From: a virus
Reading direction: 5' to 3' (one strand)
IMG/VR virus record: IMGVR_UViG_3300046454_000714
Coordinates: 23,528-87,527 of that record
Length of the DNA stretch: 64,000 nt
Shown: in pieces, positions 1 through 64,000 of the stretch
How the letters are laid out: the number at the start of each line of letters is the position of its first letter
Numbering within the stretch: the first letter of the stretch is position 1
Program-made: the position numbers and the translations under genes
The notes under the pieces: model-generated
What the model saw: only the letters and a program-made list of their open reading frames with translations
What the model was told of the DNA's origin: nothing
Databases searched by the model: none

Positions 1-311
1 ACGGTAACGGCCGCGACGCGCAGACGCGGATCGTCGGCCGTCGGGTCCGAGTAGAGCTGCGCATACACCTCGAACGCCGAGTACAAGTCGTCGGTCATCG
101 TCGGCACCTGCACGCAGTCCGGGGTGCCGCGGTGACTGATGTCCTCGACCGCGGCGACACGCTCAGCGACGTGATCAAGGACGCAGAAGTTCGGGTCCGA
201 GATCTGGACCGTCTGGACGCGGCCCGGCCGGCCGATCGACGCCGGGACGAAACGCGGCGGGGGAGTGGCGGACGTCGCGGGGGCAGGGATGGCGCAGCTT
301 GCTACAGTCAT
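1..311 (-). CDS. DUF6907-like hypothetical protein, truncated by window edge
   Basis: The leftward reading frame opens at ATG 311 after a GAGAGG ribosome-binding site and stays open to the window edge (103 codons visible). A Pro/Ala-rich N-terminus is followed by a segment with C, DH, an ED-IS-H motif and a final stretch of small polar residues. This pattern recalls DUF6907, a family of unknown function common on Streptomyces mobile elements. The family call is from memory of the pattern. It lies downstream of the endonuclease VII gene on the same strand but behind a terminator-like hairpin. Confidence 0.55.
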   Translation of the reverse strand, partial: MTVASCAIPAPATSATPPPRFVPASIGRPGRVQTVQISDPNFCVLDHVAERVAAVEDISHRGTPDCVQVPTMTDDLYSAFEVYAQLYSDPTADDPRLRVAAVT

Positions 312-370
312 GTCAGACCTCTCAGGCGTGAGTGGGTTGCTGATCAGCGGCTGGTACCGCTGGTTGAACT

Positions 371-395
371 GGCCGGGCGTTGGTAGCGCCCGGCC
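371..395. terminator. Hairpin between endonuclease VII gene and the DUF6907-like gene
   Basis: GGCCGGGCG and CGCCCGGCC form a perfect 9-bp stem with a 7-nt loop, just past the stop of the leftward endonuclease gene. There is no long T-tract, so it may terminate weakly or only attenuate. Confidence 0.6.
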
Positions 396-405
396 GTTCG
401 CGTTC

Positions 406-984
406 CTACTGCGGAAGCGATCGGGGCTTCGGTGTCTCGACCGCCTTGTTCGCGGCCCGGACGAGGGCGCCGAAGGCCTGATGGCTCATCTCCTCTCGAA
501 GGATCTGCACGATCACAGAGGGCTGGTCCAGCGGCACGAGGGCGGCCCTGGGGTCGGGGCTGAACAGCGCCTTGTTGTACTTCCGCCACCGACGTAGCTC
601 CTCGTGGAGCTGCTCGCGGTCGACGAGGATGTCGACCAGAGGATCCCGCTGATTTCGCATGAACCATGCACGGTGGAAGTAGCCCCTGAACCAGCCGCCA
701 GGACCGCTACCAAACGGCGGGTGGATGTCAGGGTTTTCCAGCTGCCCAAGAGCGGTGTTGCACCAGCGGCAGATCAGACCGCGCACGGCAGCATTGCCGT
801 AGTGGTGGTCATGGTCGATGACGAGTCCCCGACGTGCGCCCTCTTGCGGCGGTTGGCCGCACGCTTCGCAGTTCCCACCGCTCCGCTCCCAGAGGGCCTC
901 GAAGTCCTCGCACGTGAGCGCGTAAGTCTTGTGCGTATGGCAGTCGATGCCACTCTCGTGCTTCGACTTCCGTCGCAAATGCAT
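406..984 (-). CDS. Recombination endonuclease VII-like HNH nuclease
   Basis: The 192-residue product has the endonuclease VII signature: a C-E-A-C zinc knuckle, then V-I-D-H-D-H and a conserved R-G-L-I-C-x-x-C-N block, supplying both metal ligands and the HNH catalytic core. This family resolves branched DNA in phages and is also widespread as free-standing HNH nucleases. Start 984 is chosen over the longer frame from 1095 because GGAGGA lies immediately upstream. The C-terminal third is not recognisable. Its predicted promoter carries the element's palindromic operator, so it probably belongs to the GntR-controlled set. Confidence 0.85.
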   Translation of the reverse strand: MHLRRKSKHESGIDCHTHKTYALTCEDFEALWERSGGNCEACGQPPQEGARRGLVIDHDHHYGNAAVRGLICRWCNTALGQLENPDIHPPFGSGPGGWFRGYFHRAWFMRNQRDPLVDILVDREQLHEELRRWRKYNKALFSPDPRAALVPLDQPSVIVQILREEMSHQAFGALVRAANKAVETPKPRSLPQ

Positions 985-1005
985 GCATCCTCCATGATCA
1001 CCCTC

Positions 1006-1061
1006 ACTTGGATATCCAAGTTGGCGCTCCGAAAGTAGCGCGGCTGTCGCGGAGCGTGCAA
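1006..1061 (-). promoter_or_regulatory. Leftward promoter with 16-bp palindromic operator
   Basis: On the minus strand TTGCAC (1056-1061) and TACTTT (1032-1037) are 18 bp apart. Between this promoter and the endonuclease VII start lies ACTTGGATATCCAAGT (1006-1021), a perfect 16-bp palindrome. The same core recurs at 2471-2488 in the same position relative to another promoter. Repression by the adjacent GntR-family protein is inferred. Confidence 0.7.
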
Positions 1062-1098
1062 GTAGTGCGACGAACTGGATGGTGGGTACCGTCACGGC

Positions 1099-1518
1099 AT
1101 GGGGTTGACGGATCAGGAGTTGCGCTCACGGTTCGCGCAGGCCAAGGTGCTTCGCCTCGGGACCGTCGACGCGGCCGGCAAGCCACACCTTGTGCCCGCC
1201 ACCTTCGCCCTCGTCGGCGACGTCGTGGCCATTGCGGTCGACCACAAGCCGAAGCGGCACACCAACCTGAAGCGTCTTCGTAACGTCGAGGAGAACCCCG
1301 CCGTGACGCTCCTCGTTGACCACTTCGAAGAGGACTGGGACCGGCTCTGGTGGGTGCGCGCGGATGGCGATGCTCGTGTGATCCAAAATGAACTTGCATA
1401 CGAACTTGTAGATGCATTGGTAGACAAGTACGAGCAGTATCGCGAGCGTCGCCCCTCCGGACCGGTGATTGAAATTCACGTAAACCGCTGGTCAGGGTGG
1501 GTGGCCAAGCAGGAGTAG
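1099..1518 (+). CDS. PPOX-class F420/flavin-dependent oxidoreductase-like protein
   Basis: The 139-residue product fits small split-barrel PPOX enzymes of the Rv0121 type: an LGTVDAAGKPH-type strand, then VDHK-P-K and an N-P-x-V-T-L-L-V-D strand. Such proteins bind flavin or F420 and reduce varied substrates; the actual substrate cannot be told. Residues from about 95 onward use many AT-rich codons (for example aaa-atg-aac-ttg), unlike the GC-rich first half, which hints at recombination or recent acquisition. No clear ribosome-binding site precedes the start. It looks like an accessory gene beside the repressor. Confidence 0.75.
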   Translation: MGLTDQELRSRFAQAKVLRLGTVDAAGKPHLVPATFALVGDVVAIAVDHKPKRHTNLKRLRNVEENPAVTLLVDHFEEDWDRLWWVRADGDARVIQNELAYELVDALVDKYEQYRERRPSGPVIEIHVNRWSGWVAKQE

Positions 1519-1537
1519 ACGCATCGCGGTGACATCC

Positions 1538-1559
1538 GGTTACGCTCACTTGCGTAACC
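1538..1559. promoter_or_regulatory. Inverted repeat upstream of the GntR-family gene
   Basis: GGTTACGC and GCGTAACC are perfect 8-bp arms separated by TCACTT, ending 16 bp before the GntR start. The position suits an autoregulatory operator; binding is inferred. Confidence 0.65.
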
Positions 1560-1575
1560 ATCCGACAGGAGAGTG

Positions 1576-2352
1576 ATGACACCGAACCCGGCACGAGAGC
1601 ACCCCTACGAGAGGGTCGCCAACGAATTGCGCGCGGAGATCCTCAGGGGAGACCTCGCGCCCGGCGCGAAGCTGCCGTCCGAAAATGACCTCAAGGACCG
1701 CTTCGGCGTCACGCGGGCCACGGCGCGGAAGGGCATCGCCCTTCTCCGCATGGAAGGCCTCGTCACCTCGTTCCAGGGGAAAGGCGCGTTCGTCCGCGAG
1801 CGCCCGCACGTGAGCATGCGTCAGACCGGCAGCATCTACCGTGCGCGCCGATCGACTGGCGAGGCGAACTACAACGCCGAGGCGAAGGCGCAGGGGCAGA
1901 GGCCCAAGCAGGTGATTCGCGAGGTCGTCGAGACGGACGCGCCGGAGAAGGTCGCGGACCGTTTCGGCGTCGAGCCCGGCGCTCCGGTGGTAGTCCGCCG
2001 CCTGCTGTTTACGGTCGACGACCAGCCCATGCAGCTCTGCGATAGCTACTACGAGCGCTCCCTTGCGGCTGGCACGCCGCTTGCCGAGGCCAGGCTCATC
2101 AAGGGTGGCGCCAACTCGTTCATCGAAAACCCGGACGGGCCGATCGGTCGACGCATCGTCCAGTTCATCGAAGACCTCGACATCCGGATGCCGTACCCGC
2201 ACGAGATCGAGCTACTCGACATCCCGGCTGGCGTGCCCGTGGCGAAGGTGATGCGCACCGCTTACGACTCGGCGGGCGACGTCCTGGAAGTGCTCGACTC
2301 GATTGTTCCGTGCGATCGGCACACCTTCCGATACGTGATCGATGTGCCGTAG
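1576..2352 (+). CDS. GntR/UTRA-family transcriptional repressor (KorSA-like)
   Basis: The 258-residue protein has an N-terminal GntR winged helix (about residues 10-75, with L-P-S-E-N-D-L, R-A-T-A-R-K-G and Q-G-K-G-A-F-V) and a C-terminal UTRA ligand-binding domain (residues 100-255). The length fits the family. KorSA-type members keep AICE excision, replication and transfer genes off during integration. ATG 1576 is preferred over GTG 1573 because AGGAG lies 4 nt upstream. It sits between two CTTGGATATCCAAG palindromes and has its own inverted repeat upstream, so it is the best candidate for master repressor of both flanking promoters. Confidence 0.85.
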   Translation: MTPNPAREHPYERVANELRAEILRGDLAPGAKLPSENDLKDRFGVTRATARKGIALLRMEGLVTSFQGKGAFVRERPHVSMRQTGSIYRARRSTGEANYNAEAKAQGQRPKQVIREVVETDAPEKVADRFGVEPGAPVVVRRLLFTVDDQPMQLCDSYYERSLAAGTPLAEARLIKGGANSFIENPDGPIGRRIVQFIEDLDIRMPYPHEIELLDIPAGVPVAKVMRTAYDSAGDVLEVLDSIVPCDRHTFRYVIDVP

Positions 2353-2373
2353 TTCCTGCTCACGCTGCTGATG

Positions 2374-2404
2374 CCCTCAACCGCCTTGCGGTTGGGGGCT
2401 TTTT
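2374..2404 (+). terminator. Rho-independent terminator after the GntR gene
   Basis: CCCTCAACCGC and GCGGTTGGGGG form an 11-bp stem (one G-T pair) with a CTT loop, followed by CTTTTT. It separates repressor transcription from the downstream operon promoter. Confidence 0.85.
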
Positions 2405-2430
2405 CGTTGCGCCCGGGCTTGTCGCAGCAC

Positions 2431-2488
2431 TTGCATACCCAAGCTGCACTGGCTACGGTTGCACCAGTCGAACTTGGATATCCAAGTT
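2431..2488 (+). promoter_or_regulatory. Main rightward promoter with 18-bp palindromic operator
   Basis: TTGCAT (2431-2436) and TACGGT (2454-2459) are 17 bp apart. AACTTGGATATCCAAGTT (2471-2488), a perfect 18-bp palindrome, starts about 12 bp past the -10, where a bound repressor would block the polymerase. Its 16-bp core equals the site at 1006-1021. This promoter would drive the long operon beginning with the excisionase-like gene. Confidence 0.75.
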
Positions 2489-2530
2489 CGGAAACCAAGT
2501 CCTGACCTGCCCAAATGACCGGAGGCCTCT

Positions 2531-2788
2531 GTGCCCACGCCCAACGACGAACTCGCTGAAGAGCTCGCCCTGTTGCAGGGCGCGCTCAAGCCGGCAGAGG
2601 TCGCCAAGCTCCTGAAGGTCCACTCCGCGACCGTCTACCGCCTGATCGCCAGCGGTGAGTTGCCCTCCATCCGGATCGGCAGCGGCACCAAGCGCCGCAC
2701 CGGCCTGAAGGTCCCGCAGTCCGCCGTCATCAAGTACCTGCGCAGCTCCCGTACCGCCCCGGCCCTGCCCGCCACGGAGGTGGCCTGA
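2531..2788 (+). CDS. Excisionase-like helix-turn-helix DNA-binding protein
   Basis: The 85-residue product has a MerR/excisionase-type helix-turn-helix: L-K-P-A-E-V-A-K-L-L followed by A-T-V-Y-R-L-I-A-S-G-E-L and a basic beta-wing (S-G-T-K-R-R). Proteins of this size assist integrase-driven excision in AICEs and phages. GTG 2531 is set by GGAGG five bases upstream. It is the first gene after the operator-controlled promoter, which fits an early role in induction. It could instead be a general regulator. Confidence 0.75.
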   Translation: MPTPNDELAEELALLQGALKPAEVAKLLKVHSATVYRLIASGELPSIRIGSGTKRRTGLKVPQSAVIKYLRSSRTAPALPATEVA

Positions 2789-2789
2789 C

Positions 2790-3107
2790 ATGCCGATCAC
2801 CACCGCAACCCCGCCCCGCACCCCGCAGTTCCACTACGCGTCGATGCGCAACGCCGAGCAGTCGGCCCGCAGCATCTCGACGCAGTTGTCGGTGCGCGGC
2901 TTCCTCACCGGTCTCGCCGATGAGACATCGGCCGCCGAGTTCGCCAAGCTGAAGGCGACCCGCACCAGCTACTACTTGCTCGCCCTGGCGCACCGGAACG
3001 CGGCCCGCCGCCTGGAGCGCGGCCAGCGCATCCGGTCCCGTGTCGAGCGGATCGTGCGGCCGGTTGTCCGTGGCGCGCTGCGAGTCGGCCGGGCGGTGAC
3101 GGCATGA
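2790..3107 (+). CDS. Hypothetical basic protein
   Basis: The 105-residue product is not recognised. It is mostly helical, with a strongly basic C-terminal third rich in Arg and Val. The start follows the previous stop directly, and the stop overlaps the next start by 4 bp, so it is co-translated in the early operon. Confidence 0.6.
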   Translation: MPITTATPPRTPQFHYASMRNAEQSARSISTQLSVRGFLTGLADETSAAEFAKLKATRTSYYLLALAHRNAARRLERGQRIRSRVERIVRPVVRGALRVGRAVTA

Positions 3108-3319
3108 GCACCGCAACCGCCGCCCCGGCCCTGACCCTCGCCGTGAACGTGTACCGGACTGCGTCGGCTCGTACCGCGGAACTGTCGGCGGTCACGGATT
3201 CCCGCGACCTGACGCCGGGCGAGTCCGACTACCTGGCCCACGCGCAGGACATGCTGGCCGCCGCCAAGGCGACCCTCGTCCGCGCCGGCCGCCTCGACCT
3301 CATCGGGGTGGTGGCATGA
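3104..3319 (+). CDS. Small hypothetical protein
   Basis: 71 residues, helical, Ala-rich, no recognised domain. It is linked by ATGA overlaps to both the upstream and downstream genes, which supports translation as part of the operon. Confidence 0.6.
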   Translation: MSTATAAPALTLAVNVYRTASARTAELSAVTDSRDLTPGESDYLAHAQDMLAAAKATLVRAGRLDLIGVVA

Positions 3320-3552
3320 GCCCCGCCGACGTTGCCGCGCACATCGCGGCCCAGGGCCCGGTTCGCACCCGCCCCGTCGCAACTCCGCAGCGCACGGTCC
3401 TGGAGCGTTTCCCGGCTGGCGCCCCGCGGGGCCAGTGGCCGGCGGAGTCCTTCGCCGCGGACCGTCGCCGCGAGGGTGTTCCGGCCCGCGTGGTCATGGA
3501 CCTCAACTCGGACGCGTTCCTCGTGATCGTCGAGGCCGGTGATCCCCGATGA
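3316..3552 (+). CDS. Small hypothetical protein
   Basis: 78 residues with a Pro/Arg-rich middle and a hydrophobic C-terminal strand (V-V-M-D-L, F-L-V-I-V). No family recognised. It overlaps both neighbours by 4 bp. Confidence 0.6.
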   Translation: MSPADVAAHIAAQGPVRTRPVATPQRTVLERFPAGAPRGQWPAESFAADRRREGVPARVVMDLNSDAFLVIVEAGDPR

Positions 3553-3725
3553 GCTTCCCGATCCCGGACCCGTCGCCGGAGGAGGAGTTGGCGGCCAGCG
3601 TGGACGACATCTTCCTCGGCTGGTGGCCCGACGACTTGATGGCCATCGTCCGCGCCCCGTACACGGGTGGCGCCCTCGCCGCCTATGCGCACATCGACGG
3701 CGGCAAGTACCTGCCGCCGGAGTAG
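3549..3725 (+). CDS. Small acidic hypothetical protein
   Basis: 58 residues, starting at the ATGA overlap with the previous gene. It contains an E-E-E stretch and an F-L-G-W-W-P-D-D segment. Not recognised. Tight coupling is the main evidence that it is translated. Confidence 0.55.
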   Translation: MSFPIPDPSPEEELAASVDDIFLGWWPDDLMAIVRAPYTGGALAAYAHIDGGKYLPPE

Positions 3726-3829
3726 CGCCCCCAAGACCGCCGCGGGTGGGTCGACAACCCCCCGTCCCCGCCCGCGGTGCCCAACCCCGCCCCACCCCAT
3801 CCGCTCCTGCTGACCAGAGAGGCTCCGTC

Positions 3830-4069
3830 ATGTCTTCCACCGCCCACCCCACCGCCCAGTCGGCCCCGGCGACGGCCACCGTCGAGCTCTTCTGGGTGAT
3901 GACCGTACAGACGGCCGACGGTCGCGTGAACACCCGGACCGCCGTGCTCACGGTCCCGGTCGGGTTCACCCGCGCCGAGGCGTTCGGGTACGTCTTCGCG
4001 CAGTTCAAGGAGGCCTACGGCAGCCCACTCACGGTCCTTTTCTTCGACCTCGCCGAGAACAAGATCTAG
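3830..4069 (+). CDS. Small hypothetical protein
   Basis: 79 residues, starting at ATG 3830 after a GAGAGG site. After a Thr/Ala-rich start it has a beta-strand-rich body and ends with an F-F-D-L-A-E motif. No family recognised. Similar GAGAGGANNCC leaders precede many later genes in this operon. Confidence 0.65.
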   Translation: MSSTAHPTAQSAPATATVELFWVMTVQTADGRVNTRTAVLTVPVGFTRAEAFGYVFAQFKEAYGSPLTVLFFDLAENKI

Positions 4070-4114
4070 CTCCGCCCCACCCCCACTGCTCCTGCTGATC
4101 CGAAAGGGATCCCC

Positions 4115-4348
4115 ATGTCTCCGTTCGTCCTGTCCGACGCCGATCTGGCCGTCACGACCCAGCTGGCCGCGCGCCGTCGGGAGCGCACCACGGTCGCGGA
4201 TGCGTTCACCGAGTTGTTCGGCGACGACTTCACCCGCGCCCTGTACCGGGAGACCACGTATGCGGTGCCGGATTCGGAGCGGCAGACGTGCCCGGTGCAC
4301 CAGGACTGGCGGATGGACTGCCAGCACCTGCACCTGAAGGCCGCCTGA
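4115..4348 (+). CDS. Small hypothetical protein
   Basis: 77 residues with a helical N-terminal half and a C/H-containing C-terminus (T-C-P-V-H-Q-D-W-R-M-D-C-Q-H) that could bind a metal. An AAAGGGA site lies upstream. Function unknown. Confidence 0.6.
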   Translation: MSPFVLSDADLAVTTQLAARRRERTTVADAFTELFGDDFTRALYRETTYAVPDSERQTCPVHQDWRMDCQHLHLKAA

Positions 4349-4500
4349 TGTCCGGCCGGAAGCGCGACGACGCGCCGCCGAAGCCCCCGCCGACGCCCGA
4401 CCCCGCCGCAGTCGCCCGCGCCAAGCGTGAAGCGGACGCCCTGCGCACGACAGCCCGGGAGCTGCCGGAGATCGACCCCGCCGACGCCAAGTACTGGTAG
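4348..4500 (+). CDS. Small hypothetical protein
   Basis: 50 residues, Pro-rich then charged helix, starting in the ATGA overlap with the previous gene. Not recognised. Confidence 0.5.
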   Translation: MSGRKRDDAPPKPPPTPDPAAVARAKREADALRTTARELPEIDPADAKYW

Positions 4501-4526
4501 CCAACCCCGCCCCGAGAGAGGACGCC

Positions 4527-4724
4527 ATGTCTCGCTTCACAGTCACCCGCCGCGGCGCATCCGGCCCCGGCGAGGGCGGCCAGTACACGTACAGCACCCG
4601 CGCCGACAGCCCCGCCGAGGCGGTCGCCAAGACCGCCGCCAAGGCGGAGCGGCTGCATCACCGCATCAACCGGGGCGGCACCGTCCTCGACCCGGAACCC
4701 ACCGACATCACCCGCATCGACTAG
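4527..4724 (+). CDS. Small hypothetical protein
   Basis: 65 residues after a GAGAGGA site. It has a basic N-terminus, then a Y-T-Y-S-T-R strand and an Ala-rich helix. Not recognised. Confidence 0.6.
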   Translation: MSRFTVTRRGASGPGEGGQYTYSTRADSPAEAVAKTAAKAERLHHRINRGGTVLDPEPTDITRID

Positions 4725-4734
4725 GGAGCCCGCC

Positions 4735-5001
4735 ATGTCCAAGCCTTCCTGGCTACCGAGCCAGCTCGCCGACCGCGCCAGCGCCGCCGACGCCCTTGGT
4801 GCCGCAGCCGACCAGTCCAACCTGTGCCGCAGCATCGCCGACGGCCTGCACGCCCAAGGTCGCGACCACTACGGCGACCCGACCCACACGGCGGCCGTCG
4901 TCGAAAGCCACCGGCTCGGCGAGATCGCGGAGGCGCACGGCTTCAACGGCCAGGACGTCATGGACGAAGCCGCCCGGCGCCGCGGCCTGACCACCACCTA
5001 G
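4735..5001 (+). CDS. Small hypothetical protein
   Basis: 88 residues, predicted all-helical, with H-Y-G-D and H-G-F-N-G-Q-D-V motifs. It follows the previous gene by 10 bp in the same operon. No known family recognised. Confidence 0.6.
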   Translation: MSKPSWLPSQLADRASAADALGAAADQSNLCRSIADGLHAQGRDHYGDPTHTAAVVESHRLGEIAEAHGFNGQDVMDEAARRRGLTTT

Positions 5002-5058
5002 ACGCCGTGGTGCGGGTCACCATCCCCCGGCCCGCGCCACGGCCTGCACGCCCATCCA

Positions 5059-5076
5059 CCCCACCCGCGGGTGGGG
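5059..5076. repeat. Perfect 18-bp GC palindrome in intergenic space
   Basis: CCCCACCCGCGGGTGGGG is fully self-complementary and lies between two small genes. It may fold in RNA as a processing or attenuation hairpin; no T-tract follows. Confidence 0.5.
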
Positions 5077-5116
5077 GCGCGCACCGCACCAACCCTTCAA
5101 TCCGAGGAGATACCGC

Positions 5117-5284
5117 ATGACAAGCACTGAGTGGGACGCGATGGAACTCGGCGGACAAAACCGGTCCGCGTCGGGCGTGACCGAAGGCCCCGACGGCGAC
5201 TTCACGGCCGTCGCCGACTCGGCCGAAGCCGAGCTGAGCGCCCAGTTCGGCGGGCGCTGGGCGGTGCTGGGCGACGAGCGCTGA
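5117..5284 (+). CDS. Small acidic hypothetical protein
   Basis: 55 residues, starting after GAGGAGA. Acidic and Gly/Ala-rich, with R-W-A-V-L near the C-terminus. No domain recognised. The good ribosome-binding site is the main support. Confidence 0.55.
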   Translation: MTSTEWDAMELGGQNRSASGVTEGPDGDFTAVADSAEAELSAQFGGRWAVLGDER

Positions 5285-5330
5285 ACCCCTGATCGCCGGG
5301 CGCGGGTCTCCCCCGTCTCGTGTCCGGCTC

Positions 5331-5378
5331 GCCGCGCTGGCGGGCGTCAACGGCTCCCCGCCGTTCCGCCAGCGCGGC
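5331..5378. repeat. Long broken-stem hairpin
   Basis: Perfect 13-bp arms GCCGCGCTGGCGG and CCGCCAGCGCGGC enclose a second perfect 6-bp pair (AACGGC/GCCGTT), giving a 19-bp broken stem in a 184-bp gap between small genes. It has no T-tract, so attenuation or RNA processing is as likely as termination. Confidence 0.6.
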
Positions 5379-5468
5379 CCAAGCCCCGGCCTGGCCGAAC
5401 GCGGGCCACGCATCAACCGCAGACCGGGGCGCGCACCACCACCGACCGCCAAACCGAGAGGACCCCGC

Positions 5469-5621
5469 ATGACACGCAAGAACGAGGACGTCGACTTGAC
5501 CACCCCGGAGAACGTCGCCAAGGGCCAGAAAGTCTACGACCGCATCGTCGCAGGCGAAATCCCCGCCGGGAAGGTCGGCCCGACGCTCGACGCCACCTAC
5601 GGCCGCAAGCGCAAGGCCTGA
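5469..5621 (+). CDS. Small hypothetical protein
   Basis: 50 residues after a GAGAGGA site. It has a P-E-N-V-A-K-G-Q-K-V-Y-D helix and a basic tail (Y-G-R-K-R-K-A), so weak DNA binding is conceivable. Unknown family. Confidence 0.55.
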   Translation: MTRKNEDVDLTTPENVAKGQKVYDRIVAGEIPAGKVGPTLDATYGRKRKA

Positions 5622-5625
5622 GCCG

Positions 5626-5772
5626 ATGGCCCGCAAGGAGTGCGCGCAGTGCGTGGAGCACGCCCGCCTGCACTCCGGCAACTGGCTCGGCATCGGGCGT
5701 GACAACGATCCGTGCCCGCCCTGTGAAGACCACGCCCGCAATGGGTGCGGCCTGGACCGCAAGGAGAAGTAG
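5626..5772 (+). CDS. Small Cys-rich (zinc-knuckle-like) protein
   Basis: 48 residues with C-A-Q-C and C-P-P-C pairs plus two E-H/D-H-A-R segments, a layout that suits one structural zinc site. It overlaps the next start by one base (TAGTG). Function unknown. Confidence 0.55.
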   Translation: MARKECAQCVEHARLHSGNWLGIGRDNDPCPPCEDHARNGCGLDRKEK

Positions 5773-6398
5773 TGCCAGGCAAGGCGAAGGACATTACAGG
5801 CGTGAAGTTCGGGCGCTTCCTGGTCGTCAAGCGAGACGGAAGCAACAGGGACGGTTCTGCGCGCTGGGAATGCGTCTGTGACTGCGGCACCCGCAAGACG
5901 GTCGGCGGCCGGGAGCTTTGGCGAGGAAGGACCATCTCTTGCGGATGCCTCAACGCGGAGATACTCGCCAACCGCGCCAGGACGCACGGAATGAGCGGCC
6001 ATCCGGCGTACCAGTCGTGGGTGGAGATGCGCACCCGGTGCCACAACTCCAGCAGAGACAGCTACCAGGACTACGGCGGTCGCGGCATTCGAGTCTGTGA
6101 CCGCTGGCGCGATTCGTTCGAGAGCTTCTGGGCCGACATGGGGTCCACCTATGAGCCCGGCCTGACGATCGACCGGATCGACGTGAACAAGGGCTACGAG
6201 CCCGGCAACTGTCAGTGGGCGACCCGTAAGCAGCAGAACCGAAACACCCGCCGCAACATGATGATCCAGTTTCGCGGTGAAACGCGCTGTCTTGGCGAGT
6301 GGTGCGAGCTGCTTGACCTTCCCTACCACTCGATCTACACGCGCCTCAGTCGCGGCTGGCCAGTCGAACGAGCCCTGACCGAACCGATCCACCGCTGA
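5772..6398 (+). CDS. Putative free-standing homing endonuclease / DNA-binding phage protein
   Basis: The 208-residue product starts at GTG 5772, overlapping the previous stop. The N-terminal third has paired cysteines (E-C-V-C-D-C-G, S-C-G-C-L). The core carries Y-G-G-R-G-I, then C-D-R-W and L-T-I-D-R-I-D-V-N-K-G-Y-E-P-G-N-C-Q-W-A-T. I know this block from many phage proteins usually described as HNH-like homing endonucleases. A small C-terminal helix-turn-helix-like segment follows. At over 200 residues it stands out among 50-80-residue neighbours, which fits insertion of a mobile nuclease gene. Nuclease activity is inferred. Confidence 0.65.
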   Translation: MPGKAKDITGVKFGRFLVVKRDGSNRDGSARWECVCDCGTRKTVGGRELWRGRTISCGCLNAEILANRARTHGMSGHPAYQSWVEMRTRCHNSSRDSYQDYGGRGIRVCDRWRDSFESFWADMGSTYEPGLTIDRIDVNKGYEPGNCQWATRKQQNRNTRRNMMIQFRGETRCLGEWCELLDLPYHSIYTRLSRGWPVERALTEPIHR

Positions 6399-6411
6399 CC
6401 AGCTGCCCGAT

Positions 6412-6432
6412 CCGCCCGTCTCGCACGGGCGG
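6412..6432. terminator. Hairpin after the homing-endonuclease-like gene
   Basis: CCGCCCGT and ACGGGCGG form a perfect 8-bp stem with a 5-nt loop, 14 bp past the stop. No T-tract is present. Confidence 0.5.
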
Positions 6433-6480
6433 TGAGGGGAACCGCGCCAGCGCTTCCCACCCCAACCCGAGAGGAATCCC

Positions 6481-6651
6481 ATGGCATTCGGACGCAAGGC
6501 CGCCGAGAAGCTCGACTCCGCCGCCGCCGCACTCCACAAGGTCGGCGGGAAGGCCGGAGACGCCGTCGCCAACACCATCCTTGCCCCCGCCCGCTCCCGC
6601 ATCAACGAGTCCTGCACCAACTGCGACAAGGGCAAGTGCAAGACCCACTGA
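6481..6651 (+). CDS. Small protein with C-terminal Cys cluster
   Basis: 56 residues: an amphipathic helical N-terminus, then C-T-N-C-D-K-G-K-C-K-T-H at the C-terminus, a possible CxxC-x4-C-x2-H zinc site. A GAGAGGA site precedes the ATG. Unknown function. Confidence 0.6.
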   Translation: MAFGRKAAEKLDSAAAALHKVGGKAGDAVANTILAPARSRINESCTNCDKGKCKTH

Positions 6652-6680
6652 CCGAACCAACCCCCGAGAGGAGCCCCCCC

Positions 6681-7193
6681 ATGCAGGTCAACACCTACGC
6701 CATCGGCCCGGCCCGACGCCCCGTCCTGGACCGGGTGTGCGCCATCGCCGACCAGGCCGCCGCGCTCGTCGAGAACGAGATGGGCGTGCGCCTGCACGGG
6801 GTGGAACTCCTCGTCACCGACACCTACTTCACCCGCCGCCTCGCCGGTGACGACGACGGCCTGTACGGCTGCACCTTGTACGGCCTCGACCGGGTCCTCG
6901 CCGTCGTCAACGCCCAAGCCCACCTCACCGATCCGGCCGAGGTCGACAAGACCGTCATTCACGAACTCGTGCACGCCGCGCAAATGCTGCGACCGGGCGT
7001 GCGGCGGGTCGAAAAGTTCCGCACCGACGAAGCCCTGTCCCGGCTCCCGGCCCCAGCCCTGGAGCAGTACGACGCGTGGTGGGACGACAGCGAAGCCCAG
7101 GCCTGCGAGCTGGAGCGCCTCGCCGCCCACCTCGACCCCACCGCTGGGCCCGTTCGTATGGCCCGGCGCACACCCATCCACACCATCGCCTGA
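6681..7193 (+). CDS. Small HExxH metalloprotease-like protein
   Basis: 170 residues starting at ATG 6681 after GAGAGGAG. The motif T-V-I-H-E-L-V-H-A-A-Q (about residues 92-102) is a zincin HExxH centre. A downstream D-E-A and an E-A-Q-A-C-E-L-E helix could supply the third ligand. The protein is short for a complete metalloprotease and has no secretion signal, so it would act in the cytoplasm. Possible roles include processing of a repressor or host factor; no direct evidence. Confidence 0.65.
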   Translation: MQVNTYAIGPARRPVLDRVCAIADQAAALVENEMGVRLHGVELLVTDTYFTRRLAGDDDGLYGCTLYGLDRVLAVVNAQAHLTDPAEVDKTVIHELVHAAQMLRPGVRRVEKFRTDEALSRLPAPALEQYDAWWDDSEAQACELERLAAHLDPTAGPVRMARRTPIHTIA

Positions 7194-7210
7194 CCCGAGA
7201 GGAGCCCGTC

Positions 7211-7507
7211 ATGCACGCCTATCTGATCACCGCGAAGCCCGGCCGGCTGCACCTCGCTGCCCGGTTCGCGGGCCGGTGGGCGCTGCGGGCCCTCGCCCTG
7301 ACCGTCATGTGCGCGCTGGGGGCGGTCGTGTTCGCGGTCCGCTTCGCACGCCCGGTCATCAACTACGCGGCCACCCGCATGGCGTGGCTGGAGCTGTGGG
7401 CCGCCTCGGTGACCGGGATCGGGCCGCTCGGGGCCGCTTTCGGCGCTGGGTTCACCGACGAACTCATCAAGGAATTCCACCGCGCCCGCACCGGCGCGCC
7501 CGCCTGA
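7211..7507 (+). CDS. Small membrane protein
   Basis: 98 residues with one clear membrane span (A-L-A-L-T-V-M-C-A-L-G-A-V-V-F-A-V, about residues 27-45) and a weaker second hydrophobic stretch. The position upstream of the transfer genes recalls Spd-type membrane proteins of Streptomyces plasmids. A GAGAGGAG site precedes it. Confidence 0.6.
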   Translation: MHAYLITAKPGRLHLAARFAGRWALRALALTVMCALGAVVFAVRFARPVINYAATRMAWLELWAASVTGIGPLGAAFGAGFTDELIKEFHRARTGAPA

Positions 7508-7519
7508 GAGGAGCACCGC

Positions 7520-7975
7520 ATGAAGAAGTACAGCGTGACCTGGCCGGTACGCCCGTCCGGCACCTACAGCGTCTATGCCCACGCCATCGACCCTACCGAC
7601 GCGGTCCGTGCCGCCGCCGAACGGGACATGCCGACCGCGCCCGGCTACACCCTCGCCTTCGACTATGAGCCGGAGGTGTGGCGCCTCAAGTGGCCGTACC
7701 GGATGCGCTCGCAGCACGTTGCAGGCCCCGAGTTCCAGGACGAGGTGGACGGCGAGGTCGGCTTCACGCCGGAGCCGCTCGATCTGAACGCGATCGCCGC
7801 CGACGTCGTGTCCGTGATCCGCGTCTGCGACGCCCACGACCACTGCAAGGACGTGACCCGAACTGCAGTCGGCCAGATCGTCGGCAACCTGATCCCGGCC
7901 GAGGCTGAGCGAGTCCTGGCCATCGTCGCCGCCGAGACCAGCGAGATCAACGCGTACACGGGCGGGTGGGCCTGA
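7520..7975 (+). CDS. Hypothetical protein
   Basis: 151 residues. The N-terminal part (K-K-Y-S-V-T-W, then A-x-x-P-T-D-A-V-R-A-A-A-E) looks like a small alpha/beta domain. The C-terminal half is helical with D-A-H-D-H-C. No family recognised. The stop overlaps the next start. Confidence 0.6.
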   Translation: MKKYSVTWPVRPSGTYSVYAHAIDPTDAVRAAAERDMPTAPGYTLAFDYEPEVWRLKWPYRMRSQHVAGPEFQDEVDGEVGFTPEPLDLNAIAADVVSVIRVCDAHDHCKDVTRTAVGQIVGNLIPAEAERVLAIVAAETSEINAYTGGWA

Positions 7976-8181
7976 TGCCGATCACGTTCCGTAAGAGCTT
8001 CCGGATCCTGCCCGGCGTCCGCGTCAACGTCAGCCGGAACAGCCGGTCGATCACGTTCGGCGGCAAGAACACGCCGCACTACACGCGCAGCAGCACCGGC
8101 CGCCGCACCACGTCGTGGAACCTCCCCGGCGGATTCGGCTGGCGCAAGACCACGACCCGACGCAGCCGAGGAGGCCGCTGA
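7975..8181 (+). CDS. DUF4236 domain protein
   Basis: 68 residues matching the DUF4236 pattern: F-R-K-S-F-R-I-L-P-G-V-R-V-N-V-S-R near the start, then S-I-T-F-G-G-K and repeated G-R-R-T-T-S strands. DUF4236 is a short beta-rich domain of unknown function in phages and mobile elements. It starts in an overlap with the previous stop. Confidence 0.75.
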   Translation: MPITFRKSFRILPGVRVNVSRNSRSITFGGKNTPHYTRSSTGRRTTSWNLPGGFGWRKTTTRRSRGGR

Positions 8182-8182
8182 C

Positions 8183-8392
8183 ATGCGTTTTCTCGCCGCC
8201 CTGAACGGCCGGTACACGCTCCGCCAGTCGGCTCTGATCCTGCTGCCGACCATCGCCATGCTGCTCGTCGCGCAGTCCATCGCGATGGCGGCCGGTGCCG
8301 GTCACTTGCCCGCAGAGGTGATCGCCCTGACTGCCACCTTCGGCACCTTCTTCGCGATGACGACCGTCATCAACCGCCGCACCCGCACCTGA
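8183..8392 (+). CDS. Small two-span membrane protein
   Basis: 69 residues with spans around residues 18-36 (A-L-I-L-L-P-T-I-A-M-L-L-V-A) and 43-62. A basic C-terminus (N-R-R-T-R) suggests a cytoplasmic end. It precedes the DUF2637-like gene and may be part of a membrane transfer or spread complex. Confidence 0.6.
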   Translation: MRFLAALNGRYTLRQSALILLPTIAMLLVAQSIAMAAGAGHLPAEVIALTATFGTFFAMTTVINRRTRT

Positions 8393-8414
8393 ACCGAGAG
8401 GACACCGAACCGTC

Positions 8415-9764
8415 ATGACCGTCAGCCCGCCCCAGACGAACGGCCACAAGCGGCCGGCCCTGCCCGTAATCGGGGACTGGCGGCCGGTCACACCCCAGCC
8501 CGAGCCCGTCGAGGAACAGCGCAGCCCGGAGCCGGCCCCCGTTGAGACGCCGGAACTGGTCGCCAAGGCGCAGGCCGAGGCAATCCGCGCCCAAGCGTGG
8601 GCCGACGCCGAAGCCAGGCGGATCGCCGCCGAGGCTGAAGCGGACGCGGTGCGCGTCAAGGCGGAGGAGGAGGCGCGCAAGCTGCGGCTCGTCAACGACC
8701 GCGCCGAGCGCCGGGCTCGCGAGGAAGAAGCTGCGTCCGAGGAGCGCATCGCCGAGTCCAACCGGCGCCGCGACGAGGCCGAGCGGGCCCGCATCGCCGC
8801 CGCCCACCAGGCCCGGATCGACGAGCAGGTTGAGGCCCAGAAGGCGAAGGTCGTCGCCAAGGCGGACAAGAAGTGGCGCGGCTGGGCCATCGCCTTCTAC
8901 ACCCTGTGCGCCGCCGTCGCCCTACCGGTCCAGATCTCCGCGTTCTGGGACGAGCGCAAGCCGTGGATGGCCGGCGCCCCTGTCCTTCTGGAGATCGCCG
9001 CTCTCGTTGTCGCGTTCGGTACCGCCGCCGCGGTGGCGAACAAGCGCCCGCACTGGCACTTCCGTCTGATCACCTGGGTGCTCGCGTTCATCGCGGCCAG
9101 CGTCAACCTGTGGCACGGCATGCAGGAGTTCGACCCGGCAACCGCCGTCGGTACCGCGCTCGCCTCCGTGTTCGGGCCCGGCGTGTGGGACCTGCATGAG
9201 CACGGGCGGATCCGTAAGCGCGACGGCGTGCCGACCCGGCGGGAGCGGAAGGCGCAGGAGAGGGCGGCGAAGGACGAGGTCAAGCGGGCAGCTGCCGAAG
9301 AGGCACAGCGCGCCGCCGAGAAGGAGGCTGCAGCCAAGGCCGCCGAGGAGGCTGCGAGGAAGCTCGCCGATCGTCGCGCGAAGCTCTTCTCGAAGGTGTG
9401 GGAGCACGCCGAGAAGCTCGCCACGGATCTTGGCGAGACAGCCGTGACCGAGGCCATCTGGGAGCGCGCCAAGCTCGACGTCGAGGGCGCGCGGCCGGGC
9501 GAGTCGGCGGAGGTTTTCCGCATGCGTAACGCCGCCGAAGCGAGGGTCTCGGCGGCCCGCGAGAAGCGCTCCGTGAGCGGATCAACACAGCAGGTCGCTT
9601 CGCAAGTGCTCGGCTCCAAGATGCCTCGCGTCTACAACCCGCCCGCACGCCCCGGACGGCGCACCAAGGGCGACGTGAAATACGCGCCTGGCGCCAGCCG
9701 TCAGGCATCCATCGCGGCCCGTGAAGCCGTCGCCAAGAAGACCGCCCAGAAGGACCCGTCATGA
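8415..9764 (+). CDS. DUF2637-like transfer/spread membrane protein
   Basis: 449 residues: a Pro-rich start, a long charged coiled coil (about 50-150), four closely spaced membrane spans (about 157-178, 184-210, 216-238, 243-262), a second coiled coil (280-330) and a basic tail. The four-span core resembles DUF2637 proteins, found beside traB in Streptomyces plasmids and AICEs and thought to act in intramycelial spread. The stop overlaps the translocase start, so the two products are probably made together. Confidence 0.7.
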   Translation: MTVSPPQTNGHKRPALPVIGDWRPVTPQPEPVEEQRSPEPAPVETPELVAKAQAEAIRAQAWADAEARRIAAEAEADAVRVKAEEEARKLRLVNDRAERRAREEEAASEERIAESNRRRDEAERARIAAAHQARIDEQVEAQKAKVVAKADKKWRGWAIAFYTLCAAVALPVQISAFWDERKPWMAGAPVLLEIAALVVAFGTAAAVANKRPHWHFRLITWVLAFIAASVNLWHGMQEFDPATAVGTALASVFGPGVWDLHEHGRIRKRDGVPTRRERKAQERAAKDEVKRAAAEEAQRAAEKEAAAKAAEEAARKLADRRAKLFSKVWEHAEKLATDLGETAVTEAIWERAKLDVEGARPGESAEVFRMRNAAEARVSAAREKRSVSGSTQQVASQVLGSKMPRVYNPPARPGRRTKGDVKYAPGASRQASIAAREAVAKKTAQKDPS

Positions 9765-11860
9765 GCCTCGACATGAACCCGGAACTCCCGCCCGGCTGGG
9801 ACCTGACGAAGGTCATTCCCGGTGAGCTCGAAGTCCCCGACGACCTGTCCGGGGAACTCGACGACGACATCGCGCCCGGCATGCTCCTGCCCTACGAGCC
9901 GCGGCTGCCCGTCCTGCGGAAGACCGGGTCGGCGGCCATGGTCGTCGCCGCCACGACCGGGCGCGCGGTCGGACTGTCGGCGCGCGGCGGCTGGACGGCG
10001 ACCCGCTGGTTCGTCGCCGGCGCCCGCGCCGTCTCCTACCTCGGTTGGCGCTATGTCCGCACGCACGACTACCAGGAGGAGATCGGCGGCGTCACCTCGT
10101 CGGCCGACCACCGGCGCAACGTCGACCTCCGACACCGGCGGTGGAAATTCCTCGGGTGGGCGGCCGGCGCGACGGCGGCGCTCAATCTGGCCGGCTGGTG
10201 GGCGCTCGTTGCCCAGGCCGGGATGGCCGCTTCGGACTCGTGGTGGATCACGCCGGGCGTGCTCGCCCTGTCCGTGGCCGCCGCCGTCAGCTGGTACGGG
10301 CGCTACCGGCTCGGCAACCCAGGCCTCGCGCCCGAGCAGGCGATGGCGGACCAGGACGACCCGGAGTCGGATGAGCCGTTCCCGCTCGGCGTATGCCAGT
10401 CGCCGAGCCAAGTCGAAGAGTGCGTGTCCCGCGCACTCGCCTGGGAAGGCATCGGCACCCGCGCGGTTCGCGTGCTCGGCTACCGCGGCTGGGGCTGGGA
10501 GATCGACGTCATCCTCAAGGGCGCGGCGCCGGAGCAGGTCAACGCCGTGATGAGCAAGCTGGACTCCCACTTCGGCATCGGCAAGGGGCAGACCCTCTGC
10601 GAGCCGGACCCGGAGGACAACTCGCACCTCACGCTGCGTCTCGTGCAGTCGGATCCGTTCGCCGACATGCCCCGCCCGGCCGTGCACTCGCCGAACAGTC
10701 TGTCCGTGAAGGATGCGGTGGTGTACGGCCGCTGCATGGACGGCACTCTCTTCGAGGCGCGCCTGCGCGGAATGTTCATGATGATCATCGGTTCGTCCGG
10801 GTCGGCGAAGACCAAGGGCGCACTGCGCTGCCTCGCCGAGGTCATCACCGCATGCCGGGACGCCATCGCCATCGAGATGGACCCGGTCAAGGACGGAATC
10901 CGCGAGTTCTCCGAGGTCATGGCGCTGCCGCCGATCCGCGGGCCGAAGGAGTGCACGGAGAAGCTGCGCTGGCTGCGCGATATCGCGTCGGCCCGCAACC
11001 AGGTGAAGTCGGCCAAGGAGATGGGGGACCTGTGGGAGCCCACCCCCGAAGAGCCCGCCATCTTCGGCATCGTTGACGAGTTCATCTTCCTGCCGCGCGA
11101 GGCGAAGGAGCTCGCCATTGAGATCCTCCGCATCGGGCGCGAGACCGGCGTCTACCTCCTCTTCGCCGCCCAGGAAGCCACGCAGGACTCCCTCGGCGAC
11201 GCCATCGCCAGCGCCGTCACCTACCGGGTGATGCTCGCCGCGCGCAGCGAGGACATCCCCCTCGTCCTGGGCAAGGGGGCTTCCGCGATGGGCTACCGCC
11301 CGGACCGGTTGCGCCCGGCCGTCGATGACGAGCGGGTGTACGACGCCGGCAAGTTCTACGTCGCCGGCCCCGGCTTCGACCGGCCGGTGTTGTGGCGGTG
11401 GAACCGGTTCGAGCGCGACCAGATCCGGCAGGCGGTCAAGGACCGCAAGGACGCCGGCCGCCCTTGGTTCGACCATGCCAGCCTTGCCGCCGCCAACCTG
11501 CTGCACGTGATCCGTCGGGACGGGGTGGCGGGTGGGGCCTCTCTGGCTGACCGCCTCGTTGCCCTCGATGAGCAGGGCGGCGTGGAGGACGCGGCGGTGG
11601 TCGCCGTCCTGCTTCGGGCCTTCGGCGGCAAGACGTTCCTGCCGACGACCGAGGAACTGCTTCCCGCGCTTGCCGACGCAGGCGTCCAGATGGATGCGAA
11701 TGGTCTTGCCCAGCTCTTCCGGAAGCATGCCCCGTCGGTGACTGCGAGCCGTCAGGAGTGGGATGGCCGGCCGCAGGTCCGCGGCTGGTCCCGGGAGTCC
11801 GTCGAGCAGGCCGCAGCAGGGCTGTTGGACCCGGCTATGGCCCGTCTACGGGCCGCCTAA
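9761..11860 (+). CDS. TraB-like FtsK/SpoIIIE DNA translocase
   Basis: 699 residues. An N-terminal region with two membrane spans (about 130-182) is followed by an FtsK/SpoIIIE ATPase: Walker A G-S-S-G-S-A-K-T (about 344-351), Walker B F-G-I-V-D-E-F (about 434-440) and a sensor-like L-L-F-A-A-Q-E-A. The C-terminus (about 580-690) looks like a small DNA-binding domain with a G-R-P-Q-V-R-G-W ending. TraB proteins form a membrane hexamer that moves double-stranded DNA between mycelia and recognise a clt site, usually near traB. Length and layout match TraB. The family call is strong; a transfer role in this phage-like element is inferred. Confidence 0.85.
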   Translation: MSLDMNPELPPGWDLTKVIPGELEVPDDLSGELDDDIAPGMLLPYEPRLPVLRKTGSAAMVVAATTGRAVGLSARGGWTATRWFVAGARAVSYLGWRYVRTHDYQEEIGGVTSSADHRRNVDLRHRRWKFLGWAAGATAALNLAGWWALVAQAGMAASDSWWITPGVLALSVAAAVSWYGRYRLGNPGLAPEQAMADQDDPESDEPFPLGVCQSPSQVEECVSRALAWEGIGTRAVRVLGYRGWGWEIDVILKGAAPEQVNAVMSKLDSHFGIGKGQTLCEPDPEDNSHLTLRLVQSDPFADMPRPAVHSPNSLSVKDAVVYGRCMDGTLFEARLRGMFMMIIGSSGSAKTKGALRCLAEVITACRDAIAIEMDPVKDGIREFSEVMALPPIRGPKECTEKLRWLRDIASARNQVKSAKEMGDLWEPTPEEPAIFGIVDEFIFLPREAKELAIEILRIGRETGVYLLFAAQEATQDSLGDAIASAVTYRVMLAARSEDIPLVLGKGASAMGYRPDRLRPAVDDERVYDAGKFYVAGPGFDRPVLWRWNRFERDQIRQAVKDRKDAGRPWFDHASLAAANLLHVIRRDGVAGGASLADRLVALDEQGGVEDAAVVAVLLRAFGGKTFLPTTEELLPALADAGVQMDANGLAQLFRKHAPSVTASRQEWDGRPQVRGWSRESVEQAAAGLLDPAMARLRAA

Positions 11861-11963
11861 CCCCCGTCTTTGCCCCGTCTATGGCCCGACTAGGCGATCA
11901 AGAGAAGCCGCAGGTAGCCGGGCCATAGACGGGTCTTAGTCGGGCCAAAGACGGCCCATAGAC
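11835..11963. repeat. Cluster of GTCTWTGGCCCG repeats (clt/iteron-like)
   Basis: Forward copies lie at 11866-11876 and 11877-11888, reverse copies at 11919-11930, 11941-11952 and 11953-11963, plus a partial copy at 11835-11844 in the end of the translocase gene. The copies at 11877-11888 and 11919-11930 are perfect inverted 12-mers. Such clusters next to traB serve as transfer recognition sites in Streptomyces plasmids; an origin or operator is also possible. Confidence 0.7.
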
Positions 11964-12010
11964 ACCCTATTGATCCACATATGCGAAGTTCTTGAGAGGG
12001 AGTCCCGATC

Positions 12011-12646
12011 ATGGCAGCGAAGCGTCCCGCAAGGCGGCAGCCGGCCCGCCGCAAAGCCCCGGCGCGCCGCCGCACCACCGCGACCGCCACCCGACGGAAA
12101 CACCCCGCCCGACGCGTCAAAATCCCCCGCAAAGGACCGCTCACCGCCCGCCTCGGCAACTGGCTCGTCCTGCGAGTCATCGCCCCCATGGTCGACACCC
12201 GGCGGGATGAGATCCGCTCCCGCAAGGACGCCGCGATCCTCCGCGCCACCCACGAGGGCTGCAAGGTCTGCCACGGCAACGGACAGATCTTCACCAAGGG
12301 CAAGGACGGCTCCTTCACCGGATCGAAGCCCTGCACGGCCAAGCCGACCAAGGAGAAGGTCTCCCGCTGGGAGGTCAACAAGGCCGCCCGCATGGGGGGC
12401 GACCGGCGGACCGGACTCATTGGCTACTCGTGCCCCTGCGGCAAGAAGGAGAAGCCCCGCTACCGCGACGCCAAGGAAGCCACCAAGGCCCTGCGCGGCC
12501 ACGAGAAGCAGAAGCACGGCGGCAAGAGCGTCGGCGGCACCTGGTACGCACAGCAGACCGCGGCGGCAGCCCTCGCCCCCTCGCAGCCCGCACCCGCACC
12601 CAAGACCAGCATGCGTAAGGCGCCGGCGAAGGCAGGCACCCCGTGA
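12011..12646 (+). CDS. Basic protein with Cys motifs, probably nucleic-acid binding
   Basis: 211 residues. The first 45 are extremely basic (A-R-R-K-A-P-A-R-R-R). The middle has C-K-V-C-H-G-N-G followed by a distant C, and the C-terminal part has C-P-C-G-K-K-E-K. The central C-x-x-C-x-G-x-G recalls a DnaJ-type zinc repeat. It is likely to bind DNA or RNA. Position directly after the repeat cluster suggests it could act there. Confidence 0.65.
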   Translation: MAAKRPARRQPARRKAPARRRTTATATRRKHPARRVKIPRKGPLTARLGNWLVLRVIAPMVDTRRDEIRSRKDAAILRATHEGCKVCHGNGQIFTKGKDGSFTGSKPCTAKPTKEKVSRWEVNKAARMGGDRRTGLIGYSCPCGKKEKPRYRDAKEATKALRGHEKQKHGGKSVGGTWYAQQTAAAALAPSQPAPAPKTSMRKAPAKAGTP

Positions 12647-12846
12647 CCCCGACTCTTCTGTGCCCGCGCGGCTGCGGAACCGGCTTCGCCTCGATCACCA
12701 ACGAGTTCGAGCCGCTCCAAGGCCGCGGCAACAACGGCATGGCGATCATGACCGTCACCGGCGAATGCAACGGCTGCGGACTCCTCTGCGACAACGAGAT
12801 CGAAGGCCGACTCGAAGAACTCACCATCGTCACCCGAAACGGATAG
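12643..12846 (+). CDS. Small zinc-ribbon-like protein
   Basis: 67 residues starting at GTG 12643 within a GTGA overlap. C-P-R-G-C near the start and C-N-G-C-G-L-L-C in the middle would make a treble-clef or ribbon zinc site. Unknown role. Confidence 0.6.
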   Translation: MTPTLLCPRGCGTGFASITNEFEPLQGRGNNGMAIMTVTGECNGCGLLCDNEIEGRLEELTIVTRNG

Positions 12847-12869
12847 CCCACCCGAAGGAGACCCGCACC

Positions 12870-13358
12870 ATGCTCGACCTGCCCGAGCCGAAGCCCACCG
12901 CCACCGCGACCGGGCAGGACCGCAACGCCATCATCGACCAGCGCGCCGACCAGTTCCTCGCCGCCATCAACGACGCCGCAGCCACCTACTACCGCGACGA
13001 CAGCCCGACCCCCACCGTCGGCACCACCCCACCCGTACCCCAGCCCGGCCGGCCGCCGATGAGCCAGAGAGCCACCGACGCCAGCGCGTTGATGCTGTCC
13101 GGCGGCATCGCCTCCGTGTTCGTCAGCGGCGGCATCAGCCTCATCCTCTGGTCGTCCGGGCACGCCGATTCGACCGTCATCGCCTGGATGAGTGCTGGCC
13201 CGCCCATGGCCTTCCTGTCGCTGAAAGCCCTCATCAAGGGCGTCAAGCGCGCGACCGTACCCGACATCCACGTGCACAACTACAGCGGGCCCGTCACCCA
13301 GCACCACCGCACCTCGAACAACCGCAGCATCTGGAACAAGAACATCAACAGCCAGTGA
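12870..13358 (+). CDS. Membrane protein of AICE/plasmid type
   Basis: 162 residues from ATG 12870 after GAAGGAG. The N-terminal 70 residues are soluble and acidic; two membrane spans follow (about 78-98 and 103-123), then a basic, His/Asn-rich tail. Proteins like this are common in Streptomyces integrated elements near transfer genes. Function unknown. Confidence 0.65.
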   Translation: MLDLPEPKPTATATGQDRNAIIDQRADQFLAAINDAAATYYRDDSPTPTVGTTPPVPQPGRPPMSQRATDASALMLSGGIASVFVSGGISLILWSSGHADSTVIAWMSAGPPMAFLSLKALIKGVKRATVPDIHVHNYSGPVTQHHRTSNNRSIWNKNINSQ

Positions 13359-13370
13359 AGGAGCCCCGCC

Positions 13371-13616
13371 ATGTTCCATCCCGAGCTCGGCCCGATCGCC
13401 CGCCTGTTCATCGCCGTCGCCGTGTTCGCCCCGTCGCTGTCCGCCGGATACGCCGTGACCGTCGCCCTGATGGCGGTCGGCGTGCCGGAGATTGTCGCCG
13501 CGGTTCCGGCGGCGCTCACCGCCCTCGCCGGGATTCTCGCCCTCACCTACGGCGCCGAGTCCCTCGCCAACTGGCGGGCCGACGCGGTCGCCACGAAGGG
13601 AGCAGCGGGCGCCTGA
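13371..13616 (+). CDS. Small membrane protein (SpdB-like position)
   Basis: 81 residues, mostly hydrophobic, with two spans (about 8-35 and 41-60). It follows the previous gene by 12 bp and ends the transfer-like module, just before a terminator and a leftward gene. The Spd-like role is suggested by position only. Confidence 0.6.
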   Translation: MFHPELGPIARLFIAVAVFAPSLSAGYAVTVALMAVGVPEIVAAVPAALTALAGILALTYGAESLANWRADAVATKGAAGA

Positions 13617-13808
13617 TCAGCCAGCGACAGAGCCCCAGCCTTCCTCGGCCGGGGCTTTCGTCGTATCGGGTACGGCGCGCGCCATCCACCGTCCGTCGGT
13701 GAGGCATTTCGGCGGCATGTGGGGTGCGAGGCCCAGCGACAGCAGCAGCTGGTAGCCCTCGGCGGTCTCCGCCTCGTCGTCGCCCTGCACGGTGAAACGT
13801 AAGGCCAT
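13617..13808 (-). CDS. Small hypothetical protein
   Basis: 63 residues reading leftward, convergent with the membrane-protein gene. It has F-T-V-Q-G-D-D-E-A-E-T-A-E-G-Y and R-W-M-A-R-A-V-P. No ribosome-binding site is clear, and the 3' end overlaps a terminator hairpin, so this is a tentative gene. Confidence 0.45.
   Translation of the reverse strand: MALRFTVQGDDEAETAEGYQLLLSLGLAPHMPPKCLTDGRWMARAVPDTTKAPAEEGWGSVAG
13631..13656 (+). terminator. Terminator at the end of the transfer-like operon
   Basis: AGCCCCAGCC and GGCCGGGGCT pair over 10 bp with one mismatch, loop TTCCTC, followed by TTTCG. It closes the rightward operon. Confidence 0.65.
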
Positions 13809-13861
13809 GACGGCAGTGTGGCGCGGGCGGTGGGGGAGCGGGGCGGGAATCGGGAAGCGGG

Positions 13862-14137
13862 CTACTCGGCTGGCGGGTCGGCCCGTTTGCCCGTGGTGCG
13901 CCCCTTGGCGATCTGGTGGGCGCGGACGCGGTGGACTCCCAGCTCCTTGCCGATCTGGTCGTAGCTGAGCCCGGTCTCGTGCATCTCCTGAACGGCGCCC
14001 TGCCGGATCTCCTGGAGCCAGTGCTGTAGCTCAGGGATCGCTTGGAGCGCAGCCCCGACGCTCTTGGCGCGCTCGGTCGGATCTCCCTGCTCGGCAAGGT
14101 GCTTGAGGTTCTCGAAGGGGCTCGGCGGCGTCGTCAT
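13862..14137 (-). CDS. Small helix-turn-helix regulator
   Basis: 91 residues. A helical N-terminus is followed by a helix-turn-helix (G-L-S-Y-D-Q-I-G-K-E-L-G-V-H-R-V-R-A-H-Q) of sigma-region-4 type and a basic tail. The -10 hexamer TACAAT lies only 6 bp before the start codon, so the mRNA is probably leaderless. It faces a rightward operon across overlapping promoters and repeated half-sites, making it a likely autoregulator and switch protein. Confidence 0.75.
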   Translation of the reverse strand: MTTPPSPFENLKHLAEQGDPTERAKSVGAALQAIPELQHWLQEIRQGAVQEMHETGLSYDQIGKELGVHRVRAHQIAKGRTTGKRADPPAE

Positions 14138-14141
14138 GGAT

Positions 14142-14188
14142 CGATTGTAAGGGGTGGCTTGACGATTGCAAGGGGACCCCTTACGATT
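14142..14188. promoter_or_regulatory. Overlapping divergent promoters with three operator half-sites
   Basis: Rightward promoter: TTGACG (14159-14164), 17 bp, TACGAT (14182-14187). Leftward promoter: TTGCAA (14166-14171 on the minus strand), 16 bp, TACAAT (14144-14149). Half-sites: CGATTGTAAGGGG (14142-14154), CGATTGCAAGGGG (14163-14175), and the inverted CCCCTTACGATT (14177-14188). The last two form AAGGGG-A-CCCCTT between the rightward -35 and -10. Confidence 0.8.
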
Positions 14189-14223
14189 GAGGCATCGCCA
14201 AGGGAACCAGCAGGGGAGACGGC

Positions 14224-14544
14224 ATGAAGACCAAGGCCCGCATCGACTGGACGAATGTCGTCAACTTCGACAACTACGGCAGCTTCTGGGGATACGACAC
14301 CGTCGAAGACGCCGAGATCGGCATCGAGCAGGCCCAGATCATCGGTCAAGACATCGACGAGTGGCATGCCACCGACCGCAGCGGACTCCTCATGCGGATC
14401 GTCCGGATCGCCGACCCCGAGTTCCTCGACACCATCGCCATCTTCCCCGCCGAGTGCACCGACTGCGGCGCCCCCGTCACGTCGGTCAAGTGGGTCACCG
14501 ACGAGCACCACGCCAAGTGCCCCCGGCGGGACCCGAACTTCTGA
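14224..14544 (+). CDS. Hypothetical protein with C-terminal zinc-like motif
   Basis: 106 residues, first gene of the rightward operon. The N-terminal part is alpha/beta with W-G-Y-D-T-V-E-D-A. The C-terminal end has C-T-D-C-G and a later H-H-A-K-C-P, suiting a zinc site. It is the first product made when the divergent switch fires rightward, so a regulatory role is plausible but unproven. Confidence 0.6.
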   Translation: MKTKARIDWTNVVNFDNYGSFWGYDTVEDAEIGIEQAQIIGQDIDEWHATDRSGLLMRIVRIADPEFLDTIAIFPAECTDCGAPVTSVKWVTDEHHAKCPRRDPNF

Positions 14545-14608
14545 CCCGCCCCGCCCGGCCTTTCGAGGCCGGGCCCCACCACCGAACCGCCGCGCTCAAG
14601 GAGTTCCG

Positions 14609-15019
14609 TTGACTGTCGCCGACCTGAAGTCGTTTCCCGAGTCCAGCGTCCCCGCCGCCTTCGATCGCGGTCACCTGCACAGCCCGGACATGGGCTACAT
14701 GCAGTACGCCCTGAAAGGGCGCTACGACTACCGGCCCGGCAACGATTTCGAGCCCATGGCGGAGGCCCCGCGCGGCGACGCTAAGGCGTGGGCCTGGTGG
14801 TGGCGCAACACCGCGCGGATCGACGTACCCGACTACCTCGGGCTGCACGTCGGCGACGAGATCACCATCCGCCACGTGATTTCCACGGGCCCTGGTGTCG
14901 TGATCGAGACCCACCGATGCGGCGCCGTAGTCCGCTACCCGATGCCCAAGGGCGCCAACAAGCCGCACGACGAGATGTACGTCCGCCGCCGCAACTGCTC
15001 CGGCCACTGGTACCCGTAG
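14609..15019 (+). CDS. Hypothetical protein
   Basis: 136 residues, assigned TTG start 14609 because AAGGAG lies 7 nt upstream and no better start fits. It has a D-M-G-Y-M-Q-Y-A-L-K-G-R-Y-D-Y segment, a W-A-W-W-W-R-N helix and a beta-rich C-terminus (I-T-I-R-H-V-I, V-V-I-E-T-H). Not recognised. Confidence 0.55.
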   Translation: MTVADLKSFPESSVPAAFDRGHLHSPDMGYMQYALKGRYDYRPGNDFEPMAEAPRGDAKAWAWWWRNTARIDVPDYLGLHVGDEITIRHVISTGPGVVIETHRCGAVVRYPMPKGANKPHDEMYVRRRNCSGHWYP

Positions 15020-15028
15020 GAGGTTGCC

Positions 15029-15304
15029 GTGATCGCCCGCCCGCCGTACACCATCCCGGTCCCGGATGCGGTCGCCGACCTCGCCGCCCGGCAACTCCCC
15101 GGCCGGGTGCTCGAAGCCGTCGACGAGGCCGGACTGTGCGGGCGACTGCTCACCGGACGGACGCTGGCCGCCTGCCCGGCTGTGGTCCGCGCCGAACCCG
15201 CGATACGGCTGCACGCCCGACTCGCGTGGGCCAACAAACGACTCGCCGCCCACAACCCGGGGCTCGTACACGGCTGGGGCGACCTGCCCGGCCTCAACCG
15301 ATAG
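15029..15304 (+). CDS. Hypothetical protein
   Basis: 91 residues from GTG 15029 after TAGGAGG. Helical, ending W-G-D-L-P-G-L. No family recognised. It precedes the DUF3560 gene in the operon. Confidence 0.55.
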   Translation: MIARPPYTIPVPDAVADLAARQLPGRVLEAVDEAGLCGRLLTGRTLAACPAVVRAEPAIRLHARLAWANKRLAAHNPGLVHGWGDLPGLNR

Positions 15305-15313
15305 GAACGCCTG

Positions 15314-15856
15314 ATGGCCGACGAGAAGACGCCCAAGCAGCTCAAAGCAGAACAACTCCAGCAGCAAGCCGACCGACTCTCAGCCGAAGCGCAACAGCGG
15401 AGTGAGCGCGCGCACGGCATGTACGGCCGGTTCGCTGGTGGCCAGCCGCTCCTCTCTGGCCATCACTCGTACCGCAGCGCCCGCCGCGCCAAGGATCGCG
15501 CTGACGCCGCCTCCGACCGTGCCATCGACGCTTACAAGGCGGCCGAGAGCGCCCAAGCGAAGGCGAAGTGGGCGAAGGCGGACGCCGACGCGCGAGCCGA
15601 GATAACCGACACCGTCGCCACCCGGTCCCGGCCTTGGGAGCCCACCGACTTCCAGGTCGGCGACATCGTCACCGTCCGCGTCTTCGAGACGAGCACCAGC
15701 ACCTACCGCGTCAAGCGGGTCAACAAGAAGACGCTCACCCTCGATGGCGGCGGAGGCGGATGGGACGACCCCAAGCGCGAATACGACCGCGTACTCTCCC
15801 GCACCCGCGACGGTGCCACCATCACCAACCCTGCCGAAACGGAGGACGTTCAGTGA
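15314..15856 (+). CDS. DUF3560-like protein
   Basis: 180 residues. The first 100 are a charged helical region with the DUF3560-type motif G-Q-P-L-L-S-G-H-H-S-x-x-x-x-R-R-A-K-D-R. A beta-rich C-terminal domain follows (F-Q-V-G-D-I-V-T-V, T-Y-R-V-K-R-V). DUF3560 occurs on actinobacterial plasmids and phages, function unknown. The stop overlaps the next GTG start. Confidence 0.75.
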   Translation: MADEKTPKQLKAEQLQQQADRLSAEAQQRSERAHGMYGRFAGGQPLLSGHHSYRSARRAKDRADAASDRAIDAYKAAESAQAKAKWAKADADARAEITDTVATRSRPWEPTDFQVGDIVTVRVFETSTSTYRVKRVNKKTLTLDGGGGGWDDPKREYDRVLSRTRDGATITNPAETEDVQ

Positions 15857-16269
15857 TCCGCGAAGACCGATTCCTGATCAGCCGCAAGCCGTTCGCTATC
15901 GACCTGTCCACCGTCACCGGCAGCCAGCACCCACGCGGTGATCTCTACGCCTTCAGCGGCACCGCGAACGCCGTCTGGTTCCGGCGGCAGGGCGGCGTCA
16001 CAAAGGCCTGCCTCGGCTTGCTGAAGTTGTGGAGCCACTACCTGCCGGCCCCGCTCAACCTCGACGACCCGCACGCGGTCCTGTCCGCCGACCTCGACGG
16101 CCGCTACGGCGGTGACTGCCACGGCCGGTGGGACGGCGAACGGTACTGGGGCGCGCAAGAACCCTTCGTGCAGTCGCTCCACCTGACCCTGCTCGAACCG
16201 ATGCTCGCCAACTATCCGGCAATCCCCGACGGCCACGACGGCTGGTGGACGTTCCAGGAACCCCGGTGA
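15853..16269 (+). CDS. Hypothetical protein
   Basis: 138 residues from GTG 15853 in a GTGA overlap. It contains A-N-A-V-W-F-R-R-Q-G-G, a C-H-G-R-W-D-G-E-R-Y-W-G segment and a W-W-T-F end. Not recognised. It is co-translated with DUF3560 and the MazG-like gene. Confidence 0.55.
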   Translation: MIREDRFLISRKPFAIDLSTVTGSQHPRGDLYAFSGTANAVWFRRQGGVTKACLGLLKLWSHYLPAPLNLDDPHAVLSADLDGRYGGDCHGRWDGERYWGAQEPFVQSLHLTLLEPMLANYPAIPDGHDGWWTFQEPR

Positions 16270-16670
16270 CCGCCCCGACCGAGCCTGCCCCGGCGCCCAT
16301 ACCGGAGCCGCCCGCTTCGACCGCTGGTGGGGCGACCGCGACATCAACCGAGACGAGAACTGACGTGCAGACCATCCGCGACATCCAGGCCGCAGCCTGG
16401 GAAAACAAGCTCGCGAAAGGCTTCAACATCAGCGACGTGGCCTTGGAGTTCGGCCTCCTAACCGCCGAAATCGGCGAAGCCTTCACCGCCTGGCGCAAAG
16501 ACCTCCCCGACTACGGGGAAGAACTCGCCGACATCTTCCTCTACCTCGTCGCCGTAGCGGAAATGACCGGCATCGACCTCGCCGACGCCGTCACGCACAA
16601 GATGGCGATCAACGCCGCCCGCACCTACCGGGCCAACCACAACGGTGTACCCATCCGAGACGAGGACTGA
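16266..16670 (+). CDS. MazG-like nucleotide pyrophosphohydrolase
   Basis: 134 residues from GTG 16266. After about 40 Pro/Thr-rich residues comes a MazG helical domain: A-L-E-F-G-L-L-T-A-E-I-G-E-A and then E-E-L-A-D-I-F-L-Y-L, giving the ExxE and ExxD metal-binding pairs. Such enzymes hydrolyse non-canonical or signalling nucleotides to monophosphates; phages may use them to adjust nucleotide pools or reduce ppGpp. Substrate unknown. The catalytic acidic residues appear intact. Confidence 0.8.
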   Translation: MTAPTEPAPAPIPEPPASTAGGATATSTETRTDVQTIRDIQAAAWENKLAKGFNISDVALEFGLLTAEIGEAFTAWRKDLPDYGEELADIFLYLVAVAEMTGIDLADAVTHKMAINAARTYRANHNGVPIRDED

Positions 16671-16672
16671 GC

Positions 16673-16885
16673 ATGCCGATCCCCGAACACGATCTCTACG
16701 CCCCGTGTCCCCACGAGAAGCCGCGCACCGAGTGCAGGGAGCAGAGCTGCCGCGACTACCTGCGCGCCGTCGAGGCCGAGGAATACGTGCGCGCCGACAA
16801 CTCGGCCGAGGCGTGGGAAGAGGACTGGGACAGCTCGCCGCAACTCGGCGGCATGGGCGAAGAACTGCGACAGGGGGACCAATGA
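16673..16885 (+). CDS. Small Cys/His-containing protein
   Basis: 70 residues with C-P-H-E-K-P-R-T-E-C and E-Q-S-C, a possible zinc site, followed by an acidic tail. It overlaps the next gene. Unknown. Confidence 0.55.
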   Translation: MPIPEHDLYAPCPHEKPRTECREQSCRDYLRAVEAEEYVRADNSAEAWEEDWDSSPQLGGMGEELRQGDQ

Positions 16886-17124
16886 CCGCCGACCCGTTCA
16901 ACATCCCGACGGGCCCGATCAACTTCGAGCCCCTCGACTACCGGCCGTCCGCCGAGCAAGAGGCCATCCTCCGCAGCATCCTCGCCGCTGCCGAAGTCGA
17001 GCTGGGCGCCTACGACGAACGGATCCTGCGATGGCTCGCGCAGTTCGCGGACTGGGGGACGTTCGCCGTCATCGCATCGTGGATCGCGCGGGCGGCAGAC
17101 CCGACCACGAAGGAGACCTCATGA
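16882..17124 (+). CDS. Small hypothetical protein
   Basis: 80 residues, helical, with E-R-I-L-R-W-L-A-Q-F-A-D-W-G-T and W-I-A-R-A-A. ATGA overlaps link it to both neighbours. Confidence 0.55.
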   Translation: MTADPFNIPTGPINFEPLDYRPSAEQEAILRSILAAAEVELGAYDERILRWLAQFADWGTFAVIASWIARAADPTTKETS

Positions 17125-17615
17125 CCGCCGCCTGGCCGTTCGGCGACGACGCCGACGAACACGACCCGCTGACCAAGCTCCGCATCCCCGTCACCGGCGC
17201 CCACCCGATGTGGCGGTACATCGCCACCTTCGACCGCGACTCGGAGGCGCGGCCCACCGACCTCGAAGCGCAGCAACTCGCCTCCTACATCGAGCAGTAC
17301 AAGGTCTACTTCTTCGGTGCCGACGGCTGGTACAAGCGCAAGCTGGAAGAGAAGCCGTTGGACGTCGACGCGGTCACGAGGATCTTCCACAAGTGGGGCG
17401 ACGGCGACTGGTCCTACCGGATCGACACCTGGCAGTACGGGGCGTTCTGGATTCCGGTCGCGCCACGTCTGCGGCTCGGCCAGCACGACGACGCCAAGGT
17501 CGGACCGCTCACCCTCGTCCAGGTCATGGACCGCGACAAGCGCATGCACACCGAATACCCCAGCAAGGACTGGGCGGAATGGAAGGCCGCACACCCGGAG
17601 GTGTTCCCGACATGA
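17121..17615 (+). CDS. Hypothetical protein
   Basis: 164 residues rich in aromatic amino acids (W-Y-K-R-K-L, W-S-Y-R-I-D-T-W-Q-Y-G-A-F-W). An alpha/beta fold is likely. No family recognised. Overlaps on both sides place it firmly in the operon. Confidence 0.6.
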   Translation: MTAAWPFGDDADEHDPLTKLRIPVTGAHPMWRYIATFDRDSEARPTDLEAQQLASYIEQYKVYFFGADGWYKRKLEEKPLDVDAVTRIFHKWGDGDWSYRIDTWQYGAFWIPVAPRLRLGQHDDAKVGPLTLVQVMDRDKRMHTEYPSKDWAEWKAAHPEVFPT

Positions 17616-17842
17616 GCAAGATGCTGCCGATCGGCGCGAGGGTCCGCGTCACCCCGATCACCATCACCCACCTCGACGGAACCTCCAGCACCGACGAGCC
17701 GTACAACGCCGTCATCGTCGGCTACGACATGGGCCGCACCAAGTACCGCCTCGACAGGGAAATCTGGGACGGCCTCTACGCCACCGGCGGCCACACCTGG
17801 GCATTCCGAAAGGAAGTCGCTGCAGCGGGAGACGCCCCGTGA
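17612..17842 (+). CDS. Small beta-rich protein
   Basis: 76 residues: I-G-A-R-V-R-V-T-P-I-T, V-I-V-G-Y-D and Y-R-L-D look like strands of a small SH3-like barrel. No family assigned. Confidence 0.55.
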   Translation: MSKMLPIGARVRVTPITITHLDGTSSTDEPYNAVIVGYDMGRTKYRLDREIWDGLYATGGHTWAFRKEVAAAGDAP

Positions 17843-17922
17843 ACCGCCCCCCGTCCGCGAAAGCCGCCGTTGCCGGGCTGCTCGCCTGGGAACAGCGGGC
17901 GACGAGGAAGCCGCGCACATGA
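17839..17922 (+). CDS. 27-residue micro-ORF bridging two genes
   Basis: GTG 17839 overlaps the upstream stop (GTGA) and its TGA overlaps the next ATG (ATGA). The peptide is basic at both ends with an A-A-V-A-G-L-L-A-W helix. It may be a real peptide or a translational relay keeping ribosomes in the operon. Confidence 0.5.
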   Translation: MNRPPSAKAAVAGLLAWEQRATRKPRT

Positions 17923-18110
17923 CCCTGATCCACACCCACGCCGACGACCTGCGCCTTGGCGATGTCATCGTCCACGCTGACGGCGAAACCACCGTCCGCG
18001 AACTCGACCGCAGCGCCCCACCCGCCATCGTCGTCAACCCCGGCAGCAGCGACCAGATGAGCGGCTACCTGTGGGAACGCGTGCAAGTCCGGCGCGAGGA
18101 GCAGCCGTGA
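17919..18110 (+). CDS. Small beta-rich protein
   Basis: 63 residues with L-R-L-G-D-V-I-V-H-A-D-G-E-T-T-V, similar in style to the other small strand-rich proteins of this operon. Coupled to both neighbours. Unknown. Confidence 0.55.
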   Translation: MTLIHTHADDLRLGDVIVHADGETTVRELDRSAPPAIVVNPGSSDQMSGYLWERVQVRREEQP

Positions 18111-18328
18111 CTGCCCCCGCCCCGACGCTCGCCGACGAATACCCGATCCCGGGCGTCCGGTTCGAGAACGGCCGCACCGAACACCACGTCCGCCGGCCCG
18201 AGGAGCAGCGGTGGTGGGACCTGCTGCACGCCGCCTGCGGGAAGAGCGGATACCGGGCGACCGGGTACGTCGTCGGGGCGGTCCGGGACTGCCGGGGATG
18301 CGCGCTGGCTGTGGAGTGCGGCACCTGA
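18107..18328 (+). CDS. Small Cys-containing protein
   Basis: 73 residues from GTG 18107, ending with C-R-G-C-A-L-A-V-E-C, a possible zinc site. A W-W-D-L-L-H-A-A-C helix lies upstream. Unknown. Confidence 0.55.
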   Translation: MTAPAPTLADEYPIPGVRFENGRTEHHVRRPEEQRWWDLLHAACGKSGYRATGYVVGAVRDCRGCALAVECGT

Positions 18329-18419
18329 CTGCGCCAATGGCCCACCGTGTCAACGGCGTGCAGCATCATTGGCTCAGTAGTGCCCCCGTTCCCCGCACCA
18401 CCGCCGGAGGAGCTGCACC

Positions 18420-19127
18420 ATGCACGACCACACCCCCGACGACGACGGCTACATCTGGCCGACATGCGTCACCCCTCGCTGCGGCCGACAGTTGTGGGCC
18501 GACGAGCTTGACCGGTGGGCGTGCCGGCCCTGCGGCGACATCACCTTGACCCGCATCGCTGAACTCCCCGCCCTGTTCCGGCAGCTCGACACGACGGCCG
18601 CCCTGATGCGCGGCGCCCGACGCCCGGGCGGTGGCGGCTCGGGCTCGAAGACGCCGCCGATCCCGCCCCGGCTCGAAGTCCTCTCCCTGGTCGGCCCTGG
18701 CGGTGTGGCGGCCCGCCTGTCGGCGATCGAGGACGCCTGGCGGAAGGTGCTCGACTGGACGGTCTCACCGTGGCGCGGCTCCCCGGCGCAGGCCGTGCCG
18801 CAGCTCGCCAAGTTCGTGGGCGACAACCTGTTGTGGGCGTGCGGTAGTTACGAGGAGGTCGGGCAGGACATCGACGACCTGCGCAGGCTGCACGGCGAGA
18901 TGAAGGCCATCGTCGACGACGAGCGGCGGCCCGGGCGGGTGCAGATCGGCAACTGCCCTGTGCGCCTCGACGACGGGCCGTGCTGGACGCCGCTCACCGC
19001 CCGCGCCGACAGTCACCGCGTCCACTGCCCGGGCTGCAAGACGAAGTGGGAGACGATCGGGGAGTGGCGGGAACTGCGGGCCGCGCAAGAAGCCGTGCTC
19101 GCCGAAGCGGCAGGAGTCGCGGCGTGA
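18420..19127 (+). CDS. Zinc-ribbon protein of actinophage type
   Basis: 235 residues. An N-terminal ribbon (C-V-T-P-R-C-G and C-R-P-C-G) is followed by a helical middle and a second ribbon near the C-terminus (C-P-V-R, C-W-T, H-C-P-G-C-K-T-K-W). Two zinc ribbons flanking helices suggest nucleic-acid binding. I recognise the style from Streptomyces phages but not the function. A GGAGGAG site precedes it after a 91-bp gap. Confidence 0.6.
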   Translation: MHDHTPDDDGYIWPTCVTPRCGRQLWADELDRWACRPCGDITLTRIAELPALFRQLDTTAALMRGARRPGGGGSGSKTPPIPPRLEVLSLVGPGGVAARLSAIEDAWRKVLDWTVSPWRGSPAQAVPQLAKFVGDNLLWACGSYEEVGQDIDDLRRLHGEMKAIVDDERRPGRVQIGNCPVRLDDGPCWTPLTARADSHRVHCPGCKTKWETIGEWRELRAAQEAVLAEAAGVAA

Positions 19128-19357
19128 CGGATCGCAATGAGGCTCGGCAGCGACTGATCGAGACTCTCAACGAAGAGCACAACCCCTCCTACTTCGGCGA
19201 CGATTCACGCGATGCCGAGCGGCTCGTCAACGACTTCGCCCACGAACTCGCCGAGCAGATCCGCAACGCACCCGAGCCCTCCCAGGCATGGGACGACCAC
19301 TACTTCAAGGGCGAGGAAAACGCAGCGAATCTGATCGACCCAGAGGTGCAGCCATGA
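19124..19357 (+). CDS. Small acidic hypothetical protein
   Basis: 77 residues from GTG 19124. Helical and acidic, with L-I-E-T-L-N-E-E-H-N-P. Overlaps both neighbours. Confidence 0.55.
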   Translation: MTDRNEARQRLIETLNEEHNPSYFGDDSRDAERLVNDFAHELAEQIRNAPEPSQAWDDHYFKGEENAANLIDPEVQP

Positions 19358-19551
19358 GTGAGCGATCCGAGAACTTCATCTGGACCAGCGGCATCCTGGC
19401 CCTCGGCCTCGCTGGCTTGGGCACCGGGGCGTGGGTGACTACAGTCGGAGGCAGGTACATCGCCCCGGGCGCACTGGCCGTACTCTGTGGAATCTTCCTG
19501 GTCTTCATGGCCTTCGCGGGGCGGCGACACGAAGACGGTGTTGGATCGTGA
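19354..19551 (+). CDS. Two-span membrane protein
   Basis: 65 residues with spans at about 12-30 and 37-56, and a charged tail R-R-H-E-D. Membrane location predicted; role unknown. Confidence 0.6.
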   Translation: MSERSENFIWTSGILALGLAGLGTGAWVTTVGGRYIAPGALAVLCGIFLVFMAFAGRRHEDGVGS

Positions 19552-19775
19552 GCGACGACTTCGTAGCCCGCTACTACCAGTACCACCGGCTCCACGAAAT
19601 GCCCTGCGAGGACATCGAGGACGCGATCGGCTTCCTCGCCGCAGGAGTCGACAATGGGAAATGCGTTCCGGAGGACGTCACCCAGCCAGACGGGACCGTG
19701 GTCCTGGACCATGCGCAGACCCTCAGGCGCATCGAGGCGATGCTCGAAGAGTGGCATCAGGAGTCGACCGCATGA
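19548..19775 (+). CDS. Small hypothetical protein
   Basis: 75 residues from GTG 19548, helical and acidic, with D-I-E-D-A-I-G-F-L. Coupled on both sides. Confidence 0.55.
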   Translation: MSDDFVARYYQYHRLHEMPCEDIEDAIGFLAAGVDNGKCVPEDVTQPDGTVVLDHAQTLRRIEAMLEEWHQESTA

Positions 19776-20155
19776 GCCAGATAGCCGATTTCCTCCGCGC
19801 CCGCTACGCCGAGGATGCGACTGCGGTCCGGGCGAACTGGAACGGCAAGGGCATCACCTCCGAGCGATACCACGGCACACCCATCGACCCGGTACGCCTC
19901 CTCGACGACATCGAGGCCAAGGTCGCGCTCGTCGACGACCTGCTTGCCGAGCGGCATGAAGTCGTGGACGGCGACTGCTGGTACACATGCGCCGCCGCAA
20001 CCGAGGAACGGGACGGCGGGACAACCTGCGACGACGATCGGCTCGGCAAGCCCTGCGACTGCGGACGCGACGACCGCGTCAACCGACGACTCGCCATCTT
20101 GGCCCGGCAGTTCGCCGGGCACCCGGATCACAAGGGGGAGGAGTGGGCGCCGTGA
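19772..20155 (+). CDS. DUF6221-like protein
   Basis: 127 residues. The start I-A-D-F-L-R-A-R-Y-A-E-D-A matches the DUF6221 family opening. The middle has C-W-Y-T-C, a second Cys pair (C-D-C) and an R-R-L-A-I-L-A-R-Q-F helix. Function unknown; the family is common on Streptomyces phages. A second, leftward, member lies at 40334-40774. Confidence 0.65.
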   Translation: MSQIADFLRARYAEDATAVRANWNGKGITSERYHGTPIDPVRLLDDIEAKVALVDDLLAERHEVVDGDCWYTCAAATEERDGGTTCDDDRLGKPCDCGRDDRVNRRLAILARQFAGHPDHKGEEWAP

Positions 20156-20427
20156 CAGCCCCGCCGTGGGGTCATAAGCCGCCGCCCGTCGACGACGTCA
20201 CCACCTACTGGAACAGCGCGCCGCCCAGCATGTCACCACGCTGCGGCTACTGGCTCACACGCCACCACGACGGCACCTGGCGGGCCAACCGGTGGATCCG
20301 GTGCGAGGGATATCACGCGGCAGCCGAACGGCTCGGGGTGTGGATCTGGGAGTACCTGCATGTGCTCCGGCCGCTCTTCGGCGAGGGCGATGCGGCGTCA
20401 CTGACCTGCGCAAAGGCCCGCGAATAG
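20152..20427 (+). CDS. Hypothetical protein
   Basis: 91 residues from GTG 20152 in an overlap. It has C-G-Y-W-L-T-R-H-H-D-G-T-W and aromatic-rich helices. Last gene of this tightly packed block. Not recognised. Confidence 0.55.
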   Translation: MTAPPWGHKPPPVDDVTTYWNSAPPSMSPRCGYWLTRHHDGTWRANRWIRCEGYHAAAERLGVWIWEYLHVLRPLFGEGDAASLTCAKARE

Positions 20428-20516
20428 ATCCAAAAGCCGGTAGAATTGGGGCAGTTGAGACCCCGGCGACCGTGCGACCGGTCCCGGGGCGTGGCCGACC
20501 TTCAGAGGAGATCGAC

Positions 20517-21338
20517 ATGGGTCAGGGTAACGCCTTCACCCCGCAATCAATCAAAGATCAACACGCAGGGATTCGCCGCAGCGTCGCCCCGCTGCTAGCG
20601 ATGATCGACACAGAAGACCCAGCCTTCAAGCACATCGCTGCGGCGCTGGAATCCATGAAGACGGCAGGTGTCGAACTCGACGAGGCGGCCATCTCGATCG
20701 CCGTGAAGCTCGGCAAGCAGAAGTACACCGAGGCGCAGCCGGAGGCGTGGAAGAAGCGGCACAACGAGCCGGAGCGCAAGTCCATCGTCTACTACATCCG
20801 GCGAGGCGACCTCATAAAGATCGGCACAACAGTCGACCCGTTCCGCCGCTTCAGCGGTCTGCGCCCCGACGAAATCCTCGCCTTCGAGCCAGGAGGGCCA
20901 GAGCTGGAAGCATCGCGGCATCGCCAGTTCAGCGCATGCCGAGTCACCAAGAGGGGCGAGTACTTCCGCCCGAGCGCTGCCCTGAAAGGCCACATCGAGA
21001 GCCTGCGCGAACAGCACGGACCGCCGGACCCTGCGTGGCCCACCGTCGCAACCCTCGGCTCGGGAAGCATTCGCAAGAAGCAGCCAGTTGAGCTTCCGGA
21101 ACCCACGACAGGCGAGATGGCCACCGCCCCCCAAGCGGCCAAGCTGCTCAACATGAGCGTCAGCACCATCCACGGCTGGGCACATCGAGGCGTCATCAAG
21201 GCCGCCGGTAAGGACGTTCACGGCCGCCCCAAGTACTTCGTCGAGCAGATGAGGTTCCTGATCGACAAGAACCGATCCTGGATGAACCACCGACCCCGCC
21301 GGGCGGCCGGTGACCAGGAAGTTCAGTCAGTGGCTTGA
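20517..21338 (+). CDS. GIY-YIG (T5orf172/MUG113-like) protein with C-terminal HTH
   Basis: 273 residues. Residues about 88-160 carry the T5orf172-type GIY-YIG domain: V-Y-Y-I-R-R-G, then I-K-I-G-T-T, R-R-F and L-E-A-S-R-H-R-Q-F. Residues about 200-250 form a MerR-like helix-turn-helix (A-P-Q-A-A-K-L-L-N-M-S-V-S-T-I-H). The pairing suggests a DNA-targeted nuclease, either a homing enzyme or a regulator. Start 20517 is set by GAGGAG. Two back-to-back mini-hairpins span its stop codon. Confidence 0.75.
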   Translation: MGQGNAFTPQSIKDQHAGIRRSVAPLLAMIDTEDPAFKHIAAALESMKTAGVELDEAAISIAVKLGKQKYTEAQPEAWKKRHNEPERKSIVYYIRRGDLIKIGTTVDPFRRFSGLRPDEILAFEPGGPELEASRHRQFSACRVTKRGEYFRPSAALKGHIESLREQHGPPDPAWPTVATLGSGSIRKKQPVELPEPTTGEMATAPQAAKLLNMSVSTIHGWAHRGVIKAAGKDVHGRPKYFVEQMRFLIDKNRSWMNHRPRRAAGDQEVQSVA

Positions 21339-21396
21339 CAAGCCGGACTGTAAGTCCAATTCTTGATCGTGGAACACGAGTCACATCACGCTTCTG

Positions 21397-21426
21397 GAGC
21401 CCCCGCCGAATCAATGGCGGGGGCTC
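21397..21426 (+). terminator. Terminator-like hairpin in the leader of the next gene
   Basis: GAGCCCCCGCC and GGCGGGGGCTC form a perfect 11-bp stem with an 8-nt loop, 22 bp before GTG 21449. No T-tract follows. Confidence 0.6.
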
Positions 21427-21448
21427 TCGCGTTGCCTGGGGAGGTGAC

Positions 21449-21730
21449 GTGGTCGCCTACCCGAACCCTGACCGGCTTGAGATTCACTTCGCTCAGCTCA
21501 CAGGCAGCCGCGAACTCGGAGACCTCTGGGAAGCGGCCCGCGTCGCCGAGGTGAAGCCGGGAACGATTCGCGTCTGGGTCACGCGCGGAAAGATCGCGCC
21601 AGTCCTCGACGGTGAGGCAGGACAGTACTTCCACCTCCCCACCGTGCGACAGGCAGCAGAAGGCGGAGCCAAGCACCGGCCCGCCGACCCCGCAGCCAAC
21701 AGTCGCGGCCCCCACGCCCACGCCGCCTGA
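21449..21730 (+). CDS. MerR-like small HTH protein
   Basis: 93 residues from GTG 21449 (GGGGAGG upstream). A-A-R-V-A-E-V-K-P-G-T-I-R-V-W-V-T-R-G-K-I is a MerR/excisionase-type helix-turn-helix, followed by a wing and a disordered tail. Likely a DNA-binding regulator. It is preceded and followed by strong hairpins. Confidence 0.65.
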   Translation: MVAYPNPDRLEIHFAQLTGSRELGDLWEAARVAEVKPGTIRVWVTRGKIAPVLDGEAGQYFHLPTVRQAAEGGAKHRPADPAANSRGPHAHAA

Positions 21731-21742
21731 CGGCCCCCAACT

Positions 21743-21911
21743 CCTGCGCGGCGGTGCGCAGGCCGGGCCTTGAAGCGCTCAGCGCTCGGCCCACACGTCC
21801 GCCCCGGCCCTCAGCGGGAAGCCGGGGCGGACGAAGACCACAGACCGGGGCTGGCCGCTCACTCCGAGCCCCGAACGTCCCGCCGTCCACCCCTACGCCG
21901 GGCGGCGGGAC
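21743..21911. repeat. Array of four strong hairpins in a non-coding stretch
   Basis: Arms: CCTGCGC/GCGCAGG (21743-21749, 21756-21762); GTCCGCCCCGGC/GCCGGGGCGGAC (21797-21808, 21821-21832); GGGGCT/AGCCCC (21847-21852, 21867-21872); GTCCCGCCG/CGGCGGGAC (21877-21885, 21903-21911). Two AGCGCT palindromes lie between the first two. No good reading frame is seen in 21731-21950. Confidence 0.7.
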
Positions 21912-21950
21912 TTGACCACCACCACCAACACCACAACTGCAGGAGTCGGA

Positions 21951-22172
21951 ATGACCATCCAGACCAACACATACGAAGCCCGCATCGACGAGCCCGGTAA
22001 TGGCGTCAAGACCAAGAAGGTCGACGCCGCGTACTTCGCCCTCGAAGACCGGCTCATCGAGTTCAAGGACACCGACCACAAGACCGTGTACGCCGTCCGC
22101 TGGGACCTCTTGCTCTCCGTCGAACGTGTAGAACTCACAGGCGGCCCGGTTCTGGCCGACTCCACGAACTAG
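21951..22172 (+). CDS. Small hypothetical protein
   Basis: 73 residues; ATG 21951 is chosen for the AGGAG site 5 nt upstream. It has I-D-E-P-G-N-G-V-K-T-K-K and a beta-rich body with V-Y-A-V-R-W-D. Not recognised. It is the first gene after the hairpin array and before the fibre-like genes. Confidence 0.6.
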   Translation: MTIQTNTYEARIDEPGNGVKTKKVDAAYFALEDRLIEFKDTDHKTVYAVRWDLLLSVERVELTGGPVLADSTN

Positions 22173-22181
22173 GCGCGGGGC

Positions 22182-22217
22182 GCCCGTCGCTCGGAACCCA
22201 TGCTCCGGGCGACGGGC
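22182..22217 (+). terminator. Hairpin after the small gene
   Basis: GCCCGTCGC and GCGACGGGC pair perfectly over 9 bp around an 18-nt loop. No T-tract; terminator or processing site. Confidence 0.5.
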
Positions 22218-22239
22218 CCCACCAGCCCTGAGGGACGCC

Positions 22240-22365
22240 ATGCGCCGGACTGTCATCACCGCCCTGTTCGTCCTCGCCTGGATGGTCGGCCCCGTCGTCC
22301 ACATCGCCGACGGGCCCGTCGCGCCCCGGCCGGTACTCGACGCGCCACACGGCGCCCGCCCGTAA
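22240..22365 (+). CDS. Short membrane-anchored or secreted peptide
   Basis: 41 residues: M-R-R then a hydrophobic stretch (V-I-T-A-L-F-V-L-A-W-M-V-G-P-V-V), then a Pro-rich tail. It looks like a signal-anchor peptide. A short gap links it to the next GTG start. Confidence 0.5.
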   Translation: MRRTVITALFVLAWMVGPVVHIADGPVAPRPVLDAPHGARP

Positions 22366-22375
22366 GGAGACCGCC

Positions 22376-22495
22376 GTGGCCGACGAACACGTCCTCACCG
22401 TCACCGTCGAAGCATCCGGCGAAGTCACCCCCGCACCCCAGAAGCCCGACGCCGTCGAGCCCACCACGGAAGACGAGGAACTGACCGATGGCTGA
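22376..22495 (+). CDS. Small acidic peptide
   Basis: 39 residues from GTG 22376 after AAGGAG, with a T-V-T-V-E strand and an acidic tail (T-T-E-D-E-E). It overlaps the fibre-like gene start by 8 bp. Such peptides often precede phage structural genes. Confidence 0.5.
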   Translation: MADEHVLTVTVEASGEVTPAPQKPDAVEPTTEDEELTDG

Positions 22496-22886
22496 AGGAC
22501 TCTCCACCACCCTGGTCTCCAACTGGCTCAACACCCTGCGCGCCGCAGGTGCGGCCTTCGGCCCGGTCGCCGCCGAGTACGCACAGCTCCACACCGCCAA
22601 CCCGGGGGCGGCCGGCACGACGGCGATCAGCGCTGGCTCCGCGACCCGCGTCATCTTCACGCACGCCGCGTCGTCCGCCGGCTCCGCGCTCGCGCTCACC
22701 GGCACCAACCCGGCGTGGACCAACGGCGGGACGAGCGAGACCCTCACGGACATCTCCGTGTGGACCGCGGTGACCGGCGGAACGTTCCTGTACTCGGTGG
22801 CGCTCACCGCGAGTAAAGCTTGGGCGTCTGCGGACACCTTCACTTTGCAATCTTTGGGCGTCAGCCTCGCCGCTCAAGCTTCATGA
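22488..22886 (+). CDS. Phage tail-fibre/minor structural-like protein
   Basis: 132 residues. The Y-A-Q-L-H-T-A-N-P-G-A-A-G-T-T motif followed by an Ala/Ser/Thr/Gly-rich beta region is typical of small actinophage tail or capsid-fibre proteins. It lies about 5 kb upstream of the terminase genes, apart from the main tail cluster, beside another fibre-like gene. Confidence 0.65.
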   Translation: MAEGLSTTLVSNWLNTLRAAGAAFGPVAAEYAQLHTANPGAAGTTAISAGSATRVIFTHAASSAGSALALTGTNPAWTNGGTSETLTDISVWTAVTGGTFLYSVALTASKAWASADTFTLQSLGVSLAAQAS

Positions 22887-22924
22887 TCCTTAAGGTGGCA
22901 TAGCGGCGGATCGGAGACGTCGCC

Positions 22925-24424
22925 ATGACGACCTTCACCGACGACTTCAACAGGGCCGACGGAAGCCCAGGCGCCAACTGGACTGCCGTGTCCGGCACCT
23001 GGTCGATCGTCTCCAACCAGCTCTCCTCGGGGTCCGCAGGCGGCACCATCGTCATCCGCGCGACCGGCGCAATGGCCACCAACGACAACAGCACACAGAT
23101 CACGATCGCTGCGACCGCAGCGCTCAGTCACGGCGTGTTCTGCCGCGGTAACACGGGCTTCACGCAGGGCTATCTGTGGCGCAACGACGGCACGAGCTGG
23201 AACCTCTTCTCGAACGTGGGCGGCAGCTTCACCTCCATCGGCTCCTTCGCCGGAGCAGCCGTCGCAGGCGACATCGCCAAGGTCCAGGCGATCGGATCGA
23301 CGATCACCGGCTACGTCAACGGCGTCGCCCGCGTCACCGTCACCAACACGGCCGTCACCACCGGTACGACCGTCGGCATTCGCGCCGAGTCGAGCAACTC
23401 GCTGAGGTTCGACAACTTCACCGGCGCTGACGCCACCTCCGGAGTCTCCGGCGATGCGGCACTGGCTGCCACCGCCACGCTCTCCGCAACCGGCACCCGC
23501 TCCACCAGTGGTGACGCGGCCCTGGCCTCCACCGCAGCCTTCACCGCGGCGGGCGTGCGGTCCACCACTGCCGACGCAGCCCTCAACACGACGGCCACCC
23601 TGGCCGCTTCGGGAATCCGTACCACAGCAGGCGATGCGGCACTCACGGCCACAGCCAGCCTCACCGCATCCGGGGTGCGCACCACCAGTGGCGACAGCGG
23701 ACTGACCGCCACGGCCAGCCTCACCGCCAGCGGAACCCGCTCGACATCCACCGGCGCGGCCCTCGCCGCAACGGCAGCCCTGACTGCGAGCGGAGCCGTA
23801 ACCACCAACGGCGACGCCGCCCTTGCAGCGACGGCAACCCTGACCGCCGCCGGGCAGCGGACGACGGCCGGCGATACCGCCCTCACCGCCACCGCATCGT
23901 TCACGGCGGACGGGCAGCGCACCACTACCGCCGACGCGGGCCTCGCAGCCACCGCCTCCCTATCCGCGAGTGGCACCCGCAGCGCCGCGGCCGACGCCAG
24001 CCTCGCCGCAACGGCAGACCTGACCGCGCAGGGACAGGTCACCCACAATGCTGCCGCCGCCCTCGCAGCCACAGCCACCTTCACGGCCGACGGAAGCATC
24101 GGCGCGGCGCCAGTCGCCGGGGACGCCGCCCTGAACGCGGCGGCCACCTTCACTGCGGCCGGTATCCGGACGGCATCTGCGGCAGCCAGCCTCACCGTGA
24201 CCGCGGCACTCACCGCAGCAGGCACCACGACGCTCGCAGGCACGGCAGGCATTGCCGTCACGGCCACGCTCACAGCGAGCGGGACAGTGCAGTCCGCCCA
24301 CGACGACATCGACGTCACCGTTGGCGCTCCCTACAGCCCGTGGTCCGTCGGTGCTCCGCAGCGTGAGGCGTGGCCCGTGGCCGAACCGCAGCACGCACCC
24401 TGGCTCGTCGGCCAACCCCAGTGA
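22925..24424 (+). CDS. Fibre-like protein: lectin-like domain plus fourteen 20-residue repeats
   Basis: 499 residues. Residues 1-170 (D-D-F-N-R-A-D-G, W-T-A-V-S-G-T-W-S, L-R-F-D-N-F) fit a concanavalin-like beta-sandwich. Residues 176-458 are fourteen tandem 20-residue units with consensus G-D-A-A-L-A-A-T-A-T-L-T-A-S-G-x-R-T-T, one unit carrying three extra residues. The C-terminus repeats A/G-x-P-Q (S-V-G-A-P-Q, V-A-E-P-Q, V-G-Q-P-Q). This suggests an elongated fibrous protein with a binding head, for example a receptor-binding fibre or capsid fibre. Confidence 0.7.
   Translation: MTTFTDDFNRADGSPGANWTAVSGTWSIVSNQLSSGSAGGTIVIRATGAMATNDNSTQITIAATAALSHGVFCRGNTGFTQGYLWRNDGTSWNLFSNVGGSFTSIGSFAGAAVAGDIAKVQAIGSTITGYVNGVARVTVTNTAVTTGTTVGIRAESSNSLRFDNFTGADATSGVSGDAALAATATLSATGTRSTSGDAALASTAAFTAAGVRSTTADAALNTTATLAASGIRTTAGDAALTATASLTASGVRTTSGDSGLTATASLTASGTRSTSTGAALAATAALTASGAVTTNGDAALAATATLTAAGQRTTAGDTALTATASFTADGQRTTTADAGLAATASLSASGTRSAAADASLAATADLTAQGQVTHNAAAALAATATFTADGSIGAAPVAGDAALNAAATFTAAGIRTASAAASLTVTAALTAAGTTTLAGTAGIAVTATLTASGTVQSAHDDIDVTVGAPYSPWSVGAPQREAWPVAEPQHAPWLVGQPQ
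23450..24298 (+). repeat. Fourteen tandem 60-bp repeats inside the fibre-like gene
   Basis: The period is 60 bp (20 codons) across 849 bp, with one 9-bp insertion after the eleventh unit. Protein-level conservation is much higher than base-level, so the units are old or under selection at the protein level. Confidence 0.9.
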
Positions 24425-24735
24425 AGGCGGTGGACATGCAACTCCCCGCCACCACCACCGAGTTCATCCACGTCCCCGTCACCCCACCGGTCGGAGTCGA
24501 CGTCACCGGCACCCCGCCCAAGCTGGCAATCCTGCCCGTGTCCAATCGGGCCAACCCGGCGGCCGGCGACTGGATGACCGGGACGTGGGGCGCCGGACCG
24601 GAAGCGTTGCTCCTCGTCGGACCCGACGGTGGGGCGGTCGCGCTCACCGTCGGCGACTACCGGGTCTACGTGTCCTTCGATCCGCCCGGCAGCGAAAACA
24701 TCGTCCGCCAGTCCGGCTACCTCAGCATCACCTGA
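24421..24735 (+). CDS. Small structural-like beta protein
   Basis: 104 residues from GTG 24421 (GTGA overlap); ATG 24436 is an alternative with GGTGG upstream. Residues form an Ig- or beta-sandwich-like pattern (V-P-V-T-P-P-V-G-V-D, Y-R-V-Y-V-S-F). Probably works with the fibre proteins upstream. Not assigned to a family. Confidence 0.55.
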   Translation: MKAVDMQLPATTTEFIHVPVTPPVGVDVTGTPPKLAILPVSNRANPAAGDWMTGTWGAGPEALLLVGPDGGAVALTVGDYRVYVSFDPPGSENIVRQSGYLSIT

Positions 24736-24753
24736 ACGCCCACCCCATCACGC

Positions 24754-24808
24754 CTGCGGCCAGCTACCGCAGGAAGGAAACCCCGGCGTTCCTGGCGCCG
24801 GGGTTTCC
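24754..24808 (+). promoter_or_regulatory. Repeated leader element, copy 1
   Basis: CTGCGGCCAGCTACCGCAG (24754-24772) folds into a 6-bp stem with loop CCAGCTA. Three bases later GGAAACCCCGGCG and CGCCGGGGTTTCC (24776-24788, 24796-24808) form a perfect 13-bp hairpin, 19 bp before the next start codon. An identical 19-mer plus a different GC hairpin occurs at 27080-27133. Confidence 0.75.
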
Positions 24809-24827
24809 GCACACCCAGGAGACGAAC

Positions 24828-25430
24828 ATGGCCCGCATGCAGATCCTCCAACTCCCCGCAGGTGCCGGAGACGACCGGCCGCCCTTCGTGCTCGTCGTCG
24901 ACGAGTACCAGCCCCGGCGCTACGTTCTCGGCACCGGCCAGACCGAGCAGATCGTCGGCGAGTTCGACGGCATTGCCGAACGCATCGGCGCCCGCGCTGT
25001 GCTCACCTTCGTCGAAACCGTCGACATCCCTGCCAGCGAGAACGCCGTACAGGCCGAACCCCTGTCGCACGTCGACGACTTCACGGACCTCAGCGAAGCC
25101 AAGCAGCTGATCGTTGCGTGCGACGAGGCCCGCATGTGGGCGCGTCACGGCTACGAGATCGGCCAACGCCACTGCGGCTGGTCAGACCACGGCGTCGCAC
25201 CCGACTGGCTCACCGAAGGCTGGCCGTACAGCTTCGACTCCTGCGAACACCTCAAGCAGGCTGCGGAGTTGGATGAAGCCGTCACCCGCGTGCGTGCCGT
25301 GTCGACCGAGCCGGAGGCCATGAACGCCCATCAGGAGCGGGCCGACGTCTGGAGGAACGGCTACGAACTCGGTGTCCTCGCGGCGAAGTCCGCCCTTCGA
25401 CCGCGCAACGAGCCGACGGCGAAGCCGTGA
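24828..25430 (+). CDS. Hypothetical protein
   Basis: 200 residues from ATG 24828 (CAGGAG upstream). It has an N-terminal beta-rich part (P-F-V-L-V-V-D-E-Y), then W-A-R-H-G-Y-E-I-G-Q-R and a later W-R-N-G-Y-E-L-G repeat of the same pattern, suggesting an internal duplication. No family recognised. The stop overlaps the next gene. Confidence 0.6.
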   Translation: MARMQILQLPAGAGDDRPPFVLVVDEYQPRRYVLGTGQTEQIVGEFDGIAERIGARAVLTFVETVDIPASENAVQAEPLSHVDDFTDLSEAKQLIVACDEARMWARHGYEIGQRHCGWSDHGVAPDWLTEGWPYSFDSCEHLKQAAELDEAVTRVRAVSTEPEAMNAHQERADVWRNGYELGVLAAKSALRPRNEPTAKP

Positions 25431-25876
25431 GAAACGGCATGATGCCGTCCACCGCAGCACTCGCAGCCACCTTCTGGGCGCTCGTCGGCTGGGCGCTCGT
25501 CGCCCTAGCGGTCGCCTCGCAGTTCAGCGGGAACCCAATCGCCGTCAGCGACACCGTCGGCGCAGGCGCAGGGGCGCTGGTCTTCAACTGTTTCGCATGG
25601 ATCGCATGGACCAGTCGAACGAGGCCTACTCCCGCGCTGCCGCCGCGCCCGAACTACACGACGATCGCCGTCCTCGAACACGACCTGCTCGGCATCCCGC
25701 CCGAGCCCGGAACGGTGGCAGCCGCCGTCATCGGGTTGCGCAAGGCGGTCGCGAACTGCACGGCACACCAGCCCGTCGACCTCACCACGCTCGGCCAGGT
25801 CGGACGGCGAGGCGTGTGCACGCGCTGCGGATGCGACATGGTGCAGAACGGCGACGGCGAATGGGCCAAGACGTGA
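25427..25876 (+). CDS. Membrane protein with cytoplasmic zinc-like tail
   Basis: 149 residues from GTG 25427. Two membrane spans (about 8-30 and 40-62) are followed by a soluble helical part and C-T-R-C-G-C near the C-terminus. Role unknown. Confidence 0.6.
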   Translation: MRNGMMPSTAALAATFWALVGWALVALAVASQFSGNPIAVSDTVGAGAGALVFNCFAWIAWTSRTRPTPALPPRPNYTTIAVLEHDLLGIPPEPGTVAAAVIGLRKAVANCTAHQPVDLTTLGQVGRRGVCTRCGCDMVQNGDGEWAKT

Positions 25877-26124
25877 AGAAGCGCAAGGCGCCCAACCGGC
25901 AGCTCCGCGGACCGCGCGCCACACTGCCCCGCACCGAGACGCCCGAGCCACCGCCATGCGGACCCAACCCGTACCCCGAAGTCAGCAGCGACCCATGGTG
26001 GGCGCACAACAGCCACGCCTGCACCTGCTGGCACCAGCACGACGAATGCCCATGCAGCCTCGCAGCCCACGAAGCGAGCCACCTCGCAGCCGACTGCCCC
26101 TGCAAGTTCTACGGAGAACGATGA
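25873..26124 (+). CDS. Small Cys/His-rich protein
   Basis: 83 residues from GTG 25873. A basic N-terminus is followed by H-A-C-T-C-W-H-Q-H-D-E-C-P-C and A-D-C-P-C, enough ligands for two metal sites. Overlaps its neighbours. Confidence 0.6.
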   Translation: MKKRKAPNRQLRGPRATLPRTETPEPPPCGPNPYPEVSSDPWWAHNSHACTCWHQHDECPCSLAAHEASHLAADCPCKFYGER

Positions 26125-26426
26125 CCGCCAACCCGGCAGGCCTCACCTACACCCTCCACGTCGCCACGACAGACGGACGCCTCGCCATGGTCGACATCAC
26201 CGACGCCGTCACCCGCGCCCACTTCGTAGTCACCCAGCCCGACGGCACACTCGGCATCACCGGCATCCACGACGCACTACCCGGAGACGCCGACGCCAGC
26301 GCCGCCCACCGCATCATGCTCGTCACCTGCCAGAACCCGGCAGGCAACGGCCAAGTCCCCATCGCCGTCGACCCCGAAGCCGCGCGAGTGCTCGACGTCA
26401 TCGAGGCGCAGCGGGCCAACGCCTGA
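26121..26426 (+). CDS. Small hypothetical protein
   Basis: 101 residues, alternating strand pattern (Y-T-L-H-V-A-T-T-D-G-R-L-A-M-V-D). ATGA overlap upstream. Not recognised. Confidence 0.55.
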   Translation: MTANPAGLTYTLHVATTDGRLAMVDITDAVTRAHFVVTQPDGTLGITGIHDALPGDADASAAHRIMLVTCQNPAGNGQVPIAVDPEAARVLDVIEAQRANA

Positions 26427-26502
26427 CGCTGACCTGATCAGTCACCTCACGTCGGCCAACCACTAACCCCCAAGCCGGACAGACTGCGGACGGGGGAGCG
26501 CG

Positions 26503-26685
26503 ATGGATACCGAGACGCGAGTGTGCACGTTCCTCGCTGCCGCCTCCTGGCTTGTGGCCGTAGTCGCTCTCATCGATTGGGCTCTGGGCAACTCGACCGC
26601 TCCCGCAGGGATCGTCACCTTCGCTCTCGTGGGCGCAGTCCTGACCCTTGTAGCGGTGACGCTGCGGAAGCAGGACGGGCGCTGA
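26503..26685 (+). CDS. Small two-span membrane protein
   Basis: 60 residues with spans at about 9-28 and 34-53 and a basic C-terminus. Overlaps the HNH gene start by one base. Confidence 0.6.
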   Translation: MDTETRVCTFLAAASWLVAVVALIDWALGNSTAPAGIVTFALVGAVLTLVAVTLRKQDGR

Positions 26686-27074
26686 TGCCCAGACGAACCG
26701 GATGGCGCGTCTGCTCAACACCCGACTGCCCCGAGTTCAGTGACAAGGGCGGACGCTGCGACGACCACCGTCGCGAAGCTGAACAACGGCGAGGCACCGC
26801 ACGACAGCGCGGCTACACCGGCGAACACGAGACCAGGTTCCGGCCCGCAGTCCTAGCCCGCGACCCCATCTGCGTCTGCCCCGGCTGCAACCAGTGCACC
26901 ATCCCCGGCGAATGCTGCGACCGCGCCAGCATCCACGCAGACCACTGGCCCATCGACCGACGCGACCTCGTCGCACAAGGCCTCGACGCCAACGACCCCA
27001 AGCACGGCCGCGGCCTCTGCCCCCACTGCCACGGCAGCGCCACCGCCCAACACCAAGGGCCCTGGTTCACCTAG
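26685..27074 (+). CDS. HNH endonuclease
   Basis: 129 residues. Zinc-binding pairs C-V-C-P-G-C-N-Q-C and C-C, a catalytic H-A-D-H and the closing G-L-C-P-H-C-H-G form an HNH fold. An HNH gene next to terminase genes is often part of the packaging machinery of cos-type phages, aiding terminase cutting. Confidence 0.8.
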   Translation: MPRRTGWRVCSTPDCPEFSDKGGRCDDHRREAEQRRGTARQRGYTGEHETRFRPAVLARDPICVCPGCNQCTIPGECCDRASIHADHWPIDRRDLVAQGLDANDPKHGRGLCPHCHGSATAQHQGPWFT

Positions 27075-27079
27075 CACCC

Positions 27080-27133
27080 TGCGGCCAGCTACCGCAGACA
27101 GGACGCCCCGAGCCTCCCGGCCCGGGGCGTCCG
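27080..27133 (+). promoter_or_regulatory. Repeated leader element, copy 2
   Basis: The same 19-mer as at 24754 (CTGCGGCCAGCTACCGCAG, 27080-27098) is followed after 3 bp by GGACGCCCCG and CGGGGCGTCC (27102-27111, 27124-27133), 17 bp before the next start codon. Confidence 0.75.
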
Positions 27134-27150
27134 CCATTCCGGGAGACGGC

Positions 27151-27675
27151 ATGACCAGCACAACGCGTGCGCGCATCACCACCTGTACCAAGCCCGGATG
27201 CGGCCGACCTCATCGGGCCCGAGGCCTGTGCTCCACCTGCTACAACCGCACGTACCAACCCAACCGGCACGCTGCCGTGCCCACCACGTGCACCGCATGC
27301 GGCGCCTCGATGCGGCGGCCACGCAAGGCCGACCGCCGGCCCACCTGCTCCATAGCCTGCCGCCGCATCGTGCAGTTCGGACCAGCAGCCGCACGGACAG
27401 GCAGCTACGACTGGAGCACTGATGCGGCGAAGCGGGCAGAGCTTGCCGGCGCCGCGGTCATCGACCGGTTCGACCGACTCCAGGTCTTCGAGCGCGACGG
27501 CTGGGTCTGCTACCGGTGCGAGCGGTCGACCGACCCGGACGCCTCCCCGTTCGACGTGACGAGCCCGACCGTCGACCATGTCGTGCCGCTATCGAAGGGC
27601 GGCGAGCACACCCTGGCCAACGTCCGCTGCTGCTGCCTGGGCTGCAACAGCTCCAAGCAGGACCACGCAGCGTAG
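27151..27675 (+). CDS. HNH endonuclease, terminase-proximal
   Basis: 174 residues. The N-terminal half has several C-x-x-C knuckles (C-G-R-P, C-S-T-C, C-T-A-C-G, C-S-I-A-C). The C-terminal half is a full HNH domain: C-Y-R-C, V-D-H-V-V-P-L-S-K-G-G, L-A-N-V-R-C-C-C-L-G-C-N-S-S-K. It lies 200 bp upstream of the small terminase gene, matching HNH partners of phage terminases. Confidence 0.85.
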   Translation: MTSTTRARITTCTKPGCGRPHRARGLCSTCYNRTYQPNRHAAVPTTCTACGASMRRPRKADRRPTCSIACRRIVQFGPAAARTGSYDWSTDAAKRAELAGAAVIDRFDRLQVFERDGWVCYRCERSTDPDASPFDVTSPTVDHVVPLSKGGEHTLANVRCCCLGCNSSKQDHAA

Positions 27676-27820
27676 CCAAAGCCGTGGCTGAGGGTGGGGG
27701 GTTGGGGTATCGATCCGGACAAATCCGGACCTTCGGGGAGGGACCTCGGAATCCATACGGGTCGCCAAATTCAAACGATCTTCGACGTGATCTTCAAGTG
27801 TGACCCTCTGTGACATTCGC

Positions 27821-27860
27821 CGTGCCGCAACGGCAGGCGTGAGTGCGTGCCGCAACGGCA
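27821..27860. repeat. Two 15-bp direct repeats upstream of terS
   Basis: CGTGCCGCAACGGCA occurs at 27821-27835 and 27846-27860, 25 bp apart. Each copy holds TGCCG-CAA-CGGCA, a 13-bp inverted repeat. The position just before the small terminase gene suits a terminase binding (cos or pac) site or an operator. Confidence 0.65.
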
Positions 27861-27876
27861 CTGAGGAGTGATCGAT

Positions 27877-28332
27877 ATGCCCGCCAATGGACCACTGCCG
27901 AAGGACCCCGGTCAGCGACGCCGGCGCAACGCCGACTTCGTAGCACCGACGACCCTTCCGGCCGACGGGCCTGACGGACCGACCCCTGAACTGCCAGGCG
28001 GCCACGACTACGACAGTCGCACGCTCGCCTGGTACGAGACGTGGCGGAACAGCCCGCAGGCTGCAACGTTCCTGATGACGGACTGGCAGCGGCTGCACAT
28101 GCTGGCCGAGCTGGTTCAGCAGTACTGGGAGGAACCCAGGAAGGATCTGCTCTCGGAGATCCGGCTGAATGAGGCTTCCCTCGGAGGCACGGCCGCAGAC
28201 CGCATTCGGCTTCGCTGGACCGTTGCCGAGCCGGACATCGAGCCCGCTGTACGCCGTTCTGCCGGCGCCCGCGGTGGGGCTTCTCGCCGTGACCGGGTTC
28301 TGAAGGTCGTCGATGGCCAGGCGGATAGCTGA
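27877..28332 (+). CDS. terS: Terminase small subunit
   Basis: 151 residues. ATG 27877 is preferred over GTG 27868 because GAGGAG sits 8 nt upstream. A Pro-rich, basic N-terminus is followed by L-A-W-Y-E-T-W-R-N-S-P-Q-A-A-x-F and W-Q-R-L-H-M-L-A-E-L-V, the helical pattern of actinophage small terminases, which bind the packaging site. It overlaps the large terminase start by 20 bp. Confidence 0.8.
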   Translation: MPANGPLPKDPGQRRRRNADFVAPTTLPADGPDGPTPELPGGHDYDSRTLAWYETWRNSPQAATFLMTDWQRLHMLAELVQQYWEEPRKDLLSEIRLNEASLGGTAADRIRLRWTVAEPDIEPAVRRSAGARGGASRRDRVLKVVDGQADS

Positions 28333-29932
28333 CCCGGACCGCTTCACCTCGCTCGGCTTCGAGGCCATCGACTGGATCGAGCACTACCTCTGCCACGGGC
28401 CCGGCGACGTACAGGGCGAGCCGTTGCTCATCGACGACGAGATGGCCGCCTTCATCGCCAAGGCTTACCAGCTCGACCCGGTGACGGGCCGCCGCAAGGT
28501 CAACCGTGCGTTCCTGTCCCGACCGAAGGGCCGGGCCAAGAGCGAACTCGCCGGCGCGCTGGTGTGTTTTGAGGCCCTGGGGCCGTGCCGCTTCGACGGC
28601 TGGGATGCCGAGAGCGACCCGGTAGGCCGCGCACAGGTGTACCCGTTCATCCGCTGCCTCGCGACGGAAGAGAACCAGGCGGGCAACACCTACGACAACG
28701 TCACCGCGATGCTGGAGCACCTCGTCGAGAACTTCGGCGACGAGTTCCCAGGCATCGACTTGGGTCGTTCGGCGCAGACATCGAGCCGCATCTTCATCGA
28801 GGGCGGCGGCGAGATCGTGCCGTCGACATCGTCGGGCGCGGCCAAGGATGGTGGCAAGGAGACGTTCGCCGTCTTCGATGAGATCCACCTCTACGTCCAT
28901 CCCGAGTTGCGGGCGATGCACAAGACGGTGCGCCGCAACCTGGTGAAGCGGCGCAGGGCCGAGCCGTGGTCGCTGGAGACATCGACGATGTATGCGGTCG
29001 GCGAGAACTCGGTAGCTGAGGCGACGCACGAGTACCACAAGGCGGTCGTCTCGGGCCGGGTGCGCGACGGCGGCCTGCTCTTCGACCACCGCGAGGCCCC
29101 GCACGTCGAGGATCTGCACGACGACGACCAGCTCATGCCCGCGCTGGAGTTCGTGTACGGCGACGCGGCGAAGTGGATGGACCTGGAGCGGATCGCCAGC
29201 GACATGCGCGAGCCCGACACCGATCCGGCAGACGCCCGGCGCTACTTCCTCAACCAGCCCGGCACTGCCTCGGCGAAGGCCTTCGACCCGGGCCGCTGGC
29301 GGGAGTTGGCGGACTCGCGCTTCATCGTTCCGGCGAAGGAAGCGATCTCGATCGGCTTCGACGGCTCGAAGTGGAGCGACTCAACGGGCTTTGTGGCAAC
29401 CCAGCTGGATACGGGCCACCAATGGGTGCTCGGCGTCTGGGAGTCGCCGGCGAACAAGCAGGAAGCCGAGTCGTGGGAAGTCCCTGAGGTCGAGGTCAAC
29501 GCCGTCCTGGATGACGCGATGAACACGTGGCGGGTCGTGCGCCTGTACGCGGACCCGGCGTACTACGAGGAGACGATCGCGGGCTGGGCCGGCAAGTACG
29601 GCCCGAAGGTGGTCACCGAGTGGTGGACGCACCGGCGCCGGCAGATGGCGTTCGCCCTGCGCGCGTACAAGACGGCGATGACGGGCGGCGAGCTGTCGCA
29701 CGACGGCAGTGACGCCTTCGCACGGCACATCGCCCAGGCGGTGAAGCGGAACGCGGGTGTGAAGGACGACGAGGGCAAGCCGATGTGGGTGATCCAGAAG
29801 GATCGCCACGATTCGCCCCGAAAGATCGACCTCGCGATGGCGGGCTGCCTGTCCTGGGAGGCCAGGCGGGACGCGATCAAGGCGGGCGGCAACGAGCCGC
29901 CGCGCTCCCGGAAAACAACTGTGATGCGCTGA
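28313..29932 (+). CDS. terL: Terminase large subunit
   Basis: 539 residues. A Walker A-like P-K-G-R-A-K-S (about 71-77), Walker B F-A-V-F-D-E-I-H (about 185-192) and a T-S-T motif make the packaging ATPase. The C-terminal nuclease shows G-F-D-G-S-K (about 349-354), Y-A-D-P-A and a late D-L-A-M-A acid, the three RNase H-like metal ligands. It cuts and drives DNA into the prohead. Length fits the family. Confidence 0.92.
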   Translation: MARRIADPDRFTSLGFEAIDWIEHYLCHGPGDVQGEPLLIDDEMAAFIAKAYQLDPVTGRRKVNRAFLSRPKGRAKSELAGALVCFEALGPCRFDGWDAESDPVGRAQVYPFIRCLATEENQAGNTYDNVTAMLEHLVENFGDEFPGIDLGRSAQTSSRIFIEGGGEIVPSTSSGAAKDGGKETFAVFDEIHLYVHPELRAMHKTVRRNLVKRRRAEPWSLETSTMYAVGENSVAEATHEYHKAVVSGRVRDGGLLFDHREAPHVEDLHDDDQLMPALEFVYGDAAKWMDLERIASDMREPDTDPADARRYFLNQPGTASAKAFDPGRWRELADSRFIVPAKEAISIGFDGSKWSDSTGFVATQLDTGHQWVLGVWESPANKQEAESWEVPEVEVNAVLDDAMNTWRVVRLYADPAYYEETIAGWAGKYGPKVVTEWWTHRRRQMAFALRAYKTAMTGGELSHDGSDAFARHIAQAVKRNAGVKDDEGKPMWVIQKDRHDSPRKIDLAMAGCLSWEARRDAIKAGGNEPPRSRKTTVMR

Positions 29933-29947
29933 CGACGGGGGTGACCT

Positions 29948-31333
29948 ATGGCCCTCGATCTGGAACCGGATGCCTGGTTGAAGCGGCTGATCCACTGCCA
30001 TGACGGTGACCTGCCGCAGTTGAGGCTGATGGACAGCTACTACGAGGGCACGCAGCCTCTGTCGTATTTGGCTCCGGAGATTCAGTCGGAACTCTCGGAC
30101 CGGATGCGCCAACTGGTCATCAACTGGCCGCAGTTGGTCGTGGATGCCTTGGATGAGCGTCTGGACGTCGAGGGCTTCCGGTACGCGGACTCCGAGACGA
30201 CCGCGGCGGATCTGTGGGACGTGTGGCAGGCCTCCGACATGGACGAGGGTTCGCAGCAGGCCCACGTGGATGCTCTGGCCCTGAAACGCTCCTACGTGAT
30301 CATCGGCGCGAATGAGGACGACGAGGCGAACCCGATCGTGACCGCGGAGTCGGCGCTGGAGGTGTTCGCGGAGAGGGATCCGCGGACTCGCCAGGTGGTG
30401 GCGGCGGTGAAGCGTTGGGATGAGCCGTCGGCGGCCGGGTCGGCGCCGGTGAAGTGGGCGACGCTGTATCTGCCGAATGCGCGGATGACGTTCGAGCAGC
30501 AGAAGGGCGCTTGGGTCGAGGTCGACCGGGATGAGCACAACCTCGGCGAGGTGCTGGTTGTTCCGTTGGCGAACCGGCCGCGACTGCGGCACCTGGATGG
30601 CACGTCCGAACTCCGCTCGGTCATCCCGATCTCGGACGCGGCCTGCAAGATCGCCTCGGACATGATGGTCAGCGCGGAGTATCACGCGATGCCGCGCCGG
30701 TGGGCGACGGGCATGTCGCGTGACGACTTCGCCGACGAGAACGGGCAACCGCTGGGCGCGATGTCGGCGCTGGCAGGCCGCATGTGGACGAACGAGAGCA
30801 ACGAGGTGAAGTTCGGGCAGTTCCAGGAGGCCCAGCTCTCCAACTTCCACGAAACGATCAACGTTCTCGCCCGCCTGGTGGCCGCGATCACGGGCCTGCC
30901 TCCCGCATTCCTCGGCCTGGCGACGGATCAGCCTCCGTCTGCGGATGCGATCCGCGCGTCGGAGGCCCGCCTGGTGAAGCGCGCGGAGCGCCGTCAGCGT
31001 GCGTTCGGCGAAGCCTGGGAGCGGGTCATGCGCCTCGTTCTCCTGGTGCGGGACGGCGAGTTGGACCCGCGGACCCGCAAGCTCGAAACCGTGTGGCGGG
31101 ATCCGTCGACGCCGACGTTCGCGCAGAAGGCCGACGCGGTCGTCAAGCTGCACGCCTCCGGCATTCTGCCGACGGAGCAGGCGTGGGAGGACTTGGGCTA
31201 CAGCGCAGTGCAGCGGGCCCGGATGCGGGGCATGCAGGACGATGCCCTGACCCGGATGACGGCCATGGACCTGCACCAGATGTCGACAGCCCAGGATCCG
31301 GCGCCCGTTGAGGCGCCTCCCGTCGGCGGCTGA
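29948..31333 (+). CDS. Portal protein (SPP1 gp6-like family)
   Basis: 461 residues. It has the actinophage portal pattern: Y-Y-E-G-T-Q-P-L early, V-D-A-L-D-E-R-L-D-V-E-G-F, and a C-terminal S-E-A-R-L-V-K-R-A-E-R-R-Q helix. The portal dodecamer is the DNA gate and seed of head assembly. It is placed between terminase and MuF, as usual. Confidence 0.9.
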   Translation: MALDLEPDAWLKRLIHCHDGDLPQLRLMDSYYEGTQPLSYLAPEIQSELSDRMRQLVINWPQLVVDALDERLDVEGFRYADSETTAADLWDVWQASDMDEGSQQAHVDALALKRSYVIIGANEDDEANPIVTAESALEVFAERDPRTRQVVAAVKRWDEPSAAGSAPVKWATLYLPNARMTFEQQKGAWVEVDRDEHNLGEVLVVPLANRPRLRHLDGTSELRSVIPISDAACKIASDMMVSAEYHAMPRRWATGMSRDDFADENGQPLGAMSALAGRMWTNESNEVKFGQFQEAQLSNFHETINVLARLVAAITGLPPAFLGLATDQPPSADAIRASEARLVKRAERRQRAFGEAWERVMRLVLLVRDGELDPRTRKLETVWRDPSTPTFAQKADAVVKLHASGILPTEQAWEDLGYSAVQRARMRGMQDDALTRMTAMDLHQMSTAQDPAPVEAPPVGG

Positions 31334-31335
31334 TC

Positions 31336-33327
31336 GTGGCCGTCGAGACGCAGGCGCACCAGGACATCATCGACGCCTATGGCCGGTCTCAGCAGCGGGC
31401 TGTCATCCAGACGACGGTGACGCTGCAGCGGCTGTGGAAGGAGCTTGCGGCCACGGATCTCTCACGGTCGTGGCTCGGGGGTCTGGGTGCGGCGATGGTG
31501 CGGGCCGTGTCGGCCGGCCAGTTGGTGGCGGCGTCGACGGGCCAGAAGTACATCGAGGCGATGGTCCGCGGGGATGGGCTGGGCAACAACTACATGGAGC
31601 AGGCGTCGCATGTCGACGCCCGCTCGTTCTCGGGTGCCGCGTCGGACGGCCGGGCGCTGGACAGCCTGCTGTATCTGCCGGTGATTCGCACGAAGACGCT
31701 GATCGGTAACGGGCTGACGTTGCAGGAGGCGATGCTCGGCGGCAGGGCCCAGCTCTTGCAGGTGGCCGCTTCGGAGGTCGCGGATGCGGGCCGTGGTGCG
31801 GCCAGTGTGTCGATGATCGCGAACCGGTCGGTGACGGGCTACGTGCGGACTGTCCGCTCGGGGGCCTGTGCGCGGTGCGCGATTCTCGCTGGCCGCTGGT
31901 ACCGGTGGAATGCCGACTTCGAACGGCACAAGAGGTGCTTCCCCGCCGGTGTCGTCGTGTCAGGCCCGCGCACGCTGGCGGCCACGCGGCGGCGGTATGA
32001 GGGGGAACTCGTCATCCTCACGACGGCGAGTGGCCAGGAGCTCCCCGCCACCGGCAATCACCCGATACTGACGCGACGCGGCTGGGTCGCTGCCAATCTC
32101 ATCCAGGAAGGCGACGAGGTAGTCCGCAGCCTCCGGCCGGAGGGCGCTGCGCCCCTCGTAGTCCCAGATCATCAGCAGATGCCATCCCGCATCGAGGATG
32201 TATGGGCTACGGAGAGCGTGGCGGGCGTGCTTCGCGGCGTGCCAACCACCGCCGAGGATTTCCACGGCGACGGAGGCCACGGCGAAGTCGACGTTGTAGG
32301 GCCCAACCGCTTTCTGTGGGGTGAAGTCGAGGCAGCGCTCGCGCAGCATCTGGGCGAAGAGGTCCTCACCGTCGGAGCGTTGGGCTCGATCGGCATTCCG
32401 CTCTCGGCTCAGCGCGGCCACTTTGAGCGTGTCACCGGAGATCGGTTTGCCGCGGACGGCGTCATGGGCGGCCTGCGTGATCCTGGCCCGCTCCTCGGGG
32501 CTGGCCTTGGACATGCGCAGGGCATTGGCTTCAGCGCGGTCGCGGAGATGCGTCCCGGCCTGCTTGAGGTGGCGCCGCACGACGCCTCGCATGACGCCAT
32601 AGCGGATGGATATGGACTGTTCGCTCTCTCCGCTCTCGTAGGCGGCAACGAGTTCAGCGGTGGGGAGATCTATGGCGCAGGGCCGCGGTGGGATGCCGCG
32701 GGCCTGGCGGGCTCGATGGAAGACGCTGAGCGAGATGCCCGAGTTGGCCGCGAGCTCCTTGAGCGGCTCGCCGGACAGGTAGAGCTCGATCGCGTGGTCG
32801 AGGCGCGCAGGGTCAGTTGGTCCGGGCATGTGTATGACCTCAATTCGACAGAGGGCTGGTTCAACGCGAACGGCCTAATCGTATCTAACTGTCAGTGCTA
32901 CGGGGTGCCAGCTACAGAGGCTCGCCCGGGCCGTCACACGAACCCGATGTCGTTCTTTCAGGGTCTGTCGCGCGCGGAGCAGGATCGCCGGTTCACGATC
33001 GGCGGCGCGGAGGCGATCCGGAACGGCGCCGACATCTACTCGGTGGTGAACGCGGGCCGTTCGACGATCACGCTGGACGCCTACGGCAAGAAGGTCGTGG
33101 CGACGCTCGAAGGCACGACGAAGCGCGGCGCGTTCTACCAGCAGATGCTGCGTGAGGCCGAGCAGCGCACCGGGCAGAGGTTCGCCCGGAACGGCTACGA
33201 CCTGGAGCGTGGCCTGCCCCGCTTTCACCTGCGGACGCCACGGCTCACGCCCGGCGAGATCCTGCGTCTCTCGGATGACCGTAACGAGCTGATCCGCCTG
33301 CTACGGCGTTTCGGCTACCTGTCGTAG
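31336..33327 (+). CDS. MuF-like minor head protein interrupted by an intein
   Basis: 663 codons; the mature protein after splicing would be 345 residues. The N-extein (1-200) is helical and carries C-A-R-C (178-181) and F-E-R-H-K-R. The C-extein begins C-Q-C-Y-G-V-P (519 onward), so the intein interrupts the conserved R-H-x-x-C-x-C motif of MuF proteins. MuF proteins sit inside the head near the portal. The start is GTG 31336, 2 bp after the portal stop. The protein cannot mature without splicing. Confidence 0.88.
   Translation: MAVETQAHQDIIDAYGRSQQRAVIQTTVTLQRLWKELAATDLSRSWLGGLGAAMVRAVSAGQLVAASTGQKYIEAMVRGDGLGNNYMEQASHVDARSFSGAASDGRALDSLLYLPVIRTKTLIGNGLTLQEAMLGGRAQLLQVAASEVADAGRGAASVSMIANRSVTGYVRTVRSGACARCAILAGRWYRWNADFERHKRCFPAGVVVSGPRTLAATRRRYEGELVILTTASGQELPATGNHPILTRRGWVAANLIQEGDEVVRSLRPEGAAPLVVPDHQQMPSRIEDVWATESVAGVLRGVPTTAEDFHGDGGHGEVDVVGPNRFLWGEVEAALAQHLGEEVLTVGALGSIGIPLSAQRGHFERVTGDRFAADGVMGGLRDPGPLLGAGLGHAQGIGFSAVAEMRPGLLEVAPHDASHDAIADGYGLFALSALVGGNEFSGGEIYGAGPRWDAAGLAGSMEDAERDARVGRELLERLAGQVELDRVVEARRVSWSGHVYDLNSTEGWFNANGLIVSNCQCYGVPATEARPGRHTNPMSFFQGLSRAEQDRRFTIGGAEAIRNGADIYSVVNAGRSTITLDAYGKKVVATLEGTTKRGAFYQQMLREAEQRTGQRFARNGYDLERGLPRFHLRTPRLTPGEILRLSDDRNELIRLLRRFGYLS
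31936..32889 (+). other. Intein within the MuF-like protein (318 residues)
   Basis: It starts at Cys201 (C-F-P-A-G, block A), has a block B T-G-N-H-P-I-L-T about 40 residues later, and ends with V-Y-D-L-N-S-T-E-G-W-F-N-A-N-G-L-I-V-S-N before the +1 Cys519 (blocks F and G). The penultimate residue is Ser, not the usual His. The middle about 190 residues lack LAGLIDADG or HNH motifs on this strand; a nuclease gene lies antisense across it. Confidence 0.88.
31960..32829 (-). CDS. Antisense Vsr-like homing endonuclease nested in the intein
   Basis: 289 residues on the opposite strand, lying entirely inside the intein. GAGGT lies 8 nt before ATG 32829. Residues 1-115 hold repeated helix-turn-helix units (E-L-V-A-A-Y-E-S-G-E-S-E-Q-S-I-S). 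A K-A-S-P-E-E-R-A-R-I linker follows. The catalytic part has Y-N-V-D-F-A-V, V-A-V-E-I-L-G-G-G-W-H and Y-I-L-D-A-G-W-H-L-L-M-I-W, the D...E pattern of Vsr/DUF559-type nucleases. Residue composition and ordered motifs show it is a real protein, not a shadow frame. It would cut intein-free alleles to spread the intein. Confidence 0.82.
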   Translation of the reverse strand: MPGPTDPARLDHAIELYLSGEPLKELAANSGISLSVFHRARQARGIPPRPCAIDLPTAELVAAYESGESEQSISIRYGVMRGVVRRHLKQAGTHLRDRAEANALRMSKASPEERARITQAAHDAVRGKPISGDTLKVAALSRERNADRAQRSDGEDLFAQMLRERCLDFTPQKAVGPYNVDFAVASVAVEILGGGWHAAKHARHALRSPYILDAGWHLLMIWDYEGRSALRPEAADYLVAFLDEIGSDPAASRQYRVIAGGGELLATRRREDDEFPLIPPPRGRQRARA

Positions 33328-33406
33328 CCCGCAGGCCGCCGCATCACGACCCAAGTTTGGCCGCGCGCAAGGCGCGGTCTCTGATCCCGCAATGGGAGTT
33401 CCATCC

Positions 33407-34147
33407 ATGAGTGCGACTCGTACCCGCTGGCTGCCCGCTGCTCAGAGCGTGGGCTGGTTCCGGCTCAACCGTCACGAAGACCCCGACCCCGCCGACCCGG
33501 AGCCTGCTCCGGACCCGGCAGCCGATCCGGCAGATCCGGATCCCGAGCCTGACCCGGCAGGCGACCCGGCGGACCCCGAGCCTGATCCGGAGCCTGAAGG
33601 CGCGGACAAACTCGGCGATGAGGGCAAGAAGGCTCTCGACCGGATGAAGGCCGAGCGTGCCGCGGCCAAGAAGACTGCCGCTGCCGAGAAGAAGCGCGCC
33701 GACGACCTTGCACGCAAGGTGCAGGAGTTCGAGGACGCGCAGAAGTCTGAGGCGGAAAAGCTCGCGGCGAAGGTCGAACGGTCTGCCCAGCGGGAGGCCA
33801 AGGCGACCGCGCGTGCCGTGGCGGCCGAAGTGCGGGCCGCGGCCGGCGAGTTCGCCGACCCGGGCGACGCCGTGGATGTGCTGATGCGCGACCCCAGCCA
33901 GTACGTCGACGCGGACGGCGAGATCGACATGGACGCCATCGAGACGGCCCTGACGGATCTGCTGGGCCGGAAGCCGCACTGGAAGAAGCCTGAGCCGGCC
34001 GCCCCGGTGGTTGAGCCGAAGCAGAAGCTGAAGCCGGATCCGGGCCAGGGCTCGCGTGGCGCTCCGGCTCCCGTGGACTACCGCACCGCCTCGAAGGAAG
34101 AGGTCGCTGCGGAGCTCGGCAAATTCGGCTACCGGCAGCGCGTGTGA
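33407..34147 (+). CDS. Capsid scaffolding protein
   Basis: 246 residues. ATG 33407 is chosen for GGGAG 8 nt upstream. A Pro/Asp/Glu repeat tract (about 25-68) precedes a charged coiled coil (75-150) and a disordered C-terminus ending A-E-L-G-K-F-G-Y, typical of actinophage scaffolds. Residues 17-23 read W-F-R-L-N-R-H, nearly the same as residues 19-25 of the major capsid protein. The shared motif may be a processing site for the protease encoded next. Confidence 0.85.
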   Translation: MSATRTRWLPAAQSVGWFRLNRHEDPDPADPEPAPDPAADPADPDPEPDPAGDPADPEPDPEPEGADKLGDEGKKALDRMKAERAAAKKTAAAEKKRADDLARKVQEFEDAQKSEAEKLAAKVERSAQREAKATARAVAAEVRAAAGEFADPGDAVDVLMRDPSQYVDADGEIDMDAIETALTDLLGRKPHWKKPEPAAPVVEPKQKLKPDPGQGSRGAPAPVDYRTASKEEVAAELGKFGYRQRV

Positions 34148-34335
34148 TCACGGTCCGGGCCCGGTTGGGCGGCGGACGCACCTCGATTGAGGTGTCCGGT
34201 CACGACGAGCCTGCTGCTGGGGGTCGCGTCTGCGCCGCCGTGACGGCCATCACCCAAACCGCGCTGCTGGGCCTGGATCAGTACGCCCAGCAGTACCCGG
34301 ACCAAGTGTCCATAGAGATCATCACTGAGGAGTGA
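34144..34335 (+). CDS. Prp-like cysteine protease (putative capsid maturation protease)
   Basis: 63 residues from GTG 34144, overlapping the scaffold stop. Prp family features: a G-G-R-T-S-I-E-V-S-G-H-D-E strand with the catalytic His, then G-G-R-V-C-A-A-V-T-A-I with the catalytic Cys, then helix and strand. Prp cleaves the N-terminus of ribosomal protein L27 in Firmicutes and is known to process capsid and scaffold proteins of staphylococcal phage 80alpha. At 63 residues it is shorter than typical Prp (about 100-110) but keeps both catalytic motifs. Its place between scaffold and capsid genes supports a maturation role. Confidence 0.75.
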   Translation: MITVRARLGGGRTSIEVSGHDEPAAGGRVCAAVTAITQTALLGLDQYAQQYPDQVSIEIITEE

Positions 34336-34337
34336 GA

Positions 34338-35669
34338 ATGACCCCCACCATGTCCGCGGTTCGCCCGCGGCTCCACCGCGCCCCGCGGCCGTGGTTCAAG
34401 CTGGACCGGCACGCCGGTGTCCGGCCGTCCCTGCCCGCCGGCATCCAGGCGATGCTGCAGAACGGCATCCTCGACCGTGTCTTCCGCGACGCGCTGGTGC
34501 CGAACTTCCTGTTCCCTCAGATCGCAGACGCTGAGCCGTGGATGGGCGGGCTGGGCGACACGAAGACGTTCACCCGCAAGGGTCTGCTCGCCCCGGTGAC
34601 GACTCCGGTGACGGGTTCGGACCCGTCGGCGGCGACGTACAGCATCGAGCAGTGGTCCGTGACGATGGACCAGTACGCGAACTCGATGGACACCAACATG
34701 CTCGGCTCGGCGATGGCGCTGGCCAGCAAGTTCCTGGCGGACGTCGAGAACCTGGGCATCAACGCCGGGCAGACCATCAACCAGGTGGCCCGCAACAAGC
34801 TGTACAAGGCGTATGCGGGCGGCCGGACCTGGGTGACCACGGCCGGCTCCTCGGACACGTCGATGATCGTCAACTCGACGGACGGCTTCACCACCGTCAT
34901 GGTCAACGGCGTCCCGACCGCCGTGTCCGCGTCGAACCCGCTGACCGTGTCGGTCGCGGGTGTCGCGAACACGGTGACCGGCGTCAACACCGGCACCAGC
35001 ACGCTGACCCTGGGCACCGCCCGGGTGGATGTCGCCGGTGACTACGTGACCGCGGCGAACGCCCCGGTCTCGGTCCGGGCGACCGGTAACTCGCCCTACG
35101 ACCTGTCGTCGTCGAACGTCGTGACGTTCGCGAACTTCCGGGCCGCGGTGGCGCGTCTGCGGAAGATGGCGGTTCCGACGGTGGGCGGCTACTACGTCGC
35201 CCACATCGACCCGGACACGGAGGCGCAGCTTTTCGCGGACGCCGACTTCAAGCAGGCCCTTCAGGGCCGCGTGGACTCGCCGATCTACACGGAGCTGTCC
35301 ATTGGCCGGTTCGCGGGCATCGACTGGGTGCGCAACCTGGAGGCGCCGACCATCACCAACGGCGGCTCTGCGGGCACCCTGACGGTGCACCGGCCGATCG
35401 TGCTGGGTGCGAACGCGCTGATGTCGGCGCCGTTCGAGGGCACCAACACCCTTCTCGCCGGTACCGGCGTCGAGGACGTGCCGGAGATCCGCACCATCAA
35501 CGCCGCCCCCGGTGTGGACGTCACCCTGCTGGTGCGCCCGGCGCAGGACCGGCTGCAGCAGGTCATCGCCTCGACCTGGTCGTGGGTCGGCGACTACGGC
35601 GTTCCGTCGGACGCGGGCACGGGCGACGCGGCGCTGTACAAGCGCGGCGTCGTCATCGAGCACGCCTGA
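34338..35669 (+). CDS. Major capsid protein
   Basis: 443 residues from ATG 34338 (GAGGAG upstream). The position after scaffold and protease, the length, and motifs such as F-L-F-P-Q-I-A-D-A-E-P-W and A-T-Y-S-I-E-Q-W-S-V fit a HK97-fold shell protein. A Thr/Val-rich insertion (about 170-240) could be a surface I-domain. Residues 19-25, W-F-K-L-D-R-H, match the scaffold motif, so about 20-25 residues may be removed during maturation. A hairpin follows the gene. Confidence 0.88.
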   Translation: MTPTMSAVRPRLHRAPRPWFKLDRHAGVRPSLPAGIQAMLQNGILDRVFRDALVPNFLFPQIADAEPWMGGLGDTKTFTRKGLLAPVTTPVTGSDPSAATYSIEQWSVTMDQYANSMDTNMLGSAMALASKFLADVENLGINAGQTINQVARNKLYKAYAGGRTWVTTAGSSDTSMIVNSTDGFTTVMVNGVPTAVSASNPLTVSVAGVANTVTGVNTGTSTLTLGTARVDVAGDYVTAANAPVSVRATGNSPYDLSSSNVVTFANFRAAVARLRKMAVPTVGGYYVAHIDPDTEAQLFADADFKQALQGRVDSPIYTELSIGRFAGIDWVRNLEAPTITNGGSAGTLTVHRPIVLGANALMSAPFEGTNTLLAGTGVEDVPEIRTINAAPGVDVTLLVRPAQDRLQQVIASTWSWVGDYGVPSDAGTGDAALYKRGVVIEHA

Positions 35670-35677
35670 CCCCGTCT

Positions 35678-35717
35678 CCCTCCGGCGTGGACAACCCTGT
35701 CCGTCCGCGCCGGAGGG
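35678..35717 (+). terminator. Attenuator hairpin after the capsid gene
   Basis: CCCTCCGGCG and CGCCGGAGGG form a perfect 10-bp stem. Placement after the major capsid gene suits partial termination to keep downstream connector genes lower. Confidence 0.65.
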
Positions 35718-35741
35718 CCTTCAGGAAGGAAGGAGAGCAGC

Positions 35742-36110
35742 ATGCGCGTGCGCGTACTGCAGCCGACGCGGTCGTATTGGAACTACGAGGTCCGCGAGTT
35801 CGGCGAGGGCGACGAGCTGGAGGGCGACCTCGCCCGCCATCTCGCCGCGAATGCCCCGGAGGGGGCTGTGAAGGTTACCGAGGCAGATCCGGAGCCCGAG
35901 CCGGAGCCGGAGGCGCCCGCCGAACCGCCCGAGGTGTCGGACCCGGGCGGCGATGAGCCGCCGGTGGACGGCACCATCGACGACCTCATGGCCTGGGTGA
36001 ACGACGACCGTGAGCGTGCCGTGCAGGCGCTGGCGGCGGAGCAGGCGAAGGACAAGCCGCGCAGCACCGTGGTGAAGCGGTTGACGGCGATGGCCGGCAC
36101 CGAGGAGTAG
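35742..36110 (+). CDS. Small head protein with acidic linker
   Basis: 122 residues: a beta-rich N-terminus (M-R-V-R-V-L-Q-P-T-R), a Pro-Glu repeat tract, and a C-terminal helix pair (D-D-L-M-A-W-V, A-L-A-A-E-Q-A-K-D-K-P-R) that looks like a SAP-like peptide-binding or DNA-binding fold. Such proteins are common after actinophage capsid genes. Exact role unknown. Confidence 0.65.
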   Translation: MRVRVLQPTRSYWNYEVREFGEGDELEGDLARHLAANAPEGAVKVTEADPEPEPEPEAPAEPPEVSDPGGDEPPVDGTIDDLMAWVNDDRERAVQALAAEQAKDKPRSTVVKRLTAMAGTEE

Positions 36111-36122
36111 AGGGGGCCCGTC

Positions 36123-36752
36123 ATGTCCCCGACTCCTCTCGCCACGCAGACGGACCTTGAGGCCGCACTGCAGCGGACGTTGGACCCGGCGCAGGCGGCG
36201 ATGGCTCTGCGTCGGGCGTCGGCGCGGGTGCGGAAGTACTGCCGCCAGGACTTCACGCTCGTCGAGAACCAGACCATCACCCTGCCGGGTGGCGGGCGGG
36301 TGCTGCGGATTCCCCAACGGCCTCTGGTCGTTGATGACACGCATCCGCTGACGGTGGTCGAGCTGTTCGGGATCTCCAATCAGGAGTACACGGCGCTGGA
36401 GGGCCGGGACTTCACGCGCATCGGCAGCGAGCTGACCCGCGGCGAAGCCTGGTGGGCGCCAACCAGACTGATGGGCTGGCCATTCATGCGACCCATGGGG
36501 ATCTGGGCGCAACGCGTCCGGGTCACCCACAGCCACGGCGACGGCGAGGTCCCGGACGACGTCCTCGATGTCGTGCTCGATCTGGCGCAGATGAACATGA
36601 CCAACCCGCAGGGCCTGCGCTCGGAGTCGATCGACGACTACCAGCGCACGTTCGCCTCCGAGACCATCGGCGGCGCACTGCTGACCGCGGACCACAAAGA
36701 GGCGCTGCGGCAGTACCGCGGCGGCTCGTTCTCCGTGGCGCCGGTGACCTGA
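36123..36752 (+). CDS. Head-tail connector (gp6-like)
   Basis: 209 residues. Starts with A-T-Q-T-D-L-E-A-A-L and has A-S-A-R-V-R-K-Y-C-R-Q-D-F, the helical opening of gp6-like adaptor proteins that bind below the portal. The C-terminal helix with E-T-I-G-G-A-L-L-T fits. Correct position between capsid and tail genes. Confidence 0.82.
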   Translation: MSPTPLATQTDLEAALQRTLDPAQAAMALRRASARVRKYCRQDFTLVENQTITLPGGGRVLRIPQRPLVVDDTHPLTVVELFGISNQEYTALEGRDFTRIGSELTRGEAWWAPTRLMGWPFMRPMGIWAQRVRVTHSHGDGEVPDDVLDVVLDLAQMNMTNPQGLRSESIDDYQRTFASETIGGALLTADHKEALRQYRGGSFSVAPVT

Positions 36753-37159
36753 TGACGGCCATCGACATCCAGCCTCTGCTCGCTGCGGGCCGCAACGCCC
36801 ACAATCAGCTGCTGGTGGATACCTGCACCATCAGCCGGCCGGGGGCGCCGACGCTCAACCGCACCACAAGCGTTCTCACTCCGGGTTCGCCGACGGTCCT
36901 GTATTCGGGTGCCTGCCGGCTGAAGCCCCAGCGCGTCCCGAGGAACGAGGAGGCGGGGGAGCGGCTGACGGTGGTGGCCCGCTACGAGGTGGCTCTGCCG
37001 TTCGCGTCACTGGCCACCGACTCACTGCAGACCGGCGACACGGTGACGATCACGGCGTCCGGGGACACCAGGCTTGTCGGCGAGGTGTTCGCGGTGATGG
37101 CTGTCGACTTCAGCAGCACCGCGACGGCCTGGCGGATCACTGTCGAAGCGGCCACGTGA
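36752..37159 (+). CDS. Head closure protein (DUF6093-like)
   Basis: 135 residues starting in a TGATG overlap. The beta-rich pattern with T-C-T-I-S-R-P-G, G-A-C-R-L-K-P and Y-E-V-A-L-P matches DUF6093/head-closure proteins. It would seal the connector after packaging. Confidence 0.75.
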   Translation: MTAIDIQPLLAAGRNAHNQLLVDTCTISRPGAPTLNRTTSVLTPGSPTVLYSGACRLKPQRVPRNEEAGERLTVVARYEVALPFASLATDSLQTGDTVTITASGDTRLVGEVFAVMAVDFSSTATAWRITVEAAT

Positions 37160-37172
37160 CAGGGGGCGGCCG

Positions 37173-37583
37173 ATGACGACTCCTGCCGTCCTGCCGCACG
37201 TCGACGCGGTCACGGCCGCGCTCGAAACGGCTGGCCTGGTGGTCTACGTCGGCGGGGCACCCCCCGGCGTCTCCCCGACCGCCACCACCCCGTATGTCGT
37301 CCTCTACCCCGAGCCGGGCCGCGCGATGACTGCGTCGCTCGGCGACAACCGGACCGATTTCTCTGCTGTCGTCCAGCTGACGTGTGTGGGTCTGACGGCG
37401 GCGCAGGCCATGTCGGTGTCCGACCGGGCCATCGCCGCGCTGTCTGTCGTCCTGGCGGTCGCCGGGCGCGCGTCCTGGAAGCCGGAGTCCCTCGACGGGC
37501 AGCCGGTGCAGCGGGATGACGACGTAGTCCCGCCCAACTACTACGCACCCAGCCGGTACCGGCTGCGCTCAATCCCCCTGTAG
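37173..37583 (+). CDS. Tail terminator-like protein
   Basis: 136 residues. L-P-H-V-D-A-V-T-A-A-L-E and P-Y-V-V-L-Y-P-E-P-G, then V-Q-L-T-C-V-G, follow the alpha/beta pattern of siphovirus tail terminators, which cap the tail tube. Position between head closure and tail tube supports it. Confidence 0.75.
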   Translation: MTTPAVLPHVDAVTAALETAGLVVYVGGAPPGVSPTATTPYVVLYPEPGRAMTASLGDNRTDFSAVVQLTCVGLTAAQAMSVSDRAIAALSVVLAVAGRASWKPESLDGQPVQRDDDVVPPNYYAPSRYRLRSIPL

Positions 37584-37595
37584 AGGAGTTCCTCC

Positions 37596-37925
37596 ATGGC
37601 AACCCTGACCACTCAGGTCATCAGCCTCGCGGGCCTCGGCGTGACTTACGGTGCCGCCGCCGCCTCGACGAAGGTCATCTGTGACGAGCGGACGTTCTTG
37701 CACGTCAAGAACGCCGCCGGTTCCAGCATGACCGTCACCCTGTCGTCGACCGCGAAGGTCCGCAGCCAGGCGGCGGCGGATGTCGTCGTCACCGTCCCGG
37801 CCACCACCGGCGACATGATGATCGGCCCCATCACGAAGGATCTGTTCGCCGGCGTCTCGGACGGCCTGGCCGCGGTCGCCTACTCGTCGACGACGTCGGT
37901 CACTGTCGCTGCCGTGCGCATCTGA
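37596..37925 (+). CDS. Small structural protein of the tail/head interface
   Basis: 109 residues, Ala/Val/Thr-rich beta pattern with F-L-H-V-K-N-A-A-G-S-S-M-T-V-T. I recognise the type from actinophage late operons but not its exact role; decoration or minor tail protein is possible. Confidence 0.65.
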   Translation: MATLTTQVISLAGLGVTYGAAAASTKVICDERTFLHVKNAAGSSMTVTLSSTAKVRSQAAADVVVTVPATTGDMMIGPITKDLFAGVSDGLAAVAYSSTTSVTVAAVRI

Positions 37926-37948
37926 CCCTCACCCGCCCCGTCTCGCCC

Positions 37949-37971
37949 GCCCCGCTGCCCGGGGCTTTTTT
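37949..37971 (+). terminator. Terminator upstream of the tail tube gene
   Basis: GCCCCG and CGGGGC with a 5-nt loop are followed by TTTTTT. The sequence after it (TCATGCCCTG then a purine-rich ribosome-binding site) is repeated after the terminator at 50125. Confidence 0.75.
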
Positions 37972-37990
37972 CATGCCCTGAGGAGGGTTC

Positions 37991-38470
37991 ATGTCTGACC
38001 TGATCAGCGATGGCAACACGAAGGTTTCGTGGGTGGGGTCCATCGCGAACATCAACGCGCCCACGACCACGGAGTTGAACGGCGGCTCCGACTGGACGCT
38101 GCGGATCACCCCGGACGGCCTGAAGGCCGACCCGGCGACCGCGGACGTCGACACCAGCTCACTCGGCTCGACGTTCACGACCAACCAGCCCGGCCGCCGC
38201 TCCTACACGGTGGAGGTCACGTTCAAGCGCGGCTCGACCACGATCGAAGACCAGCCGTACACGACGCTGACGTACAACACCTCCGGCTACCTGGTGGTCC
38301 GCCGCGGTTCCGCGTTCGCGACCGCCTACGCTTCCGCGGACAAGGTCGAGGTGTACCCGGTGACCGCGGGTGAGGCGCAGAACATCGCCCCGGCCGCCAA
38401 CGAGGTCTCGAAGTTCATGAGTCCGCTCAAGGTCACCTCGGACCCGGCGACGAGGGCCATCGTCGCCTGA
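37991..38470 (+). CDS. Major tail tube protein
   Basis: 159 residues, beta-rich, with V-S-W-V-G-S-I-A-N at the start, a R-R-S-Y-T-V-E-V-T-F strand and a Y-L-V-V-R-R-G strand. The pattern and position before the frameshifted chaperone gene match siphovirus tail tube proteins. It has its own leader behind a terminator. Confidence 0.85.
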   Translation: MSDLISDGNTKVSWVGSIANINAPTTTELNGGSDWTLRITPDGLKADPATADVDTSSLGSTFTTNQPGRRSYTVEVTFKRGSTTIEDQPYTTLTYNTSGYLVVRRGSAFATAYASADKVEVYPVTAGEAQNIAPAANEVSKFMSPLKVTSDPATRAIVA

Positions 38471-38946
38471 TGCCTGACATCTCGGAGCTCTTGGCAGGGG
38501 CGTCGCCGCGCGAGGTCACCGTGCAGGTGTGTCTTGCGGGCGACGTGGGCGCCGAACTTCAGGCGCTGGAAGCAGAGTTGGGCGAGTTGGGGGAGTGGCA
38601 TTCGACGTCGCTGGGTGAAGTAAACCCGGCCTACGAGCTGCAGGAGCGCCTCACGGTGGCGCGCGAGCGGGCGCGGGAGGCTGCGGTCGAGTTCCGGTTC
38701 CGGGCGCTCGGGCATCGCGCCTACAGCAACCTACTGGCCGCCCATCCGGCGCCGGAGGGCTCGAAGGAGCCGTATGACGCGGGGACGTTTCTGCCCGCAG
38801 TCCTGGCAGTCTGCTGTGTGGAGCCGTCGCTGACTCCGGCGCAGGTGGACCGGTTGCTGGACGTCGTCAACGACGGCACCGCGCGGACCCTGTTCGCCGC
38901 GGCGCTCGCGGTGAACGAGGAGCCGAGCCCTGTCCCTTTCTCGTAG
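38470..38946 (+). CDS. Tail assembly chaperone, short form
   Basis: 158 residues, helical: R-F-R-A-L-G-H-R-A-Y-S-N-L-L-A-A-H-P, Y-D-A-G-T-F-L-P-A-V-L-A and L-F-A-A-A-L-A. This is the G-type chaperone that coats the tape measure before tail polymerisation. It ends right after a slippery heptamer. It is related to the 39701-40303 product. Confidence 0.82.
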   Translation: MPDISELLAGASPREVTVQVCLAGDVGAELQALEAELGELGEWHSTSLGEVNPAYELQERLTVARERAREAAVEFRFRALGHRAYSNLLAAHPAPEGSKEPYDAGTFLPAVLAVCCVEPSLTPAQVDRLLDVVNDGTARTLFAAALAVNEEPSPVPFS

Positions 38947-39299
38947 CCCGCCTGCGGGATCACCGGTTCCCGTACCGGCGGGAAGTCGAGGCGGCCCGGG
39001 CGTGGAGTATCCCGCGCAGCATCCTCCTCGGCCGCCCGCAGCCGAGTCCCGGTGAGCCGTTGTGGCTGCCGGAAGACCGCTGGTGGGCGATGGCTCTGAT
39101 GGAGGCCGAGTCGGGGCTGTGCGGGGACTGCGGGCATTCGCTCGCGGAGTCGACGCATGCCGACAACGAGTACGCCTACGACGCGTCGATCACGAAATGC
39201 CATGCCTGTCTGGCCGGTGCACGCCGGGTGGCGGCGCATCAGGAAGACGGCGGCAAGACCGAGGGCCTGAAGGTCTCCGTATTTCGAAGGGAGTCGTGA
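38470..39299 (+). CDS. Tail assembly chaperone, -1 frameshift product (G-T type)
   Basis: A -1 slip at C-CCT-TTC (38934-38940) joins the first 157 residues to 119 more, giving 276 residues. The added part begins L-V-A-R-L-R-D-H-R-F-P and contains E-V-E-A-A-R-A-W-S-I-P-R-S, L-W-L-P-E-D-R-W-W and C-G-D-C-G-H with a later C-H-A-C, a possible zinc site. No good start codon exists for the downstream frame alone, which supports frameshift expression. The ratio of short to long form is usually set by such sites. Confidence 0.85.
38934..38940 (+). promoter_or_regulatory. Slippery heptamer C CCT TTC for -1 frameshifting
   Basis: In the zero frame the codons are CCT and TTC preceded by C, the X-XXY-YYZ form. 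The stop TAG follows one codon later (38944). GC-rich sequence downstream could form a stimulating structure. Confidence 0.85.
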
Positions 39300-39676
39300 T
39301 GGCGGGTATCGACGTGATCGGCCTCACCGTGGTCGTGGACGACCTGGGGACCTTCGCGGAGCGACTGAGGGTGAACGTGGGGAAGGCCGTCACGGTCACC
39401 AGCCGGAAGGTGCGGGATGACGCGCGCAGCCGGATCCGGGGCCGCAAGTACTTGCCCGCCTACCCGTATTCGATCACCTACGACGTCAAGGTCACGCCTG
39501 TGGGTGTCGAGGGCGAGATCGGCCCGGACAAGGGCCGGTCACAGGGCCCTCTCGGCAACATCATCGAGTACGGCACCAGCAAGAACGCACCCATTCCACA
39601 CCTCGGCCCCGCACTGGATGCGAACGCCGAAGACCTGGTCACCGGCATCGAAATCGCCGTGCACCAGGCCATGTAA
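39299..39676 (+). CDS. HK97 gp10-like head-tail protein
   Basis: 125 residues starting in a TGATG overlap. V-T-V-T-S-R-K-V-R-D-D-A-R-S-R-I and the later G-N-I-I-E-Y-G-T-S-K-N-A-P-I-P-H-L-G-P-A-L match the gp10/tail-completion family, including the E-Y-G-T and P-x-P-x-L signature. This gene normally lies between connector and tail tube; here it is after the tail chaperone. Confidence 0.82.
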   Translation: MAGIDVIGLTVVVDDLGTFAERLRVNVGKAVTVTSRKVRDDARSRIRGRKYLPAYPYSITYDVKVTPVGVEGEIGPDKGRSQGPLGNIIEYGTSKNAPIPHLGPALDANAEDLVTGIEIAVHQAM

Positions 39677-39700
39677 CAGCACGTGAAGGACAGGGAACCC

Positions 39701-40303
39701 ATGACCACTTCGAGCAGGAAGCCGCCCGCGCGTCGGGCTGCGAAGCCCGCGCTGACGTTTGCCGACGTCCGCGCCAAGATTCAGCGGCCCCGGCGGGTCG
39801 TCGAACTCATCATGGACTCGACGGCCTCCGCAGAGCTCGACGCGTTCGATGCTCTGCTGGAGCGGGCGCAGCGCCACGACGAGACTCACGGCACGGAGAC
39901 GGTGCGCGACGTCGCGAAGCAGTTGCAGGAGGTGGAGGCGCGGGCCGAGGAGTCCCGGGTGCGCTTCACCCTCGAAGCGATCACGCACCGGGCATATCAG
40001 GCCCTGCGGGCGGAGCATCCGCCGACGAAGGAGCAGATCGAAAGGGCTGCTGCGGCTGGCGGTGGCGAGGAACCGGCATTCGATGGGGACACCTTCGCCC
40101 CGGCGCTCGTCGAAGCTCAACTGGTCGAGCCCAAGCCTGCCGACCAGGCGGAGTTCGCCGAGTTCTGGGACCACCTGTCTGACGGCCAGCTCCTGCGGCT
40201 GTGGAACGCGGCGTTGCAACTCCAGTTCCAGTCCGGTGAGCTCGGGCCGCCGTCGCAGGCCGCCGCCGACATCCTGCGCTCCTTCGGGATGGCCACCGGC
40301 TGA
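39701..40303 (+). CDS. Second tail assembly chaperone-like protein
   Basis: 200 residues; ATG 39701 is favoured by CAGGGA upstream over GTG 39683. It shares the chaperone pattern R-F-T-L-E-A-I-T-H-R-A-Y-Q-A-L-R-A-E-H-P, F-D-G-D-T-F-A-P-A-L-V-E-A and L-R-L-W-N-A-A-L with the 38470 gene, but has a longer N-terminus and no obvious slippery site. Probably an old duplication with a divided role. Confidence 0.7.
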   Translation: MTTSSRKPPARRAAKPALTFADVRAKIQRPRRVVELIMDSTASAELDAFDALLERAQRHDETHGTETVRDVAKQLQEVEARAEESRVRFTLEAITHRAYQALRAEHPPTKEQIERAAAAGGGEEPAFDGDTFAPALVEAQLVEPKPADQAEFAEFWDHLSDGQLLRLWNAALQLQFQSGELGPPSQAAADILRSFGMATG

Positions 40304-40333
40304 CAGGACCATGTTCGGCCGGGGTGGGTGTCG

Positions 40334-40774
40334 TTACGGGCGCCACTCCTCGTGGTATCCCGGCCGGTCGGCGTAGGGCATGGCGAGTAGGCGCACCGTT
40401 GCGCAGGGGTACTGCGCTGGGAAGTGGTTGCAGATGTGGCAGTCCATGACGGTGCCGCCGCCGCTACCGGTTGATCGCTGCTGCACAGGTCGGTGAAGGG
40501 CAAGAATCTGCCGCTTCGCCTCGATCTCCCGCAGTGCCCGAGCCGGGTCATGCACGGTTGCATGGCGCACGACCGCCTCACTCCCGTTGAGGATCTCCGA
40601 GTTCGAGTGCGAAATGCGCGCCTCGGTTGAGGCGCCCACGTAGTGCCGAGGCTTCCGGCGACCGCTTTGCAAGGACTGCGCCGACCAGTGGCCGCCAAGC
40701 ACCGCCGCCGCTTCCTGGGCGTGCCCTGTATCGATGTCGAGCTGCTCGCCGAGCCACTGCACCAGATCGTCCAT
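40334..40774 (-). CDS. DUF6221-like protein on the opposite strand (moron candidate)
   Basis: 146 residues from ATG 40774 (GGGAGG upstream). D-D-L-V-Q-W-L-G-E-Q-L-D at the start, H-D-P-A-R-A-L-R-E-I-E-A-K-R-Q-I-L and the closing R-L-L-A-M-P-Y-A-D-R-P-G-Y-H-E-E-W fit DUF6221. It sits against the direction of the late operon between tail genes, a typical position for an independently expressed accessory gene. Confidence 0.75.
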   Translation of the reverse strand: MDDLVQWLGEQLDIDTGHAQEAAAVLGGHWSAQSLQSGRRKPRHYVGASTEARISHSNSEILNGSEAVVRHATVHDPARALREIEAKRQILALHRPVQQRSTGSGGGTVMDCHICNHFPAQYPCATVRLLAMPYADRPGYHEEWRP

Positions 40775-40839
40775 GCCGTCATCCTCCCGCACCACGCTCA
40801 GCGCGTGCACGCCTCCACAACTGAAGATCGGGGGCTGCC

Positions 40840-43800
40840 GTGGCCGACCGTACCGTGCGGGTTCGTGTCATCGCCGAGATGCCCGGTTTCGGAACCATCG
40901 TTCGCACCGGAACCGGCGAACTCCTCGCCCTCGGCGAAGCCTCCCTGGTCGCCGGGCGTGGCATCCGGGCCCTCGGCGCGGACGGCGCGGCGGCCCGTAC
41001 CGGTCTGATGGCGATGGGCGCAGGCGCACGCGGCGGCGCGGCAGGCGTCCGGGAGGGCGAGGCCGCAGCACTGGCTGCCAGCCGCGGCACGCGAGCGATG
41101 CGAGACGAGACCGCGCTCGCGCCCGCAGCCTTCGGACGGATGGGCTCGGCGGCCCGCAACGGCATGGGATCGGTGCGCTCCGGCGTCGAATCTGTTCTCG
41201 GCCCCGTCAAGCATCTCGGCGCCCTCCTGGCGGGCGGGGCGATCCTGTTCGGACTGCACGACATCGTCCACGCGGGCAACGAATACACCGACGCGATGAA
41301 CAAGTTCCTTGAGGTCACCCGGGCCTCAGGGGCACAGATGTCGTCAGCAGGCCGTGAAGCGCAGGCCCTCGGTGCCGACATGAAACTCCCCAGCGCGAAC
41401 GCGGCCGAGGCCGCCGACGCGATGGTCGAGTTGGCGAAGGCTGGCCTGTCGGCGCAGGATGCCATCCGCGCCGCCCGGGGCACCATCCAGCTCTCTGCCG
41501 CCGCTCGAACTGACGTCGCAACCGCGGCGAAGATCGAGGGCGACATCATGGACCAATTCGCCCTCAAGTCCACCGAGGCGACCCACGTAGCGGATGTCCT
41601 CGCCAACACGTCGAACTCGGCGTCCGGCGAACTCATGGACATCTACTACGCGATGAAGTACGTGGGCCCGATCGCCCACACCATGGGCATCTCCATCAAG
41701 GACACGGCGACCGCGGTCGGCCTCCTCGGCAAGTCCGGCATCATCGGCGAAACCGCCGGTACGGCCCTGCGGTCGGCGCTGGTCAACATGGCGAAACCCA
41801 CCAAGCTGGCTTCGAAGGGCCTGCACGAACTCGGCATCGAAGCGTTCGACAGCCAGGGCAACTTCAAGGGCCTCCAGTACGTCATCACGAAGCTGGGCGA
41901 CGCCTCCCACCACCTGACCACCCAGCAGTTCACGGCTGCGGCAGCGATGGCGTTCGGCAAGCCTGCCCTGGCCGGCATGGTGGCGCTCGCCCACCAGGGC
42001 GGGACCGCGTTCCAGCAATTCGGCGTCCAGGTCGGCCGCGTCGGCGGTGCCGCAGCCCTGGCGGCAGCAGAGTCGAAGGGCCTGGGCGGCGCCATGCGCG
42101 GCCTCGGCAAGCAGCTCCAAAGCGCCTTCCTCCAGGTGTACTTGGGCGTCGCTCCCGGCCTGGAGAAAATCACCCGGTCGATGTCGAAGGGCGTCTCGGA
42201 CGCCATCCCGTACATCAAGTCCGGGATCCGTATCGCCGGGGACCTGTGGGACATCTACGGGCCATCGGTCGAAGCCAAGCTGCACTCCGCGTCGAGCGGT
42301 ATCGGCCGGGCCGCGGCGAGCCTGGCGAACCCGGTGAAGGCGGCGCTCAGCGGGGCGCTCGTCGCCGCGGTACCGCTGGCCATCACCTCCGTACAGTCGC
42401 TGGAGAAGGTACTCAGCAACGCCGGCGCGGCAGCCGCCCCGCTCGTCGGCGGCATGCACGACCTGCTCACATCCGTCTCCTCGGGGGCGGGCGCCCTCGG
42501 CGTGGCCACAGGACGACTGCAAGTCGGCGTCGGCCTGATCGGCGACATGTCCGGCATCCTGCGGCCCATCGGTGCGCTGGTGGGCGGCATCGCTCACGCC
42601 TTCGCCGGGCTGCCCGGCCCGATGCAGTTGGCCGTGCTGTCGATGCTCGCAATGCGTCCGTTCCGCAGTCAGATCCAAGGTATGCAGCAGGCCGTCGTCG
42701 GCTACGGCCGTTCCGCAGTCGGCTCCTTCAACGGCGTGCGCGGCGCCATGCAGACACAGACGATTCTCGCCGCCCGGGCCGGGGTGTCGCTGGGGCACTG
42801 GGGTGCCGGGCTCGCCTCGCTGGAAGCACGCTCCCCGACGATCGCCGCAATGGGCAACAGCTTCCGCAGCGCCTCCACCGGTATCCAGGAAGCCGGTGGG
42901 CGCCTCGTAGGCTTCCGGTCCGCCGCGGGCGGCGCAATGGCCGCCATCGGTACGGGTGTCGGGCGCGGGCTCATGGGCGGCATGCGCGGACTGTACGGAT
43001 TCCTCGGCGGCCCGTGGGGTATCGCCATCGCAGGCGCCATGATCGGCTTGGACATGCTGGCCCGCAAGCAGCAGGAGGCCGCTGCCGCCGCCGCCGCTCA
43101 CCAGCAGCGGATCTCCAGCCTCACCCAGGCGTTGGCAGCGTCCGCCGGCCTGGCGGACGGCTCGGTTCGTGCTGCCGCCGTACAGACGCTGGCTGACGCG
43201 AAGCTGAAGGACGGCAAAACCCAGCTCCTCAACGTGATGCATGAGGCAGGCGTGGGCACCAGCCAGCTCACAGACGCATATCTGGGGCAGGGCACGAGCA
43301 TCGACACGCTTCAGAAGAAGCTCCTTGCCGCAGCCAACGCGAACCGGGAGTGGGTTGCGTCCGGCAAGAGCGGCCGCAAGGTGGCGTTCACCGAGCAGGG
43401 GCAGGCCTACAAGGACGCGGCGGATGCTCTCGGGAGTCTGTCCGGCGAGTTCGGCACGGCCAAGAAGAAGCAGGCCGACCTGGCTGCCGCAGTGAAGGGC
43501 TCGGGCGCCGCAGCGCTGGACGCCACGGACCCCACCGGCCGCCTGCAGACCGCCATCAAGACCCTCGGTGACTCCGCATCGGATGCGGACACGAAGGCGC
43601 GGGCCCTGCACACCGCCCTCGACCTGCTCTCGGGCGGCGAACTCGACGTGCAGGCCGCAGTCGCCAACATGAACCAGACGATCCTCGACCTGAACGGCAG
43701 CTACAAGGACGGCGTCGACAAGTCCCACGGCTACGGGAAGGCCCTGCTGCAGGTCGACGGGTCACTCAACACGACGTCGGAGAACGGCCAGAGCCTGTGG

Positions 43801-46128
43801 ACCAAGCTCCAGGCCCTGAATGAGCAGACGGCTGGAGCGGCCCAGTCGACCTACGACTTCGCGCGCGCCAACAGTGCAGGTGTGGTCCCGGCCTTGAAGC
43901 AGGCCGAGGCGCACATGGAGACGTCCTGGAAGGCCGCGGTCACGGCCGGCGAGAAGTTCGGGCTCACCGCGGACCAGGCCAAGGTGCTGGCGGCACAGAT
44001 GGGGTTCATCCCGTCGTCGCTGGCCATCACCATGTCTACCCCGGGTTTGTCGGCCACACAGAAGCAACTGCTGTACGTCCAGGGGCTGGCCGGTCACATG
44101 CCGAAGGGGTCCACGATCCGGGTGTCGGCGCTCACCGCCGAGGCGAAGAAGGACATCGAGGACGTCGGCTTCAAGGTGAAGACCTTGCCCGGTGGCCGTC
44201 AGATGGAGATCACTGCCCCGACGGGGAAGGCCGCTGCCGCTCTGGATGCTCTGATCGCCAAGAAGCTGCCTTCCAAGGCGGTGGGCGTCGACGCCAAAAC
44301 CGCGAGCGCCATGGCGGCTTTGGAGGCCGTCAGGCAGAAGGTGGCAGGGACCAAGGGGAAGTCGATCACCATTGGTGCGCTGACCGGCGCGGCTCAGGGA
44401 GCCCTGACGAGTCTGGGCTTCAAGGTGCAGAGGCTCCCGAACCGCCAGATCAGGGTGACCCTGCCAACCGGTGGCCCGGCAGCGGCAGCCGCCGCAATCC
44501 AGCGCTACATCAACAACCTGCACGGCAAAACGGTCACCAACTACGTCAACTCGATCGTGACGACGACGAAGAAGTCCGTCCACGAGGTCGTCGGCAAAGC
44601 GGACGGCGGCATCGTCAGCTTCTACGCCGACGGCGGCATGCGCGAGAACCATGTCGCACAGATCGCCCGCAAGGGCACCTACCGGGTATGGGCGGAGGAT
44701 GAGGCGGGGGACGAGGCCTACATTCCCCTCAACCCGGCGAAGCGTGGCCGCTCCCGGCAGATCGCCGCACAGACCGTCAGCCGTCTCGGCGGGGCTGTCG
44801 CCTGGTACGCCAACGGCGGTCTGAGCGGCTTCACCTACACCCCGAGCGGCCAGCCGGTGCTCGGTGGCCCCTCGGATGCGAAGTCGCGCTACGACCAGGA
44901 CGTCCAGCGCCTGAAGGACGCCTGGGGTGTCCTCAACACGGCCCTGAAAGAGCAGAAGAAGGCCGCCGACAGCCTCACCGCAGCCGAGAAGAACCTGGCG
45001 AGGGTGCGGCGCGAGCACCACACGGCCGCACAACTGCGGGCTGCCGAGGATCGCGTCGACAAGGCGCGGTCGGCGAAGAAGGCCAGAGACAAGACGGTCA
45101 GCGCAGACCGGCAGAAGGTGTACGCCGCGGATTCGGCCCTCGGCGTGAAGAGGGGCGCGAAGGCCCCGACCGGCTTCGACCTGAAGGCCTACGAGAAGCA
45201 GCTCAACGCGTCCGTCGCCGCGACGGACAAGTGGCGCACGAACCTGTCGAAGATCTCCAAGCGGGGTGGCGCCGAGGTCGAATCCCTCCTGGAGAACATG
45301 GGCCAGGACGGCTACGCCCTCGTCAACTCGCTGGCCGGGGCATCGACGAAGCAGTTCAACGACATCGTCAAAAAACTGCAGAAGACCGGCGACGTCGCGA
45401 AAGCGACCCTCGCCGACTTCGAGAAGCAGCTCGGCGGCGCCACCCAGCAGAACCAGCAGTTCGCTGCCGACCTGCAGAAGCTGGCTGCCGAGGGCTTCGG
45501 GGATCTCGCCCAGGCCCTCGCCGCGCAGGGCGACTCCAATGCGCAGGCACTCGCGCATGAGGCGGCAGGCAACAGCAAGTCGGCCTCGGCTGCCAACAAG
45601 AGCGTGGACAAGGCGCAGGCAACGCTCAGCGGCGACGACCTGACGAACTCGCTGATCCTGCTGTCCACACTGAGGGGCGGTACGGGCCGCGGCTACGCCG
45701 ACCTCATCGCGGCAGGCCTCGGGACCGACGTCATCAAAGCCCTCGTACCGAAGATGACCAAACAGATCGGGGCACTGCCCGACGCCAACAAGGCGACCTT
45801 CGTCCGCCAGTGGGTAGCCCAGGGCGGCACGGCGATGGCGGCCGGCGGAATCCTCACCAAGGCCACCCCGGTTCTTGCCGGTGAGGCTGGCATCCCGGAG
45901 GCGTTCATCCCGCTCGCTCAGACCGCCCGCAGCCGGGCCCTGCTCGCAGCCTCTGCGGCAGCGCTCGGATACCACCTGGTACCCGCCAGCAGGTGGGCGG
46001 CGGGATCGTCCGCCGCAGCCATGGCGCGGGAGGTCACGAAGAACATCGAGATCAACCTGTACGGCGCCAAGCAGACGTCGGCGGAGCAGGCGCAGGACAT
46101 CGCCCGCCACATGGCATTCGTCGGCTGA
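40840..46128 (+). CDS. Tail tape measure protein
   Basis: 1,762 residues from GTG 40840. It begins with V-R-V-R-V-I-A-E-M-P-G-F. TP901-type core features lie in the first third (K-L-P-S-A-N-A, L-G-K-S-G-I-I-G-E-T-A-G-T-A-L-R). Hydrophobic spans are near residues 125-145, 500-520 and 715-735. Two repeats of an I-x-V-S/G-A-L-T...G-F-K-V domain lie near 1093 and 1176. Coiled coils and an A-G-G-I-L end follow. At about 1.5 angstrom per residue the tail would be near 260 nm. It may also help DNA entry. Confidence 0.92.
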   Translation: MADRTVRVRVIAEMPGFGTIVRTGTGELLALGEASLVAGRGIRALGADGAAARTGLMAMGAGARGGAAGVREGEAAALAASRGTRAMRDETALAPAAFGRMGSAARNGMGSVRSGVESVLGPVKHLGALLAGGAILFGLHDIVHAGNEYTDAMNKFLEVTRASGAQMSSAGREAQALGADMKLPSANAAEAADAMVELAKAGLSAQDAIRAARGTIQLSAAARTDVATAAKIEGDIMDQFALKSTEATHVADVLANTSNSASGELMDIYYAMKYVGPIAHTMGISIKDTATAVGLLGKSGIIGETAGTALRSALVNMAKPTKLASKGLHELGIEAFDSQGNFKGLQYVITKLGDASHHLTTQQFTAAAAMAFGKPALAGMVALAHQGGTAFQQFGVQVGRVGGAAALAAAESKGLGGAMRGLGKQLQSAFLQVYLGVAPGLEKITRSMSKGVSDAIPYIKSGIRIAGDLWDIYGPSVEAKLHSASSGIGRAAASLANPVKAALSGALVAAVPLAITSVQSLEKVLSNAGAAAAPLVGGMHDLLTSVSSGAGALGVATGRLQVGVGLIGDMSGILRPIGALVGGIAHAFAGLPGPMQLAVLSMLAMRPFRSQIQGMQQAVVGYGRSAVGSFNGVRGAMQTQTILAARAGVSLGHWGAGLASLEARSPTIAAMGNSFRSASTGIQEAGGRLVGFRSAAGGAMAAIGTGVGRGLMGGMRGLYGFLGGPWGIAIAGAMIGLDMLARKQQEAAAAAAAHQQRISSLTQALAASAGLADGSVRAAAVQTLADAKLKDGKTQLLNVMHEAGVGTSQLTDAYLGQGTSIDTLQKKLLAAANANREWVASGKSGRKVAFTEQGQAYKDAADALGSLSGEFGTAKKKQADLAAAVKGSGAAALDATDPTGRLQTAIKTLGDSASDADTKARALHTALDLLSGGELDVQAAVANMNQTILDLNGSYKDGVDKSHGYGKALLQVDGSLNTTSENGQSLWTKLQALNEQTAGAAQSTYDFARANSAGVVPALKQAEAHMETSWKAAVTAGEKFGLTADQAKVLAAQMGFIPSSLAITMSTPGLSATQKQLLYVQGLAGHMPKGSTIRVSALTAEAKKDIEDVGFKVKTLPGGRQMEITAPTGKAAAALDALIAKKLPSKAVGVDAKTASAMAALEAVRQKVAGTKGKSITIGALTGAAQGALTSLGFKVQRLPNRQIRVTLPTGGPAAAAAAIQRYINNLHGKTVTNYVNSIVTTTKKSVHEVVGKADGGIVSFYADGGMRENHVAQIARKGTYRVWAEDEAGDEAYIPLNPAKRGRSRQIAAQTVSRLGGAVAWYANGGLSGFTYTPSGQPVLGGPSDAKSRYDQDVQRLKDAWGVLNTALKEQKKAADSLTAAEKNLARVRREHHTAAQLRAAEDRVDKARSAKKARDKTVSADRQKVYAADSALGVKRGAKAPTGFDLKAYEKQLNASVAATDKWRTNLSKISKRGGAEVESLLENMGQDGYALVNSLAGASTKQFNDIVKKLQKTGDVAKATLADFEKQLGGATQQNQQFAADLQKLAAEGFGDLAQALAAQGDSNAQALAHEAAGNSKSASAANKSVDKAQATLSGDDLTNSLILLSTLRGGTGRGYADLIAAGLGTDVIKALVPKMTKQIGALPDANKATFVRQWVAQGGTAMAAGGILTKATPVLAGEAGIPEAFIPLAQTARSRALLAASAAALGYHLVPASRWAAGSSAAAMAREVTKNIEINLYGAKQTSAEQAQDIARHMAFVG

Positions 46129-46143
46129 CAGGGAGGGGGAGGG

Positions 46144-47016
46144 GTGCCGTTCACCGCAGGACAAGACCTCGGCGGCGTCTGGGCAGACCTCGGGACCATC
46201 CCGCTCGGGCGGGTCGATTCCAACGGGGTCGCCTGGGCGTTGCAGTCCATGGACGGCTGGGACGGCTCCGAGGTCCGGGCCGAATACACCGACCGGGAAT
46301 CCGATCACGGATCGTGGTCAAGCCCCGTCTACCTCGGTTCGCGACCCGTCACCCTGGCCGGCACGGTCACCGCACCGGACCGCACCAGCCTGGAGGGCGC
46401 GCTGGAGCAGCTGCGGTCCGCAGCTGCCCTGACCGACACCACACTGGTCGTGTACGAGCTGACATCGCCGAAACAGGCAGTGGTGCGCCGCTCCGGGAAG
46501 CCGCTGTTCGCCTACGTCACCGACCGGATCGCCACCTACAGCGTGCTCGTCACGGCGGGGGACCCGCGCCGCTACAGCACCACCCTGCAGTCCGGTACGA
46601 CAGGCCTGCCCAGCACGACGGGCGGCCTCACCTTCCCGATCACCTTCCCGATCACGTTCTCGGCGACGACCGTGTCCGGGCAGATCAACGCCGTCAACTC
46701 CGGCTCCATGGACACCCGGCCAGTACTGACCATCGCCGGACCCGTGGTCGCGCCCACCATCTCCGCCCTCTACCCAGACGGCACCGTGCGCCAGCTCATC
46801 TACTCCCTGACACTGGCCAGCGGCGACGTCCTCACCATCGACACCGACGCACACACCGTGATCCTCAACGGCTCGGTCTCCCGGCGCCGGTTCGTGACCG
46901 TGTCGGCCGGCTGGCCCACCATTCCGGCGAGCTCATCGGTCAACTACCAGTTCCAGTCCGGCACTTACAACTCAAGCGCGCTGCTGACCGCCACCTGGCG
47001 CTCGGCCTGGATGTGA
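46144..47016 (+). CDS. Distal tail (Dit-like) protein
   Basis: 290 residues from GTG 46144. N-terminal part W-A-L-Q-S-M-D-G-W-D-G-S-E-V-R and R-P-V-T-L-A-G-T-V-T-A, then a beta-rich C-terminal domain (R-P-V-L-T-I-A-G-P-V, L-T-I-D-T-D). It follows the tape measure as Dit genes do and would form the ring at the tail tip. Confidence 0.82.
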   Translation: MPFTAGQDLGGVWADLGTIPLGRVDSNGVAWALQSMDGWDGSEVRAEYTDRESDHGSWSSPVYLGSRPVTLAGTVTAPDRTSLEGALEQLRSAAALTDTTLVVYELTSPKQAVVRRSGKPLFAYVTDRIATYSVLVTAGDPRRYSTTLQSGTTGLPSTTGGLTFPITFPITFSATTVSGQINAVNSGSMDTRPVLTIAGPVVAPTISALYPDGTVRQLIYSLTLASGDVLTIDTDAHTVILNGSVSRRRFVTVSAGWPTIPASSSVNYQFQSGTYNSSALLTATWRSAWM

Positions 47017-47026
47017 GGAGGCCCCC

Positions 47027-48058
47027 GTGCCCGTAGACGTGTGGGCCATCGACACACTGGCGTTCTCCGGCCTGGAAGTCCGCAACGCGGACTCCATGTT
47101 CGTCATGGCCAACGGCAGCGCCCTGGGCTCGACATCGGGTGTACGCCCCGGCGACCCGGGCCTCACCGTCACTCTGGCCGGCACCACCATCAACTGTTCG
47201 GCGGGCGTCGCCACGGTCGCCTATGCCGGCCAGGGCGTATACCGGGCAGCATTCCCGTCGTCCGTATCACCCGGCACCTATACGGCCGCGCACGCCACCC
47301 TCAACAGGATCGACCTCGTCTACCTGCGGGTGTGGGACAACAGCGTGGACGCCTCCGGCCTGAACAAGGCCGACATCGTCTACCTGGCCGGCACTCCGTC
47401 CGCCTCCCCGGTCGCCCCGACACCGGCGGGCACGCAGATCTACCTGCCGCTCGCCAACATCACCGTGCTGTCGGTGTCCAACGGCGGGACCGCCTCCGTG
47501 AGTACGGCGGTCCGGCCGTACACGGTGGCGCCGGGCGGCATCCTCCCGTCGGCGACCGCGCCGGCGAGCCCCTACACGGGCCAGTTCTACGACAACGGCA
47601 CCGACCTGCTCCGCTGGAACGGCTCCTCCTGGGACACCTACTTCAAGGTGTCGGGCGCCTGGACGTCATACACGCCGACATGGACAGCGGCGACGACGAA
47701 CCCGGCACTCGGCAACGGCACCCTGGTTGGCCGCTACAACAAAATCGGACGCCAGGTCACCTTCCACATCAACCTGATCCCCGGCAGCACGACAACGTTC
47801 GGCGCGGGCGGCTACTCCTTCGCCCTTCCCGCGACGGCGGCAAACGTCGGATGCAGCATGATCGGCGCCGTCCAGTTCCTCGGCACCGACCGGTGGCAGG
47901 GCGAAACAGTCATCTCACCGACCGCCACCACCACCTCGCCGTTCCTGAACATCTCCACCACGAACGTGCGCATCACCCAGATGAGCCCGACCGTGCCCGA
48001 AACGTTCGCCAACGGCTCCCAGCTGCGGATCACCGGCACCTACGAGTCGGCCACCTGA
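47027..48058 (+). CDS. Tail/baseplate protein with fibre-like C-terminus
   Basis: 343 residues from GTG 47027 (GAGGAGG upstream). The N-terminal half (L-A-F-S-G-L-E-V-R, V-R-P-G-D-P-G-L-T-V, L-V-Y-L-R-V-W-D) is shared by actinophage baseplate proteins. The Gly/Thr-rich C-terminal half (Y-T-P-T-W-T-A-A-T-T-N-P-A-L-G-N-G-T-L-V) looks like a receptor-binding fibre domain. Confidence 0.75.
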   Translation: MPVDVWAIDTLAFSGLEVRNADSMFVMANGSALGSTSGVRPGDPGLTVTLAGTTINCSAGVATVAYAGQGVYRAAFPSSVSPGTYTAAHATLNRIDLVYLRVWDNSVDASGLNKADIVYLAGTPSASPVAPTPAGTQIYLPLANITVLSVSNGGTASVSTAVRPYTVAPGGILPSATAPASPYTGQFYDNGTDLLRWNGSSWDTYFKVSGAWTSYTPTWTAATTNPALGNGTLVGRYNKIGRQVTFHINLIPGSTTTFGAGGYSFALPATAANVGCSMIGAVQFLGTDRWQGETVISPTATTTSPFLNISTTNVRITQMSPTVPETFANGSQLRITGTYESAT

Positions 48059-49140
48059 TGCCGCAGGCCTACGAACTCGCCTGGTACGGCTGCGACCTGG
48101 CCTCCGGCGGCATCGTTGAGGATCTCCGCTCGCTCAAGCCGGCAGGGGCGCTCACGCGGAAGCTCGGCGACTCGACCACGTTGCAGTTCGAACTCAACAT
48201 CCCCGGCGCCCCGGCCGGCTGGGATACGGCCACGACACCCGGCCAGTCCATGCTGGTGGCCGTCGACACGGCCACCGACACCCCGATCTGGGCGGGTGCG
48301 GTACTGCCTCGCGAAGGCGGCAGCTCGCAGACTGCATCACTCGGGGCCGCCACCCTGGAGAGCTACCTCGACTCCCGGTTTCCCGGCGACCAGTCTCTCA
48401 TCGGCGCCGACCAGGCCACTGTCGTCGCCGCGCTCGTCACGCCCGCACTCACGAACGGGCCGCCGTTCGTCATCGACGCGCCGAACACGGGCGTCACCAT
48501 GACCTACCTGACGCAGGACGGCGACGACAAAACGATCCTGGCCTGCCTCAAAGAGATCATGGCATTGGACGGCGGCCCCGAGTGGACGATCGACGTCATA
48601 TGGAATTCAGGGCACACAGGGTTCCAGTTCCCGCTGCGCGTCCGCGCGGCCGTCGGCACCCAGGCCAACCCACCAGAAGCCACCTTCGACTTCCCCGGCT
48701 GCGTCTCGTCCTACGCACTGTCGGAGTCCTACGAGCAGGGCAAAGGCGCCACCGCCGTCATCGCCCGCGGCGAGGGTGAGGGATCATCCCGGCTCACCTC
48801 CAGCCCGCACGTGGCGACCGCACTCATTGCCGCGGGATGGCCCCGCTGGGAATACCGCTACACCCCCGCAACGGGCATCGACGACCCCGACCAACTGGAC
48901 GCCCACGCCACGCAGTCCTTGGCGCTCATGCAACAAGGCGCCCGGGTGTGGTCCATCGAGGCCGTGGCATCCCGCGCCCCACGCCTGGGCCGGGACTGGT
49001 TCCTCGGCGACACCGTCCGCATGGCCGTCGAACGCTCACCGCGGCACCCGCAGGGCACAAACCTGGTCGCCCGCTGCTGGTCCTGGGAGCTCGACCCGAG
49101 CGCCGACAAGATCCGGCCCATCCTGGTAGAGGAGAGCTGA
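48058..49140 (+). CDS. Baseplate hub/tail protein (ReqiPepy6 gp37-like)
   Basis: 360 residues starting at ATG 48058 in an overlap. L-R-S-L-K-P-A-G-A-L-T-R-K-L-G-D-S-T-T-L and later R-D-W-F-L-G-D-T-V-R-M fit the siphovirus hub family that closes the tail and contacts fibres. Order tape measure, Dit, fibre, hub is acceptable for this group. Confidence 0.75.
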   Translation: MPQAYELAWYGCDLASGGIVEDLRSLKPAGALTRKLGDSTTLQFELNIPGAPAGWDTATTPGQSMLVAVDTATDTPIWAGAVLPREGGSSQTASLGAATLESYLDSRFPGDQSLIGADQATVVAALVTPALTNGPPFVIDAPNTGVTMTYLTQDGDDKTILACLKEIMALDGGPEWTIDVIWNSGHTGFQFPLRVRAAVGTQANPPEATFDFPGCVSSYALSESYEQGKGATAVIARGEGEGSSRLTSSPHVATALIAAGWPRWEYRYTPATGIDDPDQLDAHATQSLALMQQGARVWSIEAVASRAPRLGRDWFLGDTVRMAVERSPRHPQGTNLVARCWSWELDPSADKIRPILVEES

Positions 49141-49902
49141 ATGCCCCGCCAGATCGACCAGCTCCCGCCCGACACCACCTCCCTGGCCCGGCGGATCCAG
49201 GCCCTGGAAGGGCAAGTACGCGAGATGCGGGCGGCCCGGCGCATGACGGCCGCATCCGTCGGCACCCTCCGCGTATACGCGGACGACGGCACGACCCTTC
49301 TCGCAGAACTGGGCCCGGAGACCGGCGGCGACGGCGGAGGCGGCCTGTGGACCCGCGGCCTTCAGGATCCGATCAACATGTCCGCCTACCTGTCCTCTGG
49401 GCAGCTGCAGTTCCGGCCGGTCGAGGACGGGCAGGTCGCCGTCCCGGCGGGCATCACCTATGACTCGGACGCCTTCCAGTACACCGACCTCATCCTGACC
49501 TCCGGAAATGTTGCCGCCACCGCCCACCGGGCCGTGCTCACGCTGGAGTCCACGTTCGAGGGCGGCAACCCCTACGTCTATGTGCAGGGCGAAAACAGCA
49601 CCCAGTGCAACATGGACATCCTCGGGGTCCTCACCGCGAGCAGCCTGGCCTGGGGCAGCGTGGCCATCACGCCGAGCGCCGCCAACACCCCGACCTCCGC
49701 CACCGTCACCGGGCTCAGTCTCAAGGGCAGCACGTTCATCGGATTCTCCGGCGCCCAGACCGCCGCGCCCGGCTCAACGGCCGGCACGAACGGCGTCACC
49801 GGCACGAGCGCCACCTCCGCCACCTCAACCGGCCTCACCGTGTGGCTGACCCGGCAAAACACGAGCGCGACAACAGTGAACTGGCTGGTGATCGGGATAT
49901 GA
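49141..49902 (+). CDS. Tail fibre protein with N-terminal coiled coil
   Basis: 253 residues. A short coiled coil (L-A-R-R-I-Q-A-L-E-G-Q-V-R-E-M-R) joins to a beta-rich body and a Thr/Ser-rich tail, typical of a trimeric fibre attached to the baseplate. It overlaps the next gene by 4 bp. Confidence 0.72.
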   Translation: MPRQIDQLPPDTTSLARRIQALEGQVREMRAARRMTAASVGTLRVYADDGTTLLAELGPETGGDGGGGLWTRGLQDPINMSAYLSSGQLQFRPVEDGQVAVPAGITYDSDAFQYTDLILTSGNVAATAHRAVLTLESTFEGGNPYVYVQGENSTQCNMDILGVLTASSLAWGSVAITPSAANTPTSATVTGLSLKGSTFIGFSGAQTAAPGSTAGTNGVTGTSATSATSTGLTVWLTRQNTSATTVNWLVIGI

Positions 49903-50105
49903 GCGTCACGTTCCAACCCGGGCTGTACTACGAGGTCACAGCCCGCGACAACAACGAGGCCTGCACGAACTACGAGCAGACCTTCGACATCCCGCAGTTC
50001 TACTCCAATGCGGGCACCAACTGCTTCGTGCAGTGCGGACTCTGCGGACAACACATGGAGATCCTCACCGCGACCCTGCTCGACCCGCAGCCCGAAGTCA
50101 CCTGA
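49899..50105 (+). CDS. Small Cys-containing protein
   Basis: 68 residues with C-F-V-Q-C-G-L-C-G-Q-H, a possible zinc site, and an acidic start. Coupled to the fibre gene by ATGA. Role unknown. Confidence 0.6.
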   Translation: MSVTFQPGLYYEVTARDNNEACTNYEQTFDIPQFYSNAGTNCFVQCGLCGQHMEILTATLLDPQPEVT

Positions 50106-50124
50106 CCCACCGCATCACCGGCCC

Positions 50125-50153
50125 GCGCCCCGCCCCCACCAGGGCGCATTTTT
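50125..50153 (+). terminator. Terminator between tail and lysis genes
   Basis: GCGCCC and GGGCGC with an 11-nt loop are followed by ATTTTT, then TCATGCCCTGGAGG, echoing the element at 37949-37990. Confidence 0.7.
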
Positions 50154-50172
50154 CATGCCCTGGAGGGGCTCC

Positions 50173-51108
50173 TTGAGCACATCGATCCGCCAGTACGGCC
50201 GCCGCGCGCCGAAGCGCGCACGGGCCATCTCGCTCTCCCGCATCCTCTCCGGCACGCTGCCCGCGCACCCGACGGCGGCCGACTACCTGGCCACGCTCGG
50301 TGGCGGCTGGCAGATGCGCGGGAATGATGTCGCCGGGGACTGCGTGGCCGTCACCTGGGCCAACATCCGCCGTCTCCTCACGGCCATCGCCGGCGCCGAG
50401 TACTACCCGACGCAGGACGAGGTCTGGGCGGTCTACGAGACCCAGAACCCGGGCTTCGATCCGAACGGCACCGCGGCGACGAACGGGCCTGGCTCGTCGC
50501 ACGACAACGGTATGGACATCCAGACCCTGCTGGAGTATCTGGCCAAGCGCGGCGACATCCTCGCCTTCGCCAAGGTCAACCCGTCCAGCCCGGACGAGGT
50601 CAAGGCCGCCATCGCCATCTTCGGTTTCGTGTGGGCGGGTATCGACGTCCAGCAGGCCAACGAAACCGAGTTCGACCAGGGCAAGCCGTGGAACTACCAC
50701 CGCTCCAGCCCGGATGCGGGCGGCCACTCCGTCATCACCGGCGGCTACGGCAACCCCGGTACGGGCCCGCTGGGTGGGGATGAACGATTCATCACCTGGG
50801 CCGAGGAGACGTCGTTCACGGACTCCTACTGGAGCCACAAGGTTGAGGAAGCCTGGGCGGTCATCTTCCCCGAGCACCTCAAGCACCCCAACTTCCTGGC
50901 GGGCATCGACCTGACGGCGTTCGAGGCGGCCTGGACGGAGATCACTACCAAGCCGTTCCCGGTGGTCATGCCGCCGACCCCGGTGCCGACCCCTCCTCCC
51001 GCGCCCACTCCTGCTCCGAATCCTCGACTGGCTGAGGCGGCTGTTGCTGCCCAGGAGTTGGCGGATCTGATGCGGCCGTGGGCGCCTGGCAAGACGACGG
51101 GAGCCTGA
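50173..51108 (+). CDS. Papain-like-fold cysteine peptidase candidate
   Basis: 311 residues; TTG 50173 is favoured by GGAGGGG 4-5 nt upstream (ATG 50155 is an alternative within the leader). N-D-V-A-G-D-C-V-A-V-T-W supplies a buried Cys and G-G-H-S-V-I-T-G-G-Y-G a His, in the order of C39- or NlpC-type cysteine peptidases. A Pro-rich linker and a helix end the protein. It could be a second lysin or act on host proteins. Confidence 0.65.
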   Translation: MSTSIRQYGRRAPKRARAISLSRILSGTLPAHPTAADYLATLGGGWQMRGNDVAGDCVAVTWANIRRLLTAIAGAEYYPTQDEVWAVYETQNPGFDPNGTAATNGPGSSHDNGMDIQTLLEYLAKRGDILAFAKVNPSSPDEVKAAIAIFGFVWAGIDVQQANETEFDQGKPWNYHRSSPDAGGHSVITGGYGNPGTGPLGGDERFITWAEETSFTDSYWSHKVEEAWAVIFPEHLKHPNFLAGIDLTAFEAAWTEITTKPFPVVMPPTPVPTPPPAPTPAPNPRLAEAAVAAQELADLMRPWAPGKTTGA

Positions 51109-51110
51109 CC

Positions 51111-52301
51111 ATGGCCACCTTCCATGCCGCGATCGTCCACCCCGACCAGACGGTCACCTACTGCGGCGAGGTCGACCAGGACCACGTCGACACGGTCCGC
51201 GCGGTCGCCGCCATCGAGGACGTGCCGCGGTTCGTCAAGGAAAACCCGCGAACCCCGGGTGCATTCTTCGTGCTGCGCCCGGACGATGAGGGCGGCGACC
51301 TCGACTGGTACGTGCCGACAGACGCCGCTGCGTACACGGTCCGCGCGCCCGACCCCGACCCTGCGGGCGCCGTCGCGACGCTCACGGCAACGGCCACGAC
51401 GGGCCCCGCCTACATCGACGGCGCCGAGCGGCTCGGCGGGCAGGTCATCGGCGGCGCCATGGACCATCCGGAGTCGGGGCCCCGGTTCACCTGGCACGTC
51501 ACGGTGTCGCCGCAGGGGTATTTCACCTCGATGGCTTCCTACCTGATCGCCGCCGGGTTCGAACCGCAGGTGCTGTACGACCCCAAGACGGACAGGCTCG
51601 GCCAGTTCGGGCCGCTCACCCAGTCGGCGCGGGCGCTGCAGAACGACGGCGCGAGGCGCACCAACCGCGAGGGCAAGGTCAACATTCAGGTCGAGGTCGT
51701 CGCGATGCCGTCCCCGCCCTGGACGAATGGTTTCGACCCGGCGGCCAAGCCCAACTTCCGCAAGCTGCTGGCCGCTGGCCGTGCGCACGGCATCCCCGGC
51801 GTCTGGCCTGCCGGACCGCCGGTCTCATCGTCGAGCCAGGCGATGCCGCGCACCCGCAGCATCTGGCAGTCGAAGGCTGGGCACTACGGGCACTGCCACG
51901 TGCCGGCAAACAGCCATTGGGACCCGGGCGGCATCGACGTCAGCAAGGTCCCCGGCAAGGCCGTCACCCCGAAGCCGGCGCCCACCCCGAAGCCCGCGGC
52001 CAAGCCGAAGGTCAGCGTCGCGCACGTCGCCACCGCGGCCAAGCACGACCCCTCTGCCGCGCAGGGCCACGCCACCTACCGGGCGGAGACCCTCCTCGTC
52101 GAGAAGGCCTTGCACGCCGAAGGCCTCCTCGACCAGCAGTACGTCGACGGCAGCTTCGGCAGCCTCACCGTCACCGCCTACGCCAAGTGGCAGCGCTCCA
52201 AGGCCGGCGGCTCGTACAGCGGCACCGCGGCCGACGGAATCCCCGGCCAGACCTCCCTCAGCAAGCTCGCCGCGAGACACGGCTTCACCGTCGTCGCCTG
52301 A
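51111..52301 (+). CDS. Endolysin (amidase-like, with peptidoglycan-binding domain)
   Basis: 396 residues from ATG 51111. The catalytic part (about 110-290) has F-T-W-H-V-T and later G-H-Y-G-H-C-H-V-P with H-W-D-P-G-G-I-D, the zinc-ligand pattern of phage N-acetylmuramoyl-L-alanine amidases. An Ala/Pro/Lys linker precedes a C-terminal peptidoglycan-binding domain (L-V-E-K-A-L, D-G-S-F-G-S-L-T-V-T-A-Y, G-I-P-G-Q-T-S-L). It degrades host cell wall at lysis. Confidence 0.85.
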   Translation: MATFHAAIVHPDQTVTYCGEVDQDHVDTVRAVAAIEDVPRFVKENPRTPGAFFVLRPDDEGGDLDWYVPTDAAAYTVRAPDPDPAGAVATLTATATTGPAYIDGAERLGGQVIGGAMDHPESGPRFTWHVTVSPQGYFTSMASYLIAAGFEPQVLYDPKTDRLGQFGPLTQSARALQNDGARRTNREGKVNIQVEVVAMPSPPWTNGFDPAAKPNFRKLLAAGRAHGIPGVWPAGPPVSSSSQAMPRTRSIWQSKAGHYGHCHVPANSHWDPGGIDVSKVPGKAVTPKPAPTPKPAAKPKVSVAHVATAAKHDPSAAQGHATYRAETLLVEKALHAEGLLDQQYVDGSFGSLTVTAYAKWQRSKAGGSYSGTAADGIPGQTSLSKLAARHGFTVVA

Positions 52302-52322
52302 CTTGGAAGAAACGAGAACCTC

Positions 52323-52694
52323 ATGAAGATCAATCGTGAACCGGCGGCGCTGCTCGCGTTCGTCGCGGTCGGCATCAAGCTGCTGGCCGCGTTCGGCGTG
52401 GGCCTGAGCAGCGACCAGCAGGCCGTCCTCAACGCGGTCGCCGCAGCCGTCGTCGGCCTCGTCGTGGCCGTCCTCGCGCATGACGCGCTCGCCGCACCCC
52501 TGTACGGCTTCAGTCAGGCCGCACTCGCGCTCGCCGTCGGCTTCGGCCTGCACTGGTCCGCCGACCAGCAAGCCATCGTGCTGTCGTTCGTACAGGTCGC
52601 CATCGCCATGTTCCTACGCACCCAGATCACCGCGAAGACGCCGGGACCGGCCGCAGCGAAGCACGTGGCGTCTGCTTCCACGCAGGCCCTCTGA
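52323..52694 (+). CDS. Holin-like membrane protein
   Basis: 123 residues with three or more hydrophobic spans (about 8-26, 36-52, 60-80, 87-100). Located just after the endolysin gene, it is the best holin candidate. No signature motif, as usual for holins. Confidence 0.75.
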   Translation: MKINREPAALLAFVAVGIKLLAAFGVGLSSDQQAVLNAVAAAVVGLVVAVLAHDALAAPLYGFSQAALALAVGFGLHWSADQQAIVLSFVQVAIAMFLRTQITAKTPGPAAAKHVASASTQAL

Positions 52695-52706
52695 TCGGAG
52701 CCCCAC

Positions 52707-52997
52707 GTGGCTGAGCCGACGGCTGGCGAAGTCAACCGAAGGCTTGACGACGTCCGGCAAGACCTGAAGGACGACGTGCGCGACCTCAGCGCCCGACTCG
52801 GGGAGAAGGTCAACCAGGAGGGCTACGACGTCCGGCACGCCGCACTCCTCGCCCGCGTCGTCGCCCTCGAAGCGCAGCGGGAGAAGGATGCCGAGAAGGT
52901 TGCGGCGATGCGCCGCTGGTGGGTCGCCACGATCATCGTGCCGATCGTCATCGTCCTTCTCCAGGCGTACCTCAGTTCCAAGGGGGCGGGCTCTTGA
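52707..52997 (+). CDS. Coiled-coil protein with C-terminal membrane span
   Basis: 96 residues from GTG 52707. A heptad helix (R-R-L-D-D-V-R-Q-D-L-K-D-D-V-R) is followed by one span (W-V-A-T-I-I-V-P-I-V-I-V-L-L). Layout matches accessory holins or antiholins found after endolysins in actinophages. Confidence 0.7.
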   Translation: MAEPTAGEVNRRLDDVRQDLKDDVRDLSARLGEKVNQEGYDVRHAALLARVVALEAQREKDAEKVAAMRRWWVATIIVPIVIVLLQAYLSSKGAGS

Positions 52998-53737
52998 GCG
53001 CGCGGCGTATCCCGGCGGCCACCAAGGAGCGGCGCCGGGACGGGGTCTTCGTGGTCGCCTTGGTGGCCGGGGTGTCGGTGCTGGCCTGGGTTGTCATCAC
53101 CATGCAGGGCCTCTCCCACGACCTGCGGGTCTCCAACCAGGCCCGAGATGCCTTGGCCCGCCAGGTGCAGTCCCTCGGACATAAGCCGGTCGCCGGACCG
53201 CCCGGGTCACGCGGCGAGGCAGGCGCATCAGTCGTCGGCCCGCGCGGACCCAAGGGCGACACGGGGGCGTCGGGTAAGCCGGCGCCCACCATCACGCCGA
53301 AGCCGGGCACATCTGGCGCGTCCGGGTCCCCGGGAAAGCCGGGCGCCGACTCGACAGTGGCTGGCCCGACCGGTCCGCCGGGGGCAGACTCGACGGTTGC
53401 CGGACCCCAAGGCGAGGCAGGCGTGGCCGGGCCCGTCGGCCCCCAAGGCGACCGCGGCGAGAAGGGCGACACCGGGGACACGGGCGCGACCGGCCCGGCA
53501 CCGTCCGGCTGGACGTACACGGACGGCGCGGGCGTCACCTACACGTGCACGCCCGACTCGGACGGCTCCACCCACTACACGTGCACAGCCGCCCCGGTGA
53601 GTCCCACACCCAGCCCGTCGAATCCCGAGTCCGCGGTGCTGGTGCTCAGTGCCGCGCTCGCCCGCAGGAGGATCGATGCCCCGAGCAGTACCCGCGGCCG
53701 TCACCGGGCGGTCCGCCACCGCGGTGCCCACCGCTGA
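52994..53737 (+). CDS. Collagen-like membrane protein
   Basis: 247 residues from TTG 52994 (TTGA overlap). One membrane span (about 16-36) anchors an interrupted Gly-x-y collagen stretch (G-P-P-G-S-R-G-E-A-G, G-P-K-G-D-T-G, G-P-Q-G-D-R-G-E-K-G-D-T-G). The end has a Cys-containing beta segment (Y-T-C-T). Collagen repeats are more usual in phage fibres; here the protein ends the lysis cassette. It may be displayed on the host surface or act in lysis. Confidence 0.7.
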   Translation: MSARRIPAATKERRRDGVFVVALVAGVSVLAWVVITMQGLSHDLRVSNQARDALARQVQSLGHKPVAGPPGSRGEAGASVVGPRGPKGDTGASGKPAPTITPKPGTSGASGSPGKPGADSTVAGPTGPPGADSTVAGPQGEAGVAGPVGPQGDRGEKGDTGDTGATGPAPSGWTYTDGAGVTYTCTPDSDGSTHYTCTAAPVSPTPSPSNPESAVLVLSAALARRRIDAPSSTRGRHRAVRHRGAHR

Positions 53738-53888
53738 ACCGGCCCCGCGCCAGCCCCGCCGCGATACCGCCGCGGCCGACGCCGGTTCGCTGGAACACGC
53801 GGGCCGCCTCGACCCGCAGCCGGTCCCGGCGCCCAGCATCAGCCCGTTCCTGCCGCCCGACCTGCCGCCGTATGAGGAGGACGACTGA
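53676..53888 (+). CDS. Small Pro-rich protein
   Basis: 70 residues from ATG 53676 (AGGAGG 4 nt upstream), overlapping the tail of the collagen-like gene in another frame. Basic then Pro/Asp-rich, ending L-P-P-Y-E-E-D-D. The strong ribosome-binding site is the main support. Confidence 0.55.
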   Translation: MPRAVPAAVTGRSATAVPTAEPAPRQPRRDTAAADAGSLEHAGRLDPQPVPAPSISPFLPPDLPPYEEDD

Positions 53889-53960
53889 CGGGCCCTCACG
53901 CCACCGGCTGCCCCTCCATGCCGGTTGCCCCGTCCGCCCCGGCTGGAAGGGGGTGACCCT

Positions 53961-54005
53961 GTGCTGCATCTGTTCCTGCACCTCGTCGTACTCGTCTGCC
54001 TCTGA
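53961..54005 (+). CDS. 14-residue hydrophobic micro-ORF (tentative)
   Basis: GTG 53961 follows GGAAGGGGG. The peptide V-L-H-L-F-L-H-L-V-V-L-V-C-L would be fully membrane-embedded. It lies between the last late gene and its terminator. Tiny size makes this speculative. Confidence 0.3.
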   Translation: MLHLFLHLVVLVCL

Positions 54006-54015
54006 CCAGCACGAC

Positions 54016-54067
54016 AACGCCCCCGCCCTTCTCGCTGCCATCTGGCGGCGCGGAGGGCGGGGGCGTT
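54016..54067 (+). terminator. Main late-operon terminator
   Basis: AACGCCCCCGCCC and GGGCGGGGGCGTT form a perfect 13-bp outer stem around an inner GC stem, followed by TTCG. It closes the late operon. Confidence 0.85.
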
Positions 54068-54092
54068 TCGCTGTGCGGCTATCGTTCGGGAA

Positions 54093-54123
54093 GGTCCCCG
54101 CCTGTTAGAGGCAGGCGGGGACC
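54093..54123 (-). terminator. Terminator of the leftward three-gene cassette
   Basis: GGTCCCCGCCTG and CAGGCGGGGACC form a perfect 12-bp stem with a 7-nt loop, 11 bp past the stop of the leftward gene. Convergent with the late terminator. Confidence 0.8.
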
Positions 54124-54133
54124 GCTTGCCGAC

Positions 54134-54673
54134 TCATGCGACCTTCCGTGTCTCCGTCTTGTTGCACTTCGAGCAGCGGCGGATCTGGACCGGGCCTTTC
54201 CAGGTGCCGAGCTTCGGGAGCAGCGGGGAGTCGTAGGTGGCCTCCGCGTCCTGCCACGCTCCCCACTTGTGGATGTGAAGGCCGGGTGCCGCAGGCTCGC
54301 TGGTCCGCGTCACGTTCGGCGGCTCATCCGGGACATCCTCGACGCGCTCGTCGGGGACGGTCGCGGCGACGCTGGCCACGATCTCCGCATGCCCGGTACG
54401 GGCTTCGGCCTCGGTATGCCACCGCCACTGACTCTGGTCCTGCTCCTCGCCGCCACCGAACACCATGGTCTCGAACAGGATCGGCTGGCCTCCACCCCAG
54501 TTGTGGTCGACGCCGAGCCACACCGTGGAGACTCGGAAGCTGACCTCCGGGTCGCTGGTCGACGTGATCTCGGTGAGGGCCACGCGCTTGTACGCCATGT
54601 CGCCGAGCAGGGCGTTGGCCTGCTCAGAGTTGATGGGCTGACCTTGGCGGTCGTACCAGAGCTGCTGATTCAT
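54134..54673 (-). CDS. Hypothetical protein with C-terminal zinc motif
   Basis: 179 residues, last gene of the leftward cassette. N-terminal W-Y-D-R-Q-G-Q-P-I, a beta-rich middle with T-V-W-L-G-V-D-H-N-W-G-G-G, and R-R-C-S-K-C-N-K-T at the C-terminus. No family recognised. It starts 2 bp after the upstream stop. Confidence 0.6.
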   Translation of the reverse strand: MNQQLWYDRQGQPINSEQANALLGDMAYKRVALTEITSTSDPEVSFRVSTVWLGVDHNWGGGQPILFETMVFGGGEEQDQSQWRWHTEAEARTGHAEIVASVAATVPDERVEDVPDEPPNVTRTSEPAAPGLHIHKWGAWQDAEATYDSPLLPKLGTWKGPVQIRRCSKCNKTETRKVA

Positions 54674-54675
54674 GG

Positions 54676-55116
54676 TCACGCTCCCTGCTTCTCGGCGCGC
54701 TGGGTGTCGTAGCTGATGAACCCGATGCGCGCGGCTTCGACGGCCAGCGTCTCCCGCCATCCGTCCGGCGCCGGGTAGTCCTCGCTCTCGCCGTCGCCCC
54801 GGTAGAAGAGGAACGGTGCGTCGGTGCCAGAGGTGGTGATGAACTCGATGCCGAGCCGTTTGGCGTCGGCGACGAGCGCGTCCACGGCGATGCTCAGTCC
54901 GCTGCGGGTCTTGGCGTCGCGCACCGGATACCGCGTGTGCAGGTGGCCCTCGGTGGAGACGAGCCCGGCGTCCGGGTCGTCGTCGTTGAACCCGTCGTCG
55001 CAGTAGTCGAGCGACGCAGCCCACCCCGGGTACGGGATGCCGTCGATGCGGGTAGCGAACTCCGAGTAGGTGACGGTGATGCCGGTGGACCAGTAACGGC
55101 CCGACTTGCTGATCAT
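54676..55116 (-). CDS. Hypothetical protein
   Basis: 146 residues starting in an ATGA overlap with the first cassette gene. S-K-S-G-R-Y-W-S-T-G-I-T-V-T and a R-G-D-G-E-S-E-D-Y-P-A-P-D-G-W segment; alpha/beta with an Ala-rich helix. Not recognised. Confidence 0.6.
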   Translation of the reverse strand: MISKSGRYWSTGITVTYSEFATRIDGIPYPGWAASLDYCDDGFNDDDPDAGLVSTEGHLHTRYPVRDAKTRSGLSIAVDALVADAKRLGIEFITTSGTDAPFLFYRGDGESEDYPAPDGWRETLAVEAARIGFISYDTQRAEKQGA

Positions 55117-55514
55117 GCGGTCTCCTTCTTCGCGTCGATGATTTCGCGGATCCTGTCGAGCTTCTCCTCGGCGCTGAGCGCTCCGAGGTTGCCGTCGGCG
55201 AGGCCGTCGAGGATGCGGCGGACGTTGACGCGTTCGGGGTAGAGGACGGCGTCGAGGATGGCGGCGCGGGTGCTGCCGTCGCGGAGGTAGACCCAGACCT
55301 CGTTGTGCTGGCGCGGCTCGACGTTGCAGCGGGCGTCGAGGATCTCGCGCGGGAAGTAGCCGAGGTCGGAGCCTTCGAGTTCTTCGCCGATCTCGGTGAG
55401 GATGTACTTGCCGAGCTTGCGGTAGCCGAGTTCGGTGCGGAGGTCTCCGAGGTTGACTCTGGTGAGGCCGCCCTCTTCGACGCAGCGGGCATGGATCGCT
55501 TGCAGGTTGGACAT
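55113..55514 (-). CDS. Hypothetical winged-helix-like protein
   Basis: 133 residues; ATG 55514 (GGAAGG upstream) is preferred over 55529. L-G-D-L-R-T-E-L-G-Y-R-K-L-G-K-Y-I and V-W-V-Y-L-R-D-G-S-T-R are reminiscent of a small winged helix. First gene of the cassette, directly after a strong promoter; a regulator or accessory (moron) factor is possible. Confidence 0.6.
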   Translation of the reverse strand: MSNLQAIHARCVEEGGLTRVNLGDLRTELGYRKLGKYILTEIGEELEGSDLGYFPREILDARCNVEPRQHNEVWVYLRDGSTRAAILDAVLYPERVNVRRILDGLADGNLGALSAEEKLDRIREIIDAKKETA

Positions 55515-55551
55515 GTGGTCGCCTTCCATGTTCTATCTCTAGCGTTGCCAC

Positions 55552-55580
55552 ACTATATTTGCGGCATGCGGATAAAACAA
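55552..55580 (-). promoter_or_regulatory. Strong leftward promoter for the three-gene cassette
   Basis: On the minus strand TTGTTT and TATAGT are exactly 17 bp apart, in an AT-richer patch than the surroundings. It is close to consensus for a housekeeping sigma factor, so expression in the lysogen is plausible. Confidence 0.75.
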
Positions 55581-55669
55581 GGGGCGACTCGAAACGTGAA
55601 CCGAGGGGAGTGGCGTCGAGGCGCAACGCCCCACGCGGCGCAGCGAGTTGGGGTGCCACGATGCGTGAC

Positions 55670-55705
55670 TGTCCAACTAACGATCGATAGTTGGTTAGTT
55701 GGACA
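55670..55705. promoter_or_regulatory. res-like recombination site upstream of the resolvase
   Basis: TGTCCAACTAAC and GTTAGTTGGACA are perfect 12-bp inverted arms around a 12-bp centre. The arms fit the TGTCY...TA half-site of Tn3-family resolvases. Further TGTCC/GGACA half-sites follow at about 55731, 55753 and 55780. Confidence 0.65.
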
Positions 55706-55812
55706 CGTGAGGGTCGAAACGGACATACCTGTACTCGCGGTTGTCCAAAAAGGCTGTACAGAAAGTCTCAATGTCCATGTACTAGGCATGACCCTTTGTT
55801 AGACAATGAAGC

Positions 55813-56466
55813 ATGGAACTCAACTCCCCAGACCTCCTCGCGCCAGTCGGCGGGGGAGGGGCCCTCGTCGGCTACGCCCGCGTCAGCACCAAGGGCCAAC
55901 TCCTCGACCGACAGATCGCAGCCCTCGAAGCCGCCGGATGCCAACGGATCTTCAGCGACAAGAAGTCCGGCAAGAACACCGAGCGCGAGGAGCTCTGGAA
56001 GGCCCTCGACTACTCGCGCGGAGGCGACACCATCGTCGTTCCATCGCTCGACCGCCTCGGTCGCTCCATCCAAGACCTCATCACCATCGTCGCCAGCCTC
56101 CGCGAGCGCGCCATCGGCTTCCGCTCCCTGCACGAGTCCCTCGACACCACCACCCCCGGCGGCCGGCTCGTCTTCCATGTCTTCGCCGCCCTCGCCGAGT
56201 TCATCCGCGAACTCATCGTGCAGGGCACCCATGAGGGCCTCGCAGCTGCGCGCGCCCGCGGGCAGCGACTCGGTCGGCCGCCGGCGATGGCTGAGGAGCA
56301 GATCCGCCACGCGTACACGATGCTCACCGACCCCGAGGCGTCCATCACCTCGATCGCCAAGCTCCTCGGCGTCAGCCGCACCACGATCTACAAGTACGTG
56401 CCCGAACTCGCGGCCGGGCGAGCCTCCCTCGTGTCCGCCACCGGCCGCAAGGAAGTCACGTCATGA
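55813..56466 (+). CDS. Serine resolvase (Tn3 family)
   Basis: 217 residues. The catalytic domain begins V-G-Y-A-R-V-S-T (Ser nucleophile). V-P-S-L-D-R-L-G-R-S and L-A-E-F-I-R-E-L-I follow. The C-terminus is an HTH domain (I-A-K-L-L-G-V-S-R-T-T-I-Y-K-Y). Length and motifs are complete. It could resolve dimers of an extrachromosomal form or invert a local segment. The res-like site lies just upstream. Confidence 0.9.
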   Translation: MELNSPDLLAPVGGGGALVGYARVSTKGQLLDRQIAALEAAGCQRIFSDKKSGKNTEREELWKALDYSRGGDTIVVPSLDRLGRSIQDLITIVASLRERAIGFRSLHESLDTTTPGGRLVFHVFAALAEFIRELIVQGTHEGLAAARARGQRLGRPPAMAEEQIRHAYTMLTDPEASITSIAKLLGVSRTTIYKYVPELAAGRASLVSATGRKEVTS

Positions 56467-56942
56467 CGCCCGCACCTGTGTGTTGGGGCTGGCCCACTGA
56501 ACTGCCGACCACAGAGGGCGTCCGGCAGAAGTTCCTCGCGGACGCCGAACGCAAGGGGTGCACGCCGGGGCAAGCCGGAGTTCTGTGGGACCTTGAGCTT
56601 GCCGCAGACGCACTCATCGGTGGCGATGACGGCGTCCTGGCTCGCTGGCAGGACGGCCGGTGCGCGATCTGCGGGCGGGTGCGCGACCTCGTCCTCGATC
56701 ATGACCACGCGACGGGTCTCGTGCGCGGCTGGCTCTGCAACTCCTGCAACACCACAGAGGGAACGAACCAGGAGCCGGACACCATCTTCTCCCTATACCG
56801 AGAGCGCCACCCGGCGGTGATCCTCGGCCTCACGATCCGCTACCTCAACCCCATCACCGGCGAGTACGCCACGCCGCAGCTCGCGACTGAGGTCGACTGG
56901 GATGAGAAGTGGACCGACGCGGCCTCGGAGGGCATCCTGTGA
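56463..56942 (+). CDS. Recombination endonuclease VII-like nuclease, second copy
   Basis: 159 residues overlapping the resolvase stop by 4 bp. C-A-I-C-G, V-L-D-H-D-H-A-T-G and V-R-G-W-L-C-N-S-C-N form the full zinc and catalytic core of the family; N-terminal helices recognise DNA. It is distinct in flanking sequence from the copy at 406-984. Confidence 0.88.
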   Translation: MTPAPVCWGWPTELPTTEGVRQKFLADAERKGCTPGQAGVLWDLELAADALIGGDDGVLARWQDGRCAICGRVRDLVLDHDHATGLVRGWLCNSCNTTEGTNQEPDTIFSLYRERHPAVILGLTIRYLNPITGEYATPQLATEVDWDEKWTDAASEGIL

Positions 56943-57202
56943 CCCGCAACGACACCTGGAACGGTGAACCCCTGGACCGCGTCAGCGAAGTCCATGACCA
57001 TGCCGCGATCCACTACCGCATCCATGACGTCGACGGCGGCAGGCTGCTGGCGTTCGGCACGGCACGGCCGGGGCCGCGCGGTTGGTTGGACATCGCCGCG
57101 CACTATCGTCAGGTACAGGCAGCGCATCCTGGTCTTTTTCTTGTGCTTCGTGAGTACGACGCCGAGGCGGGAGGCGACTTCGGTCGAGAGGTCGGACCGT
57201 AG
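56939..57202 (+). CDS. Small hypothetical protein
   Basis: 87 residues from GTG 56939 (GTGA overlap). Beta strands with H-Y-R-I-H-D-V-D-G-G-R-L-L-A-F and A-H-P-G-L-F-L-V-L-R-E-Y. Part of the resolvase operon. Unknown. Confidence 0.55.
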   Translation: MTRNDTWNGEPLDRVSEVHDHAAIHYRIHDVDGGRLLAFGTARPGPRGWLDIAAHYRQVQAAHPGLFLVLREYDAEAGGDFGREVGP

Positions 57203-57268
57203 ACACGCCTCGTGCCACACTGAGCCTGCCCCTGCCGCGCATCCCCCGTCGCGACAGGGGCTCAGTCG

Positions 57269-57466
57269 TCACCGCCCCCACGGCCGCCGCTCATCGCCCT
57301 GCACCTGCCGCCCGGCGCCGACCCGCCGCCAGCACCCCACAGCCCCCACCCCGAGCGCGATGACAATGACCAGCTCAACCGGATCCCCGTGCGCGACGAC
57401 GCTCATGACGCCGCCGATGGTAAGCGCGGTCAGGAACAGGGCGAGCAGCAGCCAGACGAACTTCAC
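57269..57466 (-). CDS. Two-span membrane protein
   Basis: 65 residues from GTG 57466 (GGGGGT upstream). Spans at about 3-23 and 29-46, then a basic tail with G-R-Q-V-Q-G-D-E-R-R. Leftward, convergent with the previous operon. Confidence 0.55.
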   Translation of the reverse strand: MKFVWLLLALFLTALTIGGVMSVVAHGDPVELVIVIALGVGAVGCWRRVGAGRQVQGDERRPWGR

Positions 57467-57572
57467 GGGACCCCCAAGATGGTGAGGGTGGGAATCTAGC
57501 GGACAGGGCATGAGTTTTCCCGCCCGCGTTCTGCCAGACTGGGGGTGCGATCGTCGTCTGCTCGTGGGAAAC

Positions 57573-57716
57573 CCGGGCGCCCGGTGTCCCTGGGTCTTAG
57601 CCGACGGCGCAGTCTGGTCGGCACGCCGGTAAGGGCCAGGTACAGGAGCGTGAGCACAATCCTGGCCACCAGCACTCATCTGCCGGGATCAGGTCGGAAC
57701 CAGGCAACTGGATCCC
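57573..57716 (+). ncRNA. Candidate structured non-coding RNA
   Basis: In a 435-bp gap without a convincing gene, four ordered hairpins occur: CCGGGCGCCCGG (57573-57584); GCCGAC/GTCGGC (57600-57605, 57617-57622); GGCCAGG/CCTGGCC (57634-57640, 57661-57667); GGGATC/GATCCC (57685-57690, 57711-57716) with an inner CCAG-GCAA-CTGG that has a GNRA tetraloop. A very strong terminator follows at 57751. The strand is assumed from the terminator position. No known RNA family is recognised. Confidence 0.5.
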
Positions 57717-57750
57717 TCCCGCCTTGAGCGGGTTGTGGCCCCCGGAGACT

Positions 57751-57789
57751 GCGAGAGCCCGGCCGAGTTCCTACCGGCCGGGCTCTCGC
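57751..57789. terminator. Very strong hairpin after the candidate RNA
   Basis: GCGAGAGCCCGGCC and GGCCGGGCTCTCGC form a perfect 14-bp stem with an 11-nt loop. Likely terminator usable from either side. Confidence 0.75.
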
Positions 57790-57877
57790 GCGTTCAGGTT
57801 TAGTTGAAGTCGCCGGCCCGAAGTTCAAGGTTGCGGCCGTTTCCTTGAACTTGCGCCGCTCCCGCTTGCCCCACAAT

Positions 57878-57893
57878 TCGAACACATGCTCTA
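57878..57893 (+). promoter_or_regulatory. SOS-box-like site upstream of the LexA-like gene
   Basis: TCGAACACATGCTCTA matches 14 of 16 positions of the actinobacterial LexA box form TCGAACACATGTTCGA. It lies 9 bp before the start codon, where binding would block transcription. Confidence 0.6.
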
Positions 57894-57901
57894 GTCGTGT
57901 C

Positions 57902-58126
57902 ATGGCGAGACACCAGGCCGATGACCTCACGGAGCGGCAGGAGGATATCCTCCACTGCATCCGCGAAACCCTCGCAGCCTGCGGCGAAGCACCCACCGTC
58001 CGCGAGATCAGCCGCTACGTGGGCCTGCGCAGTATCAGCGCCGTCCACTACCAGCTGAGCCAGTTGGAGCGGAAGGGCGCCATCAAGCGGGACGTCTGCC
58101 TGCCGCGGCGGATCCGGCTCCTGTGA
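57902..58126 (+). CDS. LexA-like N-terminal DNA-binding domain protein
   Basis: 74 residues. L-T-E-R-Q-E-D-I-L-H-C-I-R and P-T-V-R-E-I-S-R-Y-V-G-L-R-S-I-S-A-V-H-Y-Q-L follow the LexA winged helix closely. The S24 protease half is absent, so it cannot self-cleave; it may compete with host LexA or keep phage genes repressed. The start lies close to CTAGTCGTGT, a sequence also found before the HTH gene at 59779, suggesting leaderless transcription. Confidence 0.75.
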   Translation: MARHQADDLTERQEDILHCIRETLAACGEAPTVREISRYVGLRSISAVHYQLSQLERKGAIKRDVCLPRRIRLL

Positions 58127-58317
58127 CCGGCCGCTTCCACCTCACCCTGACCGTCGACGGCCGCCCAGCCATGCAGGGCTGGTGGTCGGTGAGGGCGACA
58201 GCCGACCGTAAGTATCGGGAGTGGATCGGGGAGCAGGGCTCCAAGCCGGGCGCGCGGATCGTGCTCGTCGACGAGGAGACGGGCGACGTGCTGGCGGAGT
58301 GGCCGGACGAGGACTGA
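58123..58317 (+). CDS. Small beta-rich protein
   Basis: 64 residues from GTG 58123 in a GTGA overlap. H-L-T-L-T-V-D-G-R-P and G-A-R-I-V-L-V-D-E-E-T-G strands. Co-expressed with the LexA-like gene. Unknown. Confidence 0.6.
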   Translation: MTGRFHLTLTVDGRPAMQGWWSVRATADRKYREWIGEQGSKPGARIVLVDEETGDVLAEWPDED

Positions 58318-58384
58318 GCCCGTGTTGTCAGTGCGGGATCGTAGAGTGGCCGTACTCATCCGCGCTCGCTGCTGCGCGGTGCTT

Positions 58385-58421
58385 GCCCCGCCCCTGATGG
58401 ACAGCGCCACGGGGGCGGGGC
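58385..58421 (+). terminator. Hairpin upstream of the next gene
   Basis: GCCCCGCCCC and GGGGCGGGGC form a perfect 10-bp stem, 18 bp before GTG 58440. It resembles the leader hairpins at 21397, 24776 and 27102. Confidence 0.6.
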
Positions 58422-58439
58422 GCTCGACTTGGAGGGCCT

Positions 58440-58823
58440 GTGGGAATCACGCTCCGGTTCGTGGGCGGCCCCGCCGACGGCCGCTCCTTCTCGATCCCCA
58501 GCGACAGTCCTCCTCCACTCTTCCTGATCCCGACACCGCAGCCGCTCCCCATGCTGCTGGCCGCGCCTGAGCCTTCCCTCACGCAGGCGGCCGAGTACGA
58601 ACCGCTGCGCGAGGATGGTTGGGCGCGCCGGGCGGATGACGGCGCCTACCTGTACAGGCATCGCCCCGCGCCTGTCTCGCCGGAGGAGCGGCGCGCCCTG
58701 GAACAGGCCCGCGAGGAAGCACGGCTCGCGGAAGAGCGGCGGTCGGCGGAGCTGAGGGAGGCCTGGGAGGAGATCCGCAAGGAACGTCCCGGCTACCCGG
58801 GGGACTGGCGCGACCTCTTCTAG
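58440..58823 (+). CDS. Hypothetical protein
   Basis: 127 residues from GTG 58440 (TTGGAGG upstream). R-F-V-G-G-P-A-D-G-R-S-F near the start is shared by several actinobacterial proteins of unknown function. A charged coiled coil (R-R-A-L-E-Q-A-R-E-E-A-R) occupies the second half. Confidence 0.6.
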   Translation: MGITLRFVGGPADGRSFSIPSDSPPPLFLIPTPQPLPMLLAAPEPSLTQAAEYEPLREDGWARRADDGAYLYRHRPAPVSPEERRALEQAREEARLAEERRSAELREAWEEIRKERPGYPGDWRDLF

Positions 58824-59038
58824 CCCTCGGCCTCCCCGTGCCGCACGACCTGCTTCAACCCCATCTCAACGTCGATCCGCGCCACCTCGCGGCCCGCCTC
58901 TTTCGCCTGCTGCACGAACTCGTCGATGCCCGCGTGTACGGCGTGCGCGGTGTCGACGGTGAGGGCGCCGGCCTGGATCTCCTCCCAGGCGCGGGCTTCG
59001 AGGGCGAGCAGGTCGGGAGGGAAGTCGATGGTGGCCAC
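58820..59038 (-). CDS. Small hypothetical protein
   Basis: 72 residues from GTG 59038, convergent with the previous gene. Helical: A-L-E-A-R-A-W-E-E-I-Q-A-G and an M-G-L-K-Q-V-V-R-H-G-E end. The style recurs in Streptomyces phages; function unknown. Confidence 0.55.
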   Translation of the reverse strand: MATIDFPPDLLALEARAWEEIQAGALTVDTAHAVHAGIDEFVQQAKEAGREVARIDVEMGLKQVVRHGEAEG

Positions 59039-59117
59039 CGGGGGATCCTATGCCGGACGATCTCGCCGGTATGACGTCAGAGGAAGTGAGGGCGTCACCG
59101 ATCAGGGAGGCAGCGCG

Positions 59118-59330
59118 ATGGCCAGCGACTACATGAGGTGCCTCAACGGCATGCTCGTCATGGACGGCGTCTACGGGGTCACCTACAACGTGGACACCGT
59201 CGAGTCGATCGACGGAAACCTCGACAGCATGCGGTCGCGGCCGGACCACCCTGACATCGACCGCCTCCTGGATGCGCGGCGCCATGTCAGCGTCCTCAAC
59301 TTCATCTGGCCGCCCGTCGAGGAGAGCTGA
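59118..59330 (+). CDS. Small hypothetical protein
   Basis: 70 residues from ATG 59118 (AGGGAGG upstream). M-L-V-M-D-G-V-Y-G-V-T-Y-N and R-H-V-S-V-L-N-F-I. Unknown. Confidence 0.6.
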   Translation: MASDYMRCLNGMLVMDGVYGVTYNVDTVESIDGNLDSMRSRPDHPDIDRLLDARRHVSVLNFIWPPVEES

Positions 59331-59494
59331 GCCGCTTCCGTGACGTGCGCGCGCATAGCCCCCAGTACCCTCACCACAGGGGCGTCCCGTGTGCGACTGG
59401 CCGGGGGCTGGGGTTCGGCGGCGGCCGGACTTGAACGGGAGAGCTGTACTGCGCCCATCCCGTGTGGCCGTCCGACGGCGGGACCCGGACGGCA

Positions 59495-59683
59495 CTACGC
59501 CGCCTCAACCAGCCCGTCCCGTTCTGCCGCCACGGCCACCGTCCACTCGTCCCGCAGCACCTCATACCGCTGCCGCGTCTCCCCGTACAGCCAGCAGCCC
59601 GCCGCAGCGACGAGGGCGCGGATCTCCTCGTTCACCACAGCGGCAGGGCGTAGAGAGCCCGGGGTGGGGGGAGTGGTGGGCAT
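59495..59683 (-). CDS. Small hypothetical protein
   Basis: 62 residues; ATG 59683 preferred, TTG 59689 possible. N-E-E-I-R-A-L-V-A-A-A and R-Q-R-Y-E-V-L-R-D-E-W form two helices seen in many Streptomyces accessory proteins. No ribosome-binding site is clear, so it may be leaderless. Confidence 0.5.
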   Translation of the reverse strand: MPTTPPTPGSLRPAAVVNEEIRALVAAAGCWLYGETRQRYEVLRDEWTVAVAAERDGLVEAA

Positions 59684-59751
59684 GGTCAAAGTCTATCGGC
59701 GGGCACCGTCAGAGCGTTTACCGGTACGTGTCCGGATCCGGTCTAGCCACC

Positions 59752-59769
59752 TTGCAGGACGTCCTGCAA
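59752..59769. promoter_or_regulatory. Perfect 18-bp palindromic operator
   Basis: TTGCAGGACGTCCTGCAA ends 9 bp before GTG 59779. The 5' arm could also serve as a -35 region. Likely operator of the HTH protein that follows. Confidence 0.7.
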
Positions 59770-59778
59770 ACTAGTCGT

Positions 59779-60021
59779 GTGGCAGATGAAAGACAGCCCG
59801 ACCTGTGGACCATCGACGACGTCGCACGCGAACTCGGCATCAAACCGACGAGCGCGAGCGGCGCCCTCTCACGCATGGGCATCCGAGCCCACAGCTTCCG
59901 CCCCCACCCCGCCAGCAACCGGGCGCAAGCCCTGTACGACCCCGAGCAGGTCAAGGCGGCGCACGCCGTCCGGCCCGGCCGGGGCACCCGGACCGACCTC
60001 AACGACAAGGATCAGGAATGA
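59779..60021 (+). CDS. Small helix-turn-helix regulator
   Basis: 80 residues from GTG 59779, probably leaderless. I-D-D-V-A-R-E-L-G-I-K-P-T-S-A-S-G-A-L-S-R-M-G is a DNA-binding helix-turn-helix. The palindrome just upstream suggests autorepression. It heads a four-gene operon. Confidence 0.65.
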   Translation: MADERQPDLWTIDDVARELGIKPTSASGALSRMGIRAHSFRPHPASNRAQALYDPEQVKAAHAVRPGRGTRTDLNDKDQE

Positions 60022-60329
60022 CCGCAACGACCGACTGGCCCGTGGGCGTCATCGCCCGCTACCTCACCGCGGGCGGCGCCACCGTCGACCTCACACCGGG
60101 GGAGTACTCCTACGACGCGGGCGATGGAATCGTCGGCAGCCGCAACCTGACGCGCGCAGCCTGCGCCGGATGCCTTGCTCTCGAAGAGTTCAAGCACTGG
60201 CGGCCCGTCCAGCGCCTGACCTTCGTGGACGATGTGCGCGACCCAGAGGCGGCCAAGCGCGAGGCCCGTGAGTGGGCGCAGGAGCACGCCGCGAAGTGCC
60301 GCGCCATGCCGAAGCCAGCGGGAGACTGA
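60018..60329 (+). CDS. Hypothetical protein with Cys pair
   Basis: 103 residues, ATGA overlap with the regulator. A-A-C-A-G-C motif, then A-R-E-W-A-Q-E-H-A-A-K-C. A zinc-stabilised helical protein is possible. Unknown. Confidence 0.6.
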   Translation: MTATTDWPVGVIARYLTAGGATVDLTPGEYSYDAGDGIVGSRNLTRAACAGCLALEEFKHWRPVQRLTFVDDVRDPEAAKREAREWAQEHAAKCRAMPKPAGD

Positions 60330-60577
60330 TGGCCGCCTACGAAGTCGCCGCCTATCGTGGCAACCGCAACTGGTACCGGAAGATCGCCGACTATCGGCAG
60401 ACCGTGCGCGACGAGGACGGGAAGCCCCCGGCCCGGGAGCGGGCGGATTCACTCGCCAGAGAGTTGCTGGAACGGTCCCACCGCAACCGTTTCGGCTGGA
60501 CCCGCACCCGCATCGACATCCAGCCCAAAGAGGTACCCGATGAGCGAAGTTACCCGGCGATTGGAGGTCGACCGTGA
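60329..60577 (+). CDS. Small hypothetical protein
   Basis: 82 residues in a TGATG overlap. Basic, with R-G-N-R-N-W-Y-R-K-I-A and R-F-G-W-T-R-T. It overlaps the next gene by 38 bp in a different frame. Confidence 0.55.
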   Translation: MAAYEVAAYRGNRNWYRKIADYRQTVRDEDGKPPARERADSLARELLERSHRNRFGWTRTRIDIQPKEVPDERSYPAIGGRP

Positions 60578-60920
60578 GGCCGTCCTGCGTGCAGCCGCCG
60601 AGAAAGTGCGAGCGAAGGGGCCAGCTGAAATCCGCGCGTGGTTCAACTACTACGCCCCGGATGGCGCGCAACCCAGCCATTCGGAGCGGATCGCGGGAGC
60701 AGTAGATGCGGTAGCAAGATTGATTGAGCCGGAGCTTTCGGACGGCGACTCTCCCTCCGCGCTGCCGTCGATCCATGGGACCGATATCGAAGGGTTCTGT
60801 CCCGCCTGCGGTCACCCGACGTTGCGCGTCGGCGACGGCGGCCACCTCGTCTGCACGCTGATGGACTGCCCGAAACCTGAAGCCGCCGATGAGCTGCTGA
60901 CCAACCCGGCGAGTGGATAG
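60540..60920 (+). CDS. DUF6085-like protein
   Basis: 126 residues. The N-terminal part is helical; the C-terminal I-H-G-T-D-I-E-G-F-C-P-A-C-G, L-V-C-T-L-M-D-C-P is a zinc ribbon I associate with DUF6085. Function unknown. Confidence 0.65.
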   Translation: MSEVTRRLEVDREAVLRAAAEKVRAKGPAEIRAWFNYYAPDGAQPSHSERIAGAVDAVARLIEPELSDGDSPSALPSIHGTDIEGFCPACGHPTLRVGDGGHLVCTLMDCPKPEAADELLTNPASG

Positions 60921-60932
60921 CCTGCCCAATCA

Positions 60933-61379
60933 TCACCGAAGCCCCGCCACCGCGCGGGGCTTCGGCATGTCAGCCCTCGGCGGGCGGCTTGGTGGCGAGG
61001 GGCCGGTGCAGTTGACCGCCCAGCCGGAAGCCGTGAATGCCCACCCGGCCTCGCGCGCCTGCCGCATCACGGCATCCAGGGTCAGCGGTCGACCGGCGGC
61101 ATCGACGAACAAAGGCCCCTCGGTTCGACCTTCGATGAGCATCCGCAGCGCGACAGCAGACGTCGGCGAGAACGGGGCCGCCTTCGGGGCGCCCTGCTTC
61201 GGGAACTCCACAACAACGGTCCGGGCCCTCAGGTCGACGTCCCGCACATCCAGCGACAGCAGGTCGTCCCGCCGCAGGTTGCCCTCCCAGAGCAGCGCCC
61301 ACAGCACCCGGTGTGCGAACGGGATCGACTCGTCGGCGACCAACTGGAGGTAGCGGTCGCGGGTGATGGGTTCGGTCAT
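60933..61379 (-). CDS. Truncated tyrosine-recombinase-like protein
   Basis: 148 residues. A-L-L-W-E-G-N-L-R-R-D-D-L-L-S-L-D-V-R-D-V-D-L matches the first catalytic block of tyrosine recombinases (with Arg), and L-T-L-D-A-V-M-R-Q follows. The H-x-x-R and Tyr blocks are missing and the C-terminus runs into terminator sequence. It probably cannot recombine DNA; a DNA-binding or decoy role is possible. Confidence 0.6.
   Translation of the reverse strand: MTEPITRDRYLQLVADESIPFAHRVLWALLWEGNLRRDDLLSLDVRDVDLRARTVVVEFPKQGAPKAAPFSPTSAVALRMLIEGRTEGPLFVDAAGRPLTLDAVMRQAREAGWAFTASGWAVNCTGPSPPSRPPRADMPKPRAVAGLR
60936..60965. terminator. Terminator after the four-gene operon
   Basis: CCGAAGCCCCGC and GCGGGGCTTCGG form a perfect 12-bp stem. 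It overlaps the last codons of the leftward recombinase-like gene. Confidence 0.75.
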
Positions 61380-61654
61380 TGGGACAGTGTGCCCGGCGCG
61401 GGCTGCTTCTGGGCGACGAACGATCCGAGCCCCGGCTCCGTGTAGATAAGCCCCTCATCCCGCAGCCCGCCATGCACTTTCTGTGCGGTCGCCTGGGCGA
61501 TGCCGAACTCGGCACTCAACTGGATGACCGAGGGCACGCGCGTGCGGGGCGGGTAGGTGCCATCGGCGATCCGCTGCCGGATCACTGCGGCTACCTGCTT
61601 CCACCTGGGCACATCCGCCTCGAATTCGATCACACCGTCAACGTGACACGCCAT
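61376..61654 (-). CDS. Short GntR-family regulator
   Basis: 92 residues; ATG 61654 chosen, GTG 61633 possible. Only the GntR winged helix is present: V-A-A-V-I-R-Q-R-I-A-D-G-T-Y, S-V-I-Q-L-S-A-E-F-G-I-A-Q-A-T-A-Q-K and L-I-Y-T-E-P-G-L-G-S-F-V. No effector domain, as in several Streptomyces plasmid regulators. Its stop overlaps the recombinase-like start. Confidence 0.7.
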   Translation of the reverse strand: MACHVDGVIEFEADVPRWKQVAAVIRQRIADGTYPPRTRVPSVIQLSAEFGIAQATAQKVHGGLRDEGLIYTEPGLGSFVAQKQPAPGTLSQ

Positions 61655-61689
61655 CCCATGCCACGCGAGATGTCGCATACGAGGCACGG

Positions 61690-61703
61690 CATAGCATGCT
61701 ATG
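61690..61703. promoter_or_regulatory. 14-bp palindrome upstream of the short GntR gene
   Basis: CATAGCATGCTATG is fully palindromic and AT-richer than its surroundings, 36 bp upstream of the GntR start. Likely operator. Confidence 0.6.
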
Positions 61704-61784
61704 TCTAAGCTGCTGAAACGAAGCCCTCGCGACCGCCCGTACAGCAGTCCGGGGGCGTGGACGACACCGACGTGGAGCGCCGCC

Positions 61785-62015
61785 ATGGAAGAGCGTAGAG
61801 ACGGACCACCCGAGCCGGTAACCCGGCCGCCCGTCATAACCTCCGGCGCCGGGACGCTCAGCCCACTCCAGCAGGCCTGGAGCGCCTACGTCACCCATGC
61901 CACCGGCTGCGACGACTGCCGGGACATCGACAGCGCCGCCTGCGAGACCGCGGGGGAGCTGTGGCGGGCCTATCAGGCGACAGGTGATGAGGCGTACCGG
62001 CAGATGCCCCGCTGA
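61785..62015 (+). CDS. Small Cys-containing protein
   Basis: 76 residues from ATG 61785 (GGAGCG upstream). T-G-C-D-D-C-R-D-I-D-S-A-A-C is a possible zinc site, followed by a helix E-L-W-R-A-Y-Q-A. Divergent from the short GntR gene and perhaps controlled with it. Confidence 0.55.
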   Translation: MEERRDGPPEPVTRPPVITSGAGTLSPLQQAWSAYVTHATGCDDCRDIDSAACETAGELWRAYQATGDEAYRQMPR

Positions 62016-62166
62016 TCGCCCGGCCGCCGCCCAGACCCCGCGGCGGTACGGGTCACACGGGGCGCGAACGGGAACGCTCTGGCCAGAGGGTCGCGGTGGG
62101 CTAGATGTTCACATGGGGCACGCCGATTCCGCACAGGTATATGCAACGGGCACGGTTCCCTTACCG

Positions 62167-62191
62167 CAGGTTTACCTGTTGACTATTAGTC
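62167..62191. promoter_or_regulatory. Short palindromes in the gap before the XRE gene
   Basis: CAGGT-TT-ACCTG (62167-62178) and GACTA-T-TAGTC (62181-62191) lie in a 211-bp gap (62016-62226) with no gene seen. Confidence 0.45.
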
Positions 62192-62226
62192 GATAGCCCG
62201 GCCCAGACCCCGCCGGAGCTGCCTAT

Positions 62227-62472
62227 TCAGCTGCCCCCGAGGAGGTCTGTCACGTGGACTCGCAGCGCGTGCGCGATGAGCAGGAGATCCGCGTACCTCG
62301 GGTCCGTGACCGCATTCTCATACCGCTGCACGGTCCTTCGCTCTACGCCGGCGAGGTTCCCTAACTGCTCCTGGGAGAGTTCCGCGGCGCGGCGGAGGTC
62401 GGCGATGCGCTTACCGAGGGCGATCTGGCGGGCGCGGACCCAGTCGGGTCTCGTGTTGCGGCGGGCTGGCAC
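62227..62472 (-). CDS. XRE-family repressor
   Basis: 81 residues. R-I-A-D-L-R-R-A-A-E-L-S-Q-E-Q-L-G-N-L-A-G-V-E-R-R-T-V-Q-R-Y-E is a complete lambda-Cro/XRE helix-turn-helix with a short C-terminal helix. It lies next to the integrase side of the element and is a candidate lysogeny or integrase regulator. Confidence 0.75.
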   Translation of the reverse strand: MPARRNTRPDWVRARQIALGKRIADLRRAAELSQEQLGNLAGVERRTVQRYENAVTDPRYADLLLIAHALRVHVTDLLGGS

Positions 62473-62534
62473 CCGGTAAACCGTTTCGGCCAGTCGATCT
62501 TGTGTCAGTACCTAAACTGTCGCGTTCGGTCTTT

Positions 62535-62595
62535 TGCATATATGCAGACCAGCGCGCGGCAGGCATGATCAGCCCTGCGAGCCCTGGCATATGCC
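62535..62595. promoter_or_regulatory. Two AT-centred palindromes upstream of the XRE gene
   Basis: TGCATATATGCA (62535-62546) and GGCATATGCC (62586-62595) share the GCATATNNGC theme, 40 bp apart. They are candidate operators for the XRE repressor. Confidence 0.55.
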
Positions 62596-62621
62596 GTAGG
62601 GCTCGATGTAGTGTCCTAGAT

Positions 62622-62637
62622 TCGAACAGGTGTTCAC
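62622..62637 (+). promoter_or_regulatory. SOS-box-like site near the integrase end
   Basis: TCGAACAGGTGTTCAC matches 14 of 16 positions of the TCGAACRNRTGTTCGA form, with both GAAC/GTTC half-sites intact. It lies in a 584-bp gap (62473-63056) with no convincing gene. Confidence 0.65.
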
Positions 62638-62754
62638 TCGAAGGAGTGAACAACCGCATTGACCTGCAACCGTTAGGCAATACGGAAGGCCAGGCACCCA
62701 AGAACGTGCCGGTGAGCCACGGTGGGGCGCCCTCCGTTGTGGTGGCCGGCGCGA

Positions 62755-62795
62755 GCGCACCCTCAGTCGAGAGGCTGGGGGTGCGCGCTCGTTTT
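62755..62795 (+). terminator. Rightward terminator after the SOS-like box
   Basis: GCGCACCCTCAG and CTGGGGGTGCGC form a 12-bp stem with one G-T pair, followed by GCTCGTTTT. It would end a short transcript starting near 62640. Confidence 0.65.
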
Positions 62796-62816
62796 GGGAG
62801 ACGGTTTGGGAGACGG
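62793..62816. repeat. Exact tandem 12-bp repeat near the integrase gene
   Basis: TTTGGGAGACGG occurs twice with no spacer. Tandem repeats near int can be arm-type integrase sites; this is not shown here. Confidence 0.6.
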
Positions 62817-62970
62817 TCACCCAGGTCGGACCCAAGCGGGCACCCAACGAATCCAGCCGAACGCAAGCGGATTCCGATGCTGTACTGGCGAGACACTGAA
62901 TCGCCGCAGGTAAGGAGCACCCAACGAGGGGTCTGGGGCGACGCGGGGGATCGTCTCAGGCGGGCGGTAC

Positions 62971-63003
62971 GGGGGTCTGCGCAAGGTCGCGCGGCCCCCT
63001 TTT
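62971..63003 (+). terminator. Terminator facing the integrase stop
   Basis: GGGGGTC and GGCCCCC pair around a 16-nt loop, followed by TTTT. It separates the non-coding region from the convergent integrase gene. Confidence 0.6.
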
Positions 63004-63056
63004 CCATGCAGCAGGACACGCGTAGAGCGATGATCCTGAACCCGCCTGCGTGATCT

Positions 63057-64000
63057 TCATTCTTCGTCCTGGGAGATTTCTGGGAGATCCACTTTCGGTC
63101 CGCGCTCCGAACGCCGCGGGCGAGGCTCCTCCCACTCCCGGTGGTGGTCCTTCACTCCCGCCGAGGCCTCCCACAGCTTCTGCAGATCCGCCGCGATGTC
63201 CAACTCCATCGGCAGCGTCGTGTGGCTGTAGGTCCCCTCAACTCCAGGGATAACGTGCCGCATCCGCTCCTCGACCGCAACCCTCGGATGCTTCAGCTCA
63301 TCGAGCCACACCTTCATGCTGTGGCGCAGGCCGTGCGGCACCATGTCCTCGATCCCGGCGACCGCCTTCATGTCCGGCAGCCGCGCGGGCCGGCCGAGCT
63401 TGTCCGGCGTGGCCGTGTGGCCATCGACCCAGCGGCGCCAGATGTCCGAGTAGAAGTAGGCAGACGTCGACATCTTCTTGCCGTTGGCCGACGGGAACAC
63501 CCACGGCGACTTGTGCGAGGCCAGCACCTCGCGCAGCAGCTCCGCGAGGAACGGCGGCAGGACGATGCTGCCCGAACTCCCGTACTTCGGATCGACCTGG
63601 GCCGGCTTGCCGTCGACGTACTGGTGCTGCTCCTCCACCAGTAGCCGGAAGCCCTGCCCGTGGTCTTCGAGGACCAGATGTTCCCGGCGCAGGCCGGCCG
63701 CCTCGGATATGCGCAGCCCGCAGTAGGCGATTGTGAGGACGAGGCCGTAGCCGACGACGCCGCGCATCTCCCGGGCGTTGCGGGCCAGCAGCAGGGCCTG
63801 GCGCGGGGTCGCGAGGACAGTGTCGTCCTTCTTCGGCTTGCCCTTGTACTTGCCGCGGCGGCGCGCCTTCAGGGTGGGGACCGGGTTGTCGGCGCGGACC
63901 TTCGAGGCGACGGCGTCGTCGAACATGACCCGCATCACCGACATGACCGACTTGACATAGCGGGGCTTGTACCGCTTACGCAGCTGCTGCTCCCAGATCT
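63057..64000 (-). CDS. int: Tyrosine-family integrase, N-terminus beyond the window
   Basis: 314 codons are visible and the frame continues past the edge. C-G-L-R-I-S-E-A-A-G-L holds the first catalytic Arg; V-P-H-G-L-R-H-S the H-x-x-R; and G-V-E-G-T-Y-S-H-T-T the Tyr. A basic C-terminal tail follows. It would catalyse site-specific integration and excision. The attachment site is not identified but may lie near 62.5-63 kb or off the window. Confidence 0.9.
   Translation of the reverse strand, partial: IWEQQLRKRYKPRYVKSVMSVMRVMFDDAVASKVRADNPVPTLKARRRGKYKGKPKKDDTVLATPRQALLLARNAREMRGVVGYGLVLTIAYCGLRISEAAGLRREHLVLEDHGQGFRLLVEEQHQYVDGKPAQVDPKYGSSGSIVLPPFLAELLREVLASHKSPWVFPSANGKKMSTSAYFYSDIWRRWVDGHTATPDKLGRPARLPDMKAVAGIEDMVPHGLRHSMKVWLDELKHPRVAVEERMRHVIPGVEGTYSHTTLPMELDIAADLQKLWEASAGVKDHHREWEEPRPRRSERGPKVDLPEISQDEE

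Follow-up and report, generated by a model that had tools for sequence, protein, structure and literature searches.

In the virus record IMGVR_UViG_3300046454_000714, a MuF-type head gene contains what is very likely a mobile intein with its homing endonuclease gene on the opposite strand of its coding DNA, the two frames being in exact codon register. The evidence consists of open and conserved frames, selection partitioned by strand, the predicted folds of the two proteins, an imprint of initiation signals, the scarless and polymorphic nature of the insertion, and the sequence divergence localized around it. These are all direct observations; expression, splicing, cleavage and homing are inferred. 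Far from being confined to this phage, the arrangement is widespread, being found at more than 100 phage loci. If the reading is correct, it represents a new architecture for mobile inteins, in which the mobility and splicing functions are specified by opposite strands of the same codons.

Organization of the locus

The DNA analyzed here (the window) is a stretch of 64,000 nucleotides taken from within the 87.5 kb source record. A single unbroken ORF at 31336-33327 (+), coding for 663 amino acids, matches PHROG 1522, head maturation protease (E = 1e-69), which identifies its product as a MuF-type head protein; the gene is located in an intact head operon. Residues 201-518 of this ORF constitute the intein, with an exact span of 31936-32889 (318 residues), beginning with Cys1 at 31936 and ending with Asn318 at 32889, after which comes the Cys+1. 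As both exteins and the intein are contained in the one ORF, the criterion for a split intein, namely two ORFs, is not met. The antisense nuclease frame is in exact codon register with that of the intein: the codons of the two frames coincide triplet by triplet as reverse complements, and position 3 of a codon on one strand pairs with position 1 on the other. The features of the locus are:

31336..31935 (+), N-extein of the MuF-like head protein, which in relatives without the intein continues directly into the C-extein
31936..32274 (+), intein N-terminal splicing region, residues 1-113, with blocks A and B and the DFHGDG motif (Pfam PF14890, excess conservation, AlphaFold)
32275..32787 (+), intein middle, residues 114-284, open, with the plus frame otherwise largely unconstrained (conservation, substitutions, pLDDT)
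32788..32889 (+), intein C-terminal splicing region, residues 285-318, with blocks F and G and the terminal Asn (Pfam, substitutions, conservation, AlphaFold)
32890..33327 (+), C-extein, with the Cys+1 nucleophile first (ORF; joined exteins in intein-less relatives)
31960..32829 (-), antisense gene for a predicted EDxHD/Vsr-like homing endonuclease, 289 codons (DUF559/MTES_1575/HTH_58, PDB profiles, pLDDT 93, purifying selection)
32560..32811 (-), tandem helix-turn-helix (HTH) DNA-binding part, nuclease residues 7-90 (HTH_58, HTH_23, match to 2lvs, predicted helices)
32023..32388 (-), nuclease domain, residues 148-269, with E155 near-invariant and N179, D181, E190 and R207 invariant (Pfam, family alignment, PDB profiles, structure)
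32827..32829 (-), ATG start of the nuclease, which on the plus strand reads CAT, the conserved His codon of block F (CAT enrichment)
32837..32842 (-), Shine-Dalgarno sequence TGAGGT, antisense of the block F Asp-Leu codons (Leu CTC enrichment, motif imprint)
32878..32883 (-), putative antisense -10 element TACGAT, antisense of block G (family-wide imprint; weak in the window itself)

An earlier sequence-only reading of the window had placed a 318-residue intein with splicing blocks at both ends at 31936-32889 of a MuF-like protein, and this held exactly. It had also proposed a 289-codon minus-strand gene at 31960-32829, lying wholly inside the intein and possessing its own ribosome-binding site, which held as well, with an ATG start and TGAGGT upstream. 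Its further calls, that the plus strand lacks a homing-nuclease motif between the splicing blocks and that the minus-strand product is a Vsr-like nuclease, are likewise supported by the analyses below.

The splicing domain and the antisense nuclease

The splicing features of the window intein comprise Cys1, the NHP motif of block B, GHVYDL of block F, SN of block G and the Cys+1, which is also present in nearly all relatives. The Pfam Intein_splicing model (PF14890) detects it with E = 3e-7, just under the curated cutoff, and is matched by 57 of 62 members of the intein family; Cys1, His42 (block B) and Asn318 are invariant across 72 members, and Gly49 and Asp112 are invariant as well. Profile searches of the PDB with the intein match many solved inteins. 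AlphaFold models of both the intein and the nuclease were computed from 62-member alignments. Residues 1-73 and about 260-318 of the intein mostly have pLDDT >85, residues 80-124 are intermediate, and most of 125-247 falls below 50, with the N-terminal region being confident to about residue 121 except for a loop near 74-79. The best Foldseek matches of this model are the RecA and RadA mini-inteins (prob 0.99-1.00, with E-values of only 0.004-0.02). In Pfam searches the plus frame matches Intein_splicing only, no in-frame nuclease domain being found between blocks B and F, and the intein middle is predicted to be disordered and is not conserved. By its blocks, its fold and the intein-less alleles described below, the insert is a Hint-type intein; self-splicing itself is inferred. 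The DFHGDG motif (32257-32274) lies far from the classical splicing blocks and faces nuclease residues 186-191; it is conserved more than the antisense VAVE motif demands.

The antisense protein of the window matches HTH_58 and DUF559/MTES_1575 in Pfam, the DUF559 match being modest (E = 6e-5). The profile of its family recovers from the PDB the Vsr-like 3hrl (E = 3e-5) and 3r3p, the EDxHD homing endonuclease I-Bth0305I (E = 1e-3), along with the tandem-HTH protein 2lvs and, weakly, Vsr itself. The AlphaFold model is confident over nearly its whole length (pLDDT 93.1), and Foldseek agrees on 3hrl and 3r3p (prob 0.99-1.00, with E only about 0.01). With respect to the EDxHD signature, E155, D181 and E190 are conserved family-wide, H197 reaches >=90% only in the closer set and the assignment of the last D is uncertain. 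From this homology and the predicted fold, in the absence of cleavage data, we infer that the protein is an EDxHD/Vsr-like nuclease with a tandem HTH. None of the annotated phage records that we opened with the element inserted bears a nuclease-strand feature at that place, indicating that annotation overlooks this gene.

Conservation of the antisense frame

A tblastn search of phage records with the minus-strand protein recovered 115 records; with the loci added by scanning IMG/VR and genome contigs, the collection reached 123 distinct loci. The named features under the tblastn matches are mostly head or capsid morphogenesis genes, and the nuclease is antisense to the host gene in every region opened. 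A broad alignment of the family yielded no conserved stretch usable as a search query, and clade alignments were used instead. The in-register antisense frame is fully open in 121 of the 123 loci, which range from 38 to 71% GC; the other frames at these loci average 6-34 stops.

An obvious objection is that high GC alone holds the minus ORF open, making it a mere shadow ORF. In GC-rich DNA, exact codon register is the antisense register that stays open by chance most frequently, and so the one most prone to spurious ORFs; the window has 68% GC at the insert, and just 1.4 in-register stops are expected per locus above 60% GC. Against this, the frame is open in homologues with 38-55% GC, and it is conserved at 38-50% GC: the 26 loci below 50% GC have about nine in-register stops expected per locus and none observed. 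Over 117 loci, no in-register stop was seen where 459 are expected from the codon usage of each host gene. The explanation is further contradicted by the relatives of the nuclease and HTH parts, a free-standing homologue and the confident fold, and it is refuted by the substitutions in the intein middle, which are silent on the minus strand (see below). Hence, it is all but excluded.

Internal nonsense codons interrupt the nuclease frame with the intein frame still open in L139 (codon 118) and L131 (codon 233); in L102, which has one at codon 28, the opposite frame is closed too. Nonsense and missense changes would be the expected route of decay for the nuclease because frameshifts would also break the head protein. 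An extra stop in L040 was considered as a case of decay and rejected, since it falls at codon 282 and merely gives a shorter tail. L073 is the only locus with an intact nuclease and a closed opposite frame: here the nuclease is free-standing, with its own ribosome site, at 3807-4661 (-), convergent with an intact intein-less MuF gene at 2851-3816 (+) that it overlaps by 10 bases. This could be an ancestor-like state.

Selection switches strand along the intein

Each triplet constitutes one codon per strand and, therefore, every single substitution can be classified as silent or replacing on each strand. We pooled 12 largely independent pairs, defining the middle zone as intein residues 66-272. 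Rates per opportunity in this zone are 0.062 for changes silent on both strands and 0.008 for those replacing on both. Nuclease-silent/intein-replacing changes occur at 0.059 versus 0.018 for the nuclease-replacing/intein-silent class, a 3.2-fold bias that recurs in 12 of 12 pairs (ratios 2.1-5.0). Silent and replacing intein changes are equally common in this zone. At the splicing ends the situation is reversed, with a nuclease-silent to intein-silent ratio of 0.40 in the N-terminal and 0.12 in the C-terminal zone; the corresponding ratios in the exteins are 0.06 and 0.10. Nonetheless, the splicing zones appear to be dual-constrained because nuclease-replacing changes are rarer there than doubly silent ones (0.055 vs 0.131 and 0.062 vs 0.100), with the caveat that doubly silent events are few.

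A conditional test, comparing the residue conservation of each strand with that expected from the other strand and codon usage, points the same way. Only residues 9-60, 108-113 (DFHGDG) and 285-298 show intein conservation above this expectation, the excess being near zero over 114-268. Excess nuclease conservation covers most of the remaining positions, and a few codons, such as A188/G111, carry both. This conditional conservation also rejects the idea that the nuclease is a mere shadow of intein conservation for its HTH and catalytic regions; the idea is true only for part of the C-terminal tail, e.g., QYRVI opposite NHPILT. Thus, selection switches strand, acting on the nuclease strand in the middle and on the intein strand at both splicing ends.

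These data also bear on a second alternative, under which the nuclease alone is functional and the plus-strand insert no longer splices, either remaining in the head protein or having killed it. The relaxed and predicted disordered middle and the sub-cutoff Pfam match of the window member might be taken in its favor. However, disorder in place of a nuclease domain is expected when the nuclease is encoded elsewhere, and this alternative is at odds with the five invariant intein residues (Cys1, His42, Gly49, Asp112 and Asn318), the strong suppression of replacement changes on the intein strand in both splicing zones and the intact head operon around the host gene. We hence consider it very unlikely, and a decayed, non-splicing intein was rejected as the main reading on account of the plus-strand selection on both splicing zones.

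The sequence-only reading had held that both strands must stay open, and this is borne out across the homologues by the 121 of 123 open antisense frames. Its claim that both proteins are constrained codon by codon held only in part, being true of about 110 intein codons at the N-terminal end and 35 at the C-terminal end; it failed for the intein middle, where nothing more than the absence of stops is required of the intein frame. It had suggested computing codon-level selection on each strand in homologues, and the above analysis, which did so, finds the nuclease frame conserved through the middle. Neither of the outcomes that it named as refuting, conservation of the plus frame alone with frequent minus-frame stops in homologues or the lack of any stand-alone relative of the minus-strand protein, materialized: the minus frame is conserved, and the copy at L073 is such a relative. 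Antisense overlapping genes are a disputed topic, and this family offers a large, deeply conserved natural test case, valuable because the exact codon register allows selection on each strand to be read codon by codon.

Initiation signals within the splicing blocks

The arrangement predicts a concrete start of transcription and of translation hidden in the intein motifs. The nuclease start lies opposite the block F His codon, with CAT reading as ATG and CAC as GTG on the other strand. At this His, the CAT:CAC usage is 69:22 compared to 113:282 in the exteins (p = 2e-16). The codons for the VY(N/D)L(Q/E) motif that follows the His specify, in antisense, a Shine-Dalgarno sequence that usually reads GGAGGT or CGAGGT and is located about 7 bases upstream of the start; correspondingly, the block F Leu is encoded by CTC in 73/86 cases as opposed to 655/2412 in the exteins (p = 9e-28). 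Farther upstream, the antisense of block G forms a -10-like hexamer, which in many relatives is TATAAT or TACAAT. Matches to TATAAT exceed controls based on extein codon usage (z = 20) and on the intein's own usage (z = 14), and rank first of 20 permutations. Among 34 lower-GC loci, TGTGTTATAAT is complete in 10, against 0.2 expected. Local AT-richness accounts for part of the -10 excess, and neighboring segments show smaller excesses. A scan of the window for sigma-70 consensus promoters found none. Given the weak copy in the window (TACGAT) and the local AT-richness, promoter function is an inference at the level of the family. The DNA of blocks F and G thus contains, on its minus strand, the nuclease start, Shine-Dalgarno and -10-like site.

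Inferred mobility and intein-less relatives

Using the spliced window MuF protein as a query, we recovered relatives with an uninterrupted gene. The best of these (L168) is 94.8% identical over 7 kb, with the exteins joined precisely and without a scar; identity drops to about 82% within 60 bases of the junction, where the divergence peaks. Comparable scarless empty sites with raised divergence nearby are seen between Vivi2 and Shivanishola (316-residue insert) and between BPS11Q3 and PBSE191 (272 residues). The element occurs in only a minority of near-identical MuF genes, namely in 7/110 Gordonia, 58/386 Salmonella/E. coli and 8/74 Klebsiella-group records, with presence counted when most of the query was covered. 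This mosaic presence and the divergence at the junction form the pattern expected of homing with co-conversion, from which homing is inferred, although the exteins may have adapted locally, which would account for some of the divergence. Once the exteins are allowed for, the distances of the nuclease and of the intein ends are only moderately correlated (partial r = 0.33), which might leave room for some swapping or noise.

A third alternative accepts that the antisense protein is expressed but holds that the phage has recruited it to regulate through DNA binding or to assist packaging, and not for homing. The HTH domains are conserved as well as the nuclease domain, and from an antisense position in a late operon a regulatory role is conceivable. 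This is countered by the conservation of the catalytic-type residues E155, D181 and E190, the presence of the element in a minority of near-identical phages, its location within an intein at the very site needing to be cut, and the nuclease-frame nonsense codons of L131 and L139 with the intein frame still open. Recruitment therefore seems a remote prospect, and a homing role for the nuclease remains our preferred reading.

Several members depart from the usual setting. One (L009:2920-3834) is at a different site, where an RTE motif and then TMGVYNR are found in place of the usual Cys-x-Cys. Another, in Virus Rctr197k (L024:748-1632), comprises the same intein with its antisense nuclease in an apparent dCMP deaminase (PCVAC then AKRLINLGN); the record labels this host gene a head morphogenesis protein, and a transfer of the element to an unrelated gene is possible. 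The plasmid records NZ_LN890657.1 and NZ_CP108975.1 contain nuclease relatives, one of them at a gene whose annotation reads phage minor head protein, raising the possibility that phage-like plasmids carry the element.

A second case in Gordonia phages

In the Gordonia phages Thing3, Lennon, Sitar, Nordenberg, SchottB and Barsten, the same position of MuF is occupied by an unrelated intein of 275 residues (Hint_2), with an antisense ORF of 196 codons in exact register bearing a FIDGEG motif. In Thing3 (L162; see also L163 and L164) the intein spans 1374-2198 and the antisense nuclease 1488-2075 (-). Pfam gives no match for this second nuclease itself. It is related to stand-alone phage homing endonucleases, and we assign it as LAGLIDADG-like because a 30% identical homologue from a Caulobacter phage matches LAGLIDADG_1. 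Between Lennon and Barsten, the only sequence pair on which the estimate of selection rests, single changes in the first 120 nuclease codons are nuclease-silent in 28 cases and intein-silent in 1, with the opposite bias in the splicing regions on either side; the nuclease is thus under strong selection on its own strand. At this MuF site, Gordonia phage ViaConlectus has a diverged allele of a third kind (L021:2462-3286), so that no fewer than three types of intein compete for a single insertion point in related Gordonia phages.

Hence, an antisense in-register nuclease appears to have arisen at least twice, from unrelated enzymes (EDxHD and LAGLIDADG-like), with the second case depending on the one pair. 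In a bolder reading, which we regard as likely, this is a general, repeatedly evolved intein design, in which the DNA of blocks F and G serves as the promoter and ribosome site of the nuclease and to which two nuclease families came independently, in unrelated inteins but in the same register and at the same site.

Proposed mechanism

In the preferred reading, the plus strand, as part of a late transcript, would yield a head-protein precursor, from which the Hint domain formed by the two ends of the insert would splice out the intein. The minus strand would give rise to a separate transcript from the -10-like site in block G, translated from the Shine-Dalgarno and start in block F into a 289-residue protein combining a tandem HTH with the EDxHD/Vsr-like nuclease domain. 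In a mixed infection, MuF genes lacking the intein would be cleaved by this enzyme at the conserved Cys-x-Cys codons where the intein inserts, and the break would be repaired by copying in the intein together with flanking DNA. As the insertion destroys the target, the carrier would be protected. The timing of expression, splicing and cleavage are all inferred, there being no transcript, protein, splicing or cleavage data.

Comparison with known systems

In the literature searched, which excluded a 2025 preprint on non-canonical actinobacteriophage inteins (10.1101/2025.01.02.630785), we found no antisense nuclease within an intein; that preprint may anticipate part of the finding. Head-gene inteins have been noted in Jerseyvirus and Kagunavirus without an antisense nuclease (PMC8425127, PMC11162368), as likewise in the annotation of Snoke, and the MuF intein of a Mu-like prophage of Methylococcus capsulatus was reported to lack a recognizable endonuclease (PMC517821), the opposite strand apparently not having been considered. 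The antisense arrangement could explain why many phage head-gene inteins seemingly lack an endonuclease yet behave as mobile elements.

Homing nucleases are normally fused in frame with the intein or encoded between split halves. The sequence-only reading had regarded the antisense arrangement as a different solution from these; this held, but as a widespread class with a second independent instance rather than a singular case. Large inteins of the canonical type, whose LAGLIDADG or HNH homing nuclease is in frame, resemble the window element in that the nuclease coding sequence interrupts the Hint domain between the terminal blocks, in their precise insertion at a conserved motif and in their mobile distribution. 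The window element differs in having its nuclease as a separate polypeptide from the opposite strand and a plus-strand middle that lacks a nuclease and is predicted to be disordered. The "fractured genes" (Dassa and colleagues 2009), reportedly with free-standing Vsr-like nucleases between intein halves in split genes, likewise pair this nuclease superfamily with intein parts; in the window, however, host gene and intein form one ORF, which the nuclease overlaps antisense.

EDxHD (Vsr-like) homing endonucleases are known, as exemplified by I-Bth0305I from a group I intron (PDB 3r3p; PMC3943268), which shares with the window nuclease the profile and fold of the nuclease domain, a modular DNA-binding part and a phage origin. 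The latter is distinguished by its antisense location inside an intein rather than in a group I intron and by a DNA-binding part made of tandem HTHs. The ShiLan type, a hidden out-of-frame, same-strand HNH insertion in phage methylases without a splicing domain (PMC11855218), is comparable in that an insertion which leaves the phage gene in frame conceals a homing-type nuclease in a different frame. Its insertion is thought to be retained in the protein, whereas the window combines an antisense register with a splicing Hint domain and does not meet the definition of that type. Finally, nuclear group I introns of Didymium carry antisense homing endonuclease genes for which expression and cleavage were demonstrated (PMC9548176). 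These too place a homing nuclease opposite a self-splicing element, but that element is an RNA intron with no second coding frame, unlike the window, in which both strands code for protein.

Follow-up and report, generated by a model that had tools for sequence, protein, structure and literature searches.

What are three short leftward genes doing between the end of a phage late operon and a serine resolvase gene? The window analysed here, a stretch of 64,000 nucleotides, forms the final part of a virus record of 87.5 kb and has a genome GC content of 68.5%. Its rightward late operon comprises a large terminase gene (with a weak TerL match), tail genes and lysis-type genes, and the nearest annotated phage match in this late region is Streptomyces phage Kromp (a capsid-region match, 72%). 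The contig that carries the three genes, here called A, B and C, also holds integrase and Cro/CI-type HTH genes (Table 1), and we treat the window as part of a Streptomyces temperate siphophage or prophage that would, we infer, be capable of lysogeny. Genes outside the A-B-C region were called with a simple caller, so that small ORFs there are approximate. An Rfam scan of positions 53500-57000 returned no match.

Layout and putative transcription signals of the A-B-C unit

The first-pass annotation had described a self-contained leftward cassette of three tightly packed genes with its own signals, and these elements are all present: the three ORFs, a promoter-like motif and terminator hairpins. 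A and B overlap by ATGA, and 2 bp separate B from C; use of an alternative start at 55529 would lengthen A to 138 aa. The GC3 of the three genes is 0.87-0.92, as real genes in a genome of this GC content should show, and homologues of each are found elsewhere; on the strength of codon bias and homologues, we regard A, B and C as real genes. Their overall GC content (66-68%) equals that of the phage genes (mean 68.2%, sd 2.5), and the composition shift often seen with morons is thus absent.

Table 1. Coordinates of the A-B-C unit, its signals and its neighbours in the window.
Feature	Position	Strand	Remarks
Last late-operon ORF (proline-rich)	53676..53888	+	convergent left neighbour of the slot; outside the unit
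Double-hairpin terminator module	54011..54126	-	116 bp; 12-bp hairpin at 54093-54123 and 25-bp hairpin at 54016-54067
Gene C	54134..54673	-	179 aa; two-domain fusion
Gene B	54676..55116	-	146 aa; acidic (pI 4.5); family 'MISK(S/T)GRYWSTGITV...'
Gene A	55113..55514	-	133 aa; first gene of the unit; predicted winged-helix protein
Putative promoter TTGTTT-17-TATAGT	55552..55580	-	37 bp before the start of A
Putative resolvase site region (res)	55670..55805	+	TGTCC-type repeats and dyad
Small serine recombinase (resolvase)	55813..56466	+	217 aa; PF00239, E 1.8e-41; PF02796 (HTH_7), E 1e-10
Endonuclease VII/HNH-type nuclease	56463..56942	+	PF02945, E 1.3e-16; outside the unit
Second integrase-like ORF	60933-61379		right part of the window
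Cro/CI-type HTH gene	62227-62472		right part of the window
Tyrosine integrase	63057-63944		right part of the window

The two promoter elements, TTGTTT (55580-55575) and TATAGT (55557-55552) with a 17-bp spacer, are present as had been described, but the term 'near-consensus' was an overstatement: they match the sigma-70 consensus TTGACA/TATAAT at 8 of 12 positions (3/6 and 5/6), the pair scored under the cut-off of a promoter scan, and a score of 8 is common in shuffled sequences (p = 0.29). The promoter is backed by conservation and not by its consensus match, because the same motif recurs upstream of A relatives. A TTTTAT-N14-TATRNT motif, which in the window reads TTTTAT-N14-TATAGT, is found 33-39 bp before the start codon of A homologues in the window and in three further lineages, those of loci L009/L011, L054 and L024/L025; its summed score was 77 (shuffled sequences averaged 54 and reached 60 at most), for a motif derived from the scored sequences themselves. 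An imperfect TGCCGCA/TGTGGCA repeat over the -10 element was considered as an operator, and this reading was dropped because the repeat is not conserved in relatives.

Downstream of C, the 12-bp terminator hairpin that had been annotated before has a perfect stem and a fold z of -4.65 relative to shuffles, and lacks a U-tract. It lies within a conserved module together with a larger hairpin, which is probably what had been called the late terminator. BLASTN recovered the full module from L004 and L006/L055 (77-83% identity) and its right part from L099 (80%), and an exact pattern scan added L158 and L160. It follows leftward strings that differ in their last genes, lying directly 3′ of B in L004, 3′ of B and further small ORFs in L006/L055, 3′ of a 297-aa gene in L099, and after other genes in L158 and L160. 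Since the module ends leftward accessory strings of such varied content, it belongs to the frame of the cassette, and the larger hairpin, which shares this module, is the terminator of the cassette at least as much as that of the late operon. The cassette had been placed between the late terminator and the resolvase; the late operon on the left and the resolvase on the right are indeed its neighbours, whereas the hairpin that was probably meant by 'late terminator' is also part of the cassette module.

Cargo and boundaries of the slot in related loci

The resolvase gene, which is divergent from A-B-C, is the fixed right neighbour of the slot, and its product has the catalytic domain and C-terminal HTH_7 domain of its class. 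An Endonuclease VII/HNH-type nuclease is encoded 3′ of the resolvase in the window and in L081, L162 and L170. The TGTCC-type repeats between a dyad and the resolvase gene look like a res region, which we refer to as putative. In the window the dyad is CCAACTAACGATCGATAGTTGG, at 55673-55694, with one mismatched pair; that of L107, CCATCAATCGATCGATTGATGG, is a perfect palindrome and differs from the window dyad on both sides. Further loci were found by pattern scans for the dyad or the neighbouring repeat, and the dyad lies 143-144 bp upstream of the resolvase start in all ten (in the window by coordinates), not all of which are independent because some may be close relatives (L167/L168, L164/L169).

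The DNA on the two sides of this dyad is conserved to very different degrees. Across the nine non-window loci, the mean pairwise identity in 20-bp blocks is 91% at the dyad (position 0) and 65% at -20, mostly 61-80% to the right of the dyad, and no more than 24-30% at -40 and farther out. Between loci, the DNA that begins about 20 bp left of the dyad and extends through the resolvase is mostly 60-90% identical, and beyond -40 bp identity is at background level. When the window was compared with L107, whose resolvase is 84% identical, similarity set in abruptly at 55663 and ran at 83% through the resolvase.

To the left of the dyad, the position occupied by A-B-C in the window is taken by members of a lipoprotein family in L107 (in place of A-B-C) and L170, by PASTA proteins in L162 and L168, by a Ro60/TROVE protein in L163 (Pfam TROVE, E 7.5e-14), by an HTH protein in L164, by a Phd-like antitoxin in L166 (a sub-threshold Phd match) and by almost nothing, a 54-aa ORF, in L169. 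In L122, L130 and L134 the late end leads straight to a resolvase of another type. A-B-C is, as is the case for morons, an insertion between genes that adjoin each other or are differently filled in relatives. Comparison between loci shows different cargo in one frame, flanked on one side by the late-operon end and on the other by the putative res site and its small serine resolvase. On the right the frame ends sharply, just beyond the conserved dyad; the double-hairpin module at the 3′ end and the promoter-like motif before A are conserved as well. A slot with the resolvase and dyad as its fixed right boundary is new here and goes beyond what the first-pass annotation could see.

The left side of the slot was surveyed with a holin-like late gene as query, which gave 80 late-operon ends. 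In 20 of the 29 non-duplicate loci with a proline-rich last late ORF, the next gene is leftward, and a clear lipobox is found at the start of eight of these 20 genes; among the leftward genes, the largest families encode a lipoprotein (13 members) and a membrane-anchored protein (6). The slot's contents support the view that it elsewhere carries genes of lysogenic-conversion type, for instance lipoproteins and PASTA lipoproteins. Few of the 63 leftward genes at equivalent positions in the 80 related loci had PADLOC matches, mostly to single members or generic domains, and we rejected a reading of the slot as a defence island on this ground; one clear restriction-like domain was present among these genes (GmrSD_N in L099). 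Ro60/TROVE-type genes occur in or near the slot at L163:3324-4982, L158:1017-2645 and L009:2986-4644, the last two being assigned by sequence similarity.

The three proteins and their separate distribution

AlphaFold2 run on 11 sequences gave a model of A with a pLDDT of 83 and an H-E-H-H-E-E-H topology, which fits the winged-helix order H1-S1-H2-H3-S2-wing-S3, and A is thus predicted to be a winged-helix protein. It has no Pfam match, and Foldseek against the PDB found nothing at E <= 0.001 (best E 0.7), the weak matches including winged-helix proteins. Prophages and actinobacterial plasmids encode homologues of A, as do 5 of the 296 Streptomyces genomes sampled, and relatives also stand alone on chromosomes and plasmids; families only remotely like A (the L036 type) consist of conserved single genes of uninformative context. 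A 175-aa ORF that by eye resembles the DUF3800 type and has no Pfam match comes after the A homologue at L030:1486-2446.

The B family is acidic throughout (pI 4.3-5.4). Its model is confident (pLDDT 82), and Foldseek against the PDB and viral structures gave no match at E <= 0.001. Viral contigs and 3 of the 296 Streptomyces genomes contain homologues, and more remote ones are carried by a Mycolicibacterium plasmid and a Brevibacillus plasmid. The B homologue of an isolate-genome prophage (L005:6001-6423) has an in-frame stop after residue 16.

C joins two parts that elsewhere are separate small genes in the accessory strings of Streptomyces, Rhizobium, Mesorhizobium and Pseudomonas phages. 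The N-terminal domain carries a conserved VSTVFLGxDH...LFETM motif and belongs to a family found in phages of unrelated hosts and on plasmids of Aeromonas and others. To it is fused a ribbon-like Cys-x2-Cys domain of 47 aa, which Streptomyces phages such as Navo encode by a separate gene. The whole of C was found only in the window, and a search of the 296 Streptomyces genomes with the C sequence, run without a positive control, gave no match.

When A, B and C were compared with Pfam, PHROGs, NCBIfam and PADLOC, the sole match was that of the C-terminal part of C; PADLOC yielded no defence-family match at E up to 1, and a sequence search of the PDB found nothing significant. The earlier statement that none of the products is recognisable consequently stands for B, and for A by family search, but has to be amended for C, the last 47 residues of which match phrog_12110 and phrog_21493, both function-unknown families. 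None of the three products was assigned to virion structure, and the first-pass reading is supported in so far as A-B-C is a self-contained unit set in a slot for accessory genes of a prophage-type genome. All three proteins are soluble, unlike the slot's lipoproteins.

Besides the window, only L009/L020 (an S. qinglanensis prophage) has A next to B. B occurs without A in L002-L004, L006-L008, L010, L017-L019, L027 and L028, and A without B in L011, L023-L025, L030 and L054. In several loci B overlaps its preceding gene by ATGA; in two of these the overlap is with the stop codon of the resolvase gene (L003:5390-6426 and L019:4426-5420), so that resolvase and B form one rightward string there. 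That A and B mostly have other neighbours, and that the whole of C is present only here, argues against an obligate pair and for a stack of separately mobile genes. As part of the explanation that we favour below, A, B and C would have been put together from such genes and would not form one obligate system.

These distributions also bear on the idea that A and B are a toxin-antitoxin pair with C as a third component. Two short overlapping genes, the first encoding a predicted winged helix, would suit such a pair, and a remote A-like ORF (117 aa) does lie between a PhdYefM antitoxin and a ParE toxin gene at L039:1159-2135. However, the two genes of a type II system are kept together across genomes, and A and B are usually apart; moreover, the L039 neighbourhood was not seen again in the other genomes searched, and the B of L005 is broken by a stop. 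We consider this idea very improbable and rejected it, given that A and B are seldom together and the L039 arrangement did not recur.

Interpretation and comparison with known systems

We assign a probability of about 0.62 to the explanation that A-B-C is an exchangeable moron-type accessory unit in a cargo slot of Streptomyces temperate siphophages, the function of the cargo being putative; a role in lysogenic conversion or against other phages is plausible. The unit would be transcribed separately from the late operon, leftward from the promoter of A and as far as the double hairpin, as the comparison of loci suggests, and probably also in the lysogen. A may be a winged-helix DNA-binding regulator, perhaps of its own promoter, while B and C could act as soluble effectors, altering either the host or the course of infections by other phages. 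Against this explanation stand the weakness of the promoter by consensus, together with the derivation of its motif from the sequences that support it, the unshifted base composition, and relatives of B that adjoin the terminase (L017) or sit among replication genes (L018), where expression is likely to be lytic.

Morons of the lambdoid type are extra transcription units of temperate phages in which a composition shift is typical but not required. Like them, A-B-C is an additional, putative transcription unit set among conserved genes; it carries a promoter-like motif and terminator-like hairpins, and relatives lack it or have something else in its place. It differs from them in having the base composition of its genome, in comprising several genes and not one, and in occupying a fixed slot that adjoins a resolvase and putative site. 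The nearest worked example for the slot is, in our analysis, the diverse segment by the immunity/integration region of Cluster N mycobacteriophages, which holds 3-9 lysogenically expressed genes, some of them defences (PMC9262239). Both consist of variable accessory genes at a defined place between conserved modules of a temperate actinobacteriophage, but the slot of A-B-C is bordered by a small serine resolvase gene, some 7 kb away from that of the integrase, and no defence model was matched by A, B or C.

The analogous place of the Cluster N segment (PMC9262239) is one argument for a narrower version of the favoured explanation, namely that A-B-C is a prophage-expressed anti-phage cassette acting by superinfection exclusion or abortive infection. 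A further one comes from the lipoproteins that occupy the slot elsewhere: some members of this class, such as Ltp of TP-J34 (PMC3952083), are proven to act in superinfection exclusion. As in the Ltp type, the genes in question would be prophage genes outside the lytic programme, and in related prophages no leftward occupant of the slot is more common than the lipoproteins; A, B and C, however, are soluble and not lipoproteins. The missing PADLOC matches of A, B and C, the few among the equivalent-position genes and the single clear restriction-like domain there also speak against this version, which we regard as unlikely. We would call it just as doubtful that the three are early lytic genes for host takeover or counter-defence that came to lie at the late-operon end by chance. 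Relatives of B do occur in replication or early-type strings (L018, L007, L008) or just before the terminase (L017), and the parts of C are small accessory-string genes in several phages; but A-B-C faces the late operon with a promoter-like motif and terminator of its own, other occupants of the slot include lipoproteins and a TROVE protein, and A relatives are not confined to phages, standing alone on chromosomes and plasmids as well.

The resolvase and dyad site could go beyond marking a boundary. Recombination between res sites of co-resident prophages or plasmids would then swap the DNA to the left of the dyad, homology at the double-hairpin module providing a second boundary, and the pair would constitute a dedicated device for cargo exchange; we consider this rather improbable. 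Resolvase/res modules, each a small serine recombinase with an adjoining site, are known from Tn3-type transposons and plasmids. The module here is similar in its HTH-containing serine recombinase and the TGTCC-type inverted repeats directly upstream, and dissimilar in that no transposase or terminal repeats were recognised beside the slot and in that the putative site marks the edge of exchangeable cargo. If the pair is such a device, prophages would reshuffle accessory genes as cassettes, and A-B-C would represent one cargo among many. With so sharp a boundary at a recombinase site, resolvase-driven cargo exchange by phages becomes testable. On the favoured explanation of an exchangeable accessory unit, three anonymous genes become one entry in a catalogue of slot cargo, and reading this position across many Streptomyces-type prophages allows accessory genes to be collected and their functions screened together.

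Two further features were observed in the window. A 663-aa ORF that follows a portal-like gene (31336-33327) contains an insertion that resembles an intein, a candidate whose C-terminal ...FNANGLIVSN is followed by C. A collagen-like Gly-X-Y repeat protein (52919-53737) adjoins the lysis-type genes, and proteins of this kind recur at the late-operon end in many related loci.
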